From: Salipiger sp. CCB-MM3
GTDB lineage: Bacteria > Pseudomonadota > Alphaproteobacteria > Rhodobacterales > Rhodobacteraceae
DNA length: 64,000 nt
Reading direction: 5' to 3'
NCBI RefSeq assembly: GCF_001687105.1
Contig: NZ_CP014595.1
Span: forward strand, 2,493,001-2,557,000
The notes under the pieces are model-generated. The model worked only from the letters and a program-made list of their open reading frames with translations. It made no database searches and had not been told where the DNA came from. Every line of letters starts with the position of its first letter. Within the stretch, counting starts at the first letter, position 1. Made by a program: the position numbers and the translations under genes. Below are positions 1 through 64,000 of this stretch, one piece after another.

Positions 1-1
1 T

Positions 2-1372
2 TTTGCCGTCGCGCATGGCATGTCCGAAAAGGCCTCGACGATCCGCAAGGGGCAGGGCGATCTACCCGCGCCGATGGCCCGTGACATCTTTGAACAGCCG
101 CGCATGCCCTTCGTGCCTGCGGGTGACAGCTTTTTCTCGCGGATCGAGCCGGGCGCCATCGGCTCGCTGCTGGTGCTTGTCGCCCTGCTGGGCGGGATCG
201 GCTATGGCGGCTTTGCGGTGCTGCGCGAAGTGCAGCGCGTGCAGGTTGCGCCGGTGGATCAGACCCCGCTGGTGCTGAGCGATCTCGACCCGGTGCAGGG
301 TGCCGAGGAAATCACCGAAGACGCGGGCGGCGAAGACGTCGCCAGCGCCGAGGGGGCAGGGCCTTTCTCGCCGCCGTCGAATGAGGCGCTGGACCGGCTC
401 TACCGGCCCAAGGCGCTGGACGTTCCGGTTCTGGTGGCCCGCGATGCGCCGATCTCCTCGCTCGATCCGTCGACCGTGGGCGCCTTCGCGCAGGCCGCGC
501 GCAACCAGTTGCCGCAGGTCGATACCAATCCCGCCGATGCGGCGCTGCAGGTGGCCGGTCTCGCTGGCCCGGCGGCGCAGCCCGGCGCCACTGCGCTGCC
601 GCGCACCGTGCTGGACAGCAAGAGCGTGACGCTGCTTGCCGTGCGTCCCGCGTGGGTGCGCGTGCGTGGCGACAGCGGCAACGTTCTTTACGAGCGGGTG
701 ATGGAGCCCGGAGACACTTGGACCGTGCCCGAGGGCCAGCAGAGCGCCAAGCTCACCGTTGGCGAGTCGGGCGCGCTCTATCTGGCGACCAATGGTCAGA
801 CCCTCGGCCCACTTGGACCGAAGGGGCAGGTGACCCGCGATGTGGAACTGGTGCCCGAAGTGGTGAGCGCCGCCTATCAGCCTGCTGAACCGCAGCAGGA
901 TGGCGATCTGCAGCGCGTGCTTGCCAAGCTGAACGAAAGCATCATGCCCGCCGCCGCGCCGCAGGTTCAGCTTGCGCAGGCCGGTGCCGAGGTCGCAACG
1001 CAGCCCGGCGCTCCGAAGGTGCTTCAGGACAGCGCGCCCGGTGTGACGATGATCGCCGTGCGCCCGGCATGGGTGCGTGTGCGCGCCGCCGATGGCTCTG
1101 TGATCTTCGAGAAGACCATGCGCGCCGGGGACACTTGGACCGCGCCTGCCACGCAGGACCCTGCCAGCCTGCGCGTCGGCGAGTCGGGGGCTGTCTACTT
1201 CGCGGTCAACGGCCAGACCTACGGCCCGGTCGGCGCCAGCGGCACGGTCACCAAGAACCTGCAGCTTTCGGTCGATAACCTGACCCGCGCCTATAAGGTG
1301 GCCGACATCAGCCGCGACGCCGATCTCGAGCGGGTGGTGGCCGAGCTTTCCAGCGACGTGCGGGCCGACTGA
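2..1372 (+). CDS. RodZ-like protein with duplicated DUF4115 domain, 5'-truncated by window edge
   Basis: The reading frame is open to the left edge; the bases before the first ATG (position 20) encode FAVAHG, which resembles the end of the N-terminal helix-turn-helix region of RodZ-like proteins of this family, so the gene starts outside the window. From that ATG there is a cytoplasmic linker, one membrane segment (about residues 48-70), a Pro/Ala-rich periplasmic stretch, then two copies of a DUF4115-like beta domain (about residues 200-275 and 343-420), both with the pattern AVRPAWVRVR, GDTWT and VGESGA. RodZ family proteins link MreB to the envelope in rod-shape control. The duplicated C-terminal domain is visible in the sequence; the shape role is inferred from family. 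The next gene, ispG, follows after 139 bases. Confidence 0.8.
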   Translation, partial: FAVAHGMSEKASTIRKGQGDLPAPMARDIFEQPRMPFVPAGDSFFSRIEPGAIGSLLVLVALLGGIGYGGFAVLREVQRVQVAPVDQTPLVLSDLDPVQGAEEITEDAGGEDVASAEGAGPFSPPSNEALDRLYRPKALDVPVLVARDAPISSLDPSTVGAFAQAARNQLPQVDTNPADAALQVAGLAGPAAQPGATALPRTVLDSKSVTLLAVRPAWVRVRGDSGNVLYERVMEPGDTWTVPEGQQSAKLTVGESGALYLATNGQTLGPLGPKGQVTRDVELVPEVVSAAYQPAEPQQDGDLQRVLAKLNESIMPAAAPQVQLAQAGAEVATQPGAPKVLQDSAPGVTMIAVRPAWVRVRAADGSVIFEKTMRAGDTWTAPATQDPASLRVGESGAVYFAVNGQTYGPVGASGTVTKNLQLSVDNLTRAYKVADISRDADLERVVAELSSDVRAD

Positions 1373-1511
1373 GCGCATCCGGCCCGCCACACGCTCACGC
1401 CATCGCGATCCTTTCCCTTGCGGACGAGGCGGGGCCCCTCTGGTTTCATGACGCCGCGGGGGCTATGTTGCATGTGAGTATTAATGACTGCCCTCAGGAG
1501 GGTCCTTCCGC

Positions 1512-2645
1512 ATGAGCCACAACCCGATCCGCCCATGGCGCAGCATCGAGCGTCGCAAATCCCGGCAGATCATGGTGGGCAACGTGCCGGTGGGCGGGGA
1601 TGCCCCGATCTCGGTGCAGACCATGACCAACACCGTCACCACCGACGTCAAGGCGACTATTGAACAGGTGCAGCGCGCCGCAGAGGCGGGTGCCGACATC
1701 GTTCGCGTCTCGGTGCCCGATGAGGCCAGCTCGAAGGCGCTGAAAGAGATCGTACGCGAAAGCCCGGTGCCGATCGTCGCCGACATCCATTTCCACTACA
1801 AGCGCGGCATCGAAAGCGCCGAAGCTGGCGCCGCCTGCCTGCGCATCAACCCCGGCAACATCGGCAGCCCCGAGCGCGTGCGCGAAGTGATCGCTGCCGC
1901 GCGCGACCACGGCTGCTCTATGCGCATCGGGGTGAACGGCGGATCGCTCGAAAAGCATCTGCTCGAAAAATACGGCGAGCCGTGCCCCGAGGCGATGGTT
2001 GAATCCGCGCTCGATCACATCCGCATTCTGGAAGACAACGACTTCCACGAATTCAAGATCAGCGTGAAAGCCTCGGACGTGTTCCTGTCGTCCGCCGCCT
2101 ACATGGGGCTGGCGGAAGCCACCGACAAACCCATCCACCTTGGTATCACCGAGGCGGGCGGGCTGACCTCGGGCACCATCAAAAGCGCCATCGGCCTTGG
2201 CCAGCTGCTGTGGATGGGCATCGGCGACACGGTCCGCGTCTCGCTCTCGGCCGATCCGGTCGAAGAGGTGAAGGTTGGCTATGAGATCCTCAAGTCCCTC
2301 GGCCTGCGCCACCGCGGCGTGAACATCATTTCCTGCCCGTCCTGCGCGCGTCAGGGCTTTGACGTGATCAAGACGGTGGAAACGCTCGAAGAGCGGCTGG
2401 AGCACATCAAGACCCCGATGAGCCTGTCGATCATCGGCTGCGTGGTGAACGGACCGGGCGAGGCGCTGATGACCGACGTCGGCTTTACCGGCGGCGGTGC
2501 GGGTTCAGGCATGGTCTATCTGGCGGGCAAGGCCAGCCACAAGATGTCCAACGAGCAGATGATCGACCACATCGTCGAAGAGGTCGAGAAGAAGGCCGCC
2601 CAGATCGAGGCCGACGAGGCCGCCAAAGCGCAGGCTGCGGAGTAG
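1512..2645 (+). CDS. ispG: 4-hydroxy-3-methylbut-2-en-1-yl diphosphate synthase (flavodoxin-type)
   Basis: IspG (GcpE) performs the penultimate step of the MEP isoprenoid pathway in the cytoplasm, converting MEcPP to HMBPP with a 4Fe-4S cluster and electrons from flavodoxin or ferredoxin. The 377-residue protein begins with the TIM-barrel part and carries the expected cluster ligands C275, C278 (SCPSC) and C310 ([12 protein letters not shown]), with the conserved glutamate following the third cysteine. The ATG start has a strong AGGAGG-like ribosome site ten bases upstream (CAGGAGGGTCC). Length is normal for the short bacterial form. It lies between the RodZ-like gene and a histidine kinase whose GTG start is only four bases after its stop, so the two are probably co-transcribed. 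Confidence 0.95.
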
Positions 2646-2649
2646 TCTC

Positions 2650-4026
2650 GTGCAGCGGGCGAGTGCACTCGAAGGGGTCATCCCGCCCGCCGGTCAGCTG
2701 TTGGATTTCACCGCGTTGCGCAGCCTCGAGGGGCTGCGGCGCGCGCAAGGGCTGCTCAGCGTCGCGCTGATCAGCCTCGCCTCTCTGGCGATCTGGGCCT
2801 TCATGGATGTGCCGATGATGCTGCCGTGGCTGGCGGGCATGATCCTGATCTTTGGCCTGCATTTCCTCGCCGTGACCACGCTTCCAGACACCGGCTATCG
2901 CCTGCGGCTGCTGCTGCCGGTGCTGACGCTGGTCCTTTCGGGGCTGAGCTATATCGCCGGGGGCATGATCCTGTGGATGCAGGGCGAGCCTGCGCTGTCG
3001 ATCCTGTCGCTGATGTTCGTCTTCGTCGCGCTGCTGAACACGCTGTCTTACCGCGTGCACCTGCGGCTTTTGCTGGTGCTGGATCTGTCGCTGATGGCGG
3101 TGGGTATCCTTGCGCGGGCGGGCTGGCTTTGGCACGTCGATCCCGGCACCCCCGACACGGTGCTGATCAGCGCGGCCTTGGTGATCTGCTATGTCTACTT
3201 CTGCCGCGTCGCATGGAGCGCGCTGCGCACCCGAGAGGCGCTGGAGATTGCCGCAGGCGAGGCGCTGGCCAAGGCGCGGGGCCGGGCGCTGGAACAACTG
3301 ACCGGCGGCGTTGCGCATGATTTCAACAACCTGCTGACCGCCGTTCTGGGCAATCTGGAGCTGGCGCGGCTGACCGGCAGCGCGGCAGAGCGTGATGAGT
3401 TGCTGGATGAGGCCGAGCGCGCGGCGCGGCGCGGGGCCGATCTGACCGGGCAGTTGCTGGCGACGGCCAGCCGTGCGCCGCTCAGCCCGCTGGCGGTGCT
3501 TCCGGCCAGTCAGGCGCGCGAGGTGCAGCGCCGCGCCCTTGCGGTGCTGGGGCCGGGCCACAGGCTGACGCTGAGCGTCGCGCCCGATCTGCCCGATGTG
3601 CATGTGGACGCGCCGCGGCTGCAGGCCTGCCTTCTGGAACTGGTCAAGAACGCCTGTGACGCGATGCCGACGGGTGGCACGCTCGAATTGGCGGTTCTGC
3701 GGCGCGGACGGTCCGTCTGCTTTGAACTGAGCGACAGTGGCCCCGGCATTGCCGCCGATCTGATGCCGCTGGTCTGCGAGCCGTATTTCACCACCAAGCC
3801 GGTGGGGCAGGGATCGGGTCTGGGTCTGGCGATGCTGCGCGGATTTGCAGAGCAGTCGGGCGGCAGCTTCGAGCTCGCGTCCGGGCGCGGTGGTCGCGGC
3901 ACCTGCGCAAGGCTCTGTCTGCCGGTGCGGAGCGTGGAGGCTGACGCAGGTGCCGCGGCGGAAAGGACGCCGCAGGCCGAACGTGGGGTGCGGTCGGCGA
4001 CCGGGGTCGCCGACGCGGCAGAGTAG
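2650..4026 (+). CDS. Membrane sensor histidine kinase (orphan)
   Basis: A 458-residue protein with a GTG start four bases after ispG. The first 190 or so residues contain about six hydrophobic segments with no recognisable periplasmic sensor domain. A HisKA-type dimerisation box follows with phospho-acceptor His223 (GGVAHDFNNLL), the N box (LVKNACDAMPTGG), the G1 box (DSGPGIA), an F box (EPYFTTK) and G2 (GSGLGLAM), so the kinase core looks complete. The HDFNNLL form is typical of stand-alone or hybrid NtrB-like kinases. The C-terminal 30 residues are an Ala/Glu-rich tail. No response regulator is present nearby, so its partner and signal are unknown. The short gap to ispG suggests translational coupling. 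Confidence 0.85.
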   Translation: MQRASALEGVIPPAGQLLDFTALRSLEGLRRAQGLLSVALISLASLAIWAFMDVPMMLPWLAGMILIFGLHFLAVTTLPDTGYRLRLLLPVLTLVLSGLSYIAGGMILWMQGEPALSILSLMFVFVALLNTLSYRVHLRLLLVLDLSLMAVGILARAGWLWHVDPGTPDTVLISAALVICYVYFCRVAWSALRTREALEIAAGEALAKARGRALEQLTGGVAHDFNNLLTAVLGNLELARLTGSAAERDELLDEAERAARRGADLTGQLLATASRAPLSPLAVLPASQAREVQRRALAVLGPGHRLTLSVAPDLPDVHVDAPRLQACLLELVKNACDAMPTGGTLELAVLRRGRSVCFELSDSGPGIAADLMPLVCEPYFTTKPVGQGSGLGLAMLRGFAEQSGGSFELASGRGGRGTCARLCLPVRSVEADAGAAAERTPQAERGVRSATGVADAAE

Positions 4027-4029
4027 GGC

Positions 4030-4818
4030 TCAGCCCTCGCTGCGGATCTGATCGACGATCTGGCGCATCCCGTCGATCGGCACATAGCCGCGCAGCATCT
4101 GGTCGCCAAACACGAAGGTCGGCGTGCCGCTGATCTGCAGGCGCTGCGCCAACTCGTGGGTTTCCTTGATGCGGCGGTCCACCTCAGGATCGCTCATCTT
4201 GGCAAGAATGGCCTCACCATCCAGCCCAAGCGTGTCCGCCAGTTTCGACAGCACCGGCTCACTCGGCTCCTGCTTGAGCGAGATCAGCGCGTCATGCATT
4301 TGCTTGTAGGCGTCCGGCCCCTCGACCAGCATGGTGGCCAGCGCAAAGCGCGACGAGGTCACGCTGTCCTGCCCGAGGATCGGGAATTCCTTGATGACGA
4401 TGCGGATGTTGCCATCGCTTTCCACCAGCTGCTCGACCTCGGGGAAGGCCTTGCGGCAATAGCCGCAGCGGTAGTCGGAAAACTCCACGATGGTCACGTC
4501 GCCGTCGGGGTTGCCGCCCACCCAGCTGTAGCCGTCATCGAAGAGCGCGCCAGCGTTGGCGGCGACGAGGTCTTCGTCGGCGGCGGCCTGTTGCTGCTGC
4601 TGCTTGGCTTCGAGCGCGCTCACCGCCTCCATGATCACTTCGGGGTTGTCGAGCAGATACTCCCGCACCTCGGCGCGGAAGGCCTCGCGCTGCTCGGGGC
4701 TGAGGTTCTCGAGATCAAAGCTCTGGGCCGCCACGGGCTGCGCCATGAGCCCGGTGGCCACGGCCAGCGAGGCGGCGGCGCGGCGAAAGGCGGTGCGTCG
4801 GGTCGAAAGGGATTGCAT
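4030..4818 (-). CDS. DsbA-family thiol:disulfide oxidoreductase, exported
   Basis: A periplasmic thioredoxin-fold protein of 262 residues. I chose the ATG at 4818 because a GGAG ribosome site lies just before it; an in-frame TTG 18 bases upstream is less likely. The N-terminus has twin arginines followed by a hydrophobic stretch ending AQPVAAQS, compatible with Sec or Tat export. An alpha-helical region with a run of five glutamines (about residues 73-77) precedes the catalytic CGYC motif at C118-C121; the cis-proline motif SGTPTF is near the C-terminus. The architecture matches the Com1/ScsC-like DsbA group that oxidises or isomerises envelope protein disulfides. It converges with the histidine kinase, with only three bases between the stop codons. 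Confidence 0.88.
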   Translation of the reverse strand: MQSLSTRRTAFRRAAASLAVATGLMAQPVAAQSFDLENLSPEQREAFRAEVREYLLDNPEVIMEAVSALEAKQQQQQAAADEDLVAANAGALFDDGYSWVGGNPDGDVTIVEFSDYRCGYCRKAFPEVEQLVESDGNIRIVIKEFPILGQDSVTSSRFALATMLVEGPDAYKQMHDALISLKQEPSEPVLSKLADTLGLDGEAILAKMSDPEVDRRIKETHELAQRLQISGTPTFVFGDQMLRGYVPIDGMRQIVDQIRSEG

Positions 4819-4857
4819 CTTGTCTCCGTCGGTCAATTGCGCCCGCAGGGGGCGGTG

Positions 4858-6201
4858 TCAGCGTTTCCTTGCGGCGCGCTCGGATGCGTCTAGCACATCC
4901 TGCGCCCGGCGCCACGGGGCCGAGCCGCGTGGCAGTAAATCCAATGCACGTTTTGCGTGAATGGCGGCGTCTTCCATCCGGTTCTGCAGCGCGTAGCGCT
5001 GCGCCGTGGCCTCCGAGGCCATGCCGGTGTTGCCGGCGCGGGCGTAGGCCACCGAGATGTCGCGCAGGATGCGCGGATCGGCCCAGTCGCGACCGCGCGC
5101 CGCTTCCAATGTCTGCAGCGCCGGGGCGTATTGGTTTGACGCCAGCTGCGCCAGCTGCGCCCGGCCCAACCCGCCAAGGACCTGCGCGTTGCGCGGGGCC
5201 AAGCGCCGGGCCTGCTCGCCGACGCGGGCGGCCTCTTCGGGGCGGCGCGATTCCAGCAGGATCTGGCCCTTCAGGTCGCGATAGAAGGGATCATTGGGGC
5301 GCAGCGCGATGGCGCCGTCGATCGCCCGCAAGGCGCCGCCGAGATCGGACTGGCGGTGGCGGGCGACCGCCTCGCGCATCAGCGCGATGTCTTGGCTGCC
5401 GCTGCGGTCCAGCCGGTCCAGCGTCCAGCCCGGCGCGCGCAGGAAGGCGGTGAGCTTGCCGCGCGCCCGCAGGAACCAATATTGCGCGGCGGGATCATCG
5501 GCTTCGGCCATCTTAGCGCCCGCAACCAGCGCCTCGAGGCTGCGGAAACGGTCGCGGGTCAGCGGATGGCTTTGCATATAGGGATCCTGCCGCCCGACGT
5601 TCAGCGCCTCTTGCCCGAGGAACAGCTCCTGCGCCTGCAGCGCGCCGCGCGGGTCGATCCCGGCGGTGACCAGCGTGCGCACCGAGGCGATATCGGCCGA
5701 GCTTTCCTCGGCGCGGGTATGGCCGAGGAAACTGCGCAGCGCCGAGCTTTGCGCGCCGATCAGCAGCCCGGCCGCGGCGTCGGCACTGCCCGAGGCGGCA
5801 CCTGCGGCGACCGCCAGCACCATGCCCAGACCGGCGGCGTTGCGCGCCGCCCGTATATTGCCGAGCCGCCGGGTGATGTGCCCACCGGTGATATGCGCGG
5901 CCTCATGCGCCAGCACCGCCTGCAGCGCCTTGGCGCTTGGCAGTTTCATCAGCAGGCCGGAATTCACGAAGATATGGCTGGGGTCGGCGACGAAAGCGTT
6001 CAGCCGGTCGTCCTGCACGACCATCACCTGCACCTGTCCCGGGCTCAGCCCGGCGGCGCGCAGCACCGGAGCGCTCAGCTGGGTCAGTGCGTGTTCGATG
6101 TCGGCGTCGCGCAAAAGCGTGGCGGAACGCGCAGAGGGCGCCACCAGCAGCAGGGCCAGGGCGCAGAGCGTTGCAACCAAGCGCAGCGTGGCGCGCGGCA
6201 T
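4858..6201 (-). CDS. M48-family periplasmic metalloprotease with TPR region (BepA-like)
   Basis: A 447-residue exported zinc protease. The chosen ATG at 6201 is preceded by GGGAGGG at good spacing. A signal peptide (residues 1-26, ending PSARSA) precedes the peptidase domain with the HEAAH zinc motif at H99-H103 and the downstream EESSAD motif supplying the third ligand. The last 200 residues are tetratricopeptide-like helices (for example LRPNDPFYRDLKGQILLESR). This domain order matches BepA/YfgC, which assists or degrades outer membrane proteins during assembly. The neighbouring DsbA-like gene lies downstream on the same strand 39 bases away, so the two envelope-quality genes probably form one transcript. 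Divergent from the aminotransferase gene. Confidence 0.88.
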   Translation of the reverse strand: MPRATLRLVATLCALALLLVAPSARSATLLRDADIEHALTQLSAPVLRAAGLSPGQVQVMVVQDDRLNAFVADPSHIFVNSGLLMKLPSAKALQAVLAHEAAHITGGHITRRLGNIRAARNAAGLGMVLAVAAGAASGSADAAAGLLIGAQSSALRSFLGHTRAEESSADIASVRTLVTAGIDPRGALQAQELFLGQEALNVGRQDPYMQSHPLTRDRFRSLEALVAGAKMAEADDPAAQYWFLRARGKLTAFLRAPGWTLDRLDRSGSQDIALMREAVARHRQSDLGGALRAIDGAIALRPNDPFYRDLKGQILLESRRPEEAARVGEQARRLAPRNAQVLGGLGRAQLAQLASNQYAPALQTLEAARGRDWADPRILRDISVAYARAGNTGMASEATAQRYALQNRMEDAAIHAKRALDLLPRGSAPWRRAQDVLDASERAARKR

Positions 6202-6268
6202 TGACCCTCCCTTTGAAGCTTCGTACTCCGCCCGGAGGCGTCGTGCCGGGTCACCATGGGAGAGAGAC

Positions 6269-7414
6269 ATGCGAAACTCAAGCCGCGGGGCAGTTGATCC
6301 CTTCATCGTGATGGATGTGATGGAGCAGGCCCGCGCCGCCGAGGCGGCAGGCCGCCACATCATCCATATGGAAGTGGGCCAGCCCAGCTCGCCCGCGCCC
6401 GAGGCGGCCCGCAAGGCGCTGGCCGACGCGATGGAGAGCGATGCCCTCGGCTACACCGTGGCGCTTGGCATTCCCGAACTGCGGGCGCGCATCGCGCGGC
6501 TTTACGGCGAATGGTATGACGTCGATCTGAACCCCGAGCGGGTGGTGGTCACGCCGGGCTCTTCGGGGGGCTTCATCCTTGCCTTCTCGGCGCTCTTCGA
6601 CGCGGGCGACCGGGTGGCACTGGGGGCGCCGGGCTATCCATCCTACCGGCAGATCCTCAAGGCGCTGGACCTGCGCCCGGTCGAAGTGCAGACCTCCGCC
6701 GAGAACCGCTATCAGCTGACCCCGCAGGACCTAGCCGGGGTGGGCTATGAGGGCGCCATGGTCGCCTCGCCCAGCAACCCCACGGGCACCATGCTGGGCA
6801 AGCCCGAACTGGCGGAGTTGGTCGAGGCGGTGCAGGCGCGCGGCGCGTCGTTCCTGTCGGACGAGATTTACCACGGCATCGACTACGACAAGAAGCCGGT
6901 GACGGCGCTGCAGGTCTCCGACGATGTCTGCGTGATCAACTCCTTCTCGAAGTATTTCTCGATGACCGGCTGGCGGGTCGGCTGGCTGGTGGTCCCCGAG
7001 GCGCAGGTGCGTCAGTTCGAGCGGCTGGCGCAGAATCTTTTCATCTGCGCGCCCAACGCCTCGCAGGTCGCCGCACTTGCCGCGATGGACGCGACCGAGG
7101 AACTGCAGGCCAACCTTGCGGTCTACGCCAAGAACCGCGCGCTGATGATGGAGGGGCTGCCCAAGGCGGGCTTTGATCGGATCGCGCCGCCCGATGGCGC
7201 CTTCTACGTCTATGCCGACGTCAGCCATCTGACGAGCGACAGCCGCGCCTTTGCTGCCGAGATCCTCGAGAAGGTCGGTGTCGCGGTAACGCCGGGCCTC
7301 GATTTCGATCCGGCGCGCGGGGCGGGGACGCTGCGCTTTTCCTATGCGCGCGGCACGGCAGAGATCGAAGAGGGGCTGGCGCGGCTCAAGACCTTCATGG
7401 CAAGCCGAGGCTGA
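6269..7414 (+). CDS. Class I/II pyridoxal-phosphate aminotransferase
   Basis: A 381-residue cytoplasmic PLP-dependent enzyme of fold type I. The ATG at 6269 is preceded by GGGAGAGAG; longer in-frame extensions run into the divergent protease gene and are not credible. Visible hallmarks are the G-Y-T-x-A-L-G-I-P-E-L segment, SPSNPTGT for binding the carboxylate, SDEIYHG, and the PLP lysine K228 in SFSKYFSMTGWRVGW. The C-terminal arginine that binds the substrate carboxylate is in LRFSYARG. The family includes aspartate/aromatic and alanine-type aminotransferases; the substrate cannot be read from the sequence. It stands alone on the plus strand, 67 bases from the divergent M48 gene, with which it shares the promoter region. 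Confidence 0.9.
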   Translation: MRNSSRGAVDPFIVMDVMEQARAAEAAGRHIIHMEVGQPSSPAPEAARKALADAMESDALGYTVALGIPELRARIARLYGEWYDVDLNPERVVVTPGSSGGFILAFSALFDAGDRVALGAPGYPSYRQILKALDLRPVEVQTSAENRYQLTPQDLAGVGYEGAMVASPSNPTGTMLGKPELAELVEAVQARGASFLSDEIYHGIDYDKKPVTALQVSDDVCVINSFSKYFSMTGWRVGWLVVPEAQVRQFERLAQNLFICAPNASQVAALAAMDATEELQANLAVYAKNRALMMEGLPKAGFDRIAPPDGAFYVYADVSHLTSDSRAFAAEILEKVGVAVTPGLDFDPARGAGTLRFSYARGTAEIEEGLARLKTFMASRG

Positions 7415-7528
7415 GCCGCACCAGCCCCGCCGCGCCGCAATGTGATCATCGCACCCGCCGCGAAGCTGGTGCGAATCCGGGCCGGGACTGCTAGGCTCTA
7501 GCCCAACCACAAAAAGACAGACAGGCGG

Positions 7529-8767
7529 ATGAGCAGTATTTTCCGGATCATCGCGGCGGGCGTGTTCTGCGCCATGCTTGGCACCACGCCCGGCCAAAAC
7601 GGCGCGCAGGCGCAGAGCGCCGGGCTTGGCGGGCAGGCGCGTCTGCTGGACGGCGGCGCCGAGGATCATGGCCGCAGCGGTGCCGAACTGACCCTCGATC
7701 TGAGTCAGGGCGTGCCGTGGCGGGCCTTCACGCTGACCGATCCGGCGCGGCTGGTGCTGGATTTCCGCGAGGTCGACTGGACCGGCGCGGATGCGGCGGC
7801 GATGGACCGCGCCGAGGCGGTAAGCGCGCTGCGCATGGGGCCGTTCCGCTCGGGCTGGTCGCGGCTGGTGGCCGAGCTGTCGCAGCCGATGATCATCGAC
7901 AAGGCAGGGATGAAGGTCTCGGAAGAGACCGGGGCCGCGACGCTGCGCCTGACGCTGGCCAGGGCGAGCGCCGCCGAGATGGCCGCGCACTCCGGCGTGC
8001 CGCGCGATCCGCGCTGGGACCTGCCGCCAGCCAAGGCCAAGGCCGCGCCGCTGCGCAACCCGGGCGCGCCGCTGCGCATCGTCCTCGATCCGGGGCACGG
8101 CGGCATTGATCCGGGCGCGCAGCGCGACGGGCACGCCGAGGCCAACCTCATGCTGACCTTCGCGCGCGATCTGCGCGACGTGCTGCGCCGGGCGGGCTAT
8201 GAGGTGCTGATGACCCGCGATGCGGATGTCTTTGTTTCGCTCGAAGGGCGGGTGGCGCTGGCGCATGACGCACGCGCCGATCTCTTCATCTCGCTGCATG
8301 CCGACGCCATCGAGCAGGGCATCGCCCATGGCGCCACGGTCTACACGCTGGCCGAGGATGCCTCGGATGCCGCCTCCGCCGCGCTGGCCGAGCGCCACGA
8401 CCGCGACGACATTCTTGCCGGGCTCGACCTTTCGGGTTCCGACGACCGGGTCGCCAATGTGCTGATGGATCTGGCGCGGCTCGACAATGCGCCCCGCGGC
8501 AAGGCGCTGGCACGGCAACTGGTGTCGGGCATCCGCAACGCGGTGGGGCAGGTGCACAAACGCCCGCTGCGGCAGGCGGGCTTCTCGGTGCTCAAGGCCG
8601 CCGATATCCCCTCGGTGCTGATCGAAGTGGGGTTCCTGTCGACCGCCGAAGACCTAAATCATCTGCAGGATCCGGCATGGCGCGCGGGCATGGCGGCGGG
8701 GATCCGCGACGGGATCGACGCATGGGCGATCGAAGACGAAGCCTTGGCGCGCCTGCGGCGGCAATAG
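7529..8767 (+). CDS. N-acetylmuramoyl-L-alanine amidase with AMIN domain (AmiC-like)
   Basis: This 412-residue exported enzyme cleaves the amide bond between MurNAc and the peptide stem in peptidoglycan, a step in daughter-cell separation. A signal peptide (to about residue 28, GAQAQ) is followed by an AMIN targeting domain (about residues 45-140) and an Amidase_3 catalytic domain (about residues 180-405). Zinc and catalytic residues are visible as DPGHGG, the E of HAEAN, SLHAD and IEVGF. The domain contains the usual insertion (about residues 275-315) that in AmiC-type enzymes forms the autoinhibitory helix. It is followed by a hairpin terminator and then the PBP1A gene, both in the same direction; the pairing of amidase and PBP1A is common in this family. 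Confidence 0.92.
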   Translation: MSSIFRIIAAGVFCAMLGTTPGQNGAQAQSAGLGGQARLLDGGAEDHGRSGAELTLDLSQGVPWRAFTLTDPARLVLDFREVDWTGADAAAMDRAEAVSALRMGPFRSGWSRLVAELSQPMIIDKAGMKVSEETGAATLRLTLARASAAEMAAHSGVPRDPRWDLPPAKAKAAPLRNPGAPLRIVLDPGHGGIDPGAQRDGHAEANLMLTFARDLRDVLRRAGYEVLMTRDADVFVSLEGRVALAHDARADLFISLHADAIEQGIAHGATVYTLAEDASDAASAALAERHDRDDILAGLDLSGSDDRVANVLMDLARLDNAPRGKALARQLVSGIRNAVGQVHKRPLRQAGFSVLKAADIPSVLIEVGFLSTAEDLNHLQDPAWRAGMAAGIRDGIDAWAIEDEALARLRRQ

Positions 8768-8844
8768 GCGGCGGTATTAGGACGGCATGAGGCGATGCGA
8801 CTGGGCGCGTGAACGGCGCGCTCCGGCATGAGACCGCCGTTCCG

Positions 8845-8871
8845 GGCTGCCCTCTGGCAGCCTTGTGTTTT
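8845..8871 (+). terminator. Probable intrinsic terminator after the amidase gene
   Basis: A 7-bp stem GGCTGCC/GGCAGCC with a CTCT loop is followed by the T-rich run TTGTGTTTT. A second inverted repeat, GAACGGCG/CGCCGTTC (8811-8842), lies directly before it. The T-run is interrupted, so efficiency is uncertain. Confidence 0.5.
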
Positions 8872-8896
8872 GACCTGAGCCCGCGCGTTGTATAAT
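8870..8896 (+). promoter_or_regulatory. Sigma-70-like promoter for the PBP1A gene
   Basis: A perfect TATAAT (8891-8896) lies downstream of TTGACC (8870-8875) with 15 bases between them; TTTTGA at 8868 would give 17. Transcription would begin near 8903, before the GTG start at 8925 that has its own AAAGGGG ribosome site at 8910-8915. A consensus -10 box is unusual in this GC-rich sequence. Confidence 0.55.
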
Positions 8897-8924
8897 GGGG
8901 CTGCAATCCAAAGGGGCATTGCTT

Positions 8925-11462
8925 GTGACCAGGTTCATTCTCTCGTTCTTCGGGGCCATCTTCAGCGTCATTACTCTGGGAGTTATGGCGGTCGCGCTGT
9001 CTATCGGCGCGGTCTTCTGGATCTATGGCCGCGACCTGCCAAGCCATGAAAGCCTTGCGCAATACACGCCGCCGACGATCTCGCGCATCTACTCGCAAGA
9101 AGGTCAGATCATTGACGAGTTTGCGCAGGAGCGGCGCCTCTTCACCCCGGCCGACCAGATCCCCGATCTCGTCAAGGAAGCTTTCATCTCCGCCGAGGAT
9201 AAGAACTTCTACGAGCACCACGGCTATGACGTGCGCGGCATCGCCGCCGCCGCCTTCGACGCGGTGCGCACTCGTGGCCGCGATGTCCGCGGCGCGTCGA
9301 CCATCACCCAGCAGGTGATGAAGAACTTCCTGCTCTCTGGCGACCGCAAGATCGAGCGCAAGATCAAGGAGATCATCCTAGCCTCGCGCCTCGAAGAGAC
9401 GCTGAGCAAGGACAAGATCCTCGAGCTTTATCTCAACGAGATTTTCCTCGGTCAAAACTCCTATGGCGTGACCGCTGCGGCGCAGACCTATTTCAACAAG
9501 AGCCTTTCCGAGCTTGCCCCGCATGAGGCGGCGATGCTCGCCTCGATGCCGAAAGCGCCGTCGGACTTTCACCCGGTGCGCAACAAGCAGCGCCTGCTCG
9601 ACCGCCGCAACTACGTGCTGCGCGAGATGCGCGAGAACGGCTATATCGACACGGCCACCTATGAGACCGAGGTCAGCCAGCCGCTGCGCTCGGTGCAGAA
9701 CGGCGATTTCGAGCCCTATCAGAAGTCGCTGCCGCCGCGTGATTATTTCACCGACGAGATCCGCCGCCAGCTGACCACCGAGTTCGGCGAGGGCGAGTTC
9801 TTCTCGGGCGGCCTGTCGGTGCGCGCGACGCTCGACCCCGAGATGCAGGTGGAGGCGGCGCAGTCGCTGCGCATCGCACTCGAGGATTATGACCGCAGCT
9901 TGGGCCGCTGGCGCGGCTCCGGCAAGACCATCCCCGAAGAGAGCCTCGGCTCGGAAGAGGACTGGCGCGCGGCGCTGGCGTCGGTGCCGATTGCGCGCGA
10001 CATCGACCTCGAAAGCCAGTGGCTGCCGGCGGTGGTGCTGGAGGTGGGCGACAGCCAGATGCGCCTTGGCATCGAGGACACACCGGACACGGCGGAGCGC
10101 CCCTCGGTGGTGCCGCGCGAAGACATCTCTTGGATCCGCGGCAGCTTTGCCGACAATTTCAAGCGCGGCGACGTGGTACATGTGCGCGCCATGGTCACCG
10201 ATCAGGATGGCTCGTTCATCCGCTGGACGCTGCGGCAGGTGCCGCGCGTGCAGGGCGCCTTCATGGCGATGGACGTGAACACTGGCCGGGTGATCGCCAT
10301 GCAGGGTGGCTTCAGCTACCAGAACTCGGTGTTCAACCGCGCCACGCAGGCGCTGCGCCAGCCCGGTTCCAGCTTCAAGCCCTTCGTCTACGCCGCGGCG
10401 CTGGACTCGGGGTTCTCGCCCTCCACGGTGATCATCGACGCCCCGATCGAGATCGACACGCCGCAGGGCGTCTGGCGGCCGAAGAATGCGTCGAACACCT
10501 ACTACGGCCCGACGCCGCTGCGCACCGGCATCGAGCAGTCGCGGAACCTGATGACCATCCGTCTCGCACAAGAGATCGGCATGGACACAGTGGGGCGCTA
10601 CGCCGAGAAGTTCGGGGTCTATGACCACATGGGCCGGGTGCTGGCCAACGCGCTCGGGGCGGATGAGACCACGCTCTACAAGATGATCTCGGCCTATGCG
10701 ATGTTCGCCAACGGCGGCGAGCGGGTCGAGCCGACGCTGGTTGACCGGGTGCAGGACCGTTATGGCCGGACGGTCTACAACCATGAGTATCAAAAAGGCA
10801 ACGAGCGCAGCTGCCTCGATTGCGCCGATCCGAACCTGCCGCCGGGCCGTGGCCCGGACATCCGCAACAACCGCGACCGGATCATGGATGCGGTCACCGC
10901 ATATCAGCTCACCTCGATGATGCAGGGTGTGGTGCAGCGCGGCACCGCCTCGCGCACGGTGAACCTGCCGGTGCCCACCGCGGGCAAGACCGGCACCACC
11001 AACGATGCCAAGGACGTGTGGATGCTCGGCTTCACCTCGAACATCGTGGCGGGCTGTTACATCGGCTATGACACGCCGCGCCCGCTGGGTCGGGGCGCCT
11101 CGGGCGGCGGCATGTGCGGGCCGGTGTTCAACCGTTTCATGCTCAAGGCGGTCGAGAAATACGGCGGCGGCCAGTTCAAAGTGCCGCCCGCCTGTAACTT
11201 CCTCAACATGGACCGTTTCACCGGCGCGCGTCTGGGGCCGGATGCTTCGGGGCCGAACGTGGTGGCCGAATGTTTCCGCTCGGGCGAAGAGCCGCTCTTT
11301 GGCATCCAGCTCGACGGCGGCTGGGCGATGTCGGGCAATTTCGACATGATCCAGCCCGACGGCTCGACCCGCCCGCGCGAGGTCACCACCTCCACCGGGC
11401 GCAAGGCGACGGTGGGCCCGAAGGCCTCCTTCGGCACGCTCAGCTCCGGCGGCCTCTACTGA
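8925..11462 (+). CDS. mrcA: Penicillin-binding protein 1A (bifunctional transglycosylase/transpeptidase)
   Basis: Class A PBP that polymerises glycan strands and cross-links peptides in the periplasm. I set the start at GTG 8925 (845 residues), because AAAGGGG lies nine bases upstream and an in-frame ATG at 8895 overlaps an apparent TATAAT box. One N-terminal membrane anchor (about residues 4-33) is followed by the GT51 domain (SAEDKNFYEHHG, then STITQQVMKNFLL), an OB-like insert (about residues 310-440) and the transpeptidase domain with S482-S-F-K, SRN in EQSRNL, and KTGTT. The C-terminal 70 residues look disordered. Length and order are normal for PBP1A. A strong terminator follows 30 bases after the stop. 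Confidence 0.95.
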   Translation: MTRFILSFFGAIFSVITLGVMAVALSIGAVFWIYGRDLPSHESLAQYTPPTISRIYSQEGQIIDEFAQERRLFTPADQIPDLVKEAFISAEDKNFYEHHGYDVRGIAAAAFDAVRTRGRDVRGASTITQQVMKNFLLSGDRKIERKIKEIILASRLEETLSKDKILELYLNEIFLGQNSYGVTAAAQTYFNKSLSELAPHEAAMLASMPKAPSDFHPVRNKQRLLDRRNYVLREMRENGYIDTATYETEVSQPLRSVQNGDFEPYQKSLPPRDYFTDEIRRQLTTEFGEGEFFSGGLSVRATLDPEMQVEAAQSLRIALEDYDRSLGRWRGSGKTIPEESLGSEEDWRAALASVPIARDIDLESQWLPAVVLEVGDSQMRLGIEDTPDTAERPSVVPREDISWIRGSFADNFKRGDVVHVRAMVTDQDGSFIRWTLRQVPRVQGAFMAMDVNTGRVIAMQGGFSYQNSVFNRATQALRQPGSSFKPFVYAAALDSGFSPSTVIIDAPIEIDTPQGVWRPKNASNTYYGPTPLRTGIEQSRNLMTIRLAQEIGMDTVGRYAEKFGVYDHMGRVLANALGADETTLYKMISAYAMFANGGERVEPTLVDRVQDRYGRTVYNHEYQKGNERSCLDCADPNLPPGRGPDIRNNRDRIMDAVTAYQLTSMMQGVVQRGTASRTVNLPVPTAGKTGTTNDAKDVWMLGFTSNIVAGCYIGYDTPRPLGRGASGGGMCGPVFNRFMLKAVEKYGGGQFKVPPACNFLNMDRFTGARLGPDASGPNVVAECFRSGEEPLFGIQLDGGWAMSGNFDMIQPDGSTRPREVTTSTGRKATVGPKASFGTLSSGGLY

Positions 11463-11491
11463 ACGGCGCTACGGTTTAACGGGATCGATAA

Positions 11492-11519
11492 GGCGGAGGG
11501 GAAACCCTCCGCCTTTTTT
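11492..11519 (+). terminator. Strong Rho-independent terminator after PBP1A
   Basis: A perfect 9-bp stem GGCGGAGGG/CCCTCCGCC with a GAAA tetraloop is followed by six T residues. It ends the PBP1A transcript. Confidence 0.92.
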
Positions 11520-11549
11520 CCGAAGGCTCTGCCGATGGCGGGGCGTGGA

Positions 11550-11610
11550 GGGGCGCTGCCCCTCTTGGCCTGCGGCCAATTCACCCCGGCGTATTTTCAA
11601 AGAGAAGAAG
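11550..11610 (+). repeat. Composite intergenic repeat, copy 1
   Basis: Hairpin 1 is GGGGC-GCT-GCCCC (11550-11562); hairpin 2 is TTGGCC-TGC-GGCCAA (11565-11579); the conserved tail CACCCCGGCGTATTTTC then AAAGAGAAGAAG ends at 11610. It follows the PBP1A gene in the same orientation. Five related copies lie elsewhere in the window. An inverted tail faces it at 11640-11661. Confidence 0.85.
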
Positions 11611-11639
11611 GGACCAGGCGCGGCTTTAGGAGACAGGGT

Positions 11640-11661
11640 CTTCTTCTTTTTCCAAATACGC
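11640..11661 (-). repeat. Inverted tail of the composite repeat
   Basis: On the minus strand this reads GCGTATTTGG then AAAAAGAAGAAG, the tail of the composite repeat without its hairpins. It lies downstream of the minus-strand permease gene and faces copy 1, so the two tails could pair into one long stem across the convergent gene ends. Confidence 0.65.
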
Positions 11662-11712
11662 ATCTTCTGCAGTGCCGACTATGCAGCGCCGGGAGAGGGC
11701 AGGACGCGCACG

Positions 11713-11745
11713 AAAAAGGGGCGGGAGGCTCGTGCCTCCCGCCCC
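11713..11745 (-). terminator. Rho-independent terminator of the permease operon
   Basis: A perfect 12-bp inverted repeat GGGGCGGGAGGC/GCCTCCCGCCCC with a 4-base loop lies directly after the minus-strand permease gene. Read on that strand it is followed by five T residues (AAAAA at 11713-11717 on the plus strand). Confidence 0.9.
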
Positions 11746-11771
11746 GATAGCGGACCCTGCTGGCGCGCCGC

Positions 11772-12752
11772 TCAGCGGCCGCGGATGCGTGGGTCGAGCG
11801 CGTCGCGTAGGCCGTCGCCGAGGTAGTTCACCCCCAGCACGGTCAGCGAGATGGCGATGCCGGGCAGGATCACCCGCTCGGGGAAGTCTTCCATCCGCGC
11901 CACCGCGTCAGCCAGCATCTTGCCCCAGGTCGGGAAGTCCGACGGAAAGCCCACGCCGAGGAACGACAGGGCGCTCTCGGTGATGATCGCCGTGGCGAGG
12001 CCCAGCGTCGCCGAGACCATGATCGGCGAGAGCACGTTCGGCAGCAGGTGGCGCTTGATGATCTGGAACGGCTTGGTGCCGATCGAGCGCGCCGCGAGCA
12101 CGAACTCGCGCTCTTTCAGCGCCAGCACGTCGCCGCGCACGATGCGTGCCGTGGGCATCCACGAGGTGATGCCGACAACGGTGACGATGAGGATGAACAT
12201 GCCACCCTCGGGGCCGAAGTTGGCGCGCAACGGCTGGCGGAACAGCGTCACGGCCACCAGCAGCAGTGGCAGGATCGGCAGCGACAGGAACAGGTCCGTC
12301 AGGCGCATCAGCGGGCCGTCGAGCTTGCGGAAATAGCCCGCCAGCACGCCGACGCCCGCGCCGATCACCAGCGACAGGATCATCGCCGCCCAGCCCACGG
12401 CCATCGAGGCGCGCCCGCCCGCGATCAGCTGCGAGAGGTTGTCACGGCCCAGCTGGTCGCTGCCCAGCGGATGCGCCCAGCTGGTCTTGGCGGTGCTGTC
12501 CCAGAGTGCGGTGTAGACCGGGCGCATGTCCTTGGCGCGGATGTCCAGCGCCTGCGGATCGAGCGTCCACAGATAGGGGCCGATCAGTACACCCAAGGTG
12601 ATGAAGATCAGGAAGAACCCCCCGATCATCGCGCCCTTGTGCTTGCGGAACTGGCTCCAGACGTCCTTCCACTTCGAACGCGGCGGCTTGTCCGGACCCT
12701 TGTCGCGCAGGGCCTCGATCGGGGCGGGGGATGCGGGAACGGGCTCAGTCAT
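11772..12752 (-). CDS. Peptide-type ABC transporter permease (DppC/OppC family)
   Basis: Inner-membrane subunit of a peptide/nickel-type importer, 326 residues. The ATG at 12752 overlaps the stop of the upstream permease by eight bases (ATGACTGA), indicating translational coupling. A cytoplasmic N-terminus with a Lys/Arg-rich segment leads to the first membrane helix (about residues 45-65), a periplasmic loop with the HPLGSDQLGRD motif characteristic of OppC-type permeases, and then five helices with the EAA loop (EFVLAARSIGTKPFQIIKRHLLPN) that contacts the ATPase. The C-terminus GLRDALDPRIRGR is typical. The operon also contains the second permease and the binding protein; the ATPase gene is divergent, beyond the binding-protein gene. 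Confidence 0.92.
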   Translation of the reverse strand: MTEPVPASPAPIEALRDKGPDKPPRSKWKDVWSQFRKHKGAMIGGFFLIFITLGVLIGPYLWTLDPQALDIRAKDMRPVYTALWDSTAKTSWAHPLGSDQLGRDNLSQLIAGGRASMAVGWAAMILSLVIGAGVGVLAGYFRKLDGPLMRLTDLFLSLPILPLLLVAVTLFRQPLRANFGPEGGMFILIVTVVGITSWMPTARIVRGDVLALKEREFVLAARSIGTKPFQIIKRHLLPNVLSPIMVSATLGLATAIITESALSFLGVGFPSDFPTWGKMLADAVARMEDFPERVILPGIAISLTVLGVNYLGDGLRDALDPRIRGR

Positions 12753-13782
12753 AGCGGATCCTCGGGTCGAGAAGGCCATAGAGGATGTCGGCGATCAGGT
12801 TGAAGGCCACGATCAGCACGGCAAAGATGAAGGTCAGCGTCATCACCATCGGCAGGTCATTGGCGAAGAGCGCGGTGATCAGAAGCTGGCCGATGCCGTT
12901 CACCTTGAAGACGTTCTCGGTGATGATCGCGCCGCCGAAGATCGCCGGGACGCCAAGCGCGATCACGGTGATCACCGGGATCATCGAGTTGCGCAGCACG
13001 TGGATCATCACCACCACGGCCTCGGACAGGCCCTTGGCGCGGGCGGTGCGCACATAGTCCTGATTGAGATTGTCGAGCATCGAGGCGCGCATGTAGCGCG
13101 ACAGCTGCGCGGTGGTCTGCAGCGCCAGCACCATCACCGGCATGATCATCTGCAGAAGCTGGAACTTGAAGCTTTCCCAGTCATTCACCACGTGGGTGGT
13201 GTCGTAGATCGACGGGAACCAGCCAAGGTAGACCGAAAAGATCACGATCAGCAGCGGCCCGGTGAAGAACGGCGGGATCGAGAAGCCGACCATGGTGATG
13301 AACGTCCCGGCTTGGTCAAAGACCGAATACTGCCGGTAGGCCGAGTAGATGCCGATCGGCAGGGCGATCAGCACGCCCACGACATAGCTCAGGCCAACGA
13401 CCCAGAGCGTCTGCGGGATACGCTGCAGCACGATGTCCATCACCGGCGAGCGGGTCTGCCAGGAGATCACCCGCAGCTCACCCTGATAGAGATGCGTGTC
13501 GGGCAGCCATCCAAGCAGCCAAGTGTCGCGGGTCAGCCAGTCGATAAAGATTTTCGGCTCGGTCCAGAACACCTGCACCAGCCATTTCCAGTATTGCACC
13601 AGCGCCGGCTCGCCGACGCCAAGCGCCTCGCGCATCTTCTGCTTCACCTCGGGCGGCACCGTCAGCGGCACCTGCGCCATGGGATCGCCCGGCGCAAGCT
13701 GCAGCAGCATGAAGATCACGAAGCTGATGAACAGCAGCGTCGGGACCGAAAGGACGAGGCGTCGGATCGCATAGGTCAGCAT
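12745..13782 (-). CDS. Peptide-type ABC transporter permease (DppB/OppB family)
   Basis: First permease of the same importer, 345 residues from the ATG at 13782, which has GAGG upstream. It begins MLTYAIRRLVLSVPTLL, the canonical OppB start, and contains APGDP after the first helix. The large periplasmic insert (about residues 60-135) before helix 2 is longer than in classical DppB and is shared with the longer branch of this permease family. The EAA loop reads DYVRTARAKGLSEAVVVMIHVLRNS and the C-terminus DILYGLLDPRIRYD is conserved. It overlaps the DppC-type gene and lies 279 bases after the binding-protein gene, separated from it by a hairpin. Confidence 0.92.
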   Translation of the reverse strand: MLTYAIRRLVLSVPTLLFISFVIFMLLQLAPGDPMAQVPLTVPPEVKQKMREALGVGEPALVQYWKWLVQVFWTEPKIFIDWLTRDTWLLGWLPDTHLYQGELRVISWQTRSPVMDIVLQRIPQTLWVVGLSYVVGVLIALPIGIYSAYRQYSVFDQAGTFITMVGFSIPPFFTGPLLIVIFSVYLGWFPSIYDTTHVVNDWESFKFQLLQMIMPVMVLALQTTAQLSRYMRASMLDNLNQDYVRTARAKGLSEAVVVMIHVLRNSMIPVITVIALGVPAIFGGAIITENVFKVNGIGQLLITALFANDLPMVMTLTFIFAVLIVAFNLIADILYGLLDPRIRYD

Positions 13783-14014
13783 GTGCGGACCTCGCGGGCG
13801 AGGCGGCGGGCGCGTCCTTGCTGCGAATGCAGCGCGCGCGTCCGGCACCGGTCATGGATGCGGGCTGTGTGCGTCATGAATTCCGTGTCTTTGTTGTGGG
13901 GCCCGTGCGGCGGAACCGGCTGTCGCCGTGAGGCGGCAGCGGCCGCGTCAGTGAACCGGGGCAGGGTGCCGGGGTTCGGGTTCCGGAGAGGTGAGGTCAC
14001 GGGCAGACCTTCCG

Positions 14015-14050
14015 AAAAAGGGCACGTCCCCGCGCCGGGCGGGGACGTGC
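14015..14050 (-). terminator. Stem-loop/terminator between binding-protein and permease genes
   Basis: A 12-bp perfect inverted repeat GCACGTCCCCGC/GCGGGGACGTGC with a 5-base loop, followed on the minus strand by a T5 run (AAAAA at 14015-14019). Its place directly after the binding-protein gene suggests partial termination or 3'-end stabilisation so that binding protein exceeds permease. Confidence 0.82.
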
Positions 14051-14061
14051 GTGTCAGGGGA

Positions 14062-15768
14062 TCAGCCTTCGGTGCGATACCAGTCGGCGGCGTTCCAGAG
14101 CTCGCTGTCCCAGGTGTTCAGGATGACACCGCCCAGCGTGTTGGAATGCGCCGACACGCGGCCACGGTCGACCAGCGGAACGATGGTCATCGTCTCTTTG
14201 GTGATGATGTCGTTCAGCTTCTTGGCCAGTTCGCCGCGCTTTTCCAGCTCGCCGGTCTGCGCCAGCTCGTCGAGCAGAGCATCATACTCTTCGTTGCAGA
14301 AGCGGTTGATGTTCTCACCCTGCCACTGCGAGGACGGCTTGGGCTCGTTGCCGCAGCGGTACATCTGCAGATAAGACTGTGGGTCGGTGCCGTCGAAGTT
14401 GTTCGCGTACATTTCGACGTCGGCATAGAACTTCTGGAAGGTGTCGGGCGAGCCCGGGTCACCGCCGAAGAACACCGAAGCGTCGACGTTGCGCAGTTCG
14501 GTTTCGACACCGATCTGGCGCCACCAATCCTTGATCAGGGCCTGGAAGTCCTGACGCACGGCGTTGGTCGAGGTCTGGTAAAGCAGGCTCAGCTTCTCGC
14601 CGTCCTTCTCACGCACACCGTCGCCATCGCTGTCGGTCCAGCCCGCTTCTTCGAGCAGCGCCTTGGCGCCTTCGAGGTCCTGGGTCAGACATTCGGTGTT
14701 GTCCGAGGCGTAAAGCTCGGGCGCGGGCACGAGGTTACAGGTGGCGCGGCCAGCCTGACCATAGCCGATCTCGGTCAGCAGGTTGCGGTCGATGGCCATC
14801 GAGAGCGCCTTGCGGACTTTGAAGTCGGACAGGATCGGGTGCGGATGCGCGACGGTGGCGCGCTCGCCCTCGGGCAGGTCCGGCGACGGGTCGGTCATGT
14901 TCATCTCGAGACGTTCGACCAGGGTGCCGAAAGCAGAGACGGGGGTGCCAGCGCCGCCTTCAGCCATGGAGGCGAGGACGTCGGGGGCCAGCTGCAGGTT
15001 CCACGCGTAGTCGAACTCGCCGGTCTGCAGAACCGCGCGGGCCGCCGATTCCGCATCGCCGCCGCCCTTCAGCGTGACGGTGGCGAAAGCGGGCTTCGCG
15101 GGGTCACGGTAGTTGGGGTTTGCAGACAGCGAGATCACGTCGTTCGGCTTGAACTCGTCGACCACGAAGGGGCCGGTGCCGATCGGATTGAAGTTGGCCT
15201 CGGTGCAGGTCGAGGCTGCCGCGCCCACGCAGTTCTCGAACTGCGCCTTTTGCAGGATCGGGGACTGGCCGCCCATGAAGGGGCCGTAGGGGTTCGGCAT
15301 GGCTTTGTCGAAGCTTACCACCACGGTCAGATCGTCAGGGGTGTCGATCGAAGTGATGTGGTCGAACTTCGCCAGCTGCGCGCAGCCGCCTTCGGGGTTC
15401 ATGCAGTAGTCTGCGGTGAATTTCACGTCAGCCGAGGTCACCGGCGAGCCGTCGGACCACAGCAGGCCCTCTTTCAGCTTCCAGGTGATCGACTTCAGGT
15501 CTTCCGCCACGCCGCCGTTTTCGACGGTGGGAATCTCTTCAGCCAGGAACGGGACCAGCGCGCCGGTCTCGGTGTAGCGGCCCAGCGGCTCGAGCACGAG
15601 CGACGAGGCTTCGATGTCCTTCGTGCCGCTCGACAGGTAGGGCGTCATGATCGACGGCGCCTGCCAATAGATGATGTTCACATGCCCGTCGGAGCCGCGC
15701 TCCGCCATTGCGGCGGGGGCCAGAGCAAAGCTGGCGGCAGCCCCGAGCAGGAGGGTCTTGAGTTTCAT
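14062..15768 (-). CDS. Peptide-type ABC transporter substrate-binding protein
   Basis: Periplasmic binding protein of SBP family 5, 568 residues. AGGGAGTGACCT precedes the ATG. A signal peptide (to about residue 22, PAAMAE) is followed by the bilobed domain with PTVENGGV, WSDGSPVTSADVKF and the FVVDEFKPND segment. Residues about 376-384 read DSDGDGVRE, a D-x-D-x-D-G loop typical of calcium-binding sites, followed by KDGEKLSL; such loops occur in some members of this family. Six to eight cysteines (for example NCVGAAASTC) suggest disulfides. The substrate cannot be determined, but peptide-like compounds are typical. It heads an operon with two permeases and is divergent from the ATPase. Confidence 0.92.
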   Translation of the reverse strand: MKLKTLLLGAAASFALAPAAMAERGSDGHVNIIYWQAPSIMTPYLSSGTKDIEASSLVLEPLGRYTETGALVPFLAEEIPTVENGGVAEDLKSITWKLKEGLLWSDGSPVTSADVKFTADYCMNPEGGCAQLAKFDHITSIDTPDDLTVVVSFDKAMPNPYGPFMGGQSPILQKAQFENCVGAAASTCTEANFNPIGTGPFVVDEFKPNDVISLSANPNYRDPAKPAFATVTLKGGGDAESAARAVLQTGEFDYAWNLQLAPDVLASMAEGGAGTPVSAFGTLVERLEMNMTDPSPDLPEGERATVAHPHPILSDFKVRKALSMAIDRNLLTEIGYGQAGRATCNLVPAPELYASDNTECLTQDLEGAKALLEEAGWTDSDGDGVREKDGEKLSLLYQTSTNAVRQDFQALIKDWWRQIGVETELRNVDASVFFGGDPGSPDTFQKFYADVEMYANNFDGTDPQSYLQMYRCGNEPKPSSQWQGENINRFCNEEYDALLDELAQTGELEKRGELAKKLNDIITKETMTIVPLVDRGRVSAHSNTLGGVILNTWDSELWNAADWYRTEG

Positions 15769-15967
15769 AGGTCACTCCCTGTTATCGACCTAAGACCATG
15801 TTGGCCTTTCATCGACCGTTTGGTCTCTTCTTTGTATCAGCGGGAAAACCGTGAAACGCCGGACCCTTGGTCTCGGCGCTTGCACTCGTCTCATCCCGCT
15901 TGGGCCTCATCGAAACAGAACGCGCGCAAAATGCAAGCATTGCCTTGGGGTCAGGTGGGCCTTGGGT

Positions 15968-15996
15968 TTGACACTTTGACAAAGGTGCCTTTAGCG
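15968..15996 (+). promoter_or_regulatory. Possible promoter for the ABC ATPase gene
   Basis: A consensus TTGACA (15968-15973) is followed after 17 bases by a weak -10 (TTAGCG, 15991-15996), about 30 bases before the ATG at 16026. The weak -10 makes this uncertain. Confidence 0.3.
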
Positions 15997-16025
15997 TTTG
16001 CACGGACCCATACGGAGAGGCCCTG

Positions 16026-17846
16026 ATGCTGGACACCCCCATTGCGCGGATCGAACGCCTGCGCGTTGAATTCGAGACAAAAGACGGCCCGGTGGCCGGT
16101 GTCGAAGACGTAAGCTTCGAGATCAATGCGGGCGAAACCGTTTGCGTCGTTGGGGAATCTGGCTCGGGTAAGTCGGTCAGTTCGCTGTCTCTGATGCGGC
16201 TGATCGAGTTCGGCGGCGGCGAGATTGCCAACGGGCGCCTAATTTTTGATCGCAAGGACGGCGGCGAGACCGATCTCGCCAAGGCCAGCCAAGATGTGAT
16301 GCGCGACATCCGCGGCAATGAGATCGGCATGATCTTCCAAGAGCCGATGACCGCGCTGAACCCGGTGTTCACCGTGGGACGTCAGCTGACCGAGGGGCTG
16401 CGCGTTCACCGTGGGCTGAGCAAGGATGAGGCCGAGGCGCGGGCGCTGGAACTGCTCAAGCAGGTGCGCATTCCCGAGCCCGAGCGGCGGCTGAAGCAAT
16501 ACCCGCACGAGCTGTCGGGCGGGATGCGGCAGCGTGTGGTGATCGCCATGGCGCTGGCCTGCAAGCCGCGCCTGCTGATCGCCGACGAGCCGACCACGGC
16601 GCTCGACGTGACCATTCAGGCCGAGATCCTCGCCCTGATGGACCGCCTCAAGCGCGAGACCGGCACGGCGGTGATGTTCATCACCCACGACATGGCGGTG
16701 GTGGCGCAGATGGCCGACCGCGTGGTGGTCATGTTCCGCGGCAACAAGGTGGAAGAGGGCACCGTCGAGGAGATCTTCGAGCGGCCCCAGCACCCCTATA
16801 CGCAGGCGCTGCTGGCGGCGGTGCCGAAGCTGGGCGAGATGCGCGGCAAGGCGTTGCCCGAGCCGATGAAGCTGCTGGGTCGCGAGCAGGGCGAGATCAA
16901 ACCGATCCCCGGCACCGACACGCCGCTGCTGGAAGTTGAGGGGCTGACCACGCGCTTTCCGGTGAAGGGCGGTTTCTTCCGCCAGACGGTGGCGAATGTG
17001 CATGCGGTCGAGGACGTCAGCTTCACCGTGAATAAGGGCCAGACGCTGAGCCTTGTGGGGGAATCAGGCTGCGGCAAGTCAACCTGCGGCCGTTCGATCC
17101 TGCGTCTGGTGGAACCCGACAAGGGCCGCATCGTGCTCGACGGTGTCGACGTGATGGGGCTGGGGCCGAACATGCTGCGCGACGCGCGGCGCGAGATGCA
17201 GATGATCTTTCAGGATCCCTTCGCCTCGCTGAACCCCCAGATGAACCTTGCCGACCAAGTCGCTGAACCGATGCGCAATTACGGCTCTCACAAGGGCAAG
17301 GAGATGATGGACCGCGTGGCCATGCTGTTTGACCGTGTGGAATTGCCGCGCAGCTTCATGCGCCGCTTCCCGCATGAGCTTTCGGGTGGTCAACGACAGC
17401 GGATCGCCATTGCGCGTGCGCTGGCGCTCAACCCCAAGCTGATCGTGGCGGACGAGGCCGTGTCGGCGCTCGACGTGTCGGTGCAGGCGCAGGTGGTCAA
17501 TCTGATGATGGAACTGCAGGCCGAGCTTGGACTGTCCTATCTTTTCATCAGTCACGACATGGCGGTGGTCGAACGGGTCAGCCACAAAGTCGGGGTGATG
17601 TACCTTGGCCGGATCGTCGAAATCGGCCCCCGCGCGGCGGTTTTCGAGAACCCGCAGCACCCCTATACCAAGGCGCTGATGTCGGCGGTTCCGATCGCCG
17701 ATCCGCGCCGCCGGAAGTCGGAAAAAGACCTCAATTTCAAGCCCATTCCCTCGCCCATTCACCCGGTTGGATACGAGCCCGAGACAAACGTGTATCAGCA
17801 GGTTGGGCACGATCATTTCGTGCTCACCTCTGCCAGCGGCTACTAA
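16026..17846 (+). CDS. Double-domain ABC transporter ATPase (DppD-DppF fusion)
   Basis: A 606-residue protein with two complete ABC ATPase modules, equivalent to fused OppD and OppF. The first has Walker A GESGSGKS, signature LSGGMRQR and Walker B LLIADEP; the second has [16 protein letters not shown] and LIVADEA. Each module ends with the oligopeptide-transporter C-terminal region (for example [15 protein letters not shown] and [15 protein letters not shown]). GGAGAGG lies six bases before the ATG. It powers the importer encoded divergently at 11772-15768; fused ATPases of this type usually serve such peptide importers. It is separated from the binding-protein gene by a 257-base shared control region. 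Confidence 0.93.
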
Positions 17847-17921
17847 GGGTTGTGGCGACCCATACGGCGCTTCTCTGCCTAAAAGGAGAAAATTAGGGCT
17901 TGGAGGTGGATCTGTCGGCGT

Positions 17922-18827
17922 GTGATGATTATGCACGATCGGAACGAAGCACAGACACGAATCTGTGCCGGGCCCGAGAGCAGAAGGCAGAGACCAAGCG
18001 TGCAGACAGACGTCGCCAGCGGCAACACCGAAGGTGTCGGAACGACACTGAAACCCTTCCAGTTCCGGGGGCGGTTCCTGACCGCACTGGCGTTGCGCCT
18101 GAGCACGGCGCCGGACGCCCGGTTCTACGAGATGCTGGCGGACCGGCTGGAGAAGACACCGAACTTCTTCACCGACGCGCCGGTGATCATCGACCTTGAA
18201 CAATCGCAGGCTGAGGTGAGCGCCGAGGCGCTGACCGAGCTTGTCGCCGACCTGCGCCGCCGTGACCTCGCGGTCTTTGGTATTCAGGGCGGCGGCGAGA
18301 CCCTGAAAGAGGCGGCCGCGGGGCTGGGGCTGATCACCGTGACCGGCGGGCGCGATGCGCCGCTGCGCGGGGCGCTGCCCAGTTCCGAGCAGAAACGCCC
18401 GCAGCGGGTCATCCCCGAGCGCGCGCGCCCCGAGCCGACCCCGGCACCGGAAGCGGCCCCCGAGCCGCAGCCCGCGCCGGAGCCGGTGCGCATGGCGCCG
18501 GAGAATAAGATCGTCACCATGCCGGTGCGCTCTGGCCAGACGGTGATCGCCGACAAGGGCGATCTGACGGTCGTGGGTCCGGTGAGTTCCGGCGCCGAGC
18601 TTTTCGCCGCCGGAAACATCCACGTCTATGGCCGCATGCGCGGTCGCGCCTTTGCGGGCATCGACGGGGACGAGAATGCCCGCATCTTCTGCCAGTCTCT
18701 CGATGCCGAGCTTCTGGCGATCGCCGGTCTTTACCGGACATCCGACAGCCTTGGCGCCGACGTGCGTCACAAGATGGTGCAGATTTACCTCGAGGACGAG
18801 CGGCTGATCGTTTCGCCGTTCGCCTGA
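17922..18827 (+). CDS. minC: Septum site-determining protein MinC
   Basis: Inhibitor of FtsZ polymerisation that, with MinD, blocks division at the poles. The N-terminal MinC domain (KPFQFRGRFLTALALRL onward), a Pro/Glu/Ala-rich linker (about residues 155-195) and the C-terminal beta-helix domain (GQTVIADKGDLTVVGPVSSGAEL, then the AAGNIHVYGRMRGRAFAG repeat) are all present. The start is uncertain: GTG at 17922 or ATG at 17925 follow GGAGG at 17902 with a long gap, while GTG at 18000 (VQTDVASG) would remove 26 poorly conserved residues. It is the first gene of minCDE; minD begins 26 bases after the stop. Confidence 0.88.
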   Translation: MMIMHDRNEAQTRICAGPESRRQRPSVQTDVASGNTEGVGTTLKPFQFRGRFLTALALRLSTAPDARFYEMLADRLEKTPNFFTDAPVIIDLEQSQAEVSAEALTELVADLRRRDLAVFGIQGGGETLKEAAAGLGLITVTGGRDAPLRGALPSSEQKRPQRVIPERARPEPTPAPEAAPEPQPAPEPVRMAPENKIVTMPVRSGQTVIADKGDLTVVGPVSSGAELFAAGNIHVYGRMRGRAFAGIDGDENARIFCQSLDAELLAIAGLYRTSDSLGADVRHKMVQIYLEDERLIVSPFA

Positions 18828-18853
18828 CCTCGACATTTAGACAGGAGCCGCCA

Positions 18854-19672
18854 GTGAGCAAAGTAATCGTTGTGACCTCGGGCAAGGGTGGCGTGGGCAA
18901 GACCACGTCCTCGGCTGCCATCAGCGCCGGTCTCGCGTCGCGCGGGCACCGTACCGTCGTGATCGACTTCGACGTGGGTCTGCGCAACCTCGACATGATC
19001 ATGGGCTGCGAACGCCGCGTGGTGTTCGACTTCATCAACGTGATCCAGGGCGACGCCAAGCTGAACCAGGCGCTGATCCGCGACCGCCGGCTCGACAATC
19101 TCTACGTGCTGCCGACCTCGCAGACCCGCGACAAGGACGCGCTGACCCAAGAGGGCGTCGAGAAGGTGCTGAACGAGCTTCGCGAAGAGTTCGACTACAT
19201 CATCTGCGACAGCCCGGCGGGCATCGAGCGCGGCGCGCAGCTGGCCATGTACTACGCCGACGAGGCGGTGGTGGTGACCAACCCCGAGGTCTCCTCGGTG
19301 CGCGACAGTGACCGGATGCTGGGCCTGCTGAGCTCGAAGACCGCCCGCGCCGAGCGCGGCGAGGAAGAGCAGATCAAGAGCCACCTGCTGCTTACCCGCT
19401 TCGACCCGAAACGCTCGGGCGAGGGCGAGATGATGTCGGTGGAGGACGTGCTGGAGATCCTCGCGATTCCGCTTCTGGGTGTGATCCCCGAAAGCCCCGC
19501 GGTGCTGCGCGCCTCGAACGTCGGTGTGCCGGTGACGCTGAACGAAAAATCCCGCGCCGCCACCGCCTATGAGGAAGCCGTCGCGCGCCTCTGCGGTGAA
19601 GAGGTGGAGATGAAGATCGAAGGGGAGAAGGTTCCCAGCTTCATGTCGCGGCTCTTTGGGAGGAGCGCATGA
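18854..19672 (+). CDS. minD: Septum site-determining ATPase MinD
   Basis: A 272-residue ParA/MinD-type ATPase that binds the membrane in its ATP form, recruits MinC and is released by MinE, producing pole-to-pole gradients. The deviant Walker A motif SGKGGVGKTT occupies residues 9-18, with the Walker A' DFDVGLRNLD and the switch DSPAGIERGA also present. The C-terminal VPSFMSRLFGR is the amphipathic membrane-targeting helix. AGGAGCC precedes the start codon GTG at 18854. The stop overlaps the minE start (ATGA). Confidence 0.96.
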   Translation: MSKVIVVTSGKGGVGKTTSSAAISAGLASRGHRTVVIDFDVGLRNLDMIMGCERRVVFDFINVIQGDAKLNQALIRDRRLDNLYVLPTSQTRDKDALTQEGVEKVLNELREEFDYIICDSPAGIERGAQLAMYYADEAVVVTNPEVSSVRDSDRMLGLLSSKTARAERGEEEQIKSHLLLTRFDPKRSGEGEMMSVEDVLEILAIPLLGVIPESPAVLRASNVGVPVTLNEKSRAATAYEEAVARLCGEEVEMKIEGEKVPSFMSRLFGRSA

Positions 19673-19947
19673 AGGTTTTCGGCTTTACCTTCAACCGCAA
19701 GCCCAAGTCGTCGGCACAGGCCAAGGAGCGGCTGCAGATCCTTCTCGCGCATGAGCGCGGGTCGGGTCCGAAGGCCGAATTCCTGCCGCTGCTGCAGCGC
19801 GACATCCTCGAGGCGATCAAGCGCTATGTCGAGGTGAGCGACGACGCGGTCGGGATTCGCATGGATTCCGTCGGCGACGTCTCGAGCCTCGAGATCAACA
19901 TCGAACTTCCTGCGCAGGAAAAGAAAAAGGTCGCGGCAAAGGGCTGA
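19669..19947 (+). CDS. minE: Cell division topological specificity factor MinE
   Basis: A 92-residue protein that stimulates MinD ATPase and so positions the division site at mid-cell. The N-terminal residues contain the membrane-contacting and MinD-binding region (SSAQAKERLQILLAHER), and the C-terminal half is the dimerising topological domain (KYVEVSD for RYVEVSD, then IRMDSVGDVSSLEINIELP). Its ATG overlaps the minD stop by four bases. It is the last gene of minCDE and is followed by composite repeat copy 2. Confidence 0.95.
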   Translation: MKVFGFTFNRKPKSSAQAKERLQILLAHERGSGPKAEFLPLLQRDILEAIKRYVEVSDDAVGIRMDSVGDVSSLEINIELPAQEKKKVAAKG

Positions 19948-20008
19948 GCCCTTTGCCGTTTGGCACGCTCGCGGCACCGGTCTTTAGGGACATGGCCCGC
20001 GCGGCTAA

Positions 20009-20068
20009 GGGGGCGCTGCCCCCGTCCGCCAAGGCGGACTCCCCCGGGATATTTTCATCTAGACGAAG
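20009..20068 (+). repeat. Composite intergenic repeat, copy 2
   Basis: Hairpin 1 is GGGGGC-GCT-GCCCCC (20009-20023); hairpin 2 is GTCCGCC-AA-GGCGGAC (20024-20039); the tail CCCCCGGGATATTTTC followed by ATCTAGACGAAG ends at 20068. It follows minE in the same orientation. The tail is the most diverged of the set. Confidence 0.8.
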
Positions 20069-20140
20069 CGGCGGGCGTTTGGGCCTTGCTCCGCTCCGCG
20101 CTTTTCTGTAGCCGGGCGCCTTTCCACCGCGGAGGTTGTC

Positions 20141-21412
20141 ATGGACAGTGCAGCATTTGCGTCGGGCGACGTTCTGGCGATCGACTTCGGAACCTCCAAC
20201 TCGGCGGCAGCGATCATCGAGCAGGGCGCGGTGCGCCGCCTGCAGATCGAGGCTGGCAGCGAGACCCTGCCCACCGCCGTGTTCTTTCCCGCAGACGGCG
20301 GCATGCTGATCGGCGCGGCGGCCTCCGAGGCGCTGATCGCTGGCGACGAAGGGCGCTATATGCGGGCGCTCAAGAGCGTGCTGGGCACGGCGCTTTTCCA
20401 CGAAAAACGGCTGATCGGCGGCAAGCGGCGCACGCTGGCCGAGATCGTCACCGCCTTCTTGAAGGAAGTGAAGACGCGCGCCGAGGCCGAGGCCGGGCGG
20501 CGCTTCGACCGGGCGCTCTCGGGCCGGCCGGTGCATTTCCATTCCGCAGATCCCGAGCGCGATGCGCGCGCCGAGGAAGACCTGCGCGGCTGCTACAAGG
20601 CGGCGGGTTTCAAGCACGTGGAGATGATGTTCGAGCCCGAGGCGGCGGCGCTGGCCAGCGCGGTGGCCGAGGGCACCACCGGCACCGGGCTGATCGTCGA
20701 CATCGGCGGCGGCACCTCGGATTTCACCCTCTTCCGCAGCGAGGGGACCGGCATCGCGATCACCGCCAGCCACGGCATCCGGCTGGGCGGCACGGATTTC
20801 GACCACGCGGTCTCGATGCGCCATGCCATGCCGCTGCTGGGGCTGGGCGGGCGGTTGCGGCGCGACTTCGGCGGCGGGCTGCTGCCGGTGCCCAATGCGC
20901 TTTACGTCGACCTCTCCACATGGGCCAAGATCGCCTTTCTCTACAACCGCGACACCGAGCGGGCGGTGGAGGATCTGCTGCGCCATGCGGAGGCGCCCGA
21001 GCAGATGCAGCGCCTGAAGACGGTGATCGAGGACGAGCTGGGCCATGAGCTGGCCTTCGCGGTGGAGCGCGGCAAGATCGACGCCAACAGCGGCGCGGGG
21101 GCAGAGATCGACATGGGGATGATTGCGCCGGGTCTGGCGGCGCGGGTCACGCCCGGCACGCTCAATGCGGCTCTATCGGACATGCGCGAGGCGCTGCGCA
21201 TGGCGATCTATGAGACGCTCATGCTGGCGCAGATCTCGCCCGCGCAGGTGGACAGCGTGGTGCTGGTCGGCGGCTCGAGCCTGATGGCGCTGGTGCGCGA
21301 TGAGGCGCGGGGCGTCTGCCCGGGCGCGGCGCAGCGCCGATCCGAGGCGTTCACGGCGGTGGTCGACGGGCTGGCATGGGCTGCGGCGGGCCGGGGCGTC
21401 GCCCGCGCCTGA
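20141..21412 (+). CDS. Hsp70-family actin-like ATPase (YegD-like)
   Basis: A 423-residue protein containing only the nucleotide-binding half of Hsp70. Phosphate 1 motif AIDFGTSNSAAAI lies at about residues 14-26, phosphate 2 DIGGGTSDFTLF at about 186-197, and the adenosine motif VLVGGSSLMALVR near residue 375. There is no substrate-binding domain, and the length matches YegD-type proteins. Its function is not established; members are presumed chaperone-like or regulatory ATPases. It stands alone between minE and the ArgE-like gene, with 128 bases to the latter, in which I see no clear promoter. Confidence 0.85.
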   Translation: MDSAAFASGDVLAIDFGTSNSAAAIIEQGAVRRLQIEAGSETLPTAVFFPADGGMLIGAAASEALIAGDEGRYMRALKSVLGTALFHEKRLIGGKRRTLAEIVTAFLKEVKTRAEAEAGRRFDRALSGRPVHFHSADPERDARAEEDLRGCYKAAGFKHVEMMFEPEAAALASAVAEGTTGTGLIVDIGGGTSDFTLFRSEGTGIAITASHGIRLGGTDFDHAVSMRHAMPLLGLGGRLRRDFGGGLLPVPNALYVDLSTWAKIAFLYNRDTERAVEDLLRHAEAPEQMQRLKTVIEDELGHELAFAVERGKIDANSGAGAEIDMGMIAPGLAARVTPGTLNAALSDMREALRMAIYETLMLAQISPAQVDSVVLVGGSSLMALVRDEARGVCPGAAQRRSEAFTAVVDGLAWAAAGRGVARA

Positions 21413-21540
21413 GGTTGCGCTGAAATAGGGCGCTTTGCGCAGCGCTTGGCTGGCGTGAGGCTGCGAATGCGCCCCGGCCCCCTTGTGGCTGGCGCGCAGG
21501 CGGGATTAGGTCGGCACCGAAGACAGACCAAGGACGCCCC

Positions 21541-22707
21541 ATGACCACCCGCCTTTCGCCGCGCGAGCTGCTGGAAAAGCTCGTCTCCTTTCCCACCGTC
21601 AGCACCGGCAGCAACCTCGATCTGATCGGCTGGACCGAAGACTATCTGGCCAGCCATGGCATCGACAGCCACCGCCACGCCAAACCCTCCGAGCCCGAGC
21701 TGAAGGCGGCGCTTTTCGCCCATGTGGGGCCGGAGACCGAGGGCGGCGTGGTGCTGTCGGGCCATACCGACGTGGTGCCGGTCGAGGGGCAGGCTTGGGA
21801 CAGCGACCCTTGGGTGCTGACCGAGCGCGAGGGGCGGCTCTACGGGCGCGGCGCCACCGATATGAAGGCTTTTGACGCGCTGGCGATCTGGGCGCTGGTC
21901 GAGGCCAAGCATCGGGGCGTGAGCCGGCCGCTGCAACTGGCGTTCAGCTATGACGAAGAGATCGGCTGCGAGGGGGCGATCGATCTGGTCGCTGCGATGC
22001 AGGGTGTCGTGCCAAAAGCCTCTGCCGTGATCGTCGGCGAGCCGACCATGCTGAAGCCTGTCACCGGCCACAAGGGCGGGCGCAGCTTCGAGATCCATGT
22101 GCATGGGGTCGAGGTGCACAGCTCGATCCTCGAGACCGGCGTGTCGGCGATCATGTGGGGTGCCAAGCTGATCGAGTGGTGCAACGAGGTGAACGCCGAA
22201 TGTGCCGCCGCCGAGCCGGGCCCGGTGGCGCAGCTGTTCACTCCGCCGCACACCAATGTGCATGTGGGGCAAATCCGTGGCGGCACGGCGCAGAACATCA
22301 CCGCCAAGGACTGCTGGTTCCCGCTTGGCTTCCGCGTGGTGCCGGGCGAGGACCCCGAATATTGGACCGGCCGCATGATGGACAAGGTCGCCGAGCTGAC
22401 CGCACAGATGCAGGCGGTGCGGCCCGAGGCGTGGATCGAGGTCAAGGATGCCTTCAACCTGCCGCCCTTCGCGCCGACCGACGACAACCGCGCCGAGGAG
22501 CTGGTGCGGCAGATCACCGGAGACAACGCCAAGCGCCACGTCAGCTATGGCACCGAAGCGAGCCATTTCCAGAACGGCGGCTATGATGTGGTGGTCTGCG
22601 GGCCGGGCGACATCGGCATCGCGCATCAGCCCAATGAATCCATCGCCGTCTCGCAGCTGCAGGCGGGGCAGGCCTTCATGGAGAAACTTCTGGAGCGACT
22701 GGCATGA
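21541..22707 (+). CDS. argE: Acetylornithine deacetylase-like M20 hydrolase
   Basis: A 388-residue di-zinc amidohydrolase of the ArgE/DapE/CPG2 family. The first metal site is SGHTDVVPV with the catalytic aspartate, followed by GRGATDMKAF, the DEEIGCEGA general-base glutamates, and a C-terminal histidine ligand in GTEASHFQNGG. ArgE removes the acetyl group from N-acetylornithine, but related enzymes use other N-acyl amino acids. Translational coupling to a FAD-dependent amino acid oxidase-like gene and closeness to a second M20 enzyme point to a catabolic role rather than arginine synthesis. The ATG has AAGGA upstream. Confidence 0.85.
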   Translation: MTTRLSPRELLEKLVSFPTVSTGSNLDLIGWTEDYLASHGIDSHRHAKPSEPELKAALFAHVGPETEGGVVLSGHTDVVPVEGQAWDSDPWVLTEREGRLYGRGATDMKAFDALAIWALVEAKHRGVSRPLQLAFSYDEEIGCEGAIDLVAAMQGVVPKASAVIVGEPTMLKPVTGHKGGRSFEIHVHGVEVHSSILETGVSAIMWGAKLIEWCNEVNAECAAAEPGPVAQLFTPPHTNVHVGQIRGGTAQNITAKDCWFPLGFRVVPGEDPEYWTGRMMDKVAELTAQMQAVRPEAWIEVKDAFNLPPFAPTDDNRAEELVRQITGDNAKRHVSYGTEASHFQNGGYDVVVCGPGDIGIAHQPNESIAVSQLQAGQAFMEKLLERLA

Positions 22708-24053
22708 GCGTGGTGTTTCCCTTCCGCGACGAGGGCCCGGTCGAGCATCAGGGCGCGCTGCCCGAGGCGGCTGATCTGGTGGTCATCGGCGGCGGCGTCA
22801 TCGGCACCTGCACGGCGCTCTTTGCCAACCGCGCCGGGCTGAAGGTTGTGCTGCTGGAAAAGGGCCGCATTGCCGCCGAGCAAAGCTCGCGCAACTGGGG
22901 CTGGATCCGCGTGCAGGGCCGGGACATGGCCGAGATCCCCGTGGCGCTCGAGGCGCAGCAACTCTGGCAGGAGCTCGACACTCTCTGCGAAGGACGGCTG
23001 GGGACGCGCACCGTGGGGGTGGGGTATCTCGCCAAGAGCGCATCCGAGATGGAGGCCTTTGCCAGCTGGCTCGAAGAGGCGAGGCCCTTGGGGGTCAGCT
23101 CCGAGCTGCTGGATGCCGAGGCCACCAAAGCGCAGCTTGGCGCGACCAACAGCCCTTGGGTCGGCATGCTGCACACGCCCACCGACATGAAGGGCGAGCC
23201 GTGGCAGGCGGTGCCGGAACTGGCGCGGCTGGCGGCCTCCGAAGGGGTGATCGTGCGTGAGCGCTGCGCCGTGCGCGGGCTCGAGCGCAGCGCAGGCCGG
23301 GTGAGCGGCGTGGTGACCGAGGCGGGCACCATCCGCTGCGAGCGGGCGGTGCTGTCGGGCGGGGCGTGGTCGGGGCTGTTCCTCAAGCGGCATGGCGTCA
23401 CCATCCCGCAGCTGTCGGTGCGCTCCACCGCCATGGCCACCGCGCCGCTGCCGCAACTGGTCAACAAGGCGGCGGTGGATGATGTGCTGGCCTTCCGCCC
23501 GCGCGCCGATGGGGGCTACACGCTGGCGCCTTCGGCCTTCTCCGAGCTCTTTCTCGGCCCCGATGCCGTGCGTCACGCGCGGCCCTATCTGACGCTGGCC
23601 CGGCAGGGCAGTTTCGACGTGCATTTCCGTACCAAGGCGCCCGCAGGCTATCCCGACGCCTGGGGCACGCCGCGGAGCTGGCGCGACGATGAAGAGACCC
23701 CATTCGAGCGGATGCGCATCCTCTCGCCCGCGCCCAACGCCGGCAAGGTCGCCTCCACCCGCGCGCAGTTCGCGCAGCATTTCCCCGAGATGGGCGAAGT
23801 GCCGCTGCAGGCAAGCTGGGCGGGGATGATCGACGTGATGCCGGATGTGGTGCCGGTGGTGGATCACGTGGCGCAGATCCCGGGGCTGATCGTGGCGACG
23901 GGCATGTGCGGGCATGGCTTCGGCATCGGGCCGGGCTTTGGCCGCGTGGTCGCGGATATGGCGCAGGGCAGGGACCCGGGGCACGACCTCACACGCTTCC
24001 GCCTGTCGCGCTTTTCCGATGGCAGCAAACTGGTGCCCGGGCCGAACCTCTGA
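22704..24053 (+). CDS. FAD-dependent oxidoreductase of the D-amino acid oxidase (DAO) family
   Basis: A 449-residue flavoprotein whose start overlaps the argE-like stop (ATGA). The FAD-binding Rossmann motif VVIGGGVIGTCTALF occurs at about residues 28-42, followed by LLEKGRIAAEQSSRNWGW, and a second nucleotide-contact region is near the C-terminus (ATGMCGHGFGIGPGFG). The family oxidises amines or amino acids such as glycine, sarcosine or D-amino acids and passes electrons to oxygen or a quinone. The SSRNWGWIRVQ segment is characteristic of a branch common in roseobacters whose substrates are poorly defined. Neighbours on both sides are M20 amidohydrolases, which suggests release and then oxidation of an amino compound. 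Confidence 0.85.
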   Translation: MSVVFPFRDEGPVEHQGALPEAADLVVIGGGVIGTCTALFANRAGLKVVLLEKGRIAAEQSSRNWGWIRVQGRDMAEIPVALEAQQLWQELDTLCEGRLGTRTVGVGYLAKSASEMEAFASWLEEARPLGVSSELLDAEATKAQLGATNSPWVGMLHTPTDMKGEPWQAVPELARLAASEGVIVRERCAVRGLERSAGRVSGVVTEAGTIRCERAVLSGGAWSGLFLKRHGVTIPQLSVRSTAMATAPLPQLVNKAAVDDVLAFRPRADGGYTLAPSAFSELFLGPDAVRHARPYLTLARQGSFDVHFRTKAPAGYPDAWGTPRSWRDDEETPFERMRILSPAPNAGKVASTRAQFAQHFPEMGEVPLQASWAGMIDVMPDVVPVVDHVAQIPGLIVATGMCGHGFGIGPGFGRVVADMAQGRDPGHDLTRFRLSRFSDGSKLVPGPNL

Positions 24054-24209
24054 GGAAGGGCGTCCGGGGAGCGGGGCGCGTGTCTCGCTTCCTGAGAGGG
24101 CAGCGAGCGGCTGTCTTCCCTCGGGTCATACTCCGCCGGAGCTTGCCACTGTCATGGCAGGGTGGCAGGCTCCGCGGCAAATATGATCAAACAACAGGGA
24201 CCCATCCCC

Positions 24210-25373
24210 ATGCCCGTCAAGAACCGCTTTGCAGAGCTGCAGTCCGAGATCACCGAATGGCGCCGCGATCTGCATGAGAACCCCGAGCTGCTGTTCGACA
24301 CGCATCGCACCTCGGCGCTGGTGGCCGAAAAGCTGCAGGCCTTTGGCTGCGACGAGGTGGTCACCGGCATCGGGCGCACCGGCGTCGTGGGCGTGATCAA
24401 GGGCAAGGCGAGCGGTTCGGGCAAGGTCATTGGCCTGCGCGCCGATATGGATGCGCTGCCGATCCTTGAGGACACCGGGCTCGATTATGCCTCCAAGACC
24501 CCCGGCGCGATGCATGCCTGCGGTCATGACGGGCACACGGCCATGCTGCTGGGGGCGGCGAAATACCTCGCCGAGACGCGCAATTTCGACGGCACCGTGG
24601 TGGTGATCTTCCAGCCCGCCGAAGAGGGCGGCGGCGGCGGCAAGGAGATGTGCGACGACGGCATGATGGCGCGCTGGGGCATTCAGGAAGTCTATGGCAT
24701 GCACAATTGGCCCGGCGTGCCGGTGGGCCAGTTCGCCATCCGTCCCGGCGCCTTCTTCGCCGCGACCGACATTTTCGAGGTGACCGTTGAAGGCAAGGGC
24801 GGCCATGCCGCCAAGCCGCATGAGACCATCGACCCCACCGTCGCCTCGGCGCAGATCGTCACCGCGCTGCAGACGATTGCCAGCCGCAACGCCGACCCGG
24901 TGAGCCAGATCGTCGTCTCGGTGACCAGCTTCGAGACCTCGTCGACCGCCTTCAACGTGATCCCGCAGCGGGTCACGCTGCGCGGCACCGTGCGCACGTT
25001 GGCGCCACAGAACCGCGATCTGGCCGAGACTCGGATTAACGACATCTGCACCGGCATGGCGGCGGCGCTCGGCTGCGTGGCAGAAGTGGACTACACGCGC
25101 AACTACCCGGTGATGGTCAACTCCGAGGAGCAGACCGAGTTTGCCGCCGATGTGGCCCGCGCCGTCTCCGGCGATTGCGCCGATGCGCCGCTCGTGATGG
25201 GCGGGGAGGATTTCGCCTTCATGCTCGAAGAGCGCCCCGGCGCCTATATCCTCGTCGGCAATGGCGACACGGCCGCGGTGCACCACCCGCAGTACAACTT
25301 CAACGACGAGGCCATCCCGGCGGGCTGCTCGTGGTGGGCCGAGATCGTCGAGCGCCGCATGCCGGCGGCTTGA
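24210..25373 (+). CDS. M20 amidohydrolase (hippurate/IAA-amino acid hydrolase-like)
   Basis: A 387-residue member of the M20D branch. I placed the start at ATG 24210, nine bases after CAGGGA; upstream in-frame codons add 16 residues without family character. Conserved elements are WRRDLHENPEL near the N-terminus, GLRADMDALPI, the metal motif MHACGHDGHTAMLLGAA, QPAEEGGGGG, the dimerisation domain with GGHAAKPHETIDP, and MGGEDFAFMLE. Enzymes of this branch hydrolyse N-acyl amino acids (hippurate, indoleacetyl amino acids, N-acetyl-diaminopimelate). The gene ends just before composite repeat copy 3, and lies 156 bases after the DAO gene. Confidence 0.9.
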   Translation: MPVKNRFAELQSEITEWRRDLHENPELLFDTHRTSALVAEKLQAFGCDEVVTGIGRTGVVGVIKGKASGSGKVIGLRADMDALPILEDTGLDYASKTPGAMHACGHDGHTAMLLGAAKYLAETRNFDGTVVVIFQPAEEGGGGGKEMCDDGMMARWGIQEVYGMHNWPGVPVGQFAIRPGAFFAATDIFEVTVEGKGGHAAKPHETIDPTVASAQIVTALQTIASRNADPVSQIVVSVTSFETSSTAFNVIPQRVTLRGTVRTLAPQNRDLAETRINDICTGMAAALGCVAEVDYTRNYPVMVNSEEQTEFAADVARAVSGDCADAPLVMGGEDFAFMLEERPGAYILVGNGDTAAVHHPQYNFNDEAIPAGCSWWAEIVERRMPAA

Positions 25374-25389
25374 GCTGACTGGGGCGGGA

Positions 25390-25450
25390 GGGGGCGCTGC
25401 CCCCTCGCCGCTGCGCGGCTCACCCCCGGCGTATTTTCAAAGAGAAGAAG
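25390..25450 (+). repeat. Composite intergenic repeat, copy 3
   Basis: Hairpin 1 is GGGGGC-GCT-GCCCCC (25390-25404); hairpin 2 is GCCGC-TGC-GCGGC (25407-25419); the tail CACCCCCGGCGTATTTTC then AAAGAGAAGAAG ends at 25450. It directly follows the M20 amidohydrolase gene in the same orientation. Confidence 0.85.
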
Positions 25451-25605
25451 CGGGGTCGTGCGGGTGCCCGGGCGGGCGCTGGCGCGGACCTCTGGCGCGC
25501 GGGGTAACGGGGCGAGACGACAGGCATATTTTGATGCCGGCAGATTTTGGCTCTGGCAGATTTGCGATTGCGGAGGCTTCCGCTTTGTTCTAAGACCCGC
25601 CGCAG

Positions 25606-25682
<77 letters not shown>

Positions 25683-25784
25683 CTCCTCTCTCAGACCATT
25701 GTTTTTTGCGACTAGGACGGCTTGCGCGGCTTGGCCTGCGTTGTGCCTTGCGCTTTGACGGGGTGTCCGCCTTGGGACGACATG

Positions 25785-25815
25785 AAAAAGCCGCGCTGTT
25801 TTCAGCGCGGCTTTT
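25785..25815. terminator. Bidirectional terminator between tRNA-Arg and the MscS-type gene
   Basis: A 9-bp perfect stem GCCGCGCTG/CAGCGCGGC with a TTTT loop is flanked by AAAAA on the left and TTTT on the right, so it can work on both strands. It ends the minus-strand channel gene and probably also the plus-strand tRNA transcript. Confidence 0.9.
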
Positions 25816-25839
25816 CCAACTCTTGTGGCGCGGTCAAGC

Positions 25840-28221
25840 TCAGGCGGTGCCGCCCTCTGCCGCGTCTTCCATGCGGACGCGGAAGGGCTGGGTCTCGCCC
25901 TGTTTCGACTCGCCCAGATAGATGGTCTGATGCGGAAAGGGGATCTCGATGCCGCGGGCGTCGAACACCTCTTTCAGCACGCCGTTATAGGCCCGGCCCA
26001 CGCCCCATTGCGTGCCCGGCACGCATTTGATCCGCGCGCGCACGACCACGGCGCTGTCGCCGAAGGCGTTGATGCCGAACCACTCCAGATCGCCCATGAT
26101 CGACTTGGCCTGCTCGGGATCGCCGCGCAGCTGCTCGAACCCGTCGAGCATGGCCTGTTTCACCTCTTCGATGTTCTCGCGGTAGGCAACGCCCATGTCG
26201 CAGACGAAATAGCCGAACTCGCGTACGTAGTTGGTGACCATATCGACCGAGGAGAAGGGGATGACGTGGAAGGCCCCGGTGACGTCGCGCAGGCTGACCG
26301 ACCGGATTGTCAGACGCTCGACCACGCCGGTTGTGCCGCCCACGGTGACCACATCGCCGACGTTCATCGCATTCTCGAACTGGATGAAGATGCCGGTGAT
26401 GATGTCCTGCACCATCTTCTGCGCGCCAAAACCGATGGCAAGGCCGAGCACCCCGGCGGAGGCCAGCAGCGGCGCGATGTCGAGCCCGACCTCCGACAGC
26501 ACGAACATCAGCGTGATGACGATCAGCGCGATGGTCGCGGCGTTGCGCAGCAGGGTCAGCAGCGTGCGCTCGCGCGCGGTGGCGACCGAGCCGAACTCGG
26601 GGTTGAGCCGGTAGTCGACCCAGGACGTTAGCGCCACCCAGACCGTGAAGGACACCAGCAGCACCGCGGCGACCGAGAACAGAGTCGAGGTCAGTTGCAG
26701 GCCGATCTGGCTGGCCAGCCAGCCGCGCAGATCGATAAGGCTGATCGCATTGAGCGCGAAAACCACCACCAGCACGAAGATCACCAGCCGCAGCACGAAG
26801 AGCGTCTTTGGCACGAAGGTGTTCAGACGTTTCTCCAAAAGCGGCAGCCGCGCGGTGACGGTCTCGGGCAGTTGCACGCCGCGCACCATCACGCGGGTCA
26901 GCACGCCCGAAAGCACCATGCCGAGCAGTGCCACCAGCAGAACTTGGCCGGAGTTCAGCAGCGAGCGGAAGGCCGCGTCGCCGGGTTGCACCAGCACCAG
27001 CACCAACATGGTCAGCAGGTAGAGCAGGGCGGGCCAATGCCAGTGCTGCACAAGAAACGCAAAGGCGCCGCGCTTCTTTTTCGGCTCCGGCGTGCTGTCG
27101 GCCATGGGAAACTCTTCGGGCGCGGCGGAGGTCGGGGCCTCGGCGGCCTCGGCCTCTTCGGCGAGACGCATTTCTTGCGCGTGCTCGGCCTCGGACTGCC
27201 CGCCTCGTTCCAGCCAGTCGGCCACGGCACGGCGGTTGCGCAGCACCAGCCAGATCGCCAGCCCGACGACGATCAGCGCGATTAGCGCCGAAGTGGCGCG
27301 TCCTGCGGAGACCGAGACATTGGCGTTGATGATCGGCACGATCAGCAGCTGGCCGTAGCCCACCAGCCCGACCATCAAGTTGAGGCGGCTGGCGAGATAT
27401 TTCGCCGCCACGTCAGACACCGGCAGTGGGCGCAGGTTGCGGGCCGAGGGCGAGAGCGCCAGGCGGACCACGACTTTCGACAGTTCGACCAGCAGGAAGG
27501 CGTTGAGATAGAGCGTCTGGCGGATGCCGATCTGTCCGAAGTTGCCAAGCAGCAGCGTGGCGATCAGATAGCCGACGGCCCATGCGATGATCACGATCGC
27601 CGCGTCGATCAGCGCCGAGGCGACGAACAGCATCGCGGTGCGCAGCGCGCCGGCTTCGCGCGCCGAGGCGCCCATACGTGCGTAGAGCGCCTTGCCCATG
27701 CGGCGCAGCACCAGAAACACCGCGACCGTGGCGACGATGATCAGCGCCAGCTCTTTCAGCGCCTCGAGCAGCACGCCCGCTTCGCTGCCGTCGAGCCCTT
27801 CGAAGACGCGCGGCGCGCGGGTGAGCTGCGTCCAGCCCACTTCGGCCTGCGCGGCGACGCCTTCGGCAGCCTCTTGGGTGATCAGCGCGATGCGGCGGCT
27901 GAACGACAGGCTTTCGGCGGGGGCGGCCTCGTCGCCGGCCAAGGTTTCGACGATCTGGTCGCCGGCGCTCTGGTCGCTTTCGGTCTGCGCCGCGCGCAAC
28001 TCGGCGATCAGCGCGTCGCGGCTCTGGTCGTCTTCGATCACTTCGAGCAGAAGGTCGAGCTTGCTGGGCTGTGCGGAGGCGTCAGAGGAGGCTGTTTCAG
28101 AAGCGTCTGCGCCGGAACTCTGGGCCTGGTCTTGGGCCTGGGCCACTGTCGGGGAGACGGCGCTGAACGCCGAGGCGGCTAGGATCAGCAAGGCTGCGAT
28201 CCCGGATCTTAGTACTGTCAT
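25840..28221 (-). CDS. Large MscS-family mechanosensitive ion channel
   Basis: A 793-residue inner-membrane protein with a signal peptide (to about residue 29, TVAQAQ), a periplasmic alpha-helical domain rich in Ala, Gln, Glu and Asp, about eleven membrane segments and a C-terminal MscS core (about residues 580-770). The pore-lining segment reads LASAGVLGLAIGFGAQKMVQ, followed by the beta domain DVVTVGGTTGVVERLTIR. The extended N-terminal region resembles YbiO-type channels, which release solutes on hypo-osmotic shock. The ATG at 28221 is preferred to an upstream TTG. A long charged cytoplasmic loop (about residues 355-395, AEHAQEMRLAEEAEAAEA) separates two groups of helices. Divergent from bphO. 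Confidence 0.9.
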   Translation of the reverse strand: MTVLRSGIAALLILAASAFSAVSPTVAQAQDQAQSSGADASETASSDASAQPSKLDLLLEVIEDDQSRDALIAELRAAQTESDQSAGDQIVETLAGDEAAPAESLSFSRRIALITQEAAEGVAAQAEVGWTQLTRAPRVFEGLDGSEAGVLLEALKELALIIVATVAVFLVLRRMGKALYARMGASAREAGALRTAMLFVASALIDAAIVIIAWAVGYLIATLLLGNFGQIGIRQTLYLNAFLLVELSKVVVRLALSPSARNLRPLPVSDVAAKYLASRLNLMVGLVGYGQLLIVPIINANVSVSAGRATSALIALIVVGLAIWLVLRNRRAVADWLERGGQSEAEHAQEMRLAEEAEAAEAPTSAAPEEFPMADSTPEPKKKRGAFAFLVQHWHWPALLYLLTMLVLVLVQPGDAAFRSLLNSGQVLLVALLGMVLSGVLTRVMVRGVQLPETVTARLPLLEKRLNTFVPKTLFVLRLVIFVLVVVFALNAISLIDLRGWLASQIGLQLTSTLFSVAAVLLVSFTVWVALTSWVDYRLNPEFGSVATARERTLLTLLRNAATIALIVITLMFVLSEVGLDIAPLLASAGVLGLAIGFGAQKMVQDIITGIFIQFENAMNVGDVVTVGGTTGVVERLTIRSVSLRDVTGAFHVIPFSSVDMVTNYVREFGYFVCDMGVAYRENIEEVKQAMLDGFEQLRGDPEQAKSIMGDLEWFGINAFGDSAVVVRARIKCVPGTQWGVGRAYNGVLKEVFDARGIEIPFPHQTIYLGESKQGETQPFRVRMEDAAEGGTA

Positions 28222-28420
28222 GTCACCACGTTCGGTTACCAAAATTCACTGCGGCGTCCCTGCGTCAATCGGGCGGGAATGAACACCGCCGCTGGGTCAC
28301 GCCGTCGTGAGCGCGGGGAGGAGGAGGGCTGCCTGTGCTCGTTGCCAGCTAGCCCGGCGCGGCGCGATGGCCAGCGGGGGCATCGTGCAAATACGCCGTT
28401 GAAAAAAATGTCATCTCCGG

Positions 28421-28446
28421 GGAACCGGACGGCTGCGGCTGGCGTT
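28421..28446 (+). promoter_or_regulatory. EcfG-like (general stress sigma factor) promoter before bphO
   Basis: GGAAC (28421-28425) is followed by 17 bases and CGTT (28443-28446), matching the GGAAC-N16/17-CGTT pattern of alphaproteobacterial EcfG-controlled promoters. Transcription would start about 8 bases later, which places the start point at or after the GTG at 28454 and favours translation from GTG 28496. Found by eye; one exact match in a GC-rich region can occur by chance. Confidence 0.45.
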
Positions 28447-28495
28447 AGGGACAGTGGCCGCCAATAAAGATATAAGCAGGGACAGGGCAGACAGG

Positions 28496-29065
28496 GTGAA
28501 AGACCTTCTCGACGATCCGGATGTGATCCGGGACAGCAACCTCAGGGATGCGCTTCGTAGTGCGACCTCTGCCCCGCACGCCCGTCTTGATGGACAGCTT
28601 GCCGGGCTCGACCTGACCGACCCTCGGGCGCGCCGTGACTTCTGCGATGTGCAGAGGCGCGGCTTTTCGCGTTTGGGCGAAGCGTGCCACTGGCACGCCG
28701 CCGAAGCCAGCGATGCGCTGATCGCGACCTTGCGCGCGCTTGACGTGGATCTTGGCCGACCGCTGGAGCGATCCGGACCGGGCAGGGATCTGCCGTTGCA
28801 TTCCGACGCGGTGGCCTATCTGCTGCTCGGCTCGCAGCTCGGCGCGGCGATGCTCCGCCGCTCGATGCCGGAGCCGCCCGAGCGCGGTTATTTCGCGCTC
28901 CCGCCCGCGCGCGGCGCATGGCGCGCCCTCTGCCAGCGGCTTTCAGCCCAACCTGCCCGCTGCCCCGAAGCGCAGCGCGTGCTGCGCGACGCCATCCGCG
29001 CCTTTTCCATTTTCGAATACGAGGCGCGCGCCGTGCTGACCGCGCCCACCGCCGGAGCAACATGA
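28496..29065 (+). CDS. bphO: Heme oxygenase-like protein, biliverdin-producing (BphO)
   Basis: A 189-residue heme oxygenase that opens heme to biliverdin, CO and iron. The proximal-histidine region reads LRSATSAPHARLDG and the distal helix contains LLGSQLGAAML. The gene overlaps the following bacteriophytochrome gene (ATGA), so it clearly supplies the biliverdin chromophore. I prefer the GTG at 28496, with AGGG eight bases upstream; an in-frame GTG at 28454 would add 14 residues (giving 203), but its spacing to the nearest ribosome site is too short and it coincides with the likely transcription start. Divergent from the MscS-type gene. Confidence 0.85.
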   Translation: MKDLLDDPDVIRDSNLRDALRSATSAPHARLDGQLAGLDLTDPRARRDFCDVQRRGFSRLGEACHWHAAEASDALIATLRALDVDLGRPLERSGPGRDLPLHSDAVAYLLLGSQLGAAMLRRSMPEPPERGYFALPPARGAWRALCQRLSAQPARCPEAQRVLRDAIRAFSIFEYEARAVLTAPTAGAT

Positions 29066-31626
29066 ACGATTCCTTCATCTCGACCGACACGCCCGTCGAT
29101 CTGACCAATTGCGATCGCGAGCCCATCCACCTTCTGGGCAATGTGCAGTCATTTGCTGCGCTGATCGCCATCTCTGCCGACTGGATCGTGCAGCATGTCT
29201 CGGACAATACCGGCGCATTGCTTGGCCTTGAGGCAGAGAGCCTGCCCGGCGTCAGCCTTACCGAGAAACTTCCGCGCGACACGGTGACCAAGCTGCGCGA
29301 AAAGCTTGGCGGCACCAGCCACGACAACGCGGTAGCGCGCATCTTCTCTATGGATGTTTTCGAAGACGGGCGACTGTTCGACGTCAGCGCGCATCAATCC
29401 GGGCCGAGCTTTATCTTCGAGTTCGAACCCAAGGTGCGCGACGCCGAGGAGGACGAACTGGCCCTTGTCACGCCGATGCTGCGCCGGGTTTCGGCGCAGA
29501 AGGATCTGGTCAGCGCCTCCGAGGAAGCGGCGCAGCAGTTGCGCGCCCTGACCGGCTTTGACCGGGTGATGGTCTATCAGTTCGGCCCCGAGGGCGACGG
29601 AACGGTGATCGCCGAGGCCAAGGACGGCGCGGACGCCGAAACCTATATGGGGCTGCATTTCCCCGCCTCCGACATCCCGCGTCAGGCGCGGGCACTTTAT
29701 AAGCGCAGCCTGCTGCGGCTGATCGCCGACGTGGATGACGAGGTCTCGCCCATTGTCCCGCAGCAAAGCCCCGAGGGGCGACCGCTTGATCTGTCGCTTT
29801 CGATGTCACGGGCGGTGTCGCCGATCCATCTAGAGTATCTGCGCAACATGAAGGTGCGCGCCTCGATGTCGGTGTCGATCATCATTCGCGGCGAGCTTTG
29901 GGGGCTTTTCGCCTGCCATCACCGCGCGCCGCTGCATGTCGACTACGAGCGCCGCACGGCGGTGGAGCTTCTGGCGCAGTTCTTCGCCTATGAGCTGGAG
30001 CGGCAGGAAGCCAAGGCGACCAGCGACACGGTGGGGCGGGCGCAACGCCTGCATGACCGGCTGATGATGCAGGTCAGCTCGGGCGAGGGGCTTGCGCACA
30101 GCTTCCCGAACATTGCGCGAGAGATCGGCAAGGTGATCCCTTTCGACGGCATCGCGCTTTATTCCGACGGTGATTATTCGACGCAGGGGTCCGCCCCGTC
30201 GAAAGAGCAGTTCCAGACCATCGCGCGGTTTCTCAACACCGCTGCGGCCAGCCGGGTCTATGCGACCGACTGCCTGTCGGCGCGGCTGAAGTCTATGGAC
30301 AGCCTGCTGCCCGATTGCGCCGGTATCCTTGCCATTCCAGTCTCGCGCACGCCGCGCGATTACATCGTGCTGTTCCGCTCCGAGGTGATGCGGCAGGTCA
30401 AATGGGCGGGCAATCCCAACAAGCCGGTCGAGGTCGGCCCGATGGGCGCGCGGCTGACCCCGCGCAAGAGCTTCGAGACGTGGAAGCAGGATGTGGCGGG
30501 TCGGTCCGAGACTTGGTCGCAGACCGCGCTGAAGGCCGCCGAGGCGATCCGCGTGACGCTGCTTGAGGTGGTGCTGAAGCTGTCGGACGAGGTCAACGCC
30601 GAGCGCAAGCGCGCACAGGACCAGCAGGAACTGCTGATCGCCGAGCTCAATCACCGGGTGCGCAACGTGCTGGGGCTGATCCGCTCGCTGGTCGGCCAGT
30701 CGCGACGTTCGGCGCAGACCATCGAAGAGTTCACCGCCGCTGTCGACGGGCGTATCCACGCGCTGGCGCAGGCGCATGATCAGTTGACCTCGACCGAATG
30801 GCATCCGGTGGCTTTGCGCGAGCTGCTGAAGGTCGAACTGGGGGCCTATATCGCGGGCGAAGAGCACCGCGTGACGATCACCGGAAAGCCGGTGCTGCTG
30901 GCGCCCGAGGCGTTCTCGACCATGGCGCTCGTTCTGCATGAGCTTGTCACCAACTCGGTCAAATACGGTGCTCTTTCGGTGCCGGCGGGCCGTGTGGATG
31001 TGGCGCTCGAGCGGCTGCCCGACGGGCTGCAGCGCATCGCTTGGACCGAGACCGGCGGCCCTGCCGTGCGGGCGCCCGAACGGCGGGGTTTTGGCACCAC
31101 GATCATCGAGAAATCCATTCCCTTCGAGCTCAAGGGCAAGGCCGAGGTGCATTTCGAGGTGACCGGCCTGCGCGCCGAGTTTCTGCTGCCAGAACGCTAT
31201 GTCACCGAGGCGCCTGATCCGGCCCCCATCGAGGCGGCGGCGGCACCGGAGGCCCCTGCGGTCAGCGAAGACGGCATCTCGGGCGTGGCGCTGGTGGTCG
31301 AGGACAATATGATCATCGCCATGGACGCCGCCGATATTCTGTCGGACCTCGGAGCCGAGACGGTGCACACCGCCTCTTCGGTGGCCGAGGCCATGCGCAT
31401 CATCGACGCGCATCCGGTGCAGGTGGCGGTGCTCGACGTGAACCTCGGGTCGGAAACCAGCCTGCCGGTGGCCGAGATGCTGGCGGCGCGCGGTGTGCCC
31501 TTCGTGCTGGCCAGCGGCTATGCCGGGCAGTCGGATTGGCTGTCGCGCTTCCCCAAAGCACCGATGACCAGCAAGCCCTTCACCATTGAGACGCTGACCA
31601 AGGCGGTGGCGCGGCTGGCCAAGTGA
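29062..31626 (+). CDS. bphP: Bacteriophytochrome with HWE histidine kinase and C-terminal receiver domain
   Basis: An 854-residue cytoplasmic red/far-red photoreceptor. Domain order is PAS (about 15-110) with the biliverdin-binding Cys17 in TNCDREPIH, GAF (about 140-320) with FPASDIPRQARALY, PHY (about 330-490), an HWE/HisKA_2-type kinase with phospho-acceptor His531 (ELNHRVRNVLGLI) and WTE motif (about 520-730), and a receiver domain (about 740-854) with Asp792 (AVLDVNLG). The start overlaps bphO. Light would change kinase activity and phosphate flow to the fused receiver or to a separate regulator. No DNA-binding partner is adjacent. Hybrid HWE bacteriophytochromes are known; the target here is unknown. 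Confidence 0.93.
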   Translation: MNDSFISTDTPVDLTNCDREPIHLLGNVQSFAALIAISADWIVQHVSDNTGALLGLEAESLPGVSLTEKLPRDTVTKLREKLGGTSHDNAVARIFSMDVFEDGRLFDVSAHQSGPSFIFEFEPKVRDAEEDELALVTPMLRRVSAQKDLVSASEEAAQQLRALTGFDRVMVYQFGPEGDGTVIAEAKDGADAETYMGLHFPASDIPRQARALYKRSLLRLIADVDDEVSPIVPQQSPEGRPLDLSLSMSRAVSPIHLEYLRNMKVRASMSVSIIIRGELWGLFACHHRAPLHVDYERRTAVELLAQFFAYELERQEAKATSDTVGRAQRLHDRLMMQVSSGEGLAHSFPNIAREIGKVIPFDGIALYSDGDYSTQGSAPSKEQFQTIARFLNTAAASRVYATDCLSARLKSMDSLLPDCAGILAIPVSRTPRDYIVLFRSEVMRQVKWAGNPNKPVEVGPMGARLTPRKSFETWKQDVAGRSETWSQTALKAAEAIRVTLLEVVLKLSDEVNAERKRAQDQQELLIAELNHRVRNVLGLIRSLVGQSRRSAQTIEEFTAAVDGRIHALAQAHDQLTSTEWHPVALRELLKVELGAYIAGEEHRVTITGKPVLLAPEAFSTMALVLHELVTNSVKYGALSVPAGRVDVALERLPDGLQRIAWTETGGPAVRAPERRGFGTTIIEKSIPFELKGKAEVHFEVTGLRAEFLLPERYVTEAPDPAPIEAAAAPEAPAVSEDGISGVALVVEDNMIIAMDAADILSDLGAETVHTASSVAEAMRIIDAHPVQVAVLDVNLGSETSLPVAEMLAARGVPFVLASGYAGQSDWLSRFPKAPMTSKPFTIETLTKAVARLAK

Positions 31627-31645
31627 GCTTGGTCGCGGGGCGCGG

Positions 31646-31716
31646 ATAGGTCTGGTCTCAAAAAGGTAAGTTAAAGCTGCGAGGGCAGGGATAGGTCAGG
31701 CCAAAAAGGTCAGGCC
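31646..31716. repeat. Short imperfect direct repeats between bphP and the PAS gene
   Basis: Two copies of an about 24-base unit, ATAGGTC-GG-CAAAAAGGT-AG, begin at 31646 and 31691. The second contains a perfect GGTCAGGCC-AAAAA-GGTCAGGCC and overlaps the end of the minus-strand PAS gene. No known function. Confidence 0.5.
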
Positions 31717-32405
31717 GCCTTGCCCTCGTTCTTTTTGTCGCTGCCGATCTGCGCGCGCATGCTGTCCACCGCGGCGGCGGCTTTCTCCCCGGCGTCCGTC
31801 AGCGCGTCGGCCAGCGTCTCCGCCCGCTCGGGATCGACGCCACGGCGCAGGATGTTGGCGGCGCTGGTGGTCACGGCGGTGAGATTGCTCAGCGTGTGGA
31901 AAAGCTCGCTTAGCGAGGTCAGCATGCCCCGGTCTTCGAAGGTCTGCTCGCTGCGGTTGCCGCCCGGGGCTTGGCCGACCATCAGCGACGACAGCGCCAG
32001 AACGCGGCTGACCTTGCCGTCCTGCCAGTCGAGCGGGACGATCTCGACCTCCCAGATGCTTTCGCCCGTCGTCGGCCCGCTGAACGCGCCGATGAAGCTT
32101 GCGGGCTTGCCGTCGAAGGCGCTGCGCACGGTGGCCTCGGCCTTGTCGCGCTCGGCGCCATCCCAGAAGGTCGTCCAGACCTGACCGCAGATCGTCTCTG
32201 CATCGACGTTCAGCAATTCGAGCCCACGCTTGTTGATCGCCAAGACCTTACCGTCACTGTCGAGGATCTTGGCGCAGACGGTGCAGCGCTGCGCGAGATA
32301 GCCCATGGCTGTGGACAGGGCAGAGGCTTCGAGGCTGCTGTCGGCGAGAATCATTTCCAAAGGTCCGGGAGTGGAGAGGGTTAGCCGTTTACCGATAGTA
32401 AACAT
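31710..32405 (-). CDS. Stand-alone PAS-domain protein
   Basis: A protein of about 231 residues with one PAS domain (about residues 35-140: LDSDGKVLAINKRGLELLNV, then IWEVEIVPLDW) and a C-terminal helical region (about 155-225) with no recognised output domain. The helix ELFHTLSNLTAVTTSAANILRR resembles a histidine-kinase dimerisation helix (H-x-L-S-N), but no ATP-binding domain follows. A CxxC (CTVCAK) lies at the start of the PAS domain; the flavin-binding LOV motif (GRNCRFLQ-like) is absent. The start is uncertain: ATG 32405 and ATG 32354 are both possible and neither has a strong ribosome site. It faces bphP convergently and lies downstream of dnaE2 on the same strand. Function unknown. 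Confidence 0.7.
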   Translation of the reverse strand: MFTIGKRLTLSTPGPLEMILADSSLEASALSTAMGYLAQRCTVCAKILDSDGKVLAINKRGLELLNVDAETICGQVWTTFWDGAERDKAEATVRSAFDGKPASFIGAFSGPTTGESIWEVEIVPLDWQDGKVSRVLALSSLMVGQAPGGNRSEQTFEDRGMLTSLSELFHTLSNLTAVTTSAANILRRGVDPERAETLADALTDAGEKAAAAVDSMRAQIGSDKKNEGKAA

Positions 32406-32517
32406 AGCCGCTGCCATAGCAGTCTCGCAACACTTGTCCCGTAGTGACTGAGCATTTTTTCGGCAAACGGGATATTGCACGAAAGTTACCAGCTGTGGCC
32501 TGAAAAGGGTGAGGGGA

Positions 32518-35500
32518 TCAGTGAAAGTCCCTGCTGGGAAAGAGCTTTTTCGCTTGATCCCGCGGGTGCCTCGCACTGCCGCCGACCGGCCTGCGCGTCT
32601 CATCGGCGCGCCCGTCGTTGGTTTCTATGGTGGCTCCGATGGGGATCGGCCCGCCCAGTTCCGACAGCAGAGGCGACAGGTCCTCGACGTGTTCGGCGAT
32701 CAGATGCGTGACCACGCCCTCGCGCTCGAGCCGGCCAGTGACGCGCAGCAGGCGGCCCGCGATCACCGCCTTGCGGAAGGTCTCGTAGATCTTCGTCCAG
32801 ACCACCACATTTGCGGTGCCGGTCTCATCCTCCAGCGTCAGAAAGATCACCCCCGAGGCGGTGCCGGGGCGCTGGCGGGTGATCACCAGCCCGGTGGCGG
32901 TGATGCGCTGGCGGTGTGGCACGCTGCCGAAGCGTTCATGCGGCAGGCTTTCCGGCAGCCGCGGGCGCAAAAGCTCCATCGGGTGGGCGCGCAAGCTCAG
33001 GCGCAGCGAGAGGTAATCCTCGACCACCTCCTGTCCCAGCGTCATGGCGGGCAGCACCACATCGGGCTCGGCGGCGCCTTCGCCATCCTCGCCAAAGAGC
33101 GGCAGGGGTTTGGGTGCGCGCAGCGCCTTGGCGGCCCAGAGCGCATCGCGCCGGGTGAGGCCGATGGCGGCAAAGCCGTCGCCCTCGGCCAGCCGCTCCA
33201 GCGCCGCAGGCTTCACCCCGGCGCGGCGCCAGAGGCTTTCCACATCGGGATAGCCGTTGCCGCGCGCCGCGACGATCCACGCCGCATCCTCCTCGCGCAG
33301 CCCCTTGATCTGGCGAAACCCCAGCCGCAGGGCGAGGCTGCCATCGGGGCGCGGCTCGAGCGTGTTGTCCCAGTCGGAATGGTTCACCGACACCGGCCGC
33401 ACCTCGACGCCATGCTCGCGCGCGTCGCGCACCAGCTGGGCAGGGGCATAGAACCCCATGGGCTGGGCGTTGAGCAGCGCGCAGGTGAAGATCGCCTGAT
33501 GGTGCTTCTTCAGCCATGCCGAGATATAGACCAGCCGCGCGAAGCTGGCGGCATGGCTTTCGGGAAAGCCGTAGCTGCCGAAGCCCTCGATCTGAGTAAA
33601 GCAGCGCTCGGCGAAATCCCCGGCATAGCCGCGCGCCAGCATCCCGGAAACGAAGCGGTCGCGGAAGGCGCCGATGGTGCCCATGCGCTTGAAGGTGGCG
33701 AGGCTGCGGCGCAGCCGGTCGGCCTCGGCGGGGGTGAAACCGGCGGCGACCACGGCGATCTGCATCGCCTGCTCCTGAAACAGCGGCACGCCGTAGGTGC
33801 GGCCCAGCACCTCCATCATCGCCGGGCCAAGGTCTTCGACCGGCTCCTTGCCCTGACGGCGGTTGATGAAAGGATGCACCATGCCGCCCTGAATGGGGCC
33901 GGGGCGCACGATGGCGACCTCGCACACCAGATCGTAGAACCGTCGCGGCAGCATCCGCGGCAGGAAGTTCAGCTGCGCCCGGCTTTCCACCTGAAACACC
34001 CCGATGGCATCGGCGCGGCAGAGCATGTCATAGACCTTTGGATCTTCGGTGGGAACATTGGCCAGCGTCAGATGCTGGCCCCGGTGCTGCACCAGCAGGC
34101 CAAAGGCCTTGCGGATGCAGGTCAGCATCCCCAGCGCAAGGATATCGACCTTCAACAGCCCCAGCGCGTCGATGTCGTCCTTGTCCCATTCGATCACCGT
34201 GCGGTCGTCCATCGCCGCGTTCTCGATCGGGCACAGCTCGTCGAGCCGCCCGTGGGTGATGACGAAGCCGCCGACGTGCTGCGACAGATGCCGCGGAAAG
34301 CCGATGATCTCTTCGATCAGCTTGGCGGTCATCAGCACCCGGTCGTCGCTCGGGTCGATCCCGGCGTCACGCATGCGGTCCTCGTCGGGGGCGGAGGATG
34401 ACCAGCCCCAGATCTGCCCGGCGAGCCGCGCGATCACGTCCTGGCTCAGCCCCATCACCTTGCCCACCTCGCGGATCGCCGCGCGCGAGCGGAAATGGAT
34501 CACCGTGGCGGTGAGCCCGGCGCGCTCGCGCCCGTAGCGGTCATAGATCCACTGGATCACCTCCTCGCGGCGCTCATGCTCGAAATCCACGTCGATGTCG
34601 GGCGGCTCGCCGCGTTCCTTCGAGATGAAGCGCTCGAAGATCAGCGTGATGCTCTCGGGCGGCACCTCGGTGACGCCAAGCAGGTAGCACACCACAGAGT
34701 TCGCCGCCGAGCCGCGCCCCTGACACAGGATGCCGCGCGAACGGGCAAAGGCGACGATGTCATGCACGGTCAGGAAATAGGGCGCATAGCCCATCTCGCC
34801 GATCAGCCGCAGTTCCTTTTCCACCCGGTGCACGATCTTCGGCGGCGGCCCTGCGGGGTAGCGCCAGTGCAGCCCCTCGCGCGAGAGCCGCTCCAGCCGG
34901 TCCTGCGCGGGCTCGCCGTTCTGCGCCTCGTCCGGGTATTGATAGCGCAGCTCGTCGAGGCGGAAGGCGCAGCGATCGGCGATCTCGGCGGTGCGGCGCA
35001 GGGCGGCGGGGTAGCGGTGGAAGAGCCGGGCCATCTCGGCGCCGGACTTCAGCCGCCGCTCGCCATTGGTCAGCCGCCGGGTGCCGATGTTGTCGATGGT
35101 GCAGCCCTCGCGCAGGCAGGTCAGCACATCGGCCAGCGGACGCCGGGCCGAGCGGTGCATCAGCACATCCCCCACCGCCACCAGCGGCAGGCCGGTCTGC
35201 TGCGACAGCCGGGCAAGATGGTCGAGCCGTATCTGGTCGCGCCCGTCATAGACCGGGGCTGCGCCGATATAGGCCCGGCCCGGGCAGCGCCGCAGCATCT
35301 CGCGCAGCTCAGGGTCAAGCTGCCGGCTGTCGGGCTCCAGCGGATCGGGCGGCAGGGCGATGAGGATCATCCCCTCGGATGCGGCGTGCAGATCGGCGCG
35401 GGTGAGATGGCACTCGCCTTTTTCGGCGCGGCGCTTGCCCAAGGACAGCAGCCGCGTCAGCCGCGCCCATGCGGCGACGTCGCAGGGCAGGGCGAGCCAG

Positions 35501-35880
35501 TCGAGCGCGCTGTCGGTCAGCACCAGCCGCGCGCCCGCGATGAGCCGGGGCAAGGGGCGCTCGGGGGGCAGCATCGGGGCCGGGCCGGGGGCGGTCTGCG
35601 CCACGCGCTGGCGGCTCGACGGGTCGGTCAGCGACTGCGAGCGGATCGCCGGGGCCTCGCGCGCTTCGGCCTGCGCCGCCTCCAGCGCCTCACCGCGCAG
35701 CCGCTCCAGCTCCTTCAGCGCCGAGAAGGCGCGCACCACCCCGGCCACCGAATTGCGGTCGGTGATGGCGATCGCCTCGAGCCCCAGCTCGGCGGCGCGG
35801 GTCACCAGCTCCTCGGGGTGCGAGGCGCCGGTGAGGAAGGTGAAATTGCTGGTCACGCACAGCTCGGCATAGGGGGTCAT
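32518..35880 (-). CDS. dnaE2: Error-prone DNA polymerase DnaE2 (ImuC)
   Basis: A 1120-residue C-family polymerase of the SOS mutasome, performing lesion bypass and induced mutagenesis. The start ATG at 35880 lies ten bases after the imuB stop with GAGGGA as ribosome site; MTPYAELCVTSNFTFLTGAS is the characteristic PHP-domain start. The polymerase active-site region includes CQGRGSAANSVVCYLLG and the Asp-rich DIDVDFEHERREEVIQ. Near the C-terminus is an OB-fold nucleic acid-binding domain (GVIFLTLEDETGTANVVVW). It lacks the beta-clamp and tau-binding tail of replicative DnaE. Third gene of imuA-imuB-dnaE2. Confidence 0.95.
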   Translation of the reverse strand: MTPYAELCVTSNFTFLTGASHPEELVTRAAELGLEAIAITDRNSVAGVVRAFSALKELERLRGEALEAAQAEAREAPAIRSQSLTDPSSRQRVAQTAPGPAPMLPPERPLPRLIAGARLVLTDSALDWLALPCDVAAWARLTRLLSLGKRRAEKGECHLTRADLHAASEGMILIALPPDPLEPDSRQLDPELREMLRRCPGRAYIGAAPVYDGRDQIRLDHLARLSQQTGLPLVAVGDVLMHRSARRPLADVLTCLREGCTIDNIGTRRLTNGERRLKSGAEMARLFHRYPAALRRTAEIADRCAFRLDELRYQYPDEAQNGEPAQDRLERLSREGLHWRYPAGPPPKIVHRVEKELRLIGEMGYAPYFLTVHDIVAFARSRGILCQGRGSAANSVVCYLLGVTEVPPESITLIFERFISKERGEPPDIDVDFEHERREEVIQWIYDRYGRERAGLTATVIHFRSRAAIREVGKVMGLSQDVIARLAGQIWGWSSSAPDEDRMRDAGIDPSDDRVLMTAKLIEEIIGFPRHLSQHVGGFVITHGRLDELCPIENAAMDDRTVIEWDKDDIDALGLLKVDILALGMLTCIRKAFGLLVQHRGQHLTLANVPTEDPKVYDMLCRADAIGVFQVESRAQLNFLPRMLPRRFYDLVCEVAIVRPGPIQGGMVHPFINRRQGKEPVEDLGPAMMEVLGRTYGVPLFQEQAMQIAVVAAGFTPAEADRLRRSLATFKRMGTIGAFRDRFVSGMLARGYAGDFAERCFTQIEGFGSYGFPESHAASFARLVYISAWLKKHHQAIFTCALLNAQPMGFYAPAQLVRDAREHGVEVRPVSVNHSDWDNTLEPRPDGSLALRLGFRQIKGLREEDAAWIVAARGNGYPDVESLWRRAGVKPAALERLAEGDGFAAIGLTRRDALWAAKALRAPKPLPLFGEDGEGAAEPDVVLPAMTLGQEVVEDYLSLRLSLRAHPMELLRPRLPESLPHERFGSVPHRQRITATGLVITRQRPGTASGVIFLTLEDETGTANVVVWTKIYETFRKAVIAGRLLRVTGRLEREGVVTHLIAEHVEDLSPLLSELGGPIPIGATIETNDGRADETRRPVGGSARHPRDQAKKLFPSRDFH

Positions 35881-35890
35881 GGCGCGTCCC

Positions 35891-37414
35891 TCATGCGAAT
35901 TCCCCCTGCACGAACCAGTCCTGCGCCCCGCCCGCGTCCCAGCCCGCCACCTGCGGCGTGTGAAAGAGCCACAGCCGCGGGCCCTCGCGCGTCTCGATGC
36001 GCCAGTAGTCGCGGATGCCGGAGCGCCATACGGGATCGTCGAACCACCATTCAGGGGCGATCCGCTCGGGCCCGGTGGCGCGCAGGGTGGAAAAGCGCAT
36101 GTTGCGCCAGCGGAACTGCGCGGGCGGATGGCCGGGCTGCGCGCCGCGCGCGCCGGTGACCATCTCGGGCGGGAACAGCAGCAGCGGGCGCGGCGGGCCG
36201 CGCCGGGGCGGCGGCGCTTCGGCCTCGGAATAGGCGGCGGGGGCGAGCAGGAAGCTGCGCTCGGGGATGTCGCTCTGCGCGGGCAGCAGACGCTGCACCT
36301 GCTCAAAGCCCAGCCGGTTGCCGAGCCGCGAGATGAGATCGGCCAGCGCATCCTCGCTGCGCGGCTTCGGGCCGCCCAGAGTTTTTCCGGACCCAAGCTG
36401 TTCGGGCGGCAGCGGCTCGGTGACCTCGGCGCAGAGCCGCATGGCGTCGATGCCGAAACCGGCCTCCACCTCGCCCACGCCCCTTTCGAACAGCGCCGCG
36501 ATGCGCGCGGGATCGCGCATCGGGCGGGCGAGGCCGACGCGGACCTGCGCGGTCTCGCGGTCGACGCGGTGCAGCTCCAGCAGCAGGCGGCGCGCGCCGT
36601 GCTGATGCGTGCCGAGCTTGTCGCAGAGCCGTTCCAGCAGGCGGGTCAGACCGGCCATCACATCCTCCTGCAGGCCGATGGGATCGGGCAGGGTCATGCG
36701 GACGCCGAAATGCGGCGGCTCGGGCGCGGCGTCCACCGGCTCGGAGCGGGTGCCGAGCGCCTGATCGAGTCGCATCACCAGCGCCGGGCCAAAGCGTTTG
36801 GCCAGCGGCGCGCGGGGCAGCGGGATGAGATCGGCGATGCGCCCGAGCCCGACGCGGGAAAGCGTCTCGGCGGTGTCATGGTCGATGCGCAGCGCCGAGA
36901 CCGGCAGTTTGCCCAGCCCCTCGGCCAGCGCGCCCTCGGGGAGGATGCCGCCGCCGTGACGGGCGAGGGCGAAGGCCCCGCCGCGGCTGCCGGCGATGGC
37001 GCTTTGCGCCGCCAGCCCGATGCGCGCCAGCCGGCCATGCAGATCGGCGCGCAGCGCTGCCTCGCCGCCGAAGAGATGCGGCACGCCGGTGACATCGGCG
37101 ATGAGCCCGTCACTGCCGTCCCGCGCCACCAGCGGCGCGTAGCGCCCGGCCCAGCGAAGCAGGCCCGAGAGCGCCGCCGCCTCGCGCCCCAGATCGGCGG
37201 GGCGGGTGGCCAGATCGGGGCAGAGCGCCCGCGCATCGGCCAGCGCCATGCCGCGCGCCAGCCCCTGCGCCTGCGCGCGCGGCGAGACGCAATGCAGATG
37301 ATCGGCATTGCCCGACCGCAGGGTCAGGGCAAAGGGCCCCTCAACGGGCCGTCTGCGCAGGCTGATGTCGCTGGCCAGCCGCGGAAACCAGATGGAAAGC
37401 AGCCGTTTCGCCAT
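35891..37414 (-). CDS. imuB: Mutasome Y-family-like protein ImuB
   Basis: A 507-residue protein related to Y-family polymerases, which acts as the beta-clamp-binding hub of the ImuA-ImuB-DnaE2 mutasome and is generally catalytically inactive. The N-terminal RLLSIWFPRLASDISLRR and DGLIADVTGVPHLFGGEAAL match ImuB; the palm lacks the full set of catalytic carboxylates of true DinB enzymes. A tryptophan-rich C-terminus (PEWWFDDPVWRSGIRDYWRIET) is typical. Its start lies inside imuA, overlapping by 74 bases, so the two are translationally coupled. SOS induction is expected from the box upstream of imuA. Confidence 0.93.
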   Translation of the reverse strand: MAKRLLSIWFPRLASDISLRRRPVEGPFALTLRSGNADHLHCVSPRAQAQGLARGMALADARALCPDLATRPADLGREAAALSGLLRWAGRYAPLVARDGSDGLIADVTGVPHLFGGEAALRADLHGRLARIGLAAQSAIAGSRGGAFALARHGGGILPEGALAEGLGKLPVSALRIDHDTAETLSRVGLGRIADLIPLPRAPLAKRFGPALVMRLDQALGTRSEPVDAAPEPPHFGVRMTLPDPIGLQEDVMAGLTRLLERLCDKLGTHQHGARRLLLELHRVDRETAQVRVGLARPMRDPARIAALFERGVGEVEAGFGIDAMRLCAEVTEPLPPEQLGSGKTLGGPKPRSEDALADLISRLGNRLGFEQVQRLLPAQSDIPERSFLLAPAAYSEAEAPPPRRGPPRPLLLFPPEMVTGARGAQPGHPPAQFRWRNMRFSTLRATGPERIAPEWWFDDPVWRSGIRDYWRIETREGPRLWLFHTPQVAGWDAGGAQDWFVQGEFA

Positions 37415-37943
37415 GCCAGTCTACGGTCCAGAGTCTTAATGTTCCCTTTTTGTTCTTTATAAGTTCCCAGCCGTGCAGAGTCGAGTCCGCTGCTGGCGCG
37501 GGCAATTGTTCGCAGGCCCAGCGTGTCTCGGCGGCATTGCTGCCCTGACCGCTCTGGATCAGCATCAGCCCGGTGGTCTGCCCGGCCTCGGCGGCCAGTT
37601 GCAGGCGGCGCCCGGCCTTGAGCGACAGCACCTCCCCGGGCTCGGCCACCACCAGCCCCACGGCGGTGCAGCGCAGCGCCTCTTCGGCGGCCCAGAGCAG
37701 ATCGGCCTCGCTGTGGGTGCGCACCAGATGCAGCCGCGCGCCAATGCCTTCGGGCAGGCCGCGCAGCAGCGGCAGTTGCGGCGCGTGCTGCGGGGTGATC
37801 CAGATCAGCGGCCCGGCGTGGCGGCTGGCCTGAAACAGCGCAAAGCCGCGCCGCGCACGCCCTTCGGCCTCATGCACCCGGGCGGGGCAAAGGGCGAGCG
37901 GATCGGCCTCGGCAAGAGGCGCGCTGGCGGGCAAGGGGCGCAT
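37341..37943 (-). CDS. imuA: Mutasome RecA-like protein ImuA
   Basis: A 200-residue RecA-fold protein, the first gene of the SOS mutagenesis operon. Conserved blocks are VHEAEGRARRGFALFQ, GPLIWITPQHAP, LLWAAEEALRC, GLVVAEPG, LSLKAGRRLQLAAEAGQTTG and GSNAAETRW. I set the start at ATG 37943 because the perfect LexA box (37986-38000) must lie upstream of the gene; longer frames read through the box and a dispersed repeat and cannot be real. The ribosome site is weak (ACAGG). The 3' end overlaps imuB. Confidence 0.9.
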   Translation of the reverse strand: MRPLPASAPLAEADPLALCPARVHEAEGRARRGFALFQASRHAGPLIWITPQHAPQLPLLRGLPEGIGARLHLVRTHSEADLLWAAEEALRCTAVGLVVAEPGEVLSLKAGRRLQLAAEAGQTTGLMLIQSGQGSNAAETRWACEQLPAPAADSTLHGWELIKNKKGTLRLWTVDWHGETAAFHLVSAAGQRHQPAQTAR

Positions 37944-37985
37944 GATTGGACCTGTGGCAGCAGAGTCGGTGTGCGGGATGTTCAG

Positions 37986-38000
37986 GAACATTGCCAGAAC
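37986..38000 (-). promoter_or_regulatory. SOS (LexA) box upstream of imuA
   Basis: GTTC-N7-GTTC on the minus strand (GAAC ATTGCCA GAAC on the plus strand), a perfect match to the alphaproteobacterial LexA operator, 43 bases upstream of the imuA start. It implies DNA damage control of imuA-imuB-dnaE2. Confidence 0.9.
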
Positions 38001-38028
38001 ATCCGCGCCATGGGAAGCGTGCCGTAGT

Positions 38029-38051
38029 GCGTATTTAACAAAGAGAAGAAG
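38029..38051 (+). repeat. Plus-oriented tail of the composite repeat facing copy 4
   Basis: GCGTATTTAAC then AAAGAGAAGAAG, the tail alone. It is a nearly exact inverted copy of 38071-38093, so the two can form a stem of about 20 bp with a 19-base loop. It lies upstream of imuA and beyond the SOS box. Confidence 0.7.
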
Positions 38052-38071
38052 GACCGGGCGCGTGTCATGTG

Positions 38072-38134
38072 CTTCTTCTCTTTGAAAATACGCCGGGGGT
38101 GAGGCGCGCAGCGACGAGGGGGCAGCGCCCCCTC
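38072..38134 (-). repeat. Composite intergenic repeat, copy 4
   Basis: Read on the minus strand: hairpin 1 GAGGGGGC-GCT-GCCCCCTC (38134-38116), hairpin 2 GTCGC-TGC-GCGCC (one mismatch), then the tail CACCCCCGGCGTATTTTC and AAAGAGAAGAAG. It follows the minus-strand leucyltransferase gene in the same orientation, with about 115 bases between. Confidence 0.85.
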
Positions 38135-38250
38135 CTGACACGCCAAGGCAAATTGGAGCGCATGGCAGCGGCGCGCCTTGGGCTTCCTCTTGGCAAAAAT
38201 ATTCCCGCCGGAGGCAGGATCGCGCCGCGATCCTCCAGCGACGTCCCGGT

Positions 38251-39063
38251 TCAGCCCCGGCTGTCGGGCAGCGAGATATTGGCCACCTGCTCGGCGATCG
38301 GATCGGTGCTCAGCGGGTGGGTCTCGGAGGCGTAATCATCATCGCCACGCATCGGCTCCCACCGACCGCGGCGGTAGATCTCCAGCGCCGAGAATTGCGC
38401 CTTGTAGCCCATCTTCGGCGAGCCGGGCACCCAGTAGCCCAAGTAGACATAGGGCAGCCCGGCCTCGCGCGCGATGTCGATGTGATCGAGGATCATCCAG
38501 GTGCCGAGCCCGGCCTTGGGCAGTTCGGGATCGTAGAAGGAATAGACCATCGACAGCCCGTCATCGAGCACGTCGGTCAGGCACACGGCGGCCAGATCGC
38601 CCCGATCGCCGTCGGTGTATTCCACCACCCGGCTGCGGATCGGGGTCTCTTCGATCATCGCGGCGAACTCGAAGATGTCCATGTCCGCCATGCCGCCATC
38701 GGCATGGCGCGCGTCGAGATAGCGGCGGAACAGCTCGAACTGGTCCTCGGTGGCCCAAGGGCTCGAGGCGCGGCGTTGCAGGAAGGCATTGCGCTTCAGC
38801 GAGCGGCGCTGGCTTTTCGACGGGGCGAAGCGCCGCACGTCGATCCGCGCCGAGAGACAGGCCGAGCACTCCGAGCAGGACGGGCGATAGAGCACATTCT
38901 GCGAGCGGCGGAAGCCCTGCTTCGAAAGACTGTCGTTGAGTTTCTCCGCGCTGTCGCCCTGCAGCGCGGTGAAGAGCTTGCGCTCCATCCGGCCCGGCAG
39001 ATAGGGGCAGGGTTGCGGCGCCGTGACGTAAAATTGCGGCGCGAGGGGCAGCGAATGGCGCAT
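38251..39063 (-). CDS. bpt: Aspartate/glutamate leucyltransferase (Bpt/Ate family)
   Basis: A 270-residue aminoacyl-tRNA-protein transferase that adds leucine from Leu-tRNA to proteins with N-terminal Asp or Glu, marking them for ClpS/ClpAP degradation. The start [14 protein letters not shown] (ATG 39063, with GGACGG upstream) is the usual one for the family; longer frames add unrelated residues. Conserved are the cysteine cluster [25 protein letters not shown] context, the block YCFLG-equivalent [20 protein letters not shown], and YSFYDP. Length is about 20 residues above the E. coli arginyl-type relatives. It is a single gene, followed by repeat copy 4. Confidence 0.9.
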
Positions 39064-39276
39064 TTCGAAACCGTCCGGGCTGGTTGAAAGGAAAACGTAA
39101 CAACGAATTTCCCAGCCGCCAACCCCGCGTAACCCGACATATGCGCGTTTCACGATCTTGCTATCCGTAAAGCGCGGAAGATCGCCGGGCCCATTGCCAC
39201 ATGCGGGGCCGCCGGGGCCTCGCGCATCGCCGCATCCGGCACCCGTGCAAGACGGCGGACCAAGAGCAGGGCGAGG

Positions 39277-39711
39277 TCAGCTGGCGGGGATACGCAGCAC
39301 CTGTCCGGGATAGATCTCGTCGGGGTCCGAGAGCATCGGCTTGTTGGCCTCGAAGATCTCGGCATAGCGCGCGCCGTCACCCAGCGTCTTCTCGGCGATC
39401 TTCCAAAGGCTGTCGCCGCTCTCGACCGTGTGGAAGTTGGGCGCTGGGCCCTCGGCCTCATCCTCTACCTCGGCCACGCCCTCGATATTGCCCACCGCGA
39501 GGATCATCTTCTCGCGGGTTTCCTGATCCTTCGGCTGGCCGGTGATCGTCACCTTCGCGGATCCCGGCTCGACCTTGATCGAGGTGCCGCTGGTGTCGAG
39601 GCCGAGATCGTCGAGTTCCTTGGCCAGCGCCGCCTCGGCGGGTGGGGTCTCGGGGGCGGCCTCGGCCTCGAGCTTCTTACCCTTGCCTTTGAGAAAACTG
39701 AAAAGTCCCAT
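39277..39711 (-). CDS. BON-LysM domain protein (Kbp/YgaU-like)
   Basis: A 144-residue protein starting MGLFSFLKGKGKK at ATG 39711, which has GGGAG nine bases upstream; the ATG at 39720 abuts that site and is unlikely. A BON domain (about residues 25-80: IKVEPGSAKVTITGQPKDQETREKM) is followed by LysM (about 93-143: HTVESGDSLWKIAEKTLGDG). The same architecture and the same first residues occur in E. coli Kbp, a cytoplasmic potassium-binding protein. No signal peptide is visible, so peptidoglycan binding is not implied despite the LysM. Upstream lie 314 bases without a convincing gene. Confidence 0.88.
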   Translation of the reverse strand: MGLFSFLKGKGKKLEAEAAPETPPAEAALAKELDDLGLDTSGTSIKVEPGSAKVTITGQPKDQETREKMILAVGNIEGVAEVEDEAEGPAPNFHTVESGDSLWKIAEKTLGDGARYAEIFEANKPMLSDPDEIYPGQVLRIPAS

Positions 39712-40025
39712 GGTCGGCATCTCCCGAAGAATGGCTTGAATTGAATGCGCGCAGTTTGGCGCAGCTTGAGCGGTCGGGCTACCGGAAGATGTCAGCTTTG
39801 GCGTGTGGTGCGCCGCCGCTTGGGAGGCGGGGCGGGGCGGGGAATGCTAGGCGTTGTTTAGAAAGGGAAAAACGTATGGGTAGGTGAGGTGGTCGGCCCC
39901 ATGCCTTCGGCTCAATTCCGCGCAGCGAGGGCCGTTCAATGCAAACCGCCCTCGCACGGGTGGCGAGAGCGGTCACTGGCTCAGGAGGTGCCCGGCGTCA
40001 CAGGACGCGGCGATTGAGCGCCCCG
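39712..40025. other. 314-base gap without a convincing gene
   Basis: The gap separates the BON-LysM gene from the end of the RDD gene, both on the minus strand. It contains a G-rich run (GGCGGGGCGGGGCGGGG, 39829-39841 region) and short open frames without ribosome sites or family character. The left part must hold the promoter of the BON-LysM gene. I see no tRNA, terminator or clear regulator site. Confidence 0.5.
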
Positions 40026-40478
40026 TCACATCGCGCGGCGGTTCAGCGCCACGGTACCAAGCGCGAGGTCGGTGAGGCCCTGACCGCGTTCGGTGGCCAG
40101 CATGCAGACGATCGAGACGATCTGCAGCGGCGCGATCGAGACCGAGACCGTATAGCCCAGCGTGTGCAGCAACGCCTGCGGCAGGCCGAAGCGCTGGCCC
40201 TGCCAGTCGCGGAATTCGATGGCCATCAGGCGCATGCCCCAGGTGGCCGAGCCATTGGCCAGCGTCGCGACGCGATAGCCGAAGCTGATCACCATCCAGA
40301 TGGCGAAGAAGATGAACACGCCCAGAAAGGCGGTGAACAGCAGCGCGATGAAGACCAGCACGGCAACGATCATCGTATCTATGACCCAGGCCATGCCGCG
40401 CTTGAGCGCCACGCTTTCGTAAAAGGCGCGCTGGTGCACGGGGTCGGGAAGCTGCGAATAGGTCGCGTCGGAATACAT
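40026..40478 (-). CDS. RDD-family membrane protein
   Basis: A 150-residue protein from ATG 40478, with a GAGAGAG ribosome site. The RDD domain shows the first-helix motif KRGMAWVIDTMIVAVLVF, a second hydrophobic segment, GSATWGMRLMAIEFRD and GLPQALLHTLGY, giving three or four membrane helices. RDD proteins are widespread and mostly uncharacterised; some are proposed to be transport related. It lies downstream of the DUF2852 gene on the same strand, 155 bases away. Confidence 0.85.
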   Translation of the reverse strand: MYSDATYSQLPDPVHQRAFYESVALKRGMAWVIDTMIVAVLVFIALLFTAFLGVFIFFAIWMVISFGYRVATLANGSATWGMRLMAIEFRDWQGQRFGLPQALLHTLGYTVSVSIAPLQIVSIVCMLATERGQGLTDLALGTVALNRRAM

Positions 40479-40633
40479 CTGTCTCTCTCGCTCGGGGTTG
40501 CTGTCGCGGGCGCGGCTCAAAGGTGGGGATGGCGCCGGGCCATGTCCAGTCTGCCGTGTCCAGTCTATCGTTCTTGGCCCATGGCCCCCGGATCGGGGCC
40601 ATGGAGCAGGGGTTGGGGAAGGGCGGCCCGCTA

Positions 40634-41080
40634 TCAGGCCTCTTCGGTTTCGCCTTTTTCGCGCTCTTCGCGGGCGATGCGCGAGCGTTCGTCCATGAAC
40701 TGGTCGAATTCGGCCTTGTCGCGGGCTTCGCGCAGACGCTGCAGGAAGTCCTCAAAGCTCTTCTGCTCGTCCTCGAGGCGGCGCAGCGTGTCGGCCTTAT
40801 AGGCGTCGAAGGCGGCGTTGCCGCTGGGACGCATGGCGTTGAACCCGTGCTGGAAGGCGGTGTGACGCTCCGAGCGGCGGTGGCGGCAGGACTTTCCGAA
40901 CATGCGTTTGCTCCAGATCATATAGGCAAGAAGGGCGAGGCCAATGGGCCAGAAAATCATGAAACCGAGGATCATGGCGACGATCCACGCGGGTTTGCCC
41001 CGCTGGTCGAGCCAGAACTCGGCACGTCTGAGCCAGCCGGGGTTGGCGGGCTGAGTGTAGTGCTGCGAGGCGGCGGTCAT
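40634..41080 (-). CDS. DUF2852 membrane protein
   Basis: A 148-residue protein beginning MTAASQHYTQPANPGWLRRAEF, with AAAGGAAA before the ATG. One or two membrane helices (about residues 30-56, KPAWIVAMILGFMIFWPIGLALLAYMIW in two parts) are followed by a basic stretch (KRMFGKSCRHRRSERH) and a long charged helix (about 95-145). This matches the DUF2852 family, common in alphaproteobacteria and of unknown function. Two near-identical palindromic boxes lie 21 and 80 bases upstream of the start, suggesting tight regulation. Confidence 0.82.
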   Translation of the reverse strand: MTAASQHYTQPANPGWLRRAEFWLDQRGKPAWIVAMILGFMIFWPIGLALLAYMIWSKRMFGKSCRHRRSERHTAFQHGFNAMRPSGNAAFDAYKADTLRRLEDEQKSFEDFLQRLREARDKAEFDQFMDERSRIAREEREKGETEEA

Positions 41081-41101
41081 GGGTCGTTTCCTTTCGGTTC
41101 G

Positions 41102-41125
41102 GGTGATGTGAATGCTTTTCACATT
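41102..41125. promoter_or_regulatory. Operator-like palindromic box 1 upstream of the DUF2852 gene
   Basis: GGTGATGTGAATG then CTTTTCACATT, containing TGTGAA-N5-TTCACA (41107-41123). It repeats at 41161-41184 with 20 of 24 bases identical and sits about 21 bases before the gene start, near the expected transcription start. The binding protein is unknown. Confidence 0.55.
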
Positions 41126-41160
41126 ACATCAGATCGGTATTCCCCCCGCCGCCTTCAAGG

Positions 41161-41184
41161 GGTGATGTGAAAGGTTTTTACATT
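41161..41184. promoter_or_regulatory. Operator-like palindromic box 2 upstream of the DUF2852 gene
   Basis: GGTGATGTGAAAG then GTTTTTACATT, containing TGTGAA-N5-TTTACA (41166-41182). It is the second copy of the box at 41102-41125, with starts 59 bases apart and in the same orientation. Confidence 0.55.
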
Positions 41185-41248
41185 TTTCGTGCGGGATGGT
41201 TTCGGCCGTAGGATTGTCCCGCTCAGGCCAAGGCGCGCGGCGTTGGGA

Positions 41249-41881
41249 TCAGCCGAGACGCGCCGCCCACTCCGCAACCGCAGAGGCCGCGCTTTGCAGA
41301 TTGTCCTCGTGATCCAGACCCGAGACCCGCTTGCGCGGTTTGAGATCGTGATCGCCGTCCTCCAACCAGTGCAGCGCGATCCGCTCAGACAGCTCGTAGC
41401 CAGCCACCTCTTCGCGCGTGCCGAAGGGGTCGCGGGTGCTCTGACAGATCAGCGTCGGCACCTGAAGCGCGGCCAGATGCTCGGTGCGCAGTTTCTCGGG
41501 CTTGCCGGTGGGGTGGAACGGGTACCCAAGACAGAGCAGCCCGGCGATACGTCCTGCAGCAAAGAGATCCTCCGCGATCAGGCTGGCGACCCGTCCGCCC
41601 ATGGATTTGCCGCCGATGATCAACGGGCCGTCACAGGCCAGCGCCTGCACCGCCGCGCGATATTCCTCTTGCAGCAACTCGACCTTCGGCGGCGGGCGCT
41701 TCGATCCGCCCTCGCGCCGCTGCGCCATATAGGCGAACTCGAACCGCGCCACGCGCAGGCCCTGCGCGGCAAGCAGCGCTGCGATCCGCTCCATGAAGGG
41801 GCTGTCCATCGCCGCCCCGGCGCCATGGGCCAGCAGCACCGTCACCCGCGCCGCCGCGTCGCCGGTCATCACGAAATCCAT
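41249..41881 (-). CDS. Alpha/beta hydrolase (KANL3/Tex30-like)
   Basis: A 210-residue hydrolase starting MDFVMTGDAAARVTVLLAHGAGA at ATG 41881, eight bases after the ybaK-type gene stop, so both are probably on one transcript. The nucleophile elbow is GGKSMGGR with the catalytic serine, the oxyanion region is LAHGAGA, the acid is likely in QSTRDPFG, and the histidine is in LEDGDHDLKP. This matches the small dienelactone hydrolase-like family that includes human Tex30/KANL3 relatives; the substrate is unknown. No signal peptide. Confidence 0.83.
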   Translation of the reverse strand: MDFVMTGDAAARVTVLLAHGAGAAMDSPFMERIAALLAAQGLRVARFEFAYMAQRREGGSKRPPPKVELLQEEYRAAVQALACDGPLIIGGKSMGGRVASLIAEDLFAAGRIAGLLCLGYPFHPTGKPEKLRTEHLAALQVPTLICQSTRDPFGTREEVAGYELSERIALHWLEDGDHDLKPRKRVSGLDHEDNLQSAASAVAEWAARLG

Positions 41882-41889
41882 GGCGCCGC

Positions 41890-42357
41890 TCACTCGGTAA
41901 ACTGCGCGGGCACGGCGCCGGTCAGACCGGGCAGCACATGCGCGTCGATGGCAAAGAGGTGACGGGGCGTGCCCGCGGCGGCCCAGACCTGCGGGAACTC
42001 CAGCAGGCGCGGGTCGATCCACGCCCGGATCGGATTGAGATGCCCCACCGGCGAGACGCCCCCGATGGCAAAGCCGGTCTGGCCCCGGATCAACGCCGCG
42101 TCGGCCTTGCCCAGCGGCTCGCCCGCCACCTCCGAAGCTTTCTGCGCACAGACACGGTTGCTGCCCGCGGTGAGGAACAGCACCGCATCGCCGCTGTCCT
42201 CGGCGCGGAAGATGATCGACTTGGCGATCTGGTCGAGCGCGCAGCCCACGGCCTCGGCGGCCTCCTGCGCGGTGCGGGCCTGTTCCACCTCGACGATCTC
42301 CACCGGCAGCCCGGCGTCATCCAGCGCCGCGCGCACCCGTTTGAGGCTCTTGCTCAT
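41890..42357 (-). CDS. YbaK/EbsC-family aminoacyl-tRNA deacylase
   Basis: A 155-residue cytoplasmic protein of the prolyl-tRNA synthetase editing-domain family, which hydrolyses mischarged tRNAs (YbaK: Cys-tRNA-Pro). GGAGACGGAT precedes the ATG at 42357. Conserved are the IAKSIIFRA strand with its essential lysine, the LTAGSNRVCAQKA block, and GFAIGGVSPVGH. The GGVSPVGH form is shared with the ProX/YeaK-like branch, so the tRNA specificity is open. It precedes the alpha/beta hydrolase gene on the same strand and is divergent from glnE. Confidence 0.87.
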   Translation of the reverse strand: MSKSLKRVRAALDDAGLPVEIVEVEQARTAQEAAEAVGCALDQIAKSIIFRAEDSGDAVLFLTAGSNRVCAQKASEVAGEPLGKADAALIRGQTGFAIGGVSPVGHLNPIRAWIDPRLLEFPQVWAAAGTPRHLFAIDAHVLPGLTGAVPAQFTE

Positions 42358-42469
42358 ATCCGTCTCCTGTCTCTTCCGGCCAAGGGATAACGCCCGATGC
42401 GGCGGCGCGGCAAGCCGCTGATCGTCACTTGGGATTGCACAATGGCGCCACTCGTGGCCATCTGCCGCC

Positions 42470-45247
42470 ATGAGTTTCGAAGCCGCCATCACCCGCCTGC
42501 CGCATCCTTTCGAGCCCGATCTCGGCGACGAGGCGCTGGCCGCCGCGCCTTGGGCCAAGGGCCAGATCGCCGAGTTGATCCGAGGCACCGGCGGCTCCAG
42601 CCCCTATCTCGGCGGGCTGATCCGCAAGGAAGCGGGTTGGCTGGAGGGGGCGCTCGACAATCCGCAGGACACGCTCGCGGCGCTCTGGTCGGATCTGCGC
42701 GGCCTCGAGGGCGATCCCGGCGTGCCGCTGCGACAGGCCAAACGCCGCGTTGCGCTGCTGTCGGGGCTGGCCGATCTCGGCGGGGTCTGGCCACTGGAGC
42801 AGGTCACCGGCACGCTCACCGATTTTGCCGATCTGGCGGTGCAGATCGCTCTGCGCGAGGCGATCGGGCGCGAGGTGAAACGCGGCAAGCTGCCGGGCGC
42901 GACCGAGGCCGACATCGCCACTGCGGGCGGCATGGTGGTCTTTGCCATGGGCAAGATGGGGGCGGGAGAGCTCAACTACAGCTCTGACATCGACCTCATC
43001 TGCCTCTTCGACGAAAGCCGCTACGGGCGCAACGATTACCACGAGGCGCGCGCCTCTTTCATCCGCGCCACCAAGCGCATGAGCGCCACGCTCAACGATC
43101 TCACCGGCGAGGGCTATGTCTTCCGCACCGATCTGCGGCTGCGCCCCGATCCCGCCGTCACCCCGGTGTGCATGGCGATGGAGGCTGCCGAGCGCTACTA
43201 CGAAAGCCTTGGCCGCGCGTGGGAGCGCGCCGCATGGATCAAGGCGCGGCCCTGCGCGGGCGATCCTGAGGCGGGCGCGCGCTTCATCGACGCGCTGCGC
43301 CCCTTCGTGTGGCGCAAGCACCTCGATTTCGCCGCCATCAAAGACGCCCATGACATGCGCCTGCGCTACCGCGAGACCAAGGGGCTGACCGGGCCGATCA
43401 CCCTGCCGGGCCACAACATGAAGCTGGGCCGTGGTGGCATCCGCGAGATCGAGTTCTTCACCCAGACCCGGCAGATCATCGCCGGGGGCCGCGATCCCGA
43501 CCTGCGCGTGCGCGGCACGGTGCCGGGGCTGCGGGTGCTGGCCGAGAAGGGCTGGGTGCCGCCTGATGTGGCCGAAACCCTCACCGGCCACTACCGTGCG
43601 CACCGCGAGATCGAGCACCGCATCCAGATGGTGCAGGACGCCCAGACCCACGCGCTGCCCGGCAATGAAGAGGGCTTTGCCCGGCTCGCTGCGCTTGCGG
43701 GCCGGGACCTTGCGGAGCTGAAGGCCGACCTCAAGGCACGGCTCGAGGACGTGCACGAGCTGACCGAGGGGTTTTTCGCTCCCGAAAGCCGCAGCGAGCC
43801 GCAGGTGCCCTCGGCGCTGGAGCAAAGCCCGCTGGTGGCGCGCTGGCCGAGCTACCCGGCGCTGCGCTCGAGCCGGGCGGTGGAGATCTGGGGGCGGCTG
43901 CGCCCCGAGATCCTCAGCCGCCTCGGCCGGGCTGCCAAACCCGAAGAGGCGCTCACCGCCTTCGACGGCTTTCTTGCGGGGCTTCCGGCGGGGGTGCAGC
44001 TGTTCTCGCTGTTCGAGGCCAACCCGCAGCTTGTCGATCTGCTGGTGGATATCGTCTCGGTCTCGCCCGATCTGGCGCGGCACCTGTCGCGCAACGCGCA
44101 GGTCTTCGACGCGGTGATCGGTGGGGACTTCTTCGCGCCATGGCCCGGCGCCTCGGCCATGGCTGCCGATCTCGCTGCGCGGTTGGGGGCCGAAGATGAC
44201 TACGAGCGCCGCCTCGATCTGGCGCGGCGCTGGCAGCGCGAGGGGCATTTCCGCATCGGCGTGCACCTGCTGCGCGGCCTGTCGGAGCCGCAGGAGGCGG
44301 GGCAGCATTACGCCGAACTGGCCGAGGCGGTGCTCGCCGCGCTCTTTCCCGTGGTGCAAGAGGAGTTCGCCCGCAAGCACGGGCCTGCGCCGGGGCGGGG
44401 CGCGGTGGTGGTGGGCATGGGCAGCCTCGGCGCGGGGCGGCTGCACGCGCGCTCGGATCTCGATCTCATCGTGATCTACGATGCAGATGGGGTAGAGGCC
44501 TCCGACGGGCCGCGCCCGCTGCCCGCGCGCACCTACTATGCGCGGCTGACGCAGGCGCTGATCACCGCCATGTCCGCGCCAATGGCCGAGGGCAAGCTCT
44601 ATGAGATCGACATGCGCCTGCGCCCCTCGGGCAATCAGGGCCCGGTGGCGACCTCGCTCACCGCGTTTACAGAATATCAGCGCGAGAACGCATGGGTCTG
44701 GGAGCATCTGGCCCTGACCCGCGCGCGGGTGGTGGCCGGGCCGGACGATCTGGCTGCCGAGGTCGAGGCGCGGCGGCGCGAACTGCTGGCCGGCCCGCAA
44801 GAGCAGGCGCATGTGCTGGGCGAGCTGTCGAAGATGCGCGCGCGAATTGCCGCCGCCAAGGGCGGGGGCGATCCCTGGGATCCGAAGCTGGGGCAAGGGC
44901 GGATGCAGGATATCGAACTGGTGGGTCAGGCCGGGGCGCTGCTCTCGGGCAAGGCGCGGCGGCGCACCGCGCGTGGCCTCGCGGCAGCGGCGCAGGAGGG
45001 CTGGCTGACCCGCGAGGAGGCCGATCACCTCGCCGCCACCTACCGGCTGTGCTGGAGCCTGCAGATCGGCGCGCGGCTGATCACCGAAGGCGCGCTCGAC
45101 CCAGAGGAGCTGGGCGTGGGCGGCTGCACCTTCCTCACCGGGCTGGCCGGGGTCGAGGGACCGGAGGCGCTGCGCGAGAAACTGGCGCAGATGTCGGGCC
45201 GCGCGGCGCAGATCATCACCGCCGCCCTGCCGGAGCCCGAGGCATGA
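42470..45247 (+). CDS. glnE: Bifunctional glutamine synthetase adenylyltransferase/adenylyl-removing enzyme
   Basis: A 925-residue enzyme that adds AMP to glutamine synthetase when nitrogen is ample and removes it by phosphorolysis when nitrogen is scarce, under PII control. It has two nucleotidyltransferase domains: an N-terminal adenylyl-removase (GAGELNYSSDIDLICLFDE, about residues 165-183) and a C-terminal adenylyltransferase (GSLGAGRLHARSDLDLIVIYD, about 650-670), each followed by a GlnD-like helical domain. The start ATG 42470 has no strong ribosome site. Length fits the family. The stop overlaps the start of a small gene at 45244. Confidence 0.95.
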   Translation: MSFEAAITRLPHPFEPDLGDEALAAAPWAKGQIAELIRGTGGSSPYLGGLIRKEAGWLEGALDNPQDTLAALWSDLRGLEGDPGVPLRQAKRRVALLSGLADLGGVWPLEQVTGTLTDFADLAVQIALREAIGREVKRGKLPGATEADIATAGGMVVFAMGKMGAGELNYSSDIDLICLFDESRYGRNDYHEARASFIRATKRMSATLNDLTGEGYVFRTDLRLRPDPAVTPVCMAMEAAERYYESLGRAWERAAWIKARPCAGDPEAGARFIDALRPFVWRKHLDFAAIKDAHDMRLRYRETKGLTGPITLPGHNMKLGRGGIREIEFFTQTRQIIAGGRDPDLRVRGTVPGLRVLAEKGWVPPDVAETLTGHYRAHREIEHRIQMVQDAQTHALPGNEEGFARLAALAGRDLAELKADLKARLEDVHELTEGFFAPESRSEPQVPSALEQSPLVARWPSYPALRSSRAVEIWGRLRPEILSRLGRAAKPEEALTAFDGFLAGLPAGVQLFSLFEANPQLVDLLVDIVSVSPDLARHLSRNAQVFDAVIGGDFFAPWPGASAMAADLAARLGAEDDYERRLDLARRWQREGHFRIGVHLLRGLSEPQEAGQHYAELAEAVLAALFPVVQEEFARKHGPAPGRGAVVVGMGSLGAGRLHARSDLDLIVIYDADGVEASDGPRPLPARTYYARLTQALITAMSAPMAEGKLYEIDMRLRPSGNQGPVATSLTAFTEYQRENAWVWEHLALTRARVVAGPDDLAAEVEARRRELLAGPQEQAHVLGELSKMRARIAAAKGGGDPWDPKLGQGRMQDIELVGQAGALLSGKARRRTARGLAAAAQEGWLTREEADHLAATYRLCWSLQIGARLITEGALDPEELGVGGCTFLTGLAGVEGPEALREKLAQMSGRAAQIITAALPEPEA

Positions 45248-45504
45248 AGGGCGACGCGCTCGACCCCAAGGCGCTGATCGCTGAGGCCTACCGCATCGAA
45301 GGCATCACCTCTGAAGAATGCCGCTCGATCTTCCTCGACTGGGCGCTGTCGCTGCCGGAAGGCGCGGATGTGCAGGCGGCGCTGTCGGGGCTGATCGCGC
45401 GCCATGGGGTGACCGGCCACCCGATGACGGCGGTGCTGAAGCAGGGGCTCGGCGAGGATAGGCCCCCCCGGCGGCGCGGTGGCCGCGCGGCACGGCGGCT
45501 CTGA
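45244..45504 (+). CDS. Small hypothetical protein coupled to glnE
   Basis: An 86-residue protein whose ATG overlaps the glnE stop (ATGA). It begins MKGDALDPKALIAEAYRIEG and continues with a helical, acidic body (ECRSIFLDWALSLPEGADVQAAL) and ends in a strongly basic Arg-rich tail (RPPRRRGGRAARRL). I do not recognise a named domain; the segment IEGITSEECRSIFLDWALSLP looks conserved-family-like, and the tight coupling suggests a role related to nitrogen regulation or simply co-expression. No signal peptide or membrane segment. Confidence 0.7.
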   Translation: MKGDALDPKALIAEAYRIEGITSEECRSIFLDWALSLPEGADVQAALSGLIARHGVTGHPMTAVLKQGLGEDRPPRRRGGRAARRL

Positions 45505-45521
45505 CACAGCAGGTCTGAAGA

Positions 45522-45556
45522 GCGCCTGCGGCGCGCGTATTTTCAAAGAGAAGAAG
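45522..45556 (+). repeat. Composite intergenic repeat, shortened copy 6
   Basis: Hairpin 2 GCGCC-TGC-GGCGC (45522-45534) followed by the tail GCGTATTTTC and AAAGAGAAGAAG to 45556; hairpin 1 is missing. It follows the small gene after glnE in the same orientation and faces copy 5, so their tails form an inverted repeat. Confidence 0.8.
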
Positions 45557-45591
45557 GCAGGACCGTCACGCCCTGCCTTCTTCGTCTTTTT

Positions 45592-45652
45592 CTTCTTCTC
45601 TTTCCAAATACGCCGGGGGTGAGCCCGAAGGGCGAGGGGGCTGCGCCCCCTC
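45592..45652 (-). repeat. Composite intergenic repeat, copy 5
   Basis: Read on the minus strand: hairpin 1 GAGGGGGC-GCA-GCCCCCTC (45652-45634), hairpin 2 GCCC-TTC-GGGC (45633-45623), then the tail CACCCCCGGCGTATTTGG and AAAGAGAAGAAG. It lies eight bases after the minus-strand eda stop in the same orientation. Confidence 0.85.
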
Positions 45653-45660
45653 TGGCGCGA

Positions 45661-46302
45661 TCAGCGCGGCAGCGCCGCGGCTTCCTTGGCGAGTGCCACG
45701 ATGCCGTCCCAATCGCCCGCCTGCATGAGATCCTTGGGCGCGACCCACGACCCGCCGCAGCAAAGCACGTTCTTCAGCGACAGGTAATCGCCGACGTTCT
45801 TCATGCTGACGCCGCCGGTGGGGCAGAATTTGACCTGCGGGATCGGCGCGCCGATGGCCTTGAGCGCCGGGGCGCCGCCATTGGCTTCGGCGGGGAAGAA
45901 TTTCTGCACGGTGTAGCCGCGCTCGAGCAGCGCCATCGCCTCGGAGGCGGTGGCGGCGCCGGGCAGCAGCGGCAGATCCGCCGCCTCGCAGGCGTCGAGG
46001 ATCTTATCCGTCGCGCCCGGCGAGACGCCGAATTTCGCCCCGGCCTCGACCGCGGCTTTCACGTCCTCGGGGGTCAGCAGCGTGCCCGCGCCGACCACGC
46101 CGCCTTCGACCTTGGCCATCTCGCGGATCGCGTCGAGCGCCACCGGGGTGCGCAGCGTGACCTCGAGCACGGGCAGGCCGCCGGCCACCAGCGCCTCGGC
46201 CAGCGGGCGGGCATGGGCGACGTCGTCGATCACCAGCACCGGGATCACCGGGGCGAGCTTGCAGAGGGCTTCGTTGGAGCGGCTGGCGTCCTGGGGAGTC
46301 AT
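45661..46302 (-). CDS. eda: KDPG/KHG aldolase
   Basis: A 213-residue class I aldolase that splits 2-keto-3-deoxy-6-phosphogluconate into pyruvate and glyceraldehyde 3-phosphate, the last step specific to the Entner-Doudoroff pathway. The conserved E in VLEVTLRTP, the Schiff-base lysine in VQKFFPAE, and KFCPTGGVS in the phosphate-binding region are all present. It lies downstream of edd on the same strand (101 bases apart), and the two probably form an edd-eda operon. Roseobacters use this pathway as their main glycolytic route. Confidence 0.95.
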   Translation of the reverse strand: MTPQDASRSNEALCKLAPVIPVLVIDDVAHARPLAEALVAGGLPVLEVTLRTPVALDAIREMAKVEGGVVGAGTLLTPEDVKAAVEAGAKFGVSPGATDKILDACEAADLPLLPGAATASEAMALLERGYTVQKFFPAEANGGAPALKAIGAPIPQVKFCPTGGVSMKNVGDYLSLKNVLCCGGSWVAPKDLMQAGDWDGIVALAKEAAALPR

Positions 46303-46403
46303 GGGCGGGGCCTTTGTCTGGATGTCGGAAGGACCGGATCGGTCAGCTATTGAGTATTTTCAGAAAGATGAAAGGGCAAGGCCCGCGCATGTCCCGGGCA
46401 GGG

Positions 46404-48209
46404 TCAGACCACCACCGCCGCGCCGTTGGAGGCGAGGCCGACGTTCTGGCGGAAGGCCTCGAAGAGCTCGCGCCCGACGCCGTGGCCGTTGCCTGAGAGG
46501 TCCGCCGTGGCGCTCTCACGGTCCTCGAAGCCCTCGGTGAGACACTGCAGCGTACCGCTGCCCGCATCAAGCCGCACGATGTCGCCGTCGCGCAGCTTGG
46601 CGAGCGGGCCGCCGTCGGCCGCCTCGGGGCAGACGTGGATCGCCGAGGGCACCTTGCCCGACGCGCCGGACATGCGCCCGTCGGTGACCAGCGCCACCTT
46701 GAGACCGCGGTCCTGCAGCACCGCCAGCGTCGGCGTCAGGCTGTGCAACTCGGGCATGCCGTTCGACTTCGGCCCCTGGAAACGCACCACGACGATGGTG
46801 TCGGAGGTGAACTCGCCCGCCTTGAAGGCATCTTTCACCTGCGCCTGATCGTGGAAGATGCGCACCGGGGCCTCGACGACGTGATGCTCGGGTTTCACCG
46901 CCGAGATCTTCATGATGCCATGGCCGAGGTTGCCGATCATCTGCTTGAGCCCGCCGGTCTTTTGGAACGGATCCGAGGCGGGTCGGAGGATCTTGTCGTT
47001 CTGGCTGTCGCGCGGGGCGTCCTCGTAGACGATGGCGCCATCCTTGAGCTTGGGCTCTTGGGTGTAGAGGCTCATGCCGTCACCGGCGACGGTCTTGACG
47101 TCCTCATGCATGAGGCCCGCGTCCAGAAGCTCGCCGATCATATATTGCAGCCCGCCCGCGGCGTGGAAGTGGTTCACGTCCGCCAGCCCATTGGGGTAGA
47201 CCTTGGCCATCAGCGGCACCGCCTGCGAGATCGCGTCGAAGTCCGACAGCTCCAGCGCCACGCCCGCGGCGCGCGCCATGGCCGGAAGGTGCAGCACGAG
47301 GTTGGTCGACCCGCCCGTGGCCATCAGCCCGACGATACCGTTGACGAAGGCCTTGGCGTCGAGCACATCGCAGACCGGGCGATACTCATTGCCGAGCGCA
47401 GTGATCGCCAGCGCCCGTTTCGCCCCGGCTTCGGTCAGCGCATCGCGCAGCGGCGTGTTCGGGTTGATGAAGGAACTGCCGGGCAGGTGCAGACCCATGA
47501 ACTCCATCAGCATCTGGTTGGAGTTGGCGGTGCCATAGAACGTGCAGGTGCCGGGGCCGTGGTAGCTCTTCATCTCGGCTTCCATCAGCTTGTCGCGGCC
47601 AACCTCGCCGGTGGCGTACTGCTGGCGGACCTTGGCTTTCTCGTCGTTCGGCAGGCCGGAGGTCATCGGCCCGGCGGGCAGGAACAGGCCGGGGATATAG
47701 CCGAAGGTGGCGGCGGCGATGACGAGGCCGGGCACGATCTTGTCGCAGACGCCGAGGTAGACGGCGGCGTCATAGGTGTTGTGCGAGAGCGAAACGCCCG
47801 TGGCCAGCGCGATCACGTCGCGCGAGAAGAGCGAGAGCTCCATGCCCACTTGGCCTTGGGTGACGCCGTCGCACATGGCAGGCACCCCGCCCGCCACCTG
47901 CGCCGTGCTTCCGACCGAGCGCGCGGCGCTGCGCAGCAGTTCGGGGTAGCGCTCGTAGGGCTGGTGGGCCGAGAGCATGTCGTTATAGGCGGTGACGATG
48001 CCGAGGTTCGGAGCGCGGCCCGTCGCCAGCGCCTGCTGGTCCTGCCCGGTGGCGGCATAGGCGTGGGCCTGATTGCCGCAGGTGAGATGCGCGCGGCGCG
48101 GGCCTTCCTCGGCGGCGCGGCGCATACGGTCGAGATAGGTGCCGCGGAGTTTCTCCGAGCGGTCCTCGATGTCCTTGGTGACTTTGGCGATGGTGGCGTT
48201 GAGCGACAT
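46404..48209 (-). CDS. edd: Phosphogluconate dehydratase
   Basis: A 601-residue iron-sulfur dehydratase of the IlvD/Edd family that converts 6-phosphogluconate to KDPG. AAGGAG lies nine bases before ATG 48209. Conserved blocks are [12 protein letters not shown], the [13 protein letters not shown] region with the first cluster cysteine, GVCDKIVPG with another, and [19 protein letters not shown] with a third; the C-terminus carries [19 protein letters not shown]. Length is normal. A palindromic LacI-type operator lies about 80 bases upstream. Transcription continues into eda. Confidence 0.96.
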
Positions 48210-48287
48210 GAGAGGGAGCTCCTTTCGCTGTCCGGCTGGCCCAGCGTGGGCTGCCCGGTCTGGCGTCCTTGCCGTAGCATGTAGCCC

Positions 48288-48301
48288 GGTTAGCGCTATC
48301 A
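48288..48301. promoter_or_regulatory. LacI-type palindromic operator upstream of edd
   Basis: GGTTAGCGCTATCA, with central TAGCGCTA palindromic, 79 bases upstream of edd. It resembles LacI-family operators; in Rhodobacter sphaeroides the LacI-family regulator CceR is known to control Entner-Doudoroff genes. The match to the CceR consensus is from memory and not checked. Confidence 0.45.
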
Positions 48302-48473
48302 GTAAAGGTCGAAGAACCGCAGCGGGCTGCGGGCCAGGGCCTCCGCGCGAAATTGGGGCAGCGAGGCCGGGCGAGGGCTGATGTCTTTGGCGGGCGGGGA
48401 AAGACCGCGCGCCAGCGCGGGCCAGACCGCGAAGACGCTTCCCAAGTGCCGCCCGCGGCGCTAAAGGGGCGCC

Positions 48474-49670
48474 ATGAGCACCCCTGATATTCCCATCGTC
48501 CGCCTCCTTCCCAAAACCAAGCCGCAGGCGCTGCGCCGTGGCTACCCTTGGGTCTATTCCAACGAGATGGTCCTCGACCGCCGCACCAAGAAGCTGCCGG
48601 CGGGCACCGTCGCCCTGCTTGAGGACAACGAGCGCAAGCCGCTGGGCCTTGTTGGGCTGACGCCGGATTCGAAGATCACCTGCCGGATGCTCGACCGCGA
48701 TCCCGAGGCGGTGATCGACAAGGCATGGCTGGCGGCCAAGCTGACCCGCGCGCTGGAGCTGCGCACGCGGCTCTTCCCAGCGCCCTACTACCGGCTGGTG
48801 CATGCCGAGGCCGACGGGCTGCCCGGGGTGATCATCGACCGCTTCGGCGACACCGCGGTGATCCAGCCCAACGCCGCTTGGGCCGAGCTGCTGCTGCCGC
48901 AGCTGGCCGAGGCGCTGGCCGAGGTCACGGGGGTCAGGAATATCCTCAAGAACGCCGGGGGCCGCGGTCGCCAGCTTGAGGGCCTCGACGATCAGGACGC
49001 GGTGCTGCTGGGGCAGGCGCCCGAGGCGCCGCTGCCGGTGGAGATGAACGGGGCCACCTATATGGCCGACCTCACCGGCGGGCAGAAGACCGGGCTGTTC
49101 TACGACCAGCGCCCGAACCACGGCTTTGCGGCGCGACTGGCGAACGGGCAGAAGATGCTCGATGTCTTCTCCCATGTCGGGGGTTTCGCCTTGGCCGCGC
49201 TCGCGGGCGGCGCATCGAGCGCGCTGTCGGTGGACGGCTCGGCCTCGGCGCTGGCGCTGGCCGAGGAAGGCGCCAAGCGGATGGGCGCGGCGGAGCGCTT
49301 TGCCACCCGTCAGGGCGACGCCTTCGACACGCTCGAGGCGCTGGGACAGGAAGACGCGCGCTTTGGCCTCGTGGTCTGCGACCCGCCCGCCTTCGCCCCG
49401 GCCAAGCCCGCGCTGGAAGCGGGGCTGCGCGCCTATGAGAAGGTCGCGCGGCTGTCGGCGCCGCTGGTCGAGGAGGGCGGCTATCTGGTGCTCTGCTCGT
49501 GCAGCCATGCGGCGGACCTGTCGAGCTTCACCGGCGCCTGTCTGCGCGGCATCGGCCGGGCCGGGCGGCGCGCTCAGCTGCTGCACACCGGCTTTGCCGG
49601 GCCGGACCATCCGCTGCTGCCGCAGCTGGCGGAATCGGGCTATCTGAAGGCGCTGGTGTTCCGCCTGTGA
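48474..49670 (+). CDS. Class I SAM-dependent rRNA cytosine methyltransferase (RlmI-like)
   Basis: A 398-residue enzyme with an N-terminal PUA-like domain (about residues 5-85, RLLPKTKPQALRRGYPWVYSNE), a linker domain (EADGLPGVIIDRFGD) and a Rossmann methyltransferase domain: motif I VFSHVGGFALAALAGGA, motif IV CDPPAFAPAK, and the CSCSHAAD segment near the C-terminus. It matches RlmI, which makes m5C1962 in 23S rRNA, although the specificity of this branch is inferred. The stop overlaps the GTG start of the PIN-domain gene (GTGA), implying translational coupling. Divergent from edd. Confidence 0.88.
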   Translation: MSTPDIPIVRLLPKTKPQALRRGYPWVYSNEMVLDRRTKKLPAGTVALLEDNERKPLGLVGLTPDSKITCRMLDRDPEAVIDKAWLAAKLTRALELRTRLFPAPYYRLVHAEADGLPGVIIDRFGDTAVIQPNAAWAELLLPQLAEALAEVTGVRNILKNAGGRGRQLEGLDDQDAVLLGQAPEAPLPVEMNGATYMADLTGGQKTGLFYDQRPNHGFAARLANGQKMLDVFSHVGGFALAALAGGASSALSVDGSASALALAEEGAKRMGAAERFATRQGDAFDTLEALGQEDARFGLVVCDPPAFAPAKPALEAGLRAYEKVARLSAPLVEEGGYLVLCSCSHAADLSSFTGACLRGIGRAGRRAQLLHTGFAGPDHPLLPQLAESGYLKALVFRL

Positions 49671-50227
49671 GCCGGCCGGTGAAAGTCCTGCTCGACACCT
49701 GCGTCATCTACCCGACGGTGATGCGCGAGGTGCTGCTGGGCGTCGCCGCGCAAGGGCTCTTTCAGCCGCTTTGGTCGGCGCGCATCCTCGAGGAATGGGC
49801 GCTGGCCTCGCGCAAGCTGGGGCCGATGGGCGAGGTGCAGGCGCGCGGCGAGATCGCGCAGGTCCGGGCGGCTTGGCCGAATGCTGAGGTGCGCTATCAA
49901 CCGTCCATGGAAGACCGGCTGTGGCTGCCCGATCCGGCGGATCTTCACGTGCTGGCGGCGGCGATTTCCGGCAGTGCGGACATCATCGTCACCGAGAACG
50001 CCAAGGATTTCCCGCGCGGCATCCTCGCCGAGGAGGGCCTCAGCCGGGTCGATGCCGACGGTTTTCTGCGCGGTATGTTCGAGGCCAATCCGGGCAAGGT
50101 GCGGGACGCCTGCGAGGGCGTTCTGGCCGAAGCGCGGCGGCTCTCGGGTGAAGACTGGACCATGCGCAGCCTGCTCAAGAAGGCCCGTCTGCCGCGGCTC
50201 GGCAAGGCGCTGGAGGCGGCGGGCTGA
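49667..50227 (+). CDS. PIN-domain nuclease-like protein
   Basis: A 186-residue protein with GTG start overlapping the methyltransferase stop; GTG 49679 is an alternative. The N-terminal VLLDTCVIYPTVMREVLL holds the first PIN aspartate, a middle LEEWA glutamate and the ADIIVTENAKDFP block supply the others, so the acidic site looks complete. The C-terminal half (about residues 130-186) is a helical extension with basic residues (KKARLPRLGKAL). PIN proteins are often VapC toxins, but there is no antitoxin gene next to it, and coupling to an rRNA methyltransferase suggests RNA processing. Function unproven. Confidence 0.82.
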   Translation: MSRPVKVLLDTCVIYPTVMREVLLGVAAQGLFQPLWSARILEEWALASRKLGPMGEVQARGEIAQVRAAWPNAEVRYQPSMEDRLWLPDPADLHVLAAAISGSADIIVTENAKDFPRGILAEEGLSRVDADGFLRGMFEANPGKVRDACEGVLAEARRLSGEDWTMRSLLKKARLPRLGKALEAAG

Positions 50228-50247
50228 GCCGCCACGCTCCGTCGGGG

Positions 50248-50643
50248 TCAGTTTTCCGATTTCATTTCCGGCACGCTCGGCGTGTCTTCCTCGCGCTTGG
50301 CCATCGTCGCCCAGATGCGGTCGCGCGCCGGTTTCGGCAGCGGATCGCGCTGGTTCTGCAGATGGATATGCACCTTCGAGATGAAATAGGCCGAGACGGG
50401 CGCGGTCATGAAGAGAAACGCGATGATCAGCAGCTCGTGGTACGAGGGCGCGTCCGAGGCGAAAGCAAAGAGCACCGAGGCGAGCAGGATCGAGCCGACG
50501 CCAAGCGTCGAGGCCTTGGTGGGGGCATGCAGCCGCGCCATGGGGGCACGCAGCTTCAGCAGGCCCACCGAGCCCACCAGCGTGAACAGCCCGCCGATGA
50601 CCAGTGCCGCGGCGATGGCGATGTCGATGTAGCCATGGGTCAT
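50248..50643 (-). CDS. mnhG: Na+/H+ antiporter subunit G (MnhG/MrpG)
   Basis: A 131-residue membrane protein with three helices: IAAALVIGGLFTLVGSVGLLKL, then the conserved RLHAPTKASTLGVGSILLAS, and SYHELLIIAFLFMTAPVSAYFI. A hydrophilic tail of about 45 residues follows. It is the last gene of the six-gene Mrp antiporter operon (mnhAB-C-D-E-F-G) and its start overlaps mnhF by four bases. All subunits are needed for Na+(K+)/H+ exchange in the Mrp family. Confidence 0.93.
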   Translation of the reverse strand: MTHGYIDIAIAAALVIGGLFTLVGSVGLLKLRAPMARLHAPTKASTLGVGSILLASVLFAFASDAPSYHELLIIAFLFMTAPVSAYFISKVHIHLQNQRDPLPKPARDRIWATMAKREEDTPSVPEMKSEN

Positions 50644-50912
50644 TCGATGATGTCTCCCCTCAGCACGAAGCGCGCGACCGCCACCGTGGACACAAAGCCC
50701 ACCATGGCGATGATCAGCGCCGCCTCGAAGTAAATCTGCGTGGCTCCGGCGATGCCGACAAGGATGATCAGCGCCACCGCGTTGATCGACAGCGTGTCGA
50801 GCGCAAGGATACGGTCGCCGATGTGCGGCCCCTTGATCAGGCGGATCATCGTCAGCAGCAGCGACAGGCTGACCGCGACGAAGGCGAAGATGAGCGCATA
50901 GGTGACGATCAT
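50640..50912 (-). CDS. mnhF: Na+/H+ antiporter subunit F (MnhF/MrpF)
   Basis: A 90-residue membrane protein from ATG 50912 with three helices and the conserved cytoplasmic motif RLIKGPHIGDRILALDTLSINAV in two overlapping parts (RLIKGPHIGDRILALD). MrpF is the small core subunit of Mrp antiporters. Starts and stops overlap those of mnhE and mnhG by four bases each, showing translational coupling. Confidence 0.94.
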   Translation of the reverse strand: MIVTYALIFAFVAVSLSLLLTMIRLIKGPHIGDRILALDTLSINAVALIILVGIAGATQIYFEAALIIAMVGFVSTVAVARFVLRGDIIE

Positions 50913-51412
50913 TCGAAAATCTCCTTCAGGCGGCGTTCGTAGCGCTGCTTGATCTTGCGGGCGACCTTCTCGGGGTTGTCGGCGTGCAGCGCATGGACCA
51001 GCAGCGCGTGGCCCTCGTTCGACAGATCGACCGAGACGGTGCCCGGTGTCAGGGTGATCGTGCCCGCAAGGGCGGTGATCGCCTCGGGGGTGCGCACGTC
51101 GAGCGGGATGCTGATCCATTTCGAATGGATGTCGTCATTGCGCTTGAAGAGCACGATCATCGCCACGGTGATATTGGCGGTGATGATGTCCCACGCCACG
51201 ATGAGGCCATAGGGGATGAGCTTCCACGGCCGTGTTACCTGCGGCCTGTCCGGCCAATAGGCCGCGGTGGCGAAGGGCAGCAGCACGCCAAGGATCACGC
51301 CGAAGACGAGGCTGTTGATCGACGGATCATTCGACAGAAACTGCCAGACGATCACCAGCGCCACCGACAGCAGCGGATGCGGGAAGAGCCTGCGGATGTA
51401 GCGGGTGGCCAT
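50909..51412 (-). CDS. mnhE: Na+/H+ antiporter subunit E (MnhE/MrpE)
   Basis: A 167-residue protein with two or three N-terminal membrane helices and a cytoplasmic C-terminal domain containing TPEAITALAGTITLTPGTVS, the signature of MrpE. The C-terminal helix is highly basic (RKIKQRYERRLKEIFE). The start overlaps the mnhD stop by one base, and the stop overlaps the mnhF start. Confidence 0.94.
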   Translation of the reverse strand: MATRYIRRLFPHPLLSVALVIVWQFLSNDPSINSLVFGVILGVLLPFATAAYWPDRPQVTRPWKLIPYGLIVAWDIITANITVAMIVLFKRNDDIHSKWISIPLDVRTPEAITALAGTITLTPGTVSVDLSNEGHALLVHALHADNPEKVARKIKQRYERRLKEIFE

Positions 51413-53154
51413 CAGTGTCCTCCTTCCGTGCTTTGTGCATTGGCGTCCTCGCCGTGCAGCGCCTCGCCGTCATGCGGCGGGTCTTCGTGGGCTTCATCGG
51501 CGGGCAGGTGCTTGGCCTCATCCTCGCCGGTTTCCACATGGTCGTCGCCGTGCTCATCCCCGTGCTCATCTCCGTGCGCCTTGATCTCCTTGCCCGGCGT
51601 CTCGAGCACGGTGGAGATGTAGGGCTGCGGCGCAAAAAGCTGCTGCGCGGTGGCGTCGAGTTGCCGCGTCACCGGGCCGGAGAAGACGGTCAGCGCGACC
51701 AGCAGCGCCACCAGAAGGCCGATCGCGATCATCGGCAGCGGGTGATGGTCGTCGGCGGGGTCATGGACCTCGCGGGCGCCTTGTTCGTCCTCGGGATCAT
51801 CGACGGTGCCGCAGTGTTCGACCGCCACCTGATGCGACTTCCAAAAGATCGTCGATCCCGCGCGCGAAAAGCCCACCACGGCGATCAGCGACGAGCCCAG
51901 CACCGCCGCCCAGACCCACCATGTCAGCGTGCCTTGCTGCGCGGCTTCGAGGATCAGCAGCTTGCCCAGAAAGCCCGACAGCGGCGGCAGGCCCGCCATC
52001 GCGATCGAGGCGATGAAGAACAGCCCGGCCACCAGCGCGCCGCCCGCCATGGGCAGGGTCTCTTCGATGGTGCCCGCGACGCTGCCGCGACGCTCGCGCA
52101 CCACGTCGACGATCAGGAACAGCGCTGCCGTCGCCAGCGTCGAGTGCAGCGCGTAGTAAAGCGCGGCGGAAATCCCCTCGGGGGTGAACTGCGCCACCGA
52201 GGCCAGCAGCATGCCCATCGAGCCGACCACAGAGAAGGCTACCAGACGCCCGATCTCGCGCGTGCCCAGGACGCCGATCATGCCGATGACCAGCGTGATC
52301 AGCGCCAGCGGCAGCAGCCATTCCTCATGCGCGCCCTGCACCAGCGGCAGCGAGGGCGGGAAGACCAGCGTGTAAAAGCGGATGATGCTGTAGGCGCCGA
52401 CCTTGGTCATAATCGCAAAGAGCGCGGCGACCGGGGCGGGGGCGTTGGCATAGCTCGACGGCAGCCAGAAGTGCAGCGGCAGCAGCGCCGCCTTCACCGC
52501 AAAGACCAGCAGCAGCAGCACCGCCGCGACGCGCAGCCCGGCGGAATTCTCGGGGTCCATCTGCTGCACGCGCAGCGCCAGATCGGCAAGGTTCAGCGTG
52601 CCCGCCTGCGAATAAAGCGTGCCGAGCGCGAAGAGAAACAGTGTCGAGCCCAAGAGGTTGTAGAGCATGTACTGCACGCCCGAGCGGGTGCGCGTGGCCC
52701 CGCCCGAGTGGATCATCAGGCCGTAAGAGGCGATCAGCAGCACTTCGAAGAAGACGAAGAGGTTGAAAGCGTCGCCGGTCAGGAACGCGCCCATGATCCC
52801 CATGATCTGGAACTGAAAGAGCGCGTGGAAATGCTGCCCGCGTTTGTCCCAGCCCGAGCCGATGGCATAGATCAGCACCGGCAGCGCCAGCACCGCGGTC
52901 AGCAGCACCATGGTCGTCGACAGCCGGTCGGCGACCAGCACGATGCCGAAGGGCGCCTGCCAATGACCCAGCTGGTAAAGCGTGATCGTGCCGTCCGAGG
53001 CCTGCATGTAGAGGCCGATGGAAATCGCCAGCAGCGCCACCAGCGAGCCCAGCGAGAACACCCGCTGCAGGCTGTCGTGGAAACGGGCGGCGAGGACGAT
53101 GGTGGCAGCCATCATGGCCGGCAGCACCACGGGGGCGATGATCCAGTGCATCAT
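51412..53154 (-). CDS. mnhD: Na+/H+ antiporter subunit D (MnhD/MrpD) with His/Asp/Glu-rich tail
   Basis: A 580-residue proton-translocating subunit homologous to NuoN/NuoM of complex I, with about fourteen helices. The functional carboxylate and lysine regions include FNLFVFFEVLLIASY and AVKAALLPLHFWLPSSYANAPAPVAALF. Two non-standard regions stand out: an acidic loop (about residues 450-475, DDPEDEQGAREVHDPADDHH) before the last helix, and a C-terminal tail of about 55 residues packed with His, Asp and Glu (repeats of HGDEHGDEHGDDH). Typical MrpD is around 500 residues without such a tail. It overlaps mnhC by four bases. Confidence 0.93.
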   Translation of the reverse strand: MMHWIIAPVVLPAMMAATIVLAARFHDSLQRVFSLGSLVALLAISIGLYMQASDGTITLYQLGHWQAPFGIVLVADRLSTTMVLLTAVLALPVLIYAIGSGWDKRGQHFHALFQFQIMGIMGAFLTGDAFNLFVFFEVLLIASYGLMIHSGGATRTRSGVQYMLYNLLGSTLFLFALGTLYSQAGTLNLADLALRVQQMDPENSAGLRVAAVLLLLVFAVKAALLPLHFWLPSSYANAPAPVAALFAIMTKVGAYSIIRFYTLVFPPSLPLVQGAHEEWLLPLALITLVIGMIGVLGTREIGRLVAFSVVGSMGMLLASVAQFTPEGISAALYYALHSTLATAALFLIVDVVRERRGSVAGTIEETLPMAGGALVAGLFFIASIAMAGLPPLSGFLGKLLILEAAQQGTLTWWVWAAVLGSSLIAVVGFSRAGSTIFWKSHQVAVEHCGTVDDPEDEQGAREVHDPADDHHPLPMIAIGLLVALLVALTVFSGPVTRQLDATAQQLFAPQPYISTVLETPGKEIKAHGDEHGDEHGDDHVETGEDEAKHLPADEAHEDPPHDGEALHGEDANAQSTEGGH

Positions 53155-53546
53155 GCGCGGGACTCCTTCTCGTCGGCCGGGCCTTCGGCTGGCTCATCTC
53201 CGGCGCGGCGTTCGCTGGCCAGAGCCTGCGCCTCGTCCACATGGTCGTCATCGGCGTTCAGGTAAGAGGCGAGGGCGATCATCACCACCACGGCGGTCAT
53301 CCCGAAGGAGATCACGATGGCGGTCAGCACCAGCGCCTGCGGCAGCGGGTCGGTATAGCTTGTGGCATCGTCGCGCAGAATGGGGGGCTGGTTGATCACC
53401 AGCCGACCCGAGGCGAAGAGGAACATATTGACGGCATAGGTCAGCAGCGAGGTGCCAAGGATCACCGGGAAGGTGCGCTTGCGCATGACCAGATAGATCC
53501 CCGCGGCGGTGAGCACGCCAATGGCGGTTGCGATGAGGAACTCCAT
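53151..53546 (-). CDS. mnhC: Na+/H+ antiporter subunit C (MnhC/MrpC)
   Basis: A 131-residue NuoK-like protein with three membrane helices: the first MEFLIATAIGVLTAAGIYLV, then VILGTSLLTYAVNMFLFASG, then PLPQALVLTAIVISFGMTAVV, each typical of MrpC. The cytoplasmic tail is acidic (DDDHVDEAQALASERRAGDE) and longer than the core of the family. It lies three bases after the fused mnhA/B gene and overlaps mnhD. Confidence 0.94.
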   Translation of the reverse strand: MEFLIATAIGVLTAAGIYLVMRKRTFPVILGTSLLTYAVNMFLFASGRLVINQPPILRDDATSYTDPLPQALVLTAIVISFGMTAVVVMIALASYLNADDDHVDEAQALASERRAGDEPAEGPADEKESRA

Positions 53547-53549
53547 GGA

Positions 53550-56405
53550 TCAGGCCTCTCCGGTTTCGGTGTCGCGCGACGGGTCGATGTCCATCGCGTG
53601 CTCGCTGGTCTCGGTATCGGCGCGGCGGGCGAGGCGCGAGAAGCTCTCGAGCGACAGCATCACGGCACCCACGACCGACAGGAACACACCCAGATCGAAG
53701 GCCATGGCGGAGGCCAACTCGAATTTCTCGAGCCCCGGCAGTTTCACGTAGCCGAAGGTCGAGGTCAGGAAGGGGCGGCTGAACAGCCACGCGCCGATCC
53801 CGGTCAACCCGGCGATCAGCACGCCCGCGCCGATCACCCCGTGATATGGGTAGCGCTGGCGGTCGTTGGCCCAGGAAAAGCCCGAGGCCATGTATTGCAT
53901 CACCACCGCGATCGACACCACGAGGCCCGACACGAAGCCGCCGCCGGGCTCGTTATGGCCGCGCAGGAAGATGTAGATGCCGACCATCAGCAGCACCGGC
54001 AGCAGCAGGCGCGTGACCACCACCATGATCAGCGGGTGCGCGTCTCCGGCCTGTTTCTGGTCGGGCACGCGGTTGAGCAGGCGGGCACGGACGGGGCCGG
54101 ACAGCAGCGCCTCGGTGACCGCGTAGATCACCAGCGCGGCAATCCCCAGCACGATGATCTCGCCGAAGGTATCAAAGCCCCGGAAGTCCACGAGGATCAC
54201 GTTCACCACATTGGTGCCACCCCCGCCAGCGTAGGAATTCTCGAGCATGTAGTCCGAGATCGTGCCGAGCGAGAAATCGCGGCGCAGGATGGCATAGGTC
54301 AGCCCTGCGGTGCCAAGACCGGCGAGCACCGCCAGCGCACCGTCGCGGAGGCGGCGGGCCGAGGTGGATTCGATCGGTGTGGTGTTGGGCAGGAAGTTCA
54401 GCGCCAGCAGCAGCAGGATGATCGTCACCACCTCGACCGAGATCTGCGTCAGCGCAAGGTCCGGCGCCGAAAGGTAGTTGAAGGCGATCGACACCATGGT
54501 GCCGATCACACCCATCAGGATCAGCGCGACCAGACGGTTGCGGTGGAACAGCACGATCAGCGTGGTGGCGGTGAGGATGAGGATCCAGCCCGCCAGCGGC
54601 AGCGGCTGGATGGGCAGCATCTCGCGGGTGACCGGGCCGACGGATCCGGTGAACCACGCATGCGCGGCAGCGGCCAGCACGGTGACGGTGAAGATCGTCG
54701 CGTAGCGCGAGAAGCTGCCGTTGTGCATGCCCTGCGTCAGCCGCTCGGAGCCGCGCGCGCAGGCATCGACCAGCGCTTCGAAGATGCGCTTGGCCTCGGG
54801 GCGGGGCGCCGCGTCCCAGCCCTTCAGCAGCGGCGTGAAGAGCGCCAGCAGGATCAGGCCGCCGACCGTGGCGATCACCGACATGATCAGCGCCGGGGTG
54901 ATCCCGTGCCACAGCGCCAGATGCGCGCCGGGCACTTCGCCCTCGGCGCCGATGACGGCTGCGGCCACGCGTTTCACCACAGGCTCGGCAAGGAAGGGCA
55001 GACAGCCCACGGAAACGACGATCAGGCCAAGAAACGCGGGCGGCCCCCACATGCCGAAATTCGGGTCATGCGGCTTGTGCGGATAGTCGTCGCGGGTCTT
55101 GCCAAGGAAGGCATGGGCGATGAAGCGGAAGCTGTAGGCGGCCGAGAAGATCGCCCCCAGCGTCGCCAGCACCGGCACCAACCAATGCGAGCCGAAAAGG
55201 ACGGTGTGCGAGGCTTCTTCGAGGAACATTTCCTTCGACAAAAAGCCGTTGAACAGCGGAATGCCGGCCATGGCCAGCGCGCCGACGATCGCGATGGTCG
55301 CGGTCACGGGCATCAGGTGGCGCAGCCCGCCAAGACGTCGGATGTCGCGGGTGTGCGCCTCGTGATCGACGATGCCCGCCGTCATGAAGAGCGAGCATTT
55401 GAACGCCGCGTGGTTGAGGATGTGAAACACCGCCGCCATCGCGCCATAGGACGTGCCGGTGCCCAAAAGCATGGTGATCAGGCCAAGGTGCGAGACCGTC
55501 GAGAAAGCCAGCAGCGCCTTCAGGTCGTGCTTGAAGAGGCCGATGACGGCGCCCAGCACCATGGTCACCAGACCCGCCGTGGTGACGATCCAGAACCATT
55601 CGTCGCTGCCCGCCAGCGCGGGCCAGAGCCGGGCCATCAGGAAGATGCCCGCCTTCACCATCGTCGCCGAATGCAGATAGGACGACACCGGCGTCGGCGC
55701 GGCCATCGCGTGCGGCAGCCAGAAGTGGAAGGGGAATTGCGCCGACTTGGTGAAACAGCCCAGCAGGATCAGCAACAGCGCCGGAACGTAATAGGGCGAG
55801 GCTTGGATCACGTCGCGCCGCGCGAGGATCTCGGTGATCTCATAGGTGCCCGCCGCCGAGCCCAGAAGAAGCATGCCGCCGATCAGCGCCAGCCCGCCCA
55901 TGCCGGTCACGGTCAGCGCCATACGCGCGCCCTGACGACCCTCGGGCAGATGTTTCCAAAAGCCGATCAGCAGGAAGGACGACAGCGAGGTCAGCTCCCA
56001 GAAGATCAGCAGCAGCAGGATGTTGTTCGACAGGACGATGCCCACCATCGCGCCCTGAAAGAGCAGCAGATAGGTGTAGAACTCGCCCATATTGTCATCG
56101 CGCGTCAGGTAGTAGCGGGCGTATATGATCACCAGCGCACCGATCCCGAGGATCAGCGCGGCAAACATCATGCCCAGCCCGTCAAGGAAGAGCGTCACGT
56201 TCAGGCCGATGGAGGGCATCCATGCGACCGAGGCGGTGACGGTCTCTCCGGCCCAGACGGCGGGCAGGTGGGTGATCAGGCCAAGCAGCGCTGCGAGGGT
56301 GACGAACAGGGTCGCCATTCCGCAGGCGCGCCGGCCCGCCTGAATCATCAAACCCGGAAGCAAGGCTCCGAGGAAGGGCAGGAGCGCGATGATAAATAGT
56401 GACAT
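53550..56405 (-). CDS. mnhA: Fused Na+/H+ antiporter subunits A and B (MnhA-MnhB)
   Basis: A 951-residue protein starting MSLFIIALLPFLGALLPG at ATG 56405 with AGGGAG upstream. Residues about 1-780 are NuoL-like MrpA, with the proton-pathway block WELTSLSSFLLIGFWKH, FTKSAQFPFHFWLPHAMAAPTPVSSYLHSATMV in parts, and the MrpA-specific C-terminal helices; residues about 790-935 are MrpB (PGGGFVSGLVVSIAVVMQYMASG, then GAWLFSRPFL). Fusion of A and B is the known group 2 Mrp arrangement (as in rhizobial Pha1). The system exports Na+ (or K+) for H+ at high pH. First gene of the operon. Confidence 0.95.
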   Translation of the reverse strand: MSLFIIALLPFLGALLPGLMIQAGRRACGMATLFVTLAALLGLITHLPAVWAGETVTASVAWMPSIGLNVTLFLDGLGMMFAALILGIGALVIIYARYYLTRDDNMGEFYTYLLLFQGAMVGIVLSNNILLLLIFWELTSLSSFLLIGFWKHLPEGRQGARMALTVTGMGGLALIGGMLLLGSAAGTYEITEILARRDVIQASPYYVPALLLILLGCFTKSAQFPFHFWLPHAMAAPTPVSSYLHSATMVKAGIFLMARLWPALAGSDEWFWIVTTAGLVTMVLGAVIGLFKHDLKALLAFSTVSHLGLITMLLGTGTSYGAMAAVFHILNHAAFKCSLFMTAGIVDHEAHTRDIRRLGGLRHLMPVTATIAIVGALAMAGIPLFNGFLSKEMFLEEASHTVLFGSHWLVPVLATLGAIFSAAYSFRFIAHAFLGKTRDDYPHKPHDPNFGMWGPPAFLGLIVVSVGCLPFLAEPVVKRVAAAVIGAEGEVPGAHLALWHGITPALIMSVIATVGGLILLALFTPLLKGWDAAPRPEAKRIFEALVDACARGSERLTQGMHNGSFSRYATIFTVTVLAAAAHAWFTGSVGPVTREMLPIQPLPLAGWILILTATTLIVLFHRNRLVALILMGVIGTMVSIAFNYLSAPDLALTQISVEVVTIILLLLALNFLPNTTPIESTSARRLRDGALAVLAGLGTAGLTYAILRRDFSLGTISDYMLENSYAGGGGTNVVNVILVDFRGFDTFGEIIVLGIAALVIYAVTEALLSGPVRARLLNRVPDQKQAGDAHPLIMVVVTRLLLPVLLMVGIYIFLRGHNEPGGGFVSGLVVSIAVVMQYMASGFSWANDRQRYPYHGVIGAGVLIAGLTGIGAWLFSRPFLTSTFGYVKLPGLEKFELASAMAFDLGVFLSVVGAVMLSLESFSRLARRADTETSEHAMDIDPSRDTETGEA

Positions 56406-56863
56406 GAAACTCCCTGATCGTCGTTGGCGGCGTCGAGAGAAGGCAGCCGATTTCACACGGTATCACAACCCGAAAACGGCTACGCTGACGTGAATTTTAG
56501 TAAAGTTAGCCGAAATCTAACGGTAATGTCAGGATTAAAAATTCCACCGAACTATTGCGATTGTTACCCTCGGTTACTATGGCCATGAGGCCCGTGAGGA
56601 CATGTGATGTTTCTGTGATACATCTTTTGGTTGCGCGGTCGGTGTGCGTATTTGACGCAGGGTTGCGGCGACCGACTCCGGTGGTGCTTTGCATGGAATT
56701 CTGCATTGCCGTGCGGCGGTTTGCGCGATCTCTCCCCCGTTAGCGCGTGGCAGGGCTGGCCGGGTGGCCCCTTCGCCTTGTGTGCCGCTCTAGGGGCTGC
56801 TACTTCGGCTTGTAAGCTCAATCCCCGATGCATTTCATCAGGAACAACGCGAGGCAGGCAGCA
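56406..56863. other. 458-base divergent region between mnhA and an ABC ATPase gene
   Basis: This gap holds the promoters of the mnh operon (left) and of the ATPase gene (right). The part from about 56480 to 56620 is clearly AT-richer than its surroundings. It contains an inverted repeat GTTAG-N7-CTAAC at 56505-56521, about 100 bases upstream of mnhA. I see no convincing gene, terminator or known riboswitch. Confidence 0.5.
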
Positions 56864-57943
<1,080 letters not shown>

Positions 57944-57960
57944 GGCCGGATCAAAGCTCT

Positions 57961-58863
57961 TTAGGCCAGCGCGGCCAGCGACAGCAGCGATAGCGCGCTG
58001 GTCCAGATCGTCACCGCCGCGATGCGGTCGGTGCGCGTGCCATGCAGCAGCGCCAGCGCGAAGGCCATGGCACCCGAGGGTCCGGCGGCAAGCAGGGTGA
58101 ACTGCGCCTGCCATTGTCCGGCGACGCCCATCAGCCACAGCGCCAGCGTCACCAGCAGCGGAAAGCCAAAGAGTTTCAGCGCCGCAAAGCTCACCACCAC
58201 CGGCGAGGGCTTCAGGCTCTGTCCCGAGAGCAGCAGGCCGAGCGCGAAGAGCACCAGCGGCGCGGTGCCCGCCCCGGCAAAATCGCAGGCGGTGCGGATC
58301 GGTTCCGGCAGCGGCAGGCCCGAAAGGTTCACGGCGATGCCCAGCACGATAGAGATCAGCGTGGGATTGACCGACAGCCGCTTCAGCGCGGGCAGCGGTC
58401 CGGCCGAGGGGCGGGCGATCAGGTCGGAACTTATAATGAAGAAGGCAAAGGCGATCGCCGTGTCCCAAGCGACCACGGCAGTCACCGGCAGCGCGCCGCT
58501 TTCGCCGTAGATCAGCAGCGAGATCGGACGGATATAGAGCAGCGAGTTGACGAAGATCACCGTCATCGCCAGCAGCCACGCCTCGAGCGGCTCGCAGCGG
58601 AAAAGCCGCCGCGCCAGCGCGTAGCAGGCGGCGAAGGCTGCGGCCTCGCAGGCACCATAGGTGAGCAGGGCGCGCAGGTCGAAATCGGCGAAGGGCACGG
58701 TGGCGATCAGCGGAAAGATCAGCCCCGGTTGCAGCACCATCAGCGCGATGCGGTTCGCCGAGGCCGCGTCTTTCCGGGTGAAAATCTGCCGCCTGCCAAG
58801 GGCAAAGCCGAGCGCCAGCAGCGCAAAGACCGGCAGGATATCATGGGTGAGGACGGTGAGCAT
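57961..58863 (-). CDS. AEC-family auxin efflux carrier-like transporter
   Basis: A 300-residue membrane protein from ATG 58863 with about ten helices, starting MLTVLTHDILPVFALLALGFALGRR, the usual AEC N-terminus. Conserved are NRIALMVLQPGLIFPLIA, NPTLISIVLGIAVNLSGLPLP and LVLFALGLLLSGQSL. Bacterial AEC proteins export or exchange organic acids such as malate or malonate; the substrate here is unknown. A perfect 14-bp palindrome (CTTGGTATACCAAG, 58875-58888) lies 12 bases before the start codon, suggesting repression by a GntR-type regulator. It converges with the ATPase gene. Confidence 0.88.
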   Translation of the reverse strand: MLTVLTHDILPVFALLALGFALGRRQIFTRKDAASANRIALMVLQPGLIFPLIATVPFADFDLRALLTYGACEAAAFAACYALARRLFRCEPLEAWLLAMTVIFVNSLLYIRPISLLIYGESGALPVTAVVAWDTAIAFAFFIISSDLIARPSAGPLPALKRLSVNPTLISIVLGIAVNLSGLPLPEPIRTACDFAGAGTAPLVLFALGLLLSGQSLKPSPVVVSFAALKLFGFPLLVTLALWLMGVAGQWQAQFTLLAAGPSGAMAFALALLHGTRTDRIAAVTIWTSALSLLSLAALA

Positions 58864-58874
58864 GGGGTTCCGGT

Positions 58875-58888
58875 CTTGGTATACCAAG
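58875..58888. promoter_or_regulatory. Perfect 14-bp palindromic operator before the AEC transporter
   Basis: CTTGGTATACCAAG is an exact palindrome. TTGGTATACCAA is typical of GntR (FadR-subfamily) operators. It overlaps the region between the expected transcription start and the ribosome site of the transporter gene, a position suited to repression. No GntR gene is present in the window. Confidence 0.6.
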
Positions 58889-58936
58889 GTTGGATCAGGC
58901 CCCGCGCGCCAGGTCAAGGTGCACTCAGGTCTGCAG

Positions 58937-59887
58937 TCAGTTCTGCGGAGCGCCCGGAAAATGCTTTGCCCGCAGGGCAGGCAGGTCCATGCGGCAGCGG
59001 CGCAGCAGCCCATGCTGGTCCAGCCGCGCGGTCAATTCGGGCGTGGCGGTGCAGACCTCATCATAGAAGGCGCGCAAAGCCTCCTCGCCGCCGGCCTCTT
59101 CGATCATCGCGAAAAGCTGGTGCAGGCTGATCGCCTCTGTCCCGCGCACCTGCGGTTTCAGCTCGGCCCGGTAGGAGCCGCGCGCCAGCCGAAAGCGGTA
59201 GGCCTCCAGAAAATGCGTCCAGTCGGCGGCGTGGAAGTGCCCCAGCTCGGTCTCGGGCAGGGGGCGCTCTCCGGAGTTCATCTGATCGCCGAGCAGGACG
59301 TTGTGGATGCGGATCTCCAGCCCCTCGGTGCCCGGGCGAAAGAACAGCTTTCCGGCAACATGGCTGAGGAAGCCGCCGGACAGATGCCGCCCCCATGTGG
59401 GAAAGCACGCCTCGGCGGCGCTCTGGCGGGCCTTCTGTTCGAGATGGAAGGCTTTGAACAGCGTCTCTGCTCCCTCATCTCCGGGCGCGGGGGACAGCGC
59501 CTCGACCGGACGGACGCGGGCGCAGAGGCAATCTTCGGGCAGGGCGGCAAGCTGATCGGCCAGCGGGCGCGCGGGCAGCAGAAATTCGTCCACATCCACA
59601 TGCGCCAGCCAGTCGGTCTCGGGCTTGCGGTTACTCGCGTGCCGGGCGTTGCGGCACTGGCGGACCTGATGCTTGTCGGGGCGTTTGCCGCGCTTTTGCC
59701 ACCACGCATCGTCGGTGGTGAAGACGCGCAGCTTGGGGTGGGATGAGAGCACCGCCTCGGCCTGCGGGTCCGGCGCGTCGAGGTAGATGTAAAGCCGGTG
59801 CGCGCCCTGCTCGAGATGCCACGCGGCAAATTCGAGAATGCGCGGCAGCGCGGCATTGGTGGTGGTGACCGTGCCCCAGCGGATCAC
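58937..59887 (-). CDS. Glycosyltransferase family 2-like protein
   Basis: A 316-residue protein starting MIRWGTVTTTNAALPRILEF. The GT-A-like core shows the donor-binding region LYIYLDAPDPQAEAVL and the metal/catalytic motif LAHVDVDEFLLP (D-x-D-E). The rest contains GGFLSHVAGKLFFRPG and EIRIHNVLLGD, similar to the same positions in the upstream gene. This matches the GT2/DUF23-like family found in roseobacter surface-polysaccharide loci. Its start overlaps the stop of the upstream larger paralogue (59884-59887). Acceptor and product are unknown. Confidence 0.83.
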   Translation of the reverse strand: MIRWGTVTTTNAALPRILEFAAWHLEQGAHRLYIYLDAPDPQAEAVLSSHPKLRVFTTDDAWWQKRGKRPDKHQVRQCRNARHASNRKPETDWLAHVDVDEFLLPARPLADQLAALPEDCLCARVRPVEALSPAPGDEGAETLFKAFHLEQKARQSAAEACFPTWGRHLSGGFLSHVAGKLFFRPGTEGLEIRIHNVLLGDQMNSGERPLPETELGHFHAADWTHFLEAYRFRLARGSYRAELKPQVRGTEAISLHQLFAMIEEAGGEEALRAFYDEVCTATPELTARLDQHGLLRRCRMDLPALRAKHFPGAPQN

Positions 59888-61635
59888 GGCAGATCTCCGA
59901 ACACGCGGGCGACTGCCGCATCGGGATCGAAGCTTTGCTCTATCAGCATGCCTTGCTGCGCGAGACGCGCCCGCAGATCCGGCGTGTCGGCGCAGACCTC
60001 GTCAAACAGCGCCCGCAGACCGGCCTCGCCCTCTTCGTCAAGCAGGTACTGGATCAGCTCGGCCTGACCCATCTCGGGCCGCTGCGAGCTGCGGCGGTAA
60101 GAGCCGAGGCTGCGGCGGAAGTCGAGATGCGCGCGGAAGCCCTGCCACGAGGGCGCGTGCAGATGCCCCAGCCAGACATCGCTCAGCCGGTGACGGTTGC
60201 TGGCTTCCTCGCCGCGGTACTTCAGCGTGTGAATGCCAAGCCGCGTGTCGTCGATCCCGGTGCGGGCAAAAACCTTGCCGGAACTGTGCGAGAGAAAGCC
60301 GCCGTAGAGATGCGCGCCGAAAGTGGGGTAGACGTCCTGCAGAACCGATTTCGGACGCCCGGCGTGCTTGTGGGTGGTTTTGAAGCGCTGCGGCAGACCT
60401 GTCTCGGGGGCCAGCGCCTCGGCAGGGGCGACGCGGGCAAAGGCGGCGCTCATCGGGACCTCGGCCAGAAGCTCGGGGATCGGGCGCTGCGACAGCAGGA
60501 ATTCATCCACATCCACATGCGCCAGCCAGTGCAAGCCATGCCCCGCGCGCAGGCTTTGCGTGGCGTTATAGGCTTGGCGCAGCTGATGCGCCTCGGGGCG
60601 GGGACGGCCGGTCTGCGCCCAATAGGCGGTGTCGCACTGCACGATCCGCACCGAGGGGTGGCGGGTGAGAACGGCGGCGGTCTCTTCATCGGGCGCATCG
60701 AGATGGATGTGCAGCAGATGCGCCCCAAGCTCGATGTGATGCGCGGCAAAGCGGGCGATGTCGCGCAGCGGCGCGCGGATGGTCGAGGTCAGGCCCCAGC
60801 GCAGCGACTCGGGCGTCAGGTCGTGATGGCTTTGCGGCACCGGCGAGACATTGGCCGCGGCATTGCTTTTGGCGGGGGTGGCCTGCCGGCGCGTCTGCCG
60901 CTGCCGCATGGTGCGCAGGCGGCGAAACACCGTGCGCTCGTCGCAGATCAGAAGTTCCAGCAGATGGTGCGCAAGCGGGCGGATCACCGGATCACCCTCG
61001 GCCTCCATCCACAGCCGCCCGATCAGGTTCACATCCAGCCCGCCGCTGGGCAGCGAATAGCTGTCCATCTCCAGCGGCAGCGGGCTGCGCGCCTTACCGT
61101 CGAGCGCGAAGGGCCGGTCGGCGGCGAGCCCGGAATAGAGCCGCTCGGATTCATAGAGCTTCATGGTGCCGAAGAGCACGGTCAGCGCCAGCCCCACCGA
61201 GCGCTGCACGAGGCTGAGCCCATGATCGCCGAAGGTGGTGACCGAAGAGACCAGCCAGCGCGGATCGAGCTGCGCCAGCAGCGCCGCGCCCTCTTCGGCC
61301 CAGAGCCTCTGGAACAGCGCCGGGGCGTGCTCGGGGAAGCTGCGCTTGCGCAGGTGCGCGATGAGCAGCGCATTCAGGAACACCAACTCGGACCGGCCCG
61401 TCAGTTCCTTGCGCAGCGCGTGGCGCTTGCGGTGGTAGGACGAGCGGAAGGGCGGGGCTTCGTCAGGGTCGCCATCGGGATCGCCGATAATCCGATCCGC
61501 AAGCCCCGCTAGCGGCGTGTCATAGGGAGGCAGCGCCTCGCCGGGGGCATAGTCGATGGCATCGCGCCGGCCCTCCATCTGCGTGAGAATGGCCGCGATT
61601 CCGCCGGGATAGCTGGGGGTCTTGTCTGCGCTCAT
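59884..61635 (-). CDS. Two-domain protein: helical N-terminal region plus GT2-like glycosyltransferase
   Basis: A 583-residue protein from ATG 61635. Residues about 1-270 are a mostly helical region without a recognised domain (for example SELVFLNALLIAHLRKRSF). Residues about 295-583 repeat the fold of the neighbouring gene product: LRWGLTSTIRAPLRDIARFAAHHIELGAHLLHIHLDAPDEETAAVL, in parts, LAHVDVDEFLLS, GGFLSHSSGKVFAR and RLGIHTLKYRGEEASN. The pair looks like a duplication in which one copy gained or kept the N-terminal region. It overlaps the smaller gene by four bases, so the two products are probably made together. Confidence 0.78.
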   Translation of the reverse strand: MSADKTPSYPGGIAAILTQMEGRRDAIDYAPGEALPPYDTPLAGLADRIIGDPDGDPDEAPPFRSSYHRKRHALRKELTGRSELVFLNALLIAHLRKRSFPEHAPALFQRLWAEEGAALLAQLDPRWLVSSVTTFGDHGLSLVQRSVGLALTVLFGTMKLYESERLYSGLAADRPFALDGKARSPLPLEMDSYSLPSGGLDVNLIGRLWMEAEGDPVIRPLAHHLLELLICDERTVFRRLRTMRQRQTRRQATPAKSNAAANVSPVPQSHHDLTPESLRWGLTSTIRAPLRDIARFAAHHIELGAHLLHIHLDAPDEETAAVLTRHPSVRIVQCDTAYWAQTGRPRPEAHQLRQAYNATQSLRAGHGLHWLAHVDVDEFLLSQRPIPELLAEVPMSAAFARVAPAEALAPETGLPQRFKTTHKHAGRPKSVLQDVYPTFGAHLYGGFLSHSSGKVFARTGIDDTRLGIHTLKYRGEEASNRHRLSDVWLGHLHAPSWQGFRAHLDFRRSLGSYRRSSQRPEMGQAELIQYLLDEEGEAGLRALFDEVCADTPDLRARLAQQGMLIEQSFDPDAAVARVFGDLP

Positions 61636-61773
61636 GGGCCGGAGACTGCCGCCAAGCGTGGACGCGCGCAATTGCCCGAGCAGCGGCGCGGCGCGCATGG
61701 CCCGCCCGCGTCGCCTTTCGGCCACGCTGGCGGCGGGGCCTCGGGCGGTCCGCCGCCTCACTCCCCTGCCGCC

Positions 61774-62985
61774 TCACTCCATGGCAAGGATCATGTTGCG
61801 CACCACCGGGTAGATCTCATTCTCCCACCTACGCCCGTTGAAGACGCCATAATGGCCGACATTGGCCTGCAGGTGGTGGCGCTTCAGATGCGGGCGTAGC
61901 GACGAACAGAGGTCATGCGCCGCCGAGGTCTGGCCGAGCCCGCAGATATCGTCGCGCCCGCCTTCGACGGTGAGCAGCGCGGTGTGGCGAATGGCAGCGG
62001 GGTTCACCTTGCGCCCGCGATAGGTGAACTCGCCCGTCGCCAGTTCGGCCTTCTTGAAGATGCGCTCGATGGTCTCGATGTAGAACTCCTCGGTCAGATC
62101 GAGCACGGCGAAATACTCGTCGTAGAACTCCTTCACCTTGCGCGCCTCTTCGGTCTCTCCGGCGGCGAGGTGATCGTAGAGCCGTTTGTGCTGCGCGCGG
62201 TGCCGCTCCATGTTCATCGACATGAAGGCGGTGAGTTGCACAAAGCCGGGATAGACCCGCCGACCGGCACCGGCATAGCGCAGCGGCACGGTGGCAATGA
62301 CGTTGCGCTCGAACCAGTCGAGCGGCTTTTCATCGGCCAGCGCATTCACCATCGTGGGGCTTTCGCGCACATCCACCGGGCCCGCCATCAGCGTCATCGA
62401 CAGCGGTGTCGCGGGGTTGCGATCCTCCGACATCACGGCGACCGCGGCCAGCGCCTGAACGCAGGGCTGGCAGACGCCAAGAATATGCGCGCCCGGCCCG
62501 ATCTCTTCGAGAAAGCGGATCACATAGGCGACGTAATCCTCCACCCCGAAAGCGCCCGCCGATTTCGGCACATCGCGGGCGTTCTTCCAGTCGGTGATAT
62601 AGACGTCATGGTCGCGCAGCAGCACTTTCACCGTGCCCGCCAGCAGCGTGGCGAAATGCCCCGAAAGCGGCGCGGTCACCAGCACCTTGGGGCGCGGCGT
62701 GTCGATCTCCTTGCGAAAATGCAGCAACTGGCCAAACGGCAGGTCGAGCGCCACTTCCTCGCGGACCGGCACGTCGCGGTTGCCATCGCGTACCGTGGTG
62801 ATGCCGAAGGCCGGGCGCTCATGGCTGAGCCGGAACCGGCTGACCATCTCCAGCGCGGCGGCATTGTGCCGGGACAGCTGCGCGAAGGGCCCGGCAAGGC
62901 GCGGCATGAAAGTCAGCCCATGCAGCGCCGCCATGCGAAAAGGGGCGATAAAATCATCAAGTCCTTGGTAGCCTGCGTAGAGCAC
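61774..62985 (-). CDS. phaZ: Intracellular polyhydroxyalkanoate depolymerase
   Basis: A 403-residue enzyme that mobilises stored poly(3-hydroxybutyrate). The start is GTG 62985, giving VLYAGYQGLDDFIAPFR, the conserved N-terminus of the family, with GAGGGGAAA upstream. The alpha/beta-hydrolase nucleophile is the cysteine of ILGVCQPCVQ (lipase-box-like, C instead of S), with the acid in VEGGRDDICG and the histidine in ANVGHYGVFNG. This matches the PhaZ1-type enzymes of Ralstonia and roseobacters. The gene is divergent from the GST-like gene, 103 bases away. No phasin or PHA synthase gene lies in the window. Confidence 0.93.
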   Translation of the reverse strand: MLYAGYQGLDDFIAPFRMAALHGLTFMPRLAGPFAQLSRHNAAALEMVSRFRLSHERPAFGITTVRDGNRDVPVREEVALDLPFGQLLHFRKEIDTPRPKVLVTAPLSGHFATLLAGTVKVLLRDHDVYITDWKNARDVPKSAGAFGVEDYVAYVIRFLEEIGPGAHILGVCQPCVQALAAVAVMSEDRNPATPLSMTLMAGPVDVRESPTMVNALADEKPLDWFERNVIATVPLRYAGAGRRVYPGFVQLTAFMSMNMERHRAQHKRLYDHLAAGETEEARKVKEFYDEYFAVLDLTEEFYIETIERIFKKAELATGEFTYRGRKVNPAAIRHTALLTVEGGRDDICGLGQTSAAHDLCSSLRPHLKRHHLQANVGHYGVFNGRRWENEIYPVVRNMILAME

Positions 62986-63088
62986 GTCGATTTCCCCTCG
63001 CTGCCTCGCGAAAACGCTAGCCAGGTCTGCGCGCACGATGCGACAAGAAACTGTGGTCTTGGCGCGAGTGACAGCGGGAGGAAGACGC

Positions 63089-63745
63089 ATGGGGCAGGCA
63101 ACGCTCACCATTTCATCGAAAAACTATTCCTCGTGGTCTTTGCGGGGCTGGCTGCTCTGCCGCATGGCCGGGCTGGAGTTCACCGAGGAGATGGTCGACA
63201 CCACCGACGCCACCGCCCGGCAGGAGCTTTTGCTGCTCTCGCCCACGGTGCTGGTGCCTCGGCTGGTGCATGGCAAAGTGCAGGTCTGGGACACGCTGGC
63301 CATCGCTCAGTATCTCAACGAGATCCTGCCCGAGGCCGGGCTCTACCCCGATGACATCGTGGCGCGCTCGCATTGCCGGTCGATCTCTGGCGAGATGCAT
63401 TCGGGCTTTTACAACCTGCGCTCGGCGCTGCCGATGAACCTCAAGGCGCGGCACCAGAGTTTCAAGATTTTCTCGGGCGCGCGGCCCGATGTCGAGCGGA
63501 TCAAGGTGATCTGGCACGAGTGCCTCGACACCTACGGCGGGCCGTTCCTCTTTGGTGCGCGCCCCTCGGTCGCCGATGCCATGTACGCCCCGGTCTGCAC
63601 GCGTTTCCGCACCTATTCGGTGGCGCTCGATCCGACGCTCGAGGCCTATGTCGAGACCATCCTGAACTGGGCGCCGATGCGCGAATGGACCGAAGGCGCG
63701 CTGGCCGAGCCCGACGAGATCGTCGAGCTTGAAGTGGAGTTTTAA
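63089..63745 (+). CDS. Glutathione S-transferase-like protein
   Basis: A 218-residue protein from ATG 63089 with GGGAGGAAG upstream; starts further left add residues that are not family-like. The thioredoxin-like N-terminal domain begins TLTISSKNYSSWSLRGWLLCRMAGL, with the likely catalytic SSWS region, the cis-proline in VLVPRLVHG and the glutathione-binding WDTLAIAQYL; the C-terminal helical domain holds ARPSVADAMYAPVCTRF. The YSSWSLR start resembles the GST branch related to maleylacetoacetate isomerase-like proteins. Substrate unknown. It converges with the VWA gene, overlapping it by four bases. Confidence 0.88.
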   Translation: MGQATLTISSKNYSSWSLRGWLLCRMAGLEFTEEMVDTTDATARQELLLLSPTVLVPRLVHGKVQVWDTLAIAQYLNEILPEAGLYPDDIVARSHCRSISGEMHSGFYNLRSALPMNLKARHQSFKIFSGARPDVERIKVIWHECLDTYGGPFLFGARPSVADAMYAPVCTRFRTYSVALDPTLEAYVETILNWAPMREWTEGALAEPDEIVELEVEF

Positions 63746-64000
63746 CGCGCCAGCTCGCGGGTGCCGCGGGCGATCCCTTCCAGCGTCATCGGCACCATGC
63801 GCTCCTCGAAAATCTCGCGGATCATCGCGATCGACTGGGTGTAGCGCCAGTGCTTCTCGGGCACCGGGTTGATCCACAGGTGATCGGGCCATTGCGCCCG
63901 GGCACGGCGGAGCCAGACCTCGCCCGCCTCCTTGTTCCAATGCTCATTGGCACCGCCCGGCACGGCGATCTCATAGGGGCTCATCGAAGCATCCCCGACG
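63742..64000 (-). CDS. CoxE-like VWA-domain protein, C-terminal part only
   Basis: The frame is open to the right edge, so only the last 85 or so codons are visible. They read VGDASMSPYEI, then GGANEHWNKEAGEVWLRRARAQWPDHLWINPVPEKHWRYTQSI, in parts, and MVPMTLEGIA, which is the C-terminal part of the VWA proteins usually paired with MoxR-type AAA+ ATPases. The first in-frame ATG (63984) is internal. The pair acts in metal-centre or protein-complex maturation. The stop overlaps the end of the GST-like gene. Confidence 0.75.
   Translation of the reverse strand, partial: VGDASMSPYEIAVPGGANEHWNKEAGEVWLRRARAQWPDHLWINPVPEKHWRYTQSIAMIREIFEERMVPMTLEGIARGTRELAR

Follow-up and report, generated by a model that had tools for sequence, protein, structure and literature searches.

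The window, that is, the whole stretch of 64,000 nucleotides of Salipiger sp. CCB-MM3 DNA that was analysed (NZ_CP014595.1, a contig of 2.9 Mb, positions 2,493,001 to 2,557,000), contains a dispersed element which an earlier note had described as a composite repeat in six copies, each with a GGGGGC hairpin, a second hairpin and a tail, always lying 3' of genes and oriented as the gene just upstream. All six stretches were found again when the window sequence was checked, and their occurrence is far beyond chance. The focal copy, its parts and the other copies are the following:

25390..25404, plus strand: hairpin 1 of the focal copy, GGGGGC-GCT-GCCCCC
25407..25419, plus strand: hairpin 2 of the focal copy, GCCGC-TGC-GCGGC, with the covarying stem
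25423..25427, plus strand: second C-run of the focal copy (C5), matching in length the G-run and the first C-run
25429..25450, plus strand: tail of the focal copy, dialect 1, with GCG-TATTT, a variable spacer and AAGAGAAGAAG
11550..11610, plus strand: full copy, dialect 1, runs of 4-4-4, 3' of the PBP1A-family gene at 8895-11462
11640..11659, minus strand: tail of the TGCG class without hairpins, carrying one mismatch and facing the 11550 copy
20009..20068, plus strand: full copy, dialect 3 (GGA-TATTT-TCA-TCTAGACGAAG), 3' of the 92-codon gene at 19669-19947
38032..38051, plus strand: hairpin-less tail, dialect 1 with a 4-nt spacer, adjoining the stop of ORF 37473-38027
38072..38134, minus strand: full copy, dialect 1, with one mismatch in hairpin 2, 3' of the arginyltransferase gene (minus strand, ending at 38251)
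45522..45556, plus strand: single hairpin GCGCC/GGCGC with a dialect-1 tail, 3' of the gene ending at 45504
45592..45652, minus strand: full copy, dialect 1 (TATTTGG), 3' of the KDPG-aldolase-like gene ending at 45661

The element is real and larger than the earlier note described, and its outline has changed in several respects. A tail ending common to all six copies was not borne out, since the 20009 copy ends ATATTTTC-ATCTAGACGAAG, which is another dialect, and the 45592 copy reads TATTTGG. Likewise, the GGGGGC hairpin attributed to every copy is absent from 45522-45556 and has four G, not five, in the 11550 copy. The stretch at 45522-45556, taken for a shortened copy, does carry only one hairpin; its strand is plus and it faces the minus copy at 45592. 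Moreover, the list was incomplete, as the hairpin-less tails at 38032-38051 (plus) and 11640-11659 (minus) had been missed; the former faces the 38072 copy, and the latter lies on the same strand as the minus gene that ends at 11772.

Regarding the neighbouring genes, the 92-codon gene upstream of the 20009 copy lies after minD and is, by position, a candidate minE; the element there is also kept in relatives. The ORF at 37473-38027 (plus, 184 codons) has its stop 4 nt upstream of the tail's TATTT and had no NCBIfam match; it was missed by the codon-usage caller, so it is perhaps recently acquired or no gene. At window positions 46354-46373 (plus) the sequence TGAGTATTTTCAGAAAGATGAAAG lies antisense, with one minus gene on either side, and is similar to a fourth, minor dialect, GAG-TATTT-NN-GAAAGATGAAG, which occurs at two sites of the genome sample described below and in genome G244. 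Rfam covariance models run over the whole window at E <= 5 gave one tRNA and four hits under their family cut-offs, of which the only one overlapping a copy was RRE (38016-38110, opposite strand, 14.9 bits against a cut-off of 104). For the GlnE protein, the nearest among the 80 named loci listed, from which same-genome records may be excluded, were those of Alloyangia pacifica and Salipiger mangrovisoli, at 85-86%.

Counts concerning gene context refer to a sample of 1.257 Mb (window included, with 5,000 masked bases left unchanged) of the 5.52-Mb genome, while pattern and model counts refer to the whole genome. The tail pattern TATTTN{4,8}AGANGAAG has 260 exact genome matches (125 forward and 135 reverse) and none in the reversed control. 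When no more than one mismatch was allowed across the 19 fixed positions, the sample gave 94 tails, about one per 13 kb, of which 83 are perfect, 11 have one mismatch and none has two; ten further sites, one having three mismatches and the other nine having four, were dropped as background, and the reversed sequence of the sample had no match below four mismatches. The tail is composed of an 8-nt box (GCG or GGA followed by TATTT), a variable spacer of 2-3 nt and an 11-nt box, the last occurring in three dialects in this genome: GCG-TATTT-NNN-AAGAGAAGAAG (dialect 1, 60 of the 94 tails, the form with a 4-nt spacer included), GGA-TATTT-NNN-CCAAGAGGAAG (dialect 2, 20 tails) and GGA-TATTT-NNN-TCTAGACGAAG (dialect 3, 14 tails). 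The bases preceding TATTT track the dialect in the sample with few exceptions, as they do for the two main dialects of genome G260, so that the two boxes act as one unit. In the spacer of the 50 dialect-1 copies in which it is three nucleotides long, position 1 is T in 31 and G in 19, position 2 is G in 17, C in 16, T in 12 and A in 5, and position 3 is A in 45, while all other tail positions agree in at least 48 copies. This all-or-none conservation at 19 positions, in spite of the variable spacer, points to selection on the sequence.

The tail is the core of the element and the hairpin part is optional. The hairpin-1 string occurs 54 times in the sample, and in 50 of these cases a tail lies no more than 75 nt away (of the remaining four, two are extras in hairpin rows and two precede the minor fourth dialect); 52 of the 54 are intergenic; the upstream part parses as hairpin 1 plus a C-run for 59 of the 94 tails and does not for the other 35, so the hairpins, formerly regarded as the heart of the element, give way to the tail. 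The covariance-model search that the earlier note had proposed was carried out with a model built from 24 two-hairpin copies of the same genome, which match by construction. It succeeded within that genome, with at least 150 matches (149 of those listed at E <= 6.1e-5), some of the listed ones being shorter than the model with the second hairpin missing, but no match was obtained under stricter filters in 57 further genomes of the class, among which was one from the same family.

Where present, the optional part comprises a G_n hairpin, usually a second hairpin, and then C_n. The 53 nt upstream of 73 copies (mostly those with G before the box) fold with a mean of -26.8 kcal/mol, compared with -15.5 for the intergenic background, and the 21 copies with T before the box, which are without the C-run, fold at -21.2, still better than background. 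When 31 distinct inter-run segments (from 47) were taken, unfiltered for pairing, a stem of 4-8 bp was found in 29, the other two having only 3 bp; the mean best stem was 5.4 bp, against 4.6 after swapping halves between copies of the same length, the highest of 500 swaps giving 5.1. In a gap-free alignment of 11 copies, 10 of them chosen because their stem measured at least 4 bp and the other being the window's 38072 copy, 54 of the 55 cells of hairpin 2 pair and four of its five pairs change on both sides, while slid versions of the alignment had 45-69% of cells pairing over the whole structure. The claim that hairpin 2 is a selected structure is thus upheld by stems above the swap controls and by the paired cells; that its stem still pairs in every copy holds as a rule, with one exception, a T-C mismatch in GTCGC/GCGCC of the 38072 copy (the one cell of the 55). 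Hairpin 1 is invariant in the 11-copy set and hence uninformative in this respect.

A new finding is that the G-run, the first C-run and the second C-run before the tail have matched lengths. Among the 59 parsed elements these are 5-5-5 in 37, 4-4-4 in nine and 6-6-6 in one, and the two C-runs are equal in 54, a correlation reached by none of 20,000 permutations. The 4-4-4 copies are found in all three dialects, with differing second stems. Elements of other species and genomes have equal C-runs in 27 of 30 cases, in a parse that favours a G-run equal to the first C-run, so that only the match of the second C-run is independent there. The simplest reading of the length match suggests that the G-run may pair with either C-run; since the fold program prefers the first, the second pairing state would be transient. 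A mutational route, by misaligned copying between runs, would also need pairing between the G-run and the C-runs.

The place of the tails relative to genes was assessed over the sample gaps of at least 40 bp, comprising 418 tandem, 182 divergent and 124 convergent ones, with gene calls from a simple retrained codon-usage caller, so that single contexts may be wrong; for 16 exceptions within an earlier set of 63 tails, missed ORFs were checked. Convergent gaps hold 41 of 91 tails while making up 17% of gaps (p 6e-10, by gap count), and divergent gaps hold three of the 91 against 25% of gaps (p 3e-8). An orientation table had been proposed by the earlier note, according to which every copy runs with the gene upstream. 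In this table 31 tandem sense tails agree with it and the 41 convergent ones are uninformative, but 16 are tandem antisense, three divergent and three overlap a called gene. The view of a 3'-end element therefore stands as regards place (convergent excess and divergent deficit), while strict gene orientation is reduced to a weak bias (31:16, p 0.04). A tail in a convergent gap follows a co-directed gene whichever way it points, and this partly accounts for the six copies having all seemed to conform. As for the antisense tandem tails, 13 of 16 are nearer to the stop of the next gene than to the start of the upstream gene, and 15 of 16 are perfect. Tandem tails occupy gaps of at least 100 bp in 46 of 47 cases and none of the 406 gaps below 50 bp, which are mostly too short for one. 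A co-directed tail also lies within 200 nt of two of the 14 tRNA genes, so the signal is not tied to translation. A plasmid search matched eight records, five of which were opened; all three having a gene table show a sense copy within 12 bases of a stop codon, the genes in question being folD, a polymerase gene and phnK, the last of these within a row of phn genes. The Loktanella phnK-phnL copy occupies a 70-bp gap inside an apparent operon.

These placements bear on an explanation at the RNA level, in which the element would serve processing or stability in the manner of REP hairpins, the hairpins blocking 3'-5' exonucleases after cleavage at the UAUUU box and the purine box aiding the binding of a nuclease or RNA chaperone. 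Stable hairpins with kept pairing do lie directly upstream of the tail, the three annotated copies begin at most 12 bases from the stop codon, one of them within a gene row, and RUAUUU fits the preference of RNase E for purine-N-A/U-U-U. Nevertheless, nuclease sites are generally loose, whereas the 19 tail positions are nearly invariant and the 11-nt box is strict; furthermore, the 35 tails without parsed hairpin 1 and C-run, the 16 antisense and three divergent copies and the genus dialects are not accounted for, and we regard this explanation as unlikely, although worth retaining.

Tails frequently occur as close pairs. Within 1 kb, the sample contains 18 facing pairs, none back-to-back and one in the same direction, and 16 of the 18 facing pairs are 8-45 nt apart. 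In two relatives of the same genus, with 100 and 50 places listed, 14 and seven facing pairs and nothing else were seen within 220 nt, which brings the window's genus (the sample plus the places listed in the two relatives) to 39 facing, none back-to-back and one in the same direction. Six genomes of other genera gave seven facing, four same-direction and two back-to-back pairs among the 304 places listed, so the facing rule is strict only in the window's genus. The dialect is identical in 15 of the 18 facing pairs (p 0.002), and tails of the TG class are paired more often (12 of 21, against 23 of 73; p 0.04).

Close inverted pairs at gene ends are reported for the DNA uptake sequences of Neisseriaceae and Pasteurellaceae (DUS/USS), which are likewise polar high-copy words with dialects, in the available portions of four papers (PMC3630211, PMC2397512, PMC13020248, PMC5217627). 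A signal of this type for uptake or recombination, maintained by biased uptake and in part incorporated into terminators, would agree with a short polar word present in hundreds of copies, with few one-mismatch and no two-mismatch copies, and with dialects that differ between genomes, as well as with the closely spaced inverted pairs. Most DUS are described as intergenic, which would also agree, and their density in meningococci is given as about one per 1.2-1.5 kb (PMC2397512, in the part available); intragenic DUS are called common in the accessible text of another paper (PMC3630211). In contrast, the present element is almost never inside genes (three of 94 tails overlap a called gene), is about ten times sparser at one per 13 kb, has several dialects per genome and is tied to a two-hairpin part. 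This explanation also leaves the hairpins and the 3'-end polarity unexplained, and it appears rather improbable.

The element resembles intrinsic (Rho-independent) terminators in having GC hairpins and a short T-rich stretch at transcript ends, and differs from them in that its T-tract is limited to TATTT and leads into a fixed 11-nt box, for which a terminator has no need. Where both hairpins are present, the C-run and GG separate hairpin 2 from TATTT, the hairpin ending 10-12 nt before it, and terminator-like hits on TATTT itself numbered 19 around the 94 tails, many by pairing other than that of hairpins 1 and 2. In convergent gaps a canonical terminator was found at 13 of 38 tail-bearing gene ends and at 77 of 172 without tails (p 0.28), and in tandem gaps at 13 of 30 tail-bearing ends against 75 of 337 (p 0.014, an excess). 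On the simplest terminator model, tails and canonical terminators should exclude each other, and this was not found in the sample. At distances of 41-105 nt upstream of tails there are twelve terminator-like hits, and the tails concerned would seldom be transcribed. Downstream of the tails no stable hairpin was found, mean folds (-15.7 and -14.6) being near the intergenic background of -14.2, although 17 terminator-like hits lie 42-54 nt past the start of TATTT, many with a stem starting at the tail's GAAG. A plain terminator is disfavoured because hairpin 2 is set off from TATTT, the T-tract is short and terminators co-occur or lie upstream.

Two side observations concern the same sequences. 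In about a dozen tails, mostly of dialect 1, the tail's own GAAG(AAG) is the 5' foot of a canonical terminator stem. Separately, in the same genome (L030, L034, L044, around position 1480) some tails have a single CCTGCC-TCC-GGCGGG hairpin directly before GGATATTT or GCGTATTT, and those tails look like an ordinary intrinsic terminator joined to a dialect box.

Some of these data could also be read at the DNA level, the tail being a site of chromosome organisation (for gyrase, a nucleoid protein or a roadblock protein) that is tolerated at gene 3' ends and has no direct role in RNA. Antisense copies are conserved as well as sense ones, some tails lie beyond terminator-like hits or after tRNA genes, and a variable spacer between two fixed boxes resembles a protein site. 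Kept stem pairing and the facing pairs in the window's genus point instead to transcription, and we hold an organising role to be fairly improbable. A KOPS-like strand bias was judged unlikely, because the 100 plus-strand copies listed span the whole of the sequence labelled C1. A coding or read-through tag, mimicry of a Shine-Dalgarno sequence and an antisense promoter were further readings taken into consideration.

The element extends to relatives within the window's family (Rhodobacterales). The own-dialect pattern was found in all 19 other genomes of the same genus (10-148 matches, with 0-2 in the controls), and seven of 17 genomes from other genera of the family had at least 20 matches. 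Across 237 genomes from the other families in the class the top count was 23, with a control of 23, and the best ratio at 10 hits or more was 13 against a control of 4; two further family members drawn alongside them had two and one matches. The suggestion of a roseobacter element is therefore supported for the own-dialect pattern, which showed no comparable excess in these genomes outside the family. A dialect-free pattern, with the threshold set at no fewer than 20 hits and a threefold excess over the control, was clearly enriched in 65 of 120 family genomes (the own and one same-genus genome included), while 55 fell below this threshold; the totals were 4411 matches against 416 in the control. 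This confirms that similar sequences occur in other genomes, as had been surmised. Moreover, Paracoccus tails (copies L246, L248 and L249) end GAAAG, not GAAG, so that patterns based on GAAG underestimate the spread. Spelling differs among these genomes: among the matches listed, the main one is [GA]ACCAGAAGAAG in G264, TCCGAAAGAAG in G300 and ACCCAAAGAAG in G348, while G253 has AAGAGAAGAAG and CCTAGAAGAAG, and G260 has two main spellings, linked to GA- or GG-TATTT.

Orthologous sites were read at two genes and one gap. Four of the five readable relatives keep the element at the 3' end of the gene that follows minD, and in the fifth it is degraded; two of the four have CCTAGAAGAAG replacing TCTAGACGAAG and two have one change in TATTT. 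Downstream of the amidohydrolase gene it is plain in four of 19 relatives of the genus and degenerate in two, and none was found in the up to 240 nt inspected for the other 13. Of four relatives inspected at the gap following glnE, one has retained the plus tail, its spacer changed, together with a minus tail of another dialect; no tail was found in the other three. Some sites are thus inherited while their spelling changes in concert, which calls for a trans-acting factor or drive; the dialect change at orthologous sites fits co-evolution with such a factor. Palindrome-like boxes were also noticed in relatives, in L187 downstream of an amidohydrolase orthologue and in L106 at about 13080-13200: they read TATTTCCACCATGTGGAAG, and TATTTTCGCCTAGGCGAAAG compared with TATTTNNNTCTAGACGAAG, the changes between these last two preserving the palindrome.

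The turnover at the amidohydrolase site, together with many intergenic, hairpin-bearing copies, is what could be expected of a recently spread mobile REP or MITE family. REP/BIME elements lie at gene 3' ends and are rare between divergent genes, a likeness that extends to dispersed intergenic hairpin repeats as such. However, the conserved part is here a tail of 19-22 nt and not a palindrome, stems and spacer vary among copies while the boxes stay fixed, no two-mismatch copies exist, and the element persists at one orthologous site in four of five readable relatives. The profile PF01797 for the Y1 (RAYT-type) transposase had no match in the own genome, while matching in five of 14 control genomes, on which basis RAYT/REP mobility was rejected. 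Recent mobility is accordingly a very unlikely explanation. The element is set apart from both DUS/USS and REP because a defining feature of each was looked for and not found.

Near-identical tags at gene ends, spelled according to lineage, suggest an undescribed signal that is read sequence-specifically at transcript ends. We tentatively favour the reading that the element marks the 3' ends of transcription units as a lineage-specific, factor-assisted transcription-end signal, a function proposed from the sequence data. The tail would be directional, and its 11-nt box would be read by a putative lineage-specific DNA- or RNA-binding factor; the hairpins and the short T-rich box would weaken the elongating polymerase, which the box-bound factor would then halt, and facing tails between transcription units would close both directions. 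In this process the G-run may swap its C-run partner, so that a helix forms beside the T-rich box. Such a reading is weakened because canonical terminators co-occur instead of being replaced, because the 47 tandem copies include 16 that run antisense to the genes on both sides and are equally conserved, because pair polarity is looser in other genera, because the Loktanella phnK-phnL copy sits in an operon-like row, and because 55 of 120 family genomes miss the enrichment threshold.

The layout has a parallel in the Sal-box/TTF-I and Reb1 systems, which are protein-assisted polar terminators of eukaryotic RNA polymerase I: there too a short box, polar, sequence-specific and similar in length, comes after a T-rich stretch, although the present element is bacterial. 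To our knowledge, no bacterial counterpart factor has been described for termination of this kind. A bolder and decidedly speculative version, which we think improbable as a whole, would be a sequence-coded bacterial termination in which a bipartite tag ends part of the family's transcription units, tag and factor dialects co-evolve, the layout is like that of RNA polymerase I terminators, and the G_n strand is exchanged, pairing with the first C_n and then with the second.

In full-text literature searches, no published account of the element was found among the papers listed, judged by title and the start of the abstract; subscription journals were largely outside these searches and an earlier description is possible. 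The available part of the TerminatorNet account, which counted the most frequent words of predicted terminators, mentions uptake words for no families other than Neisseriaceae and Pasteurellaceae (PMC13020248).

What has been found is a countable signal with hundreds of copies, which marks gene ends across many genera of a large and ecologically important bacterial family, and whose lineage-specific spelling has changed in concert. Should it be an uptake signal instead of a transcription-end tag, this would be such a code for a group in which the literature searches found none described. The dialects open the question to experiment, as a tag from one species can be exchanged for that of another. 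If a factor does read the tag, these bacteria would possess a sequence-coded, factor-assisted way of ending transcription, or of protecting transcript ends, beyond the textbook pair of intrinsic and Rho-dependent termination.
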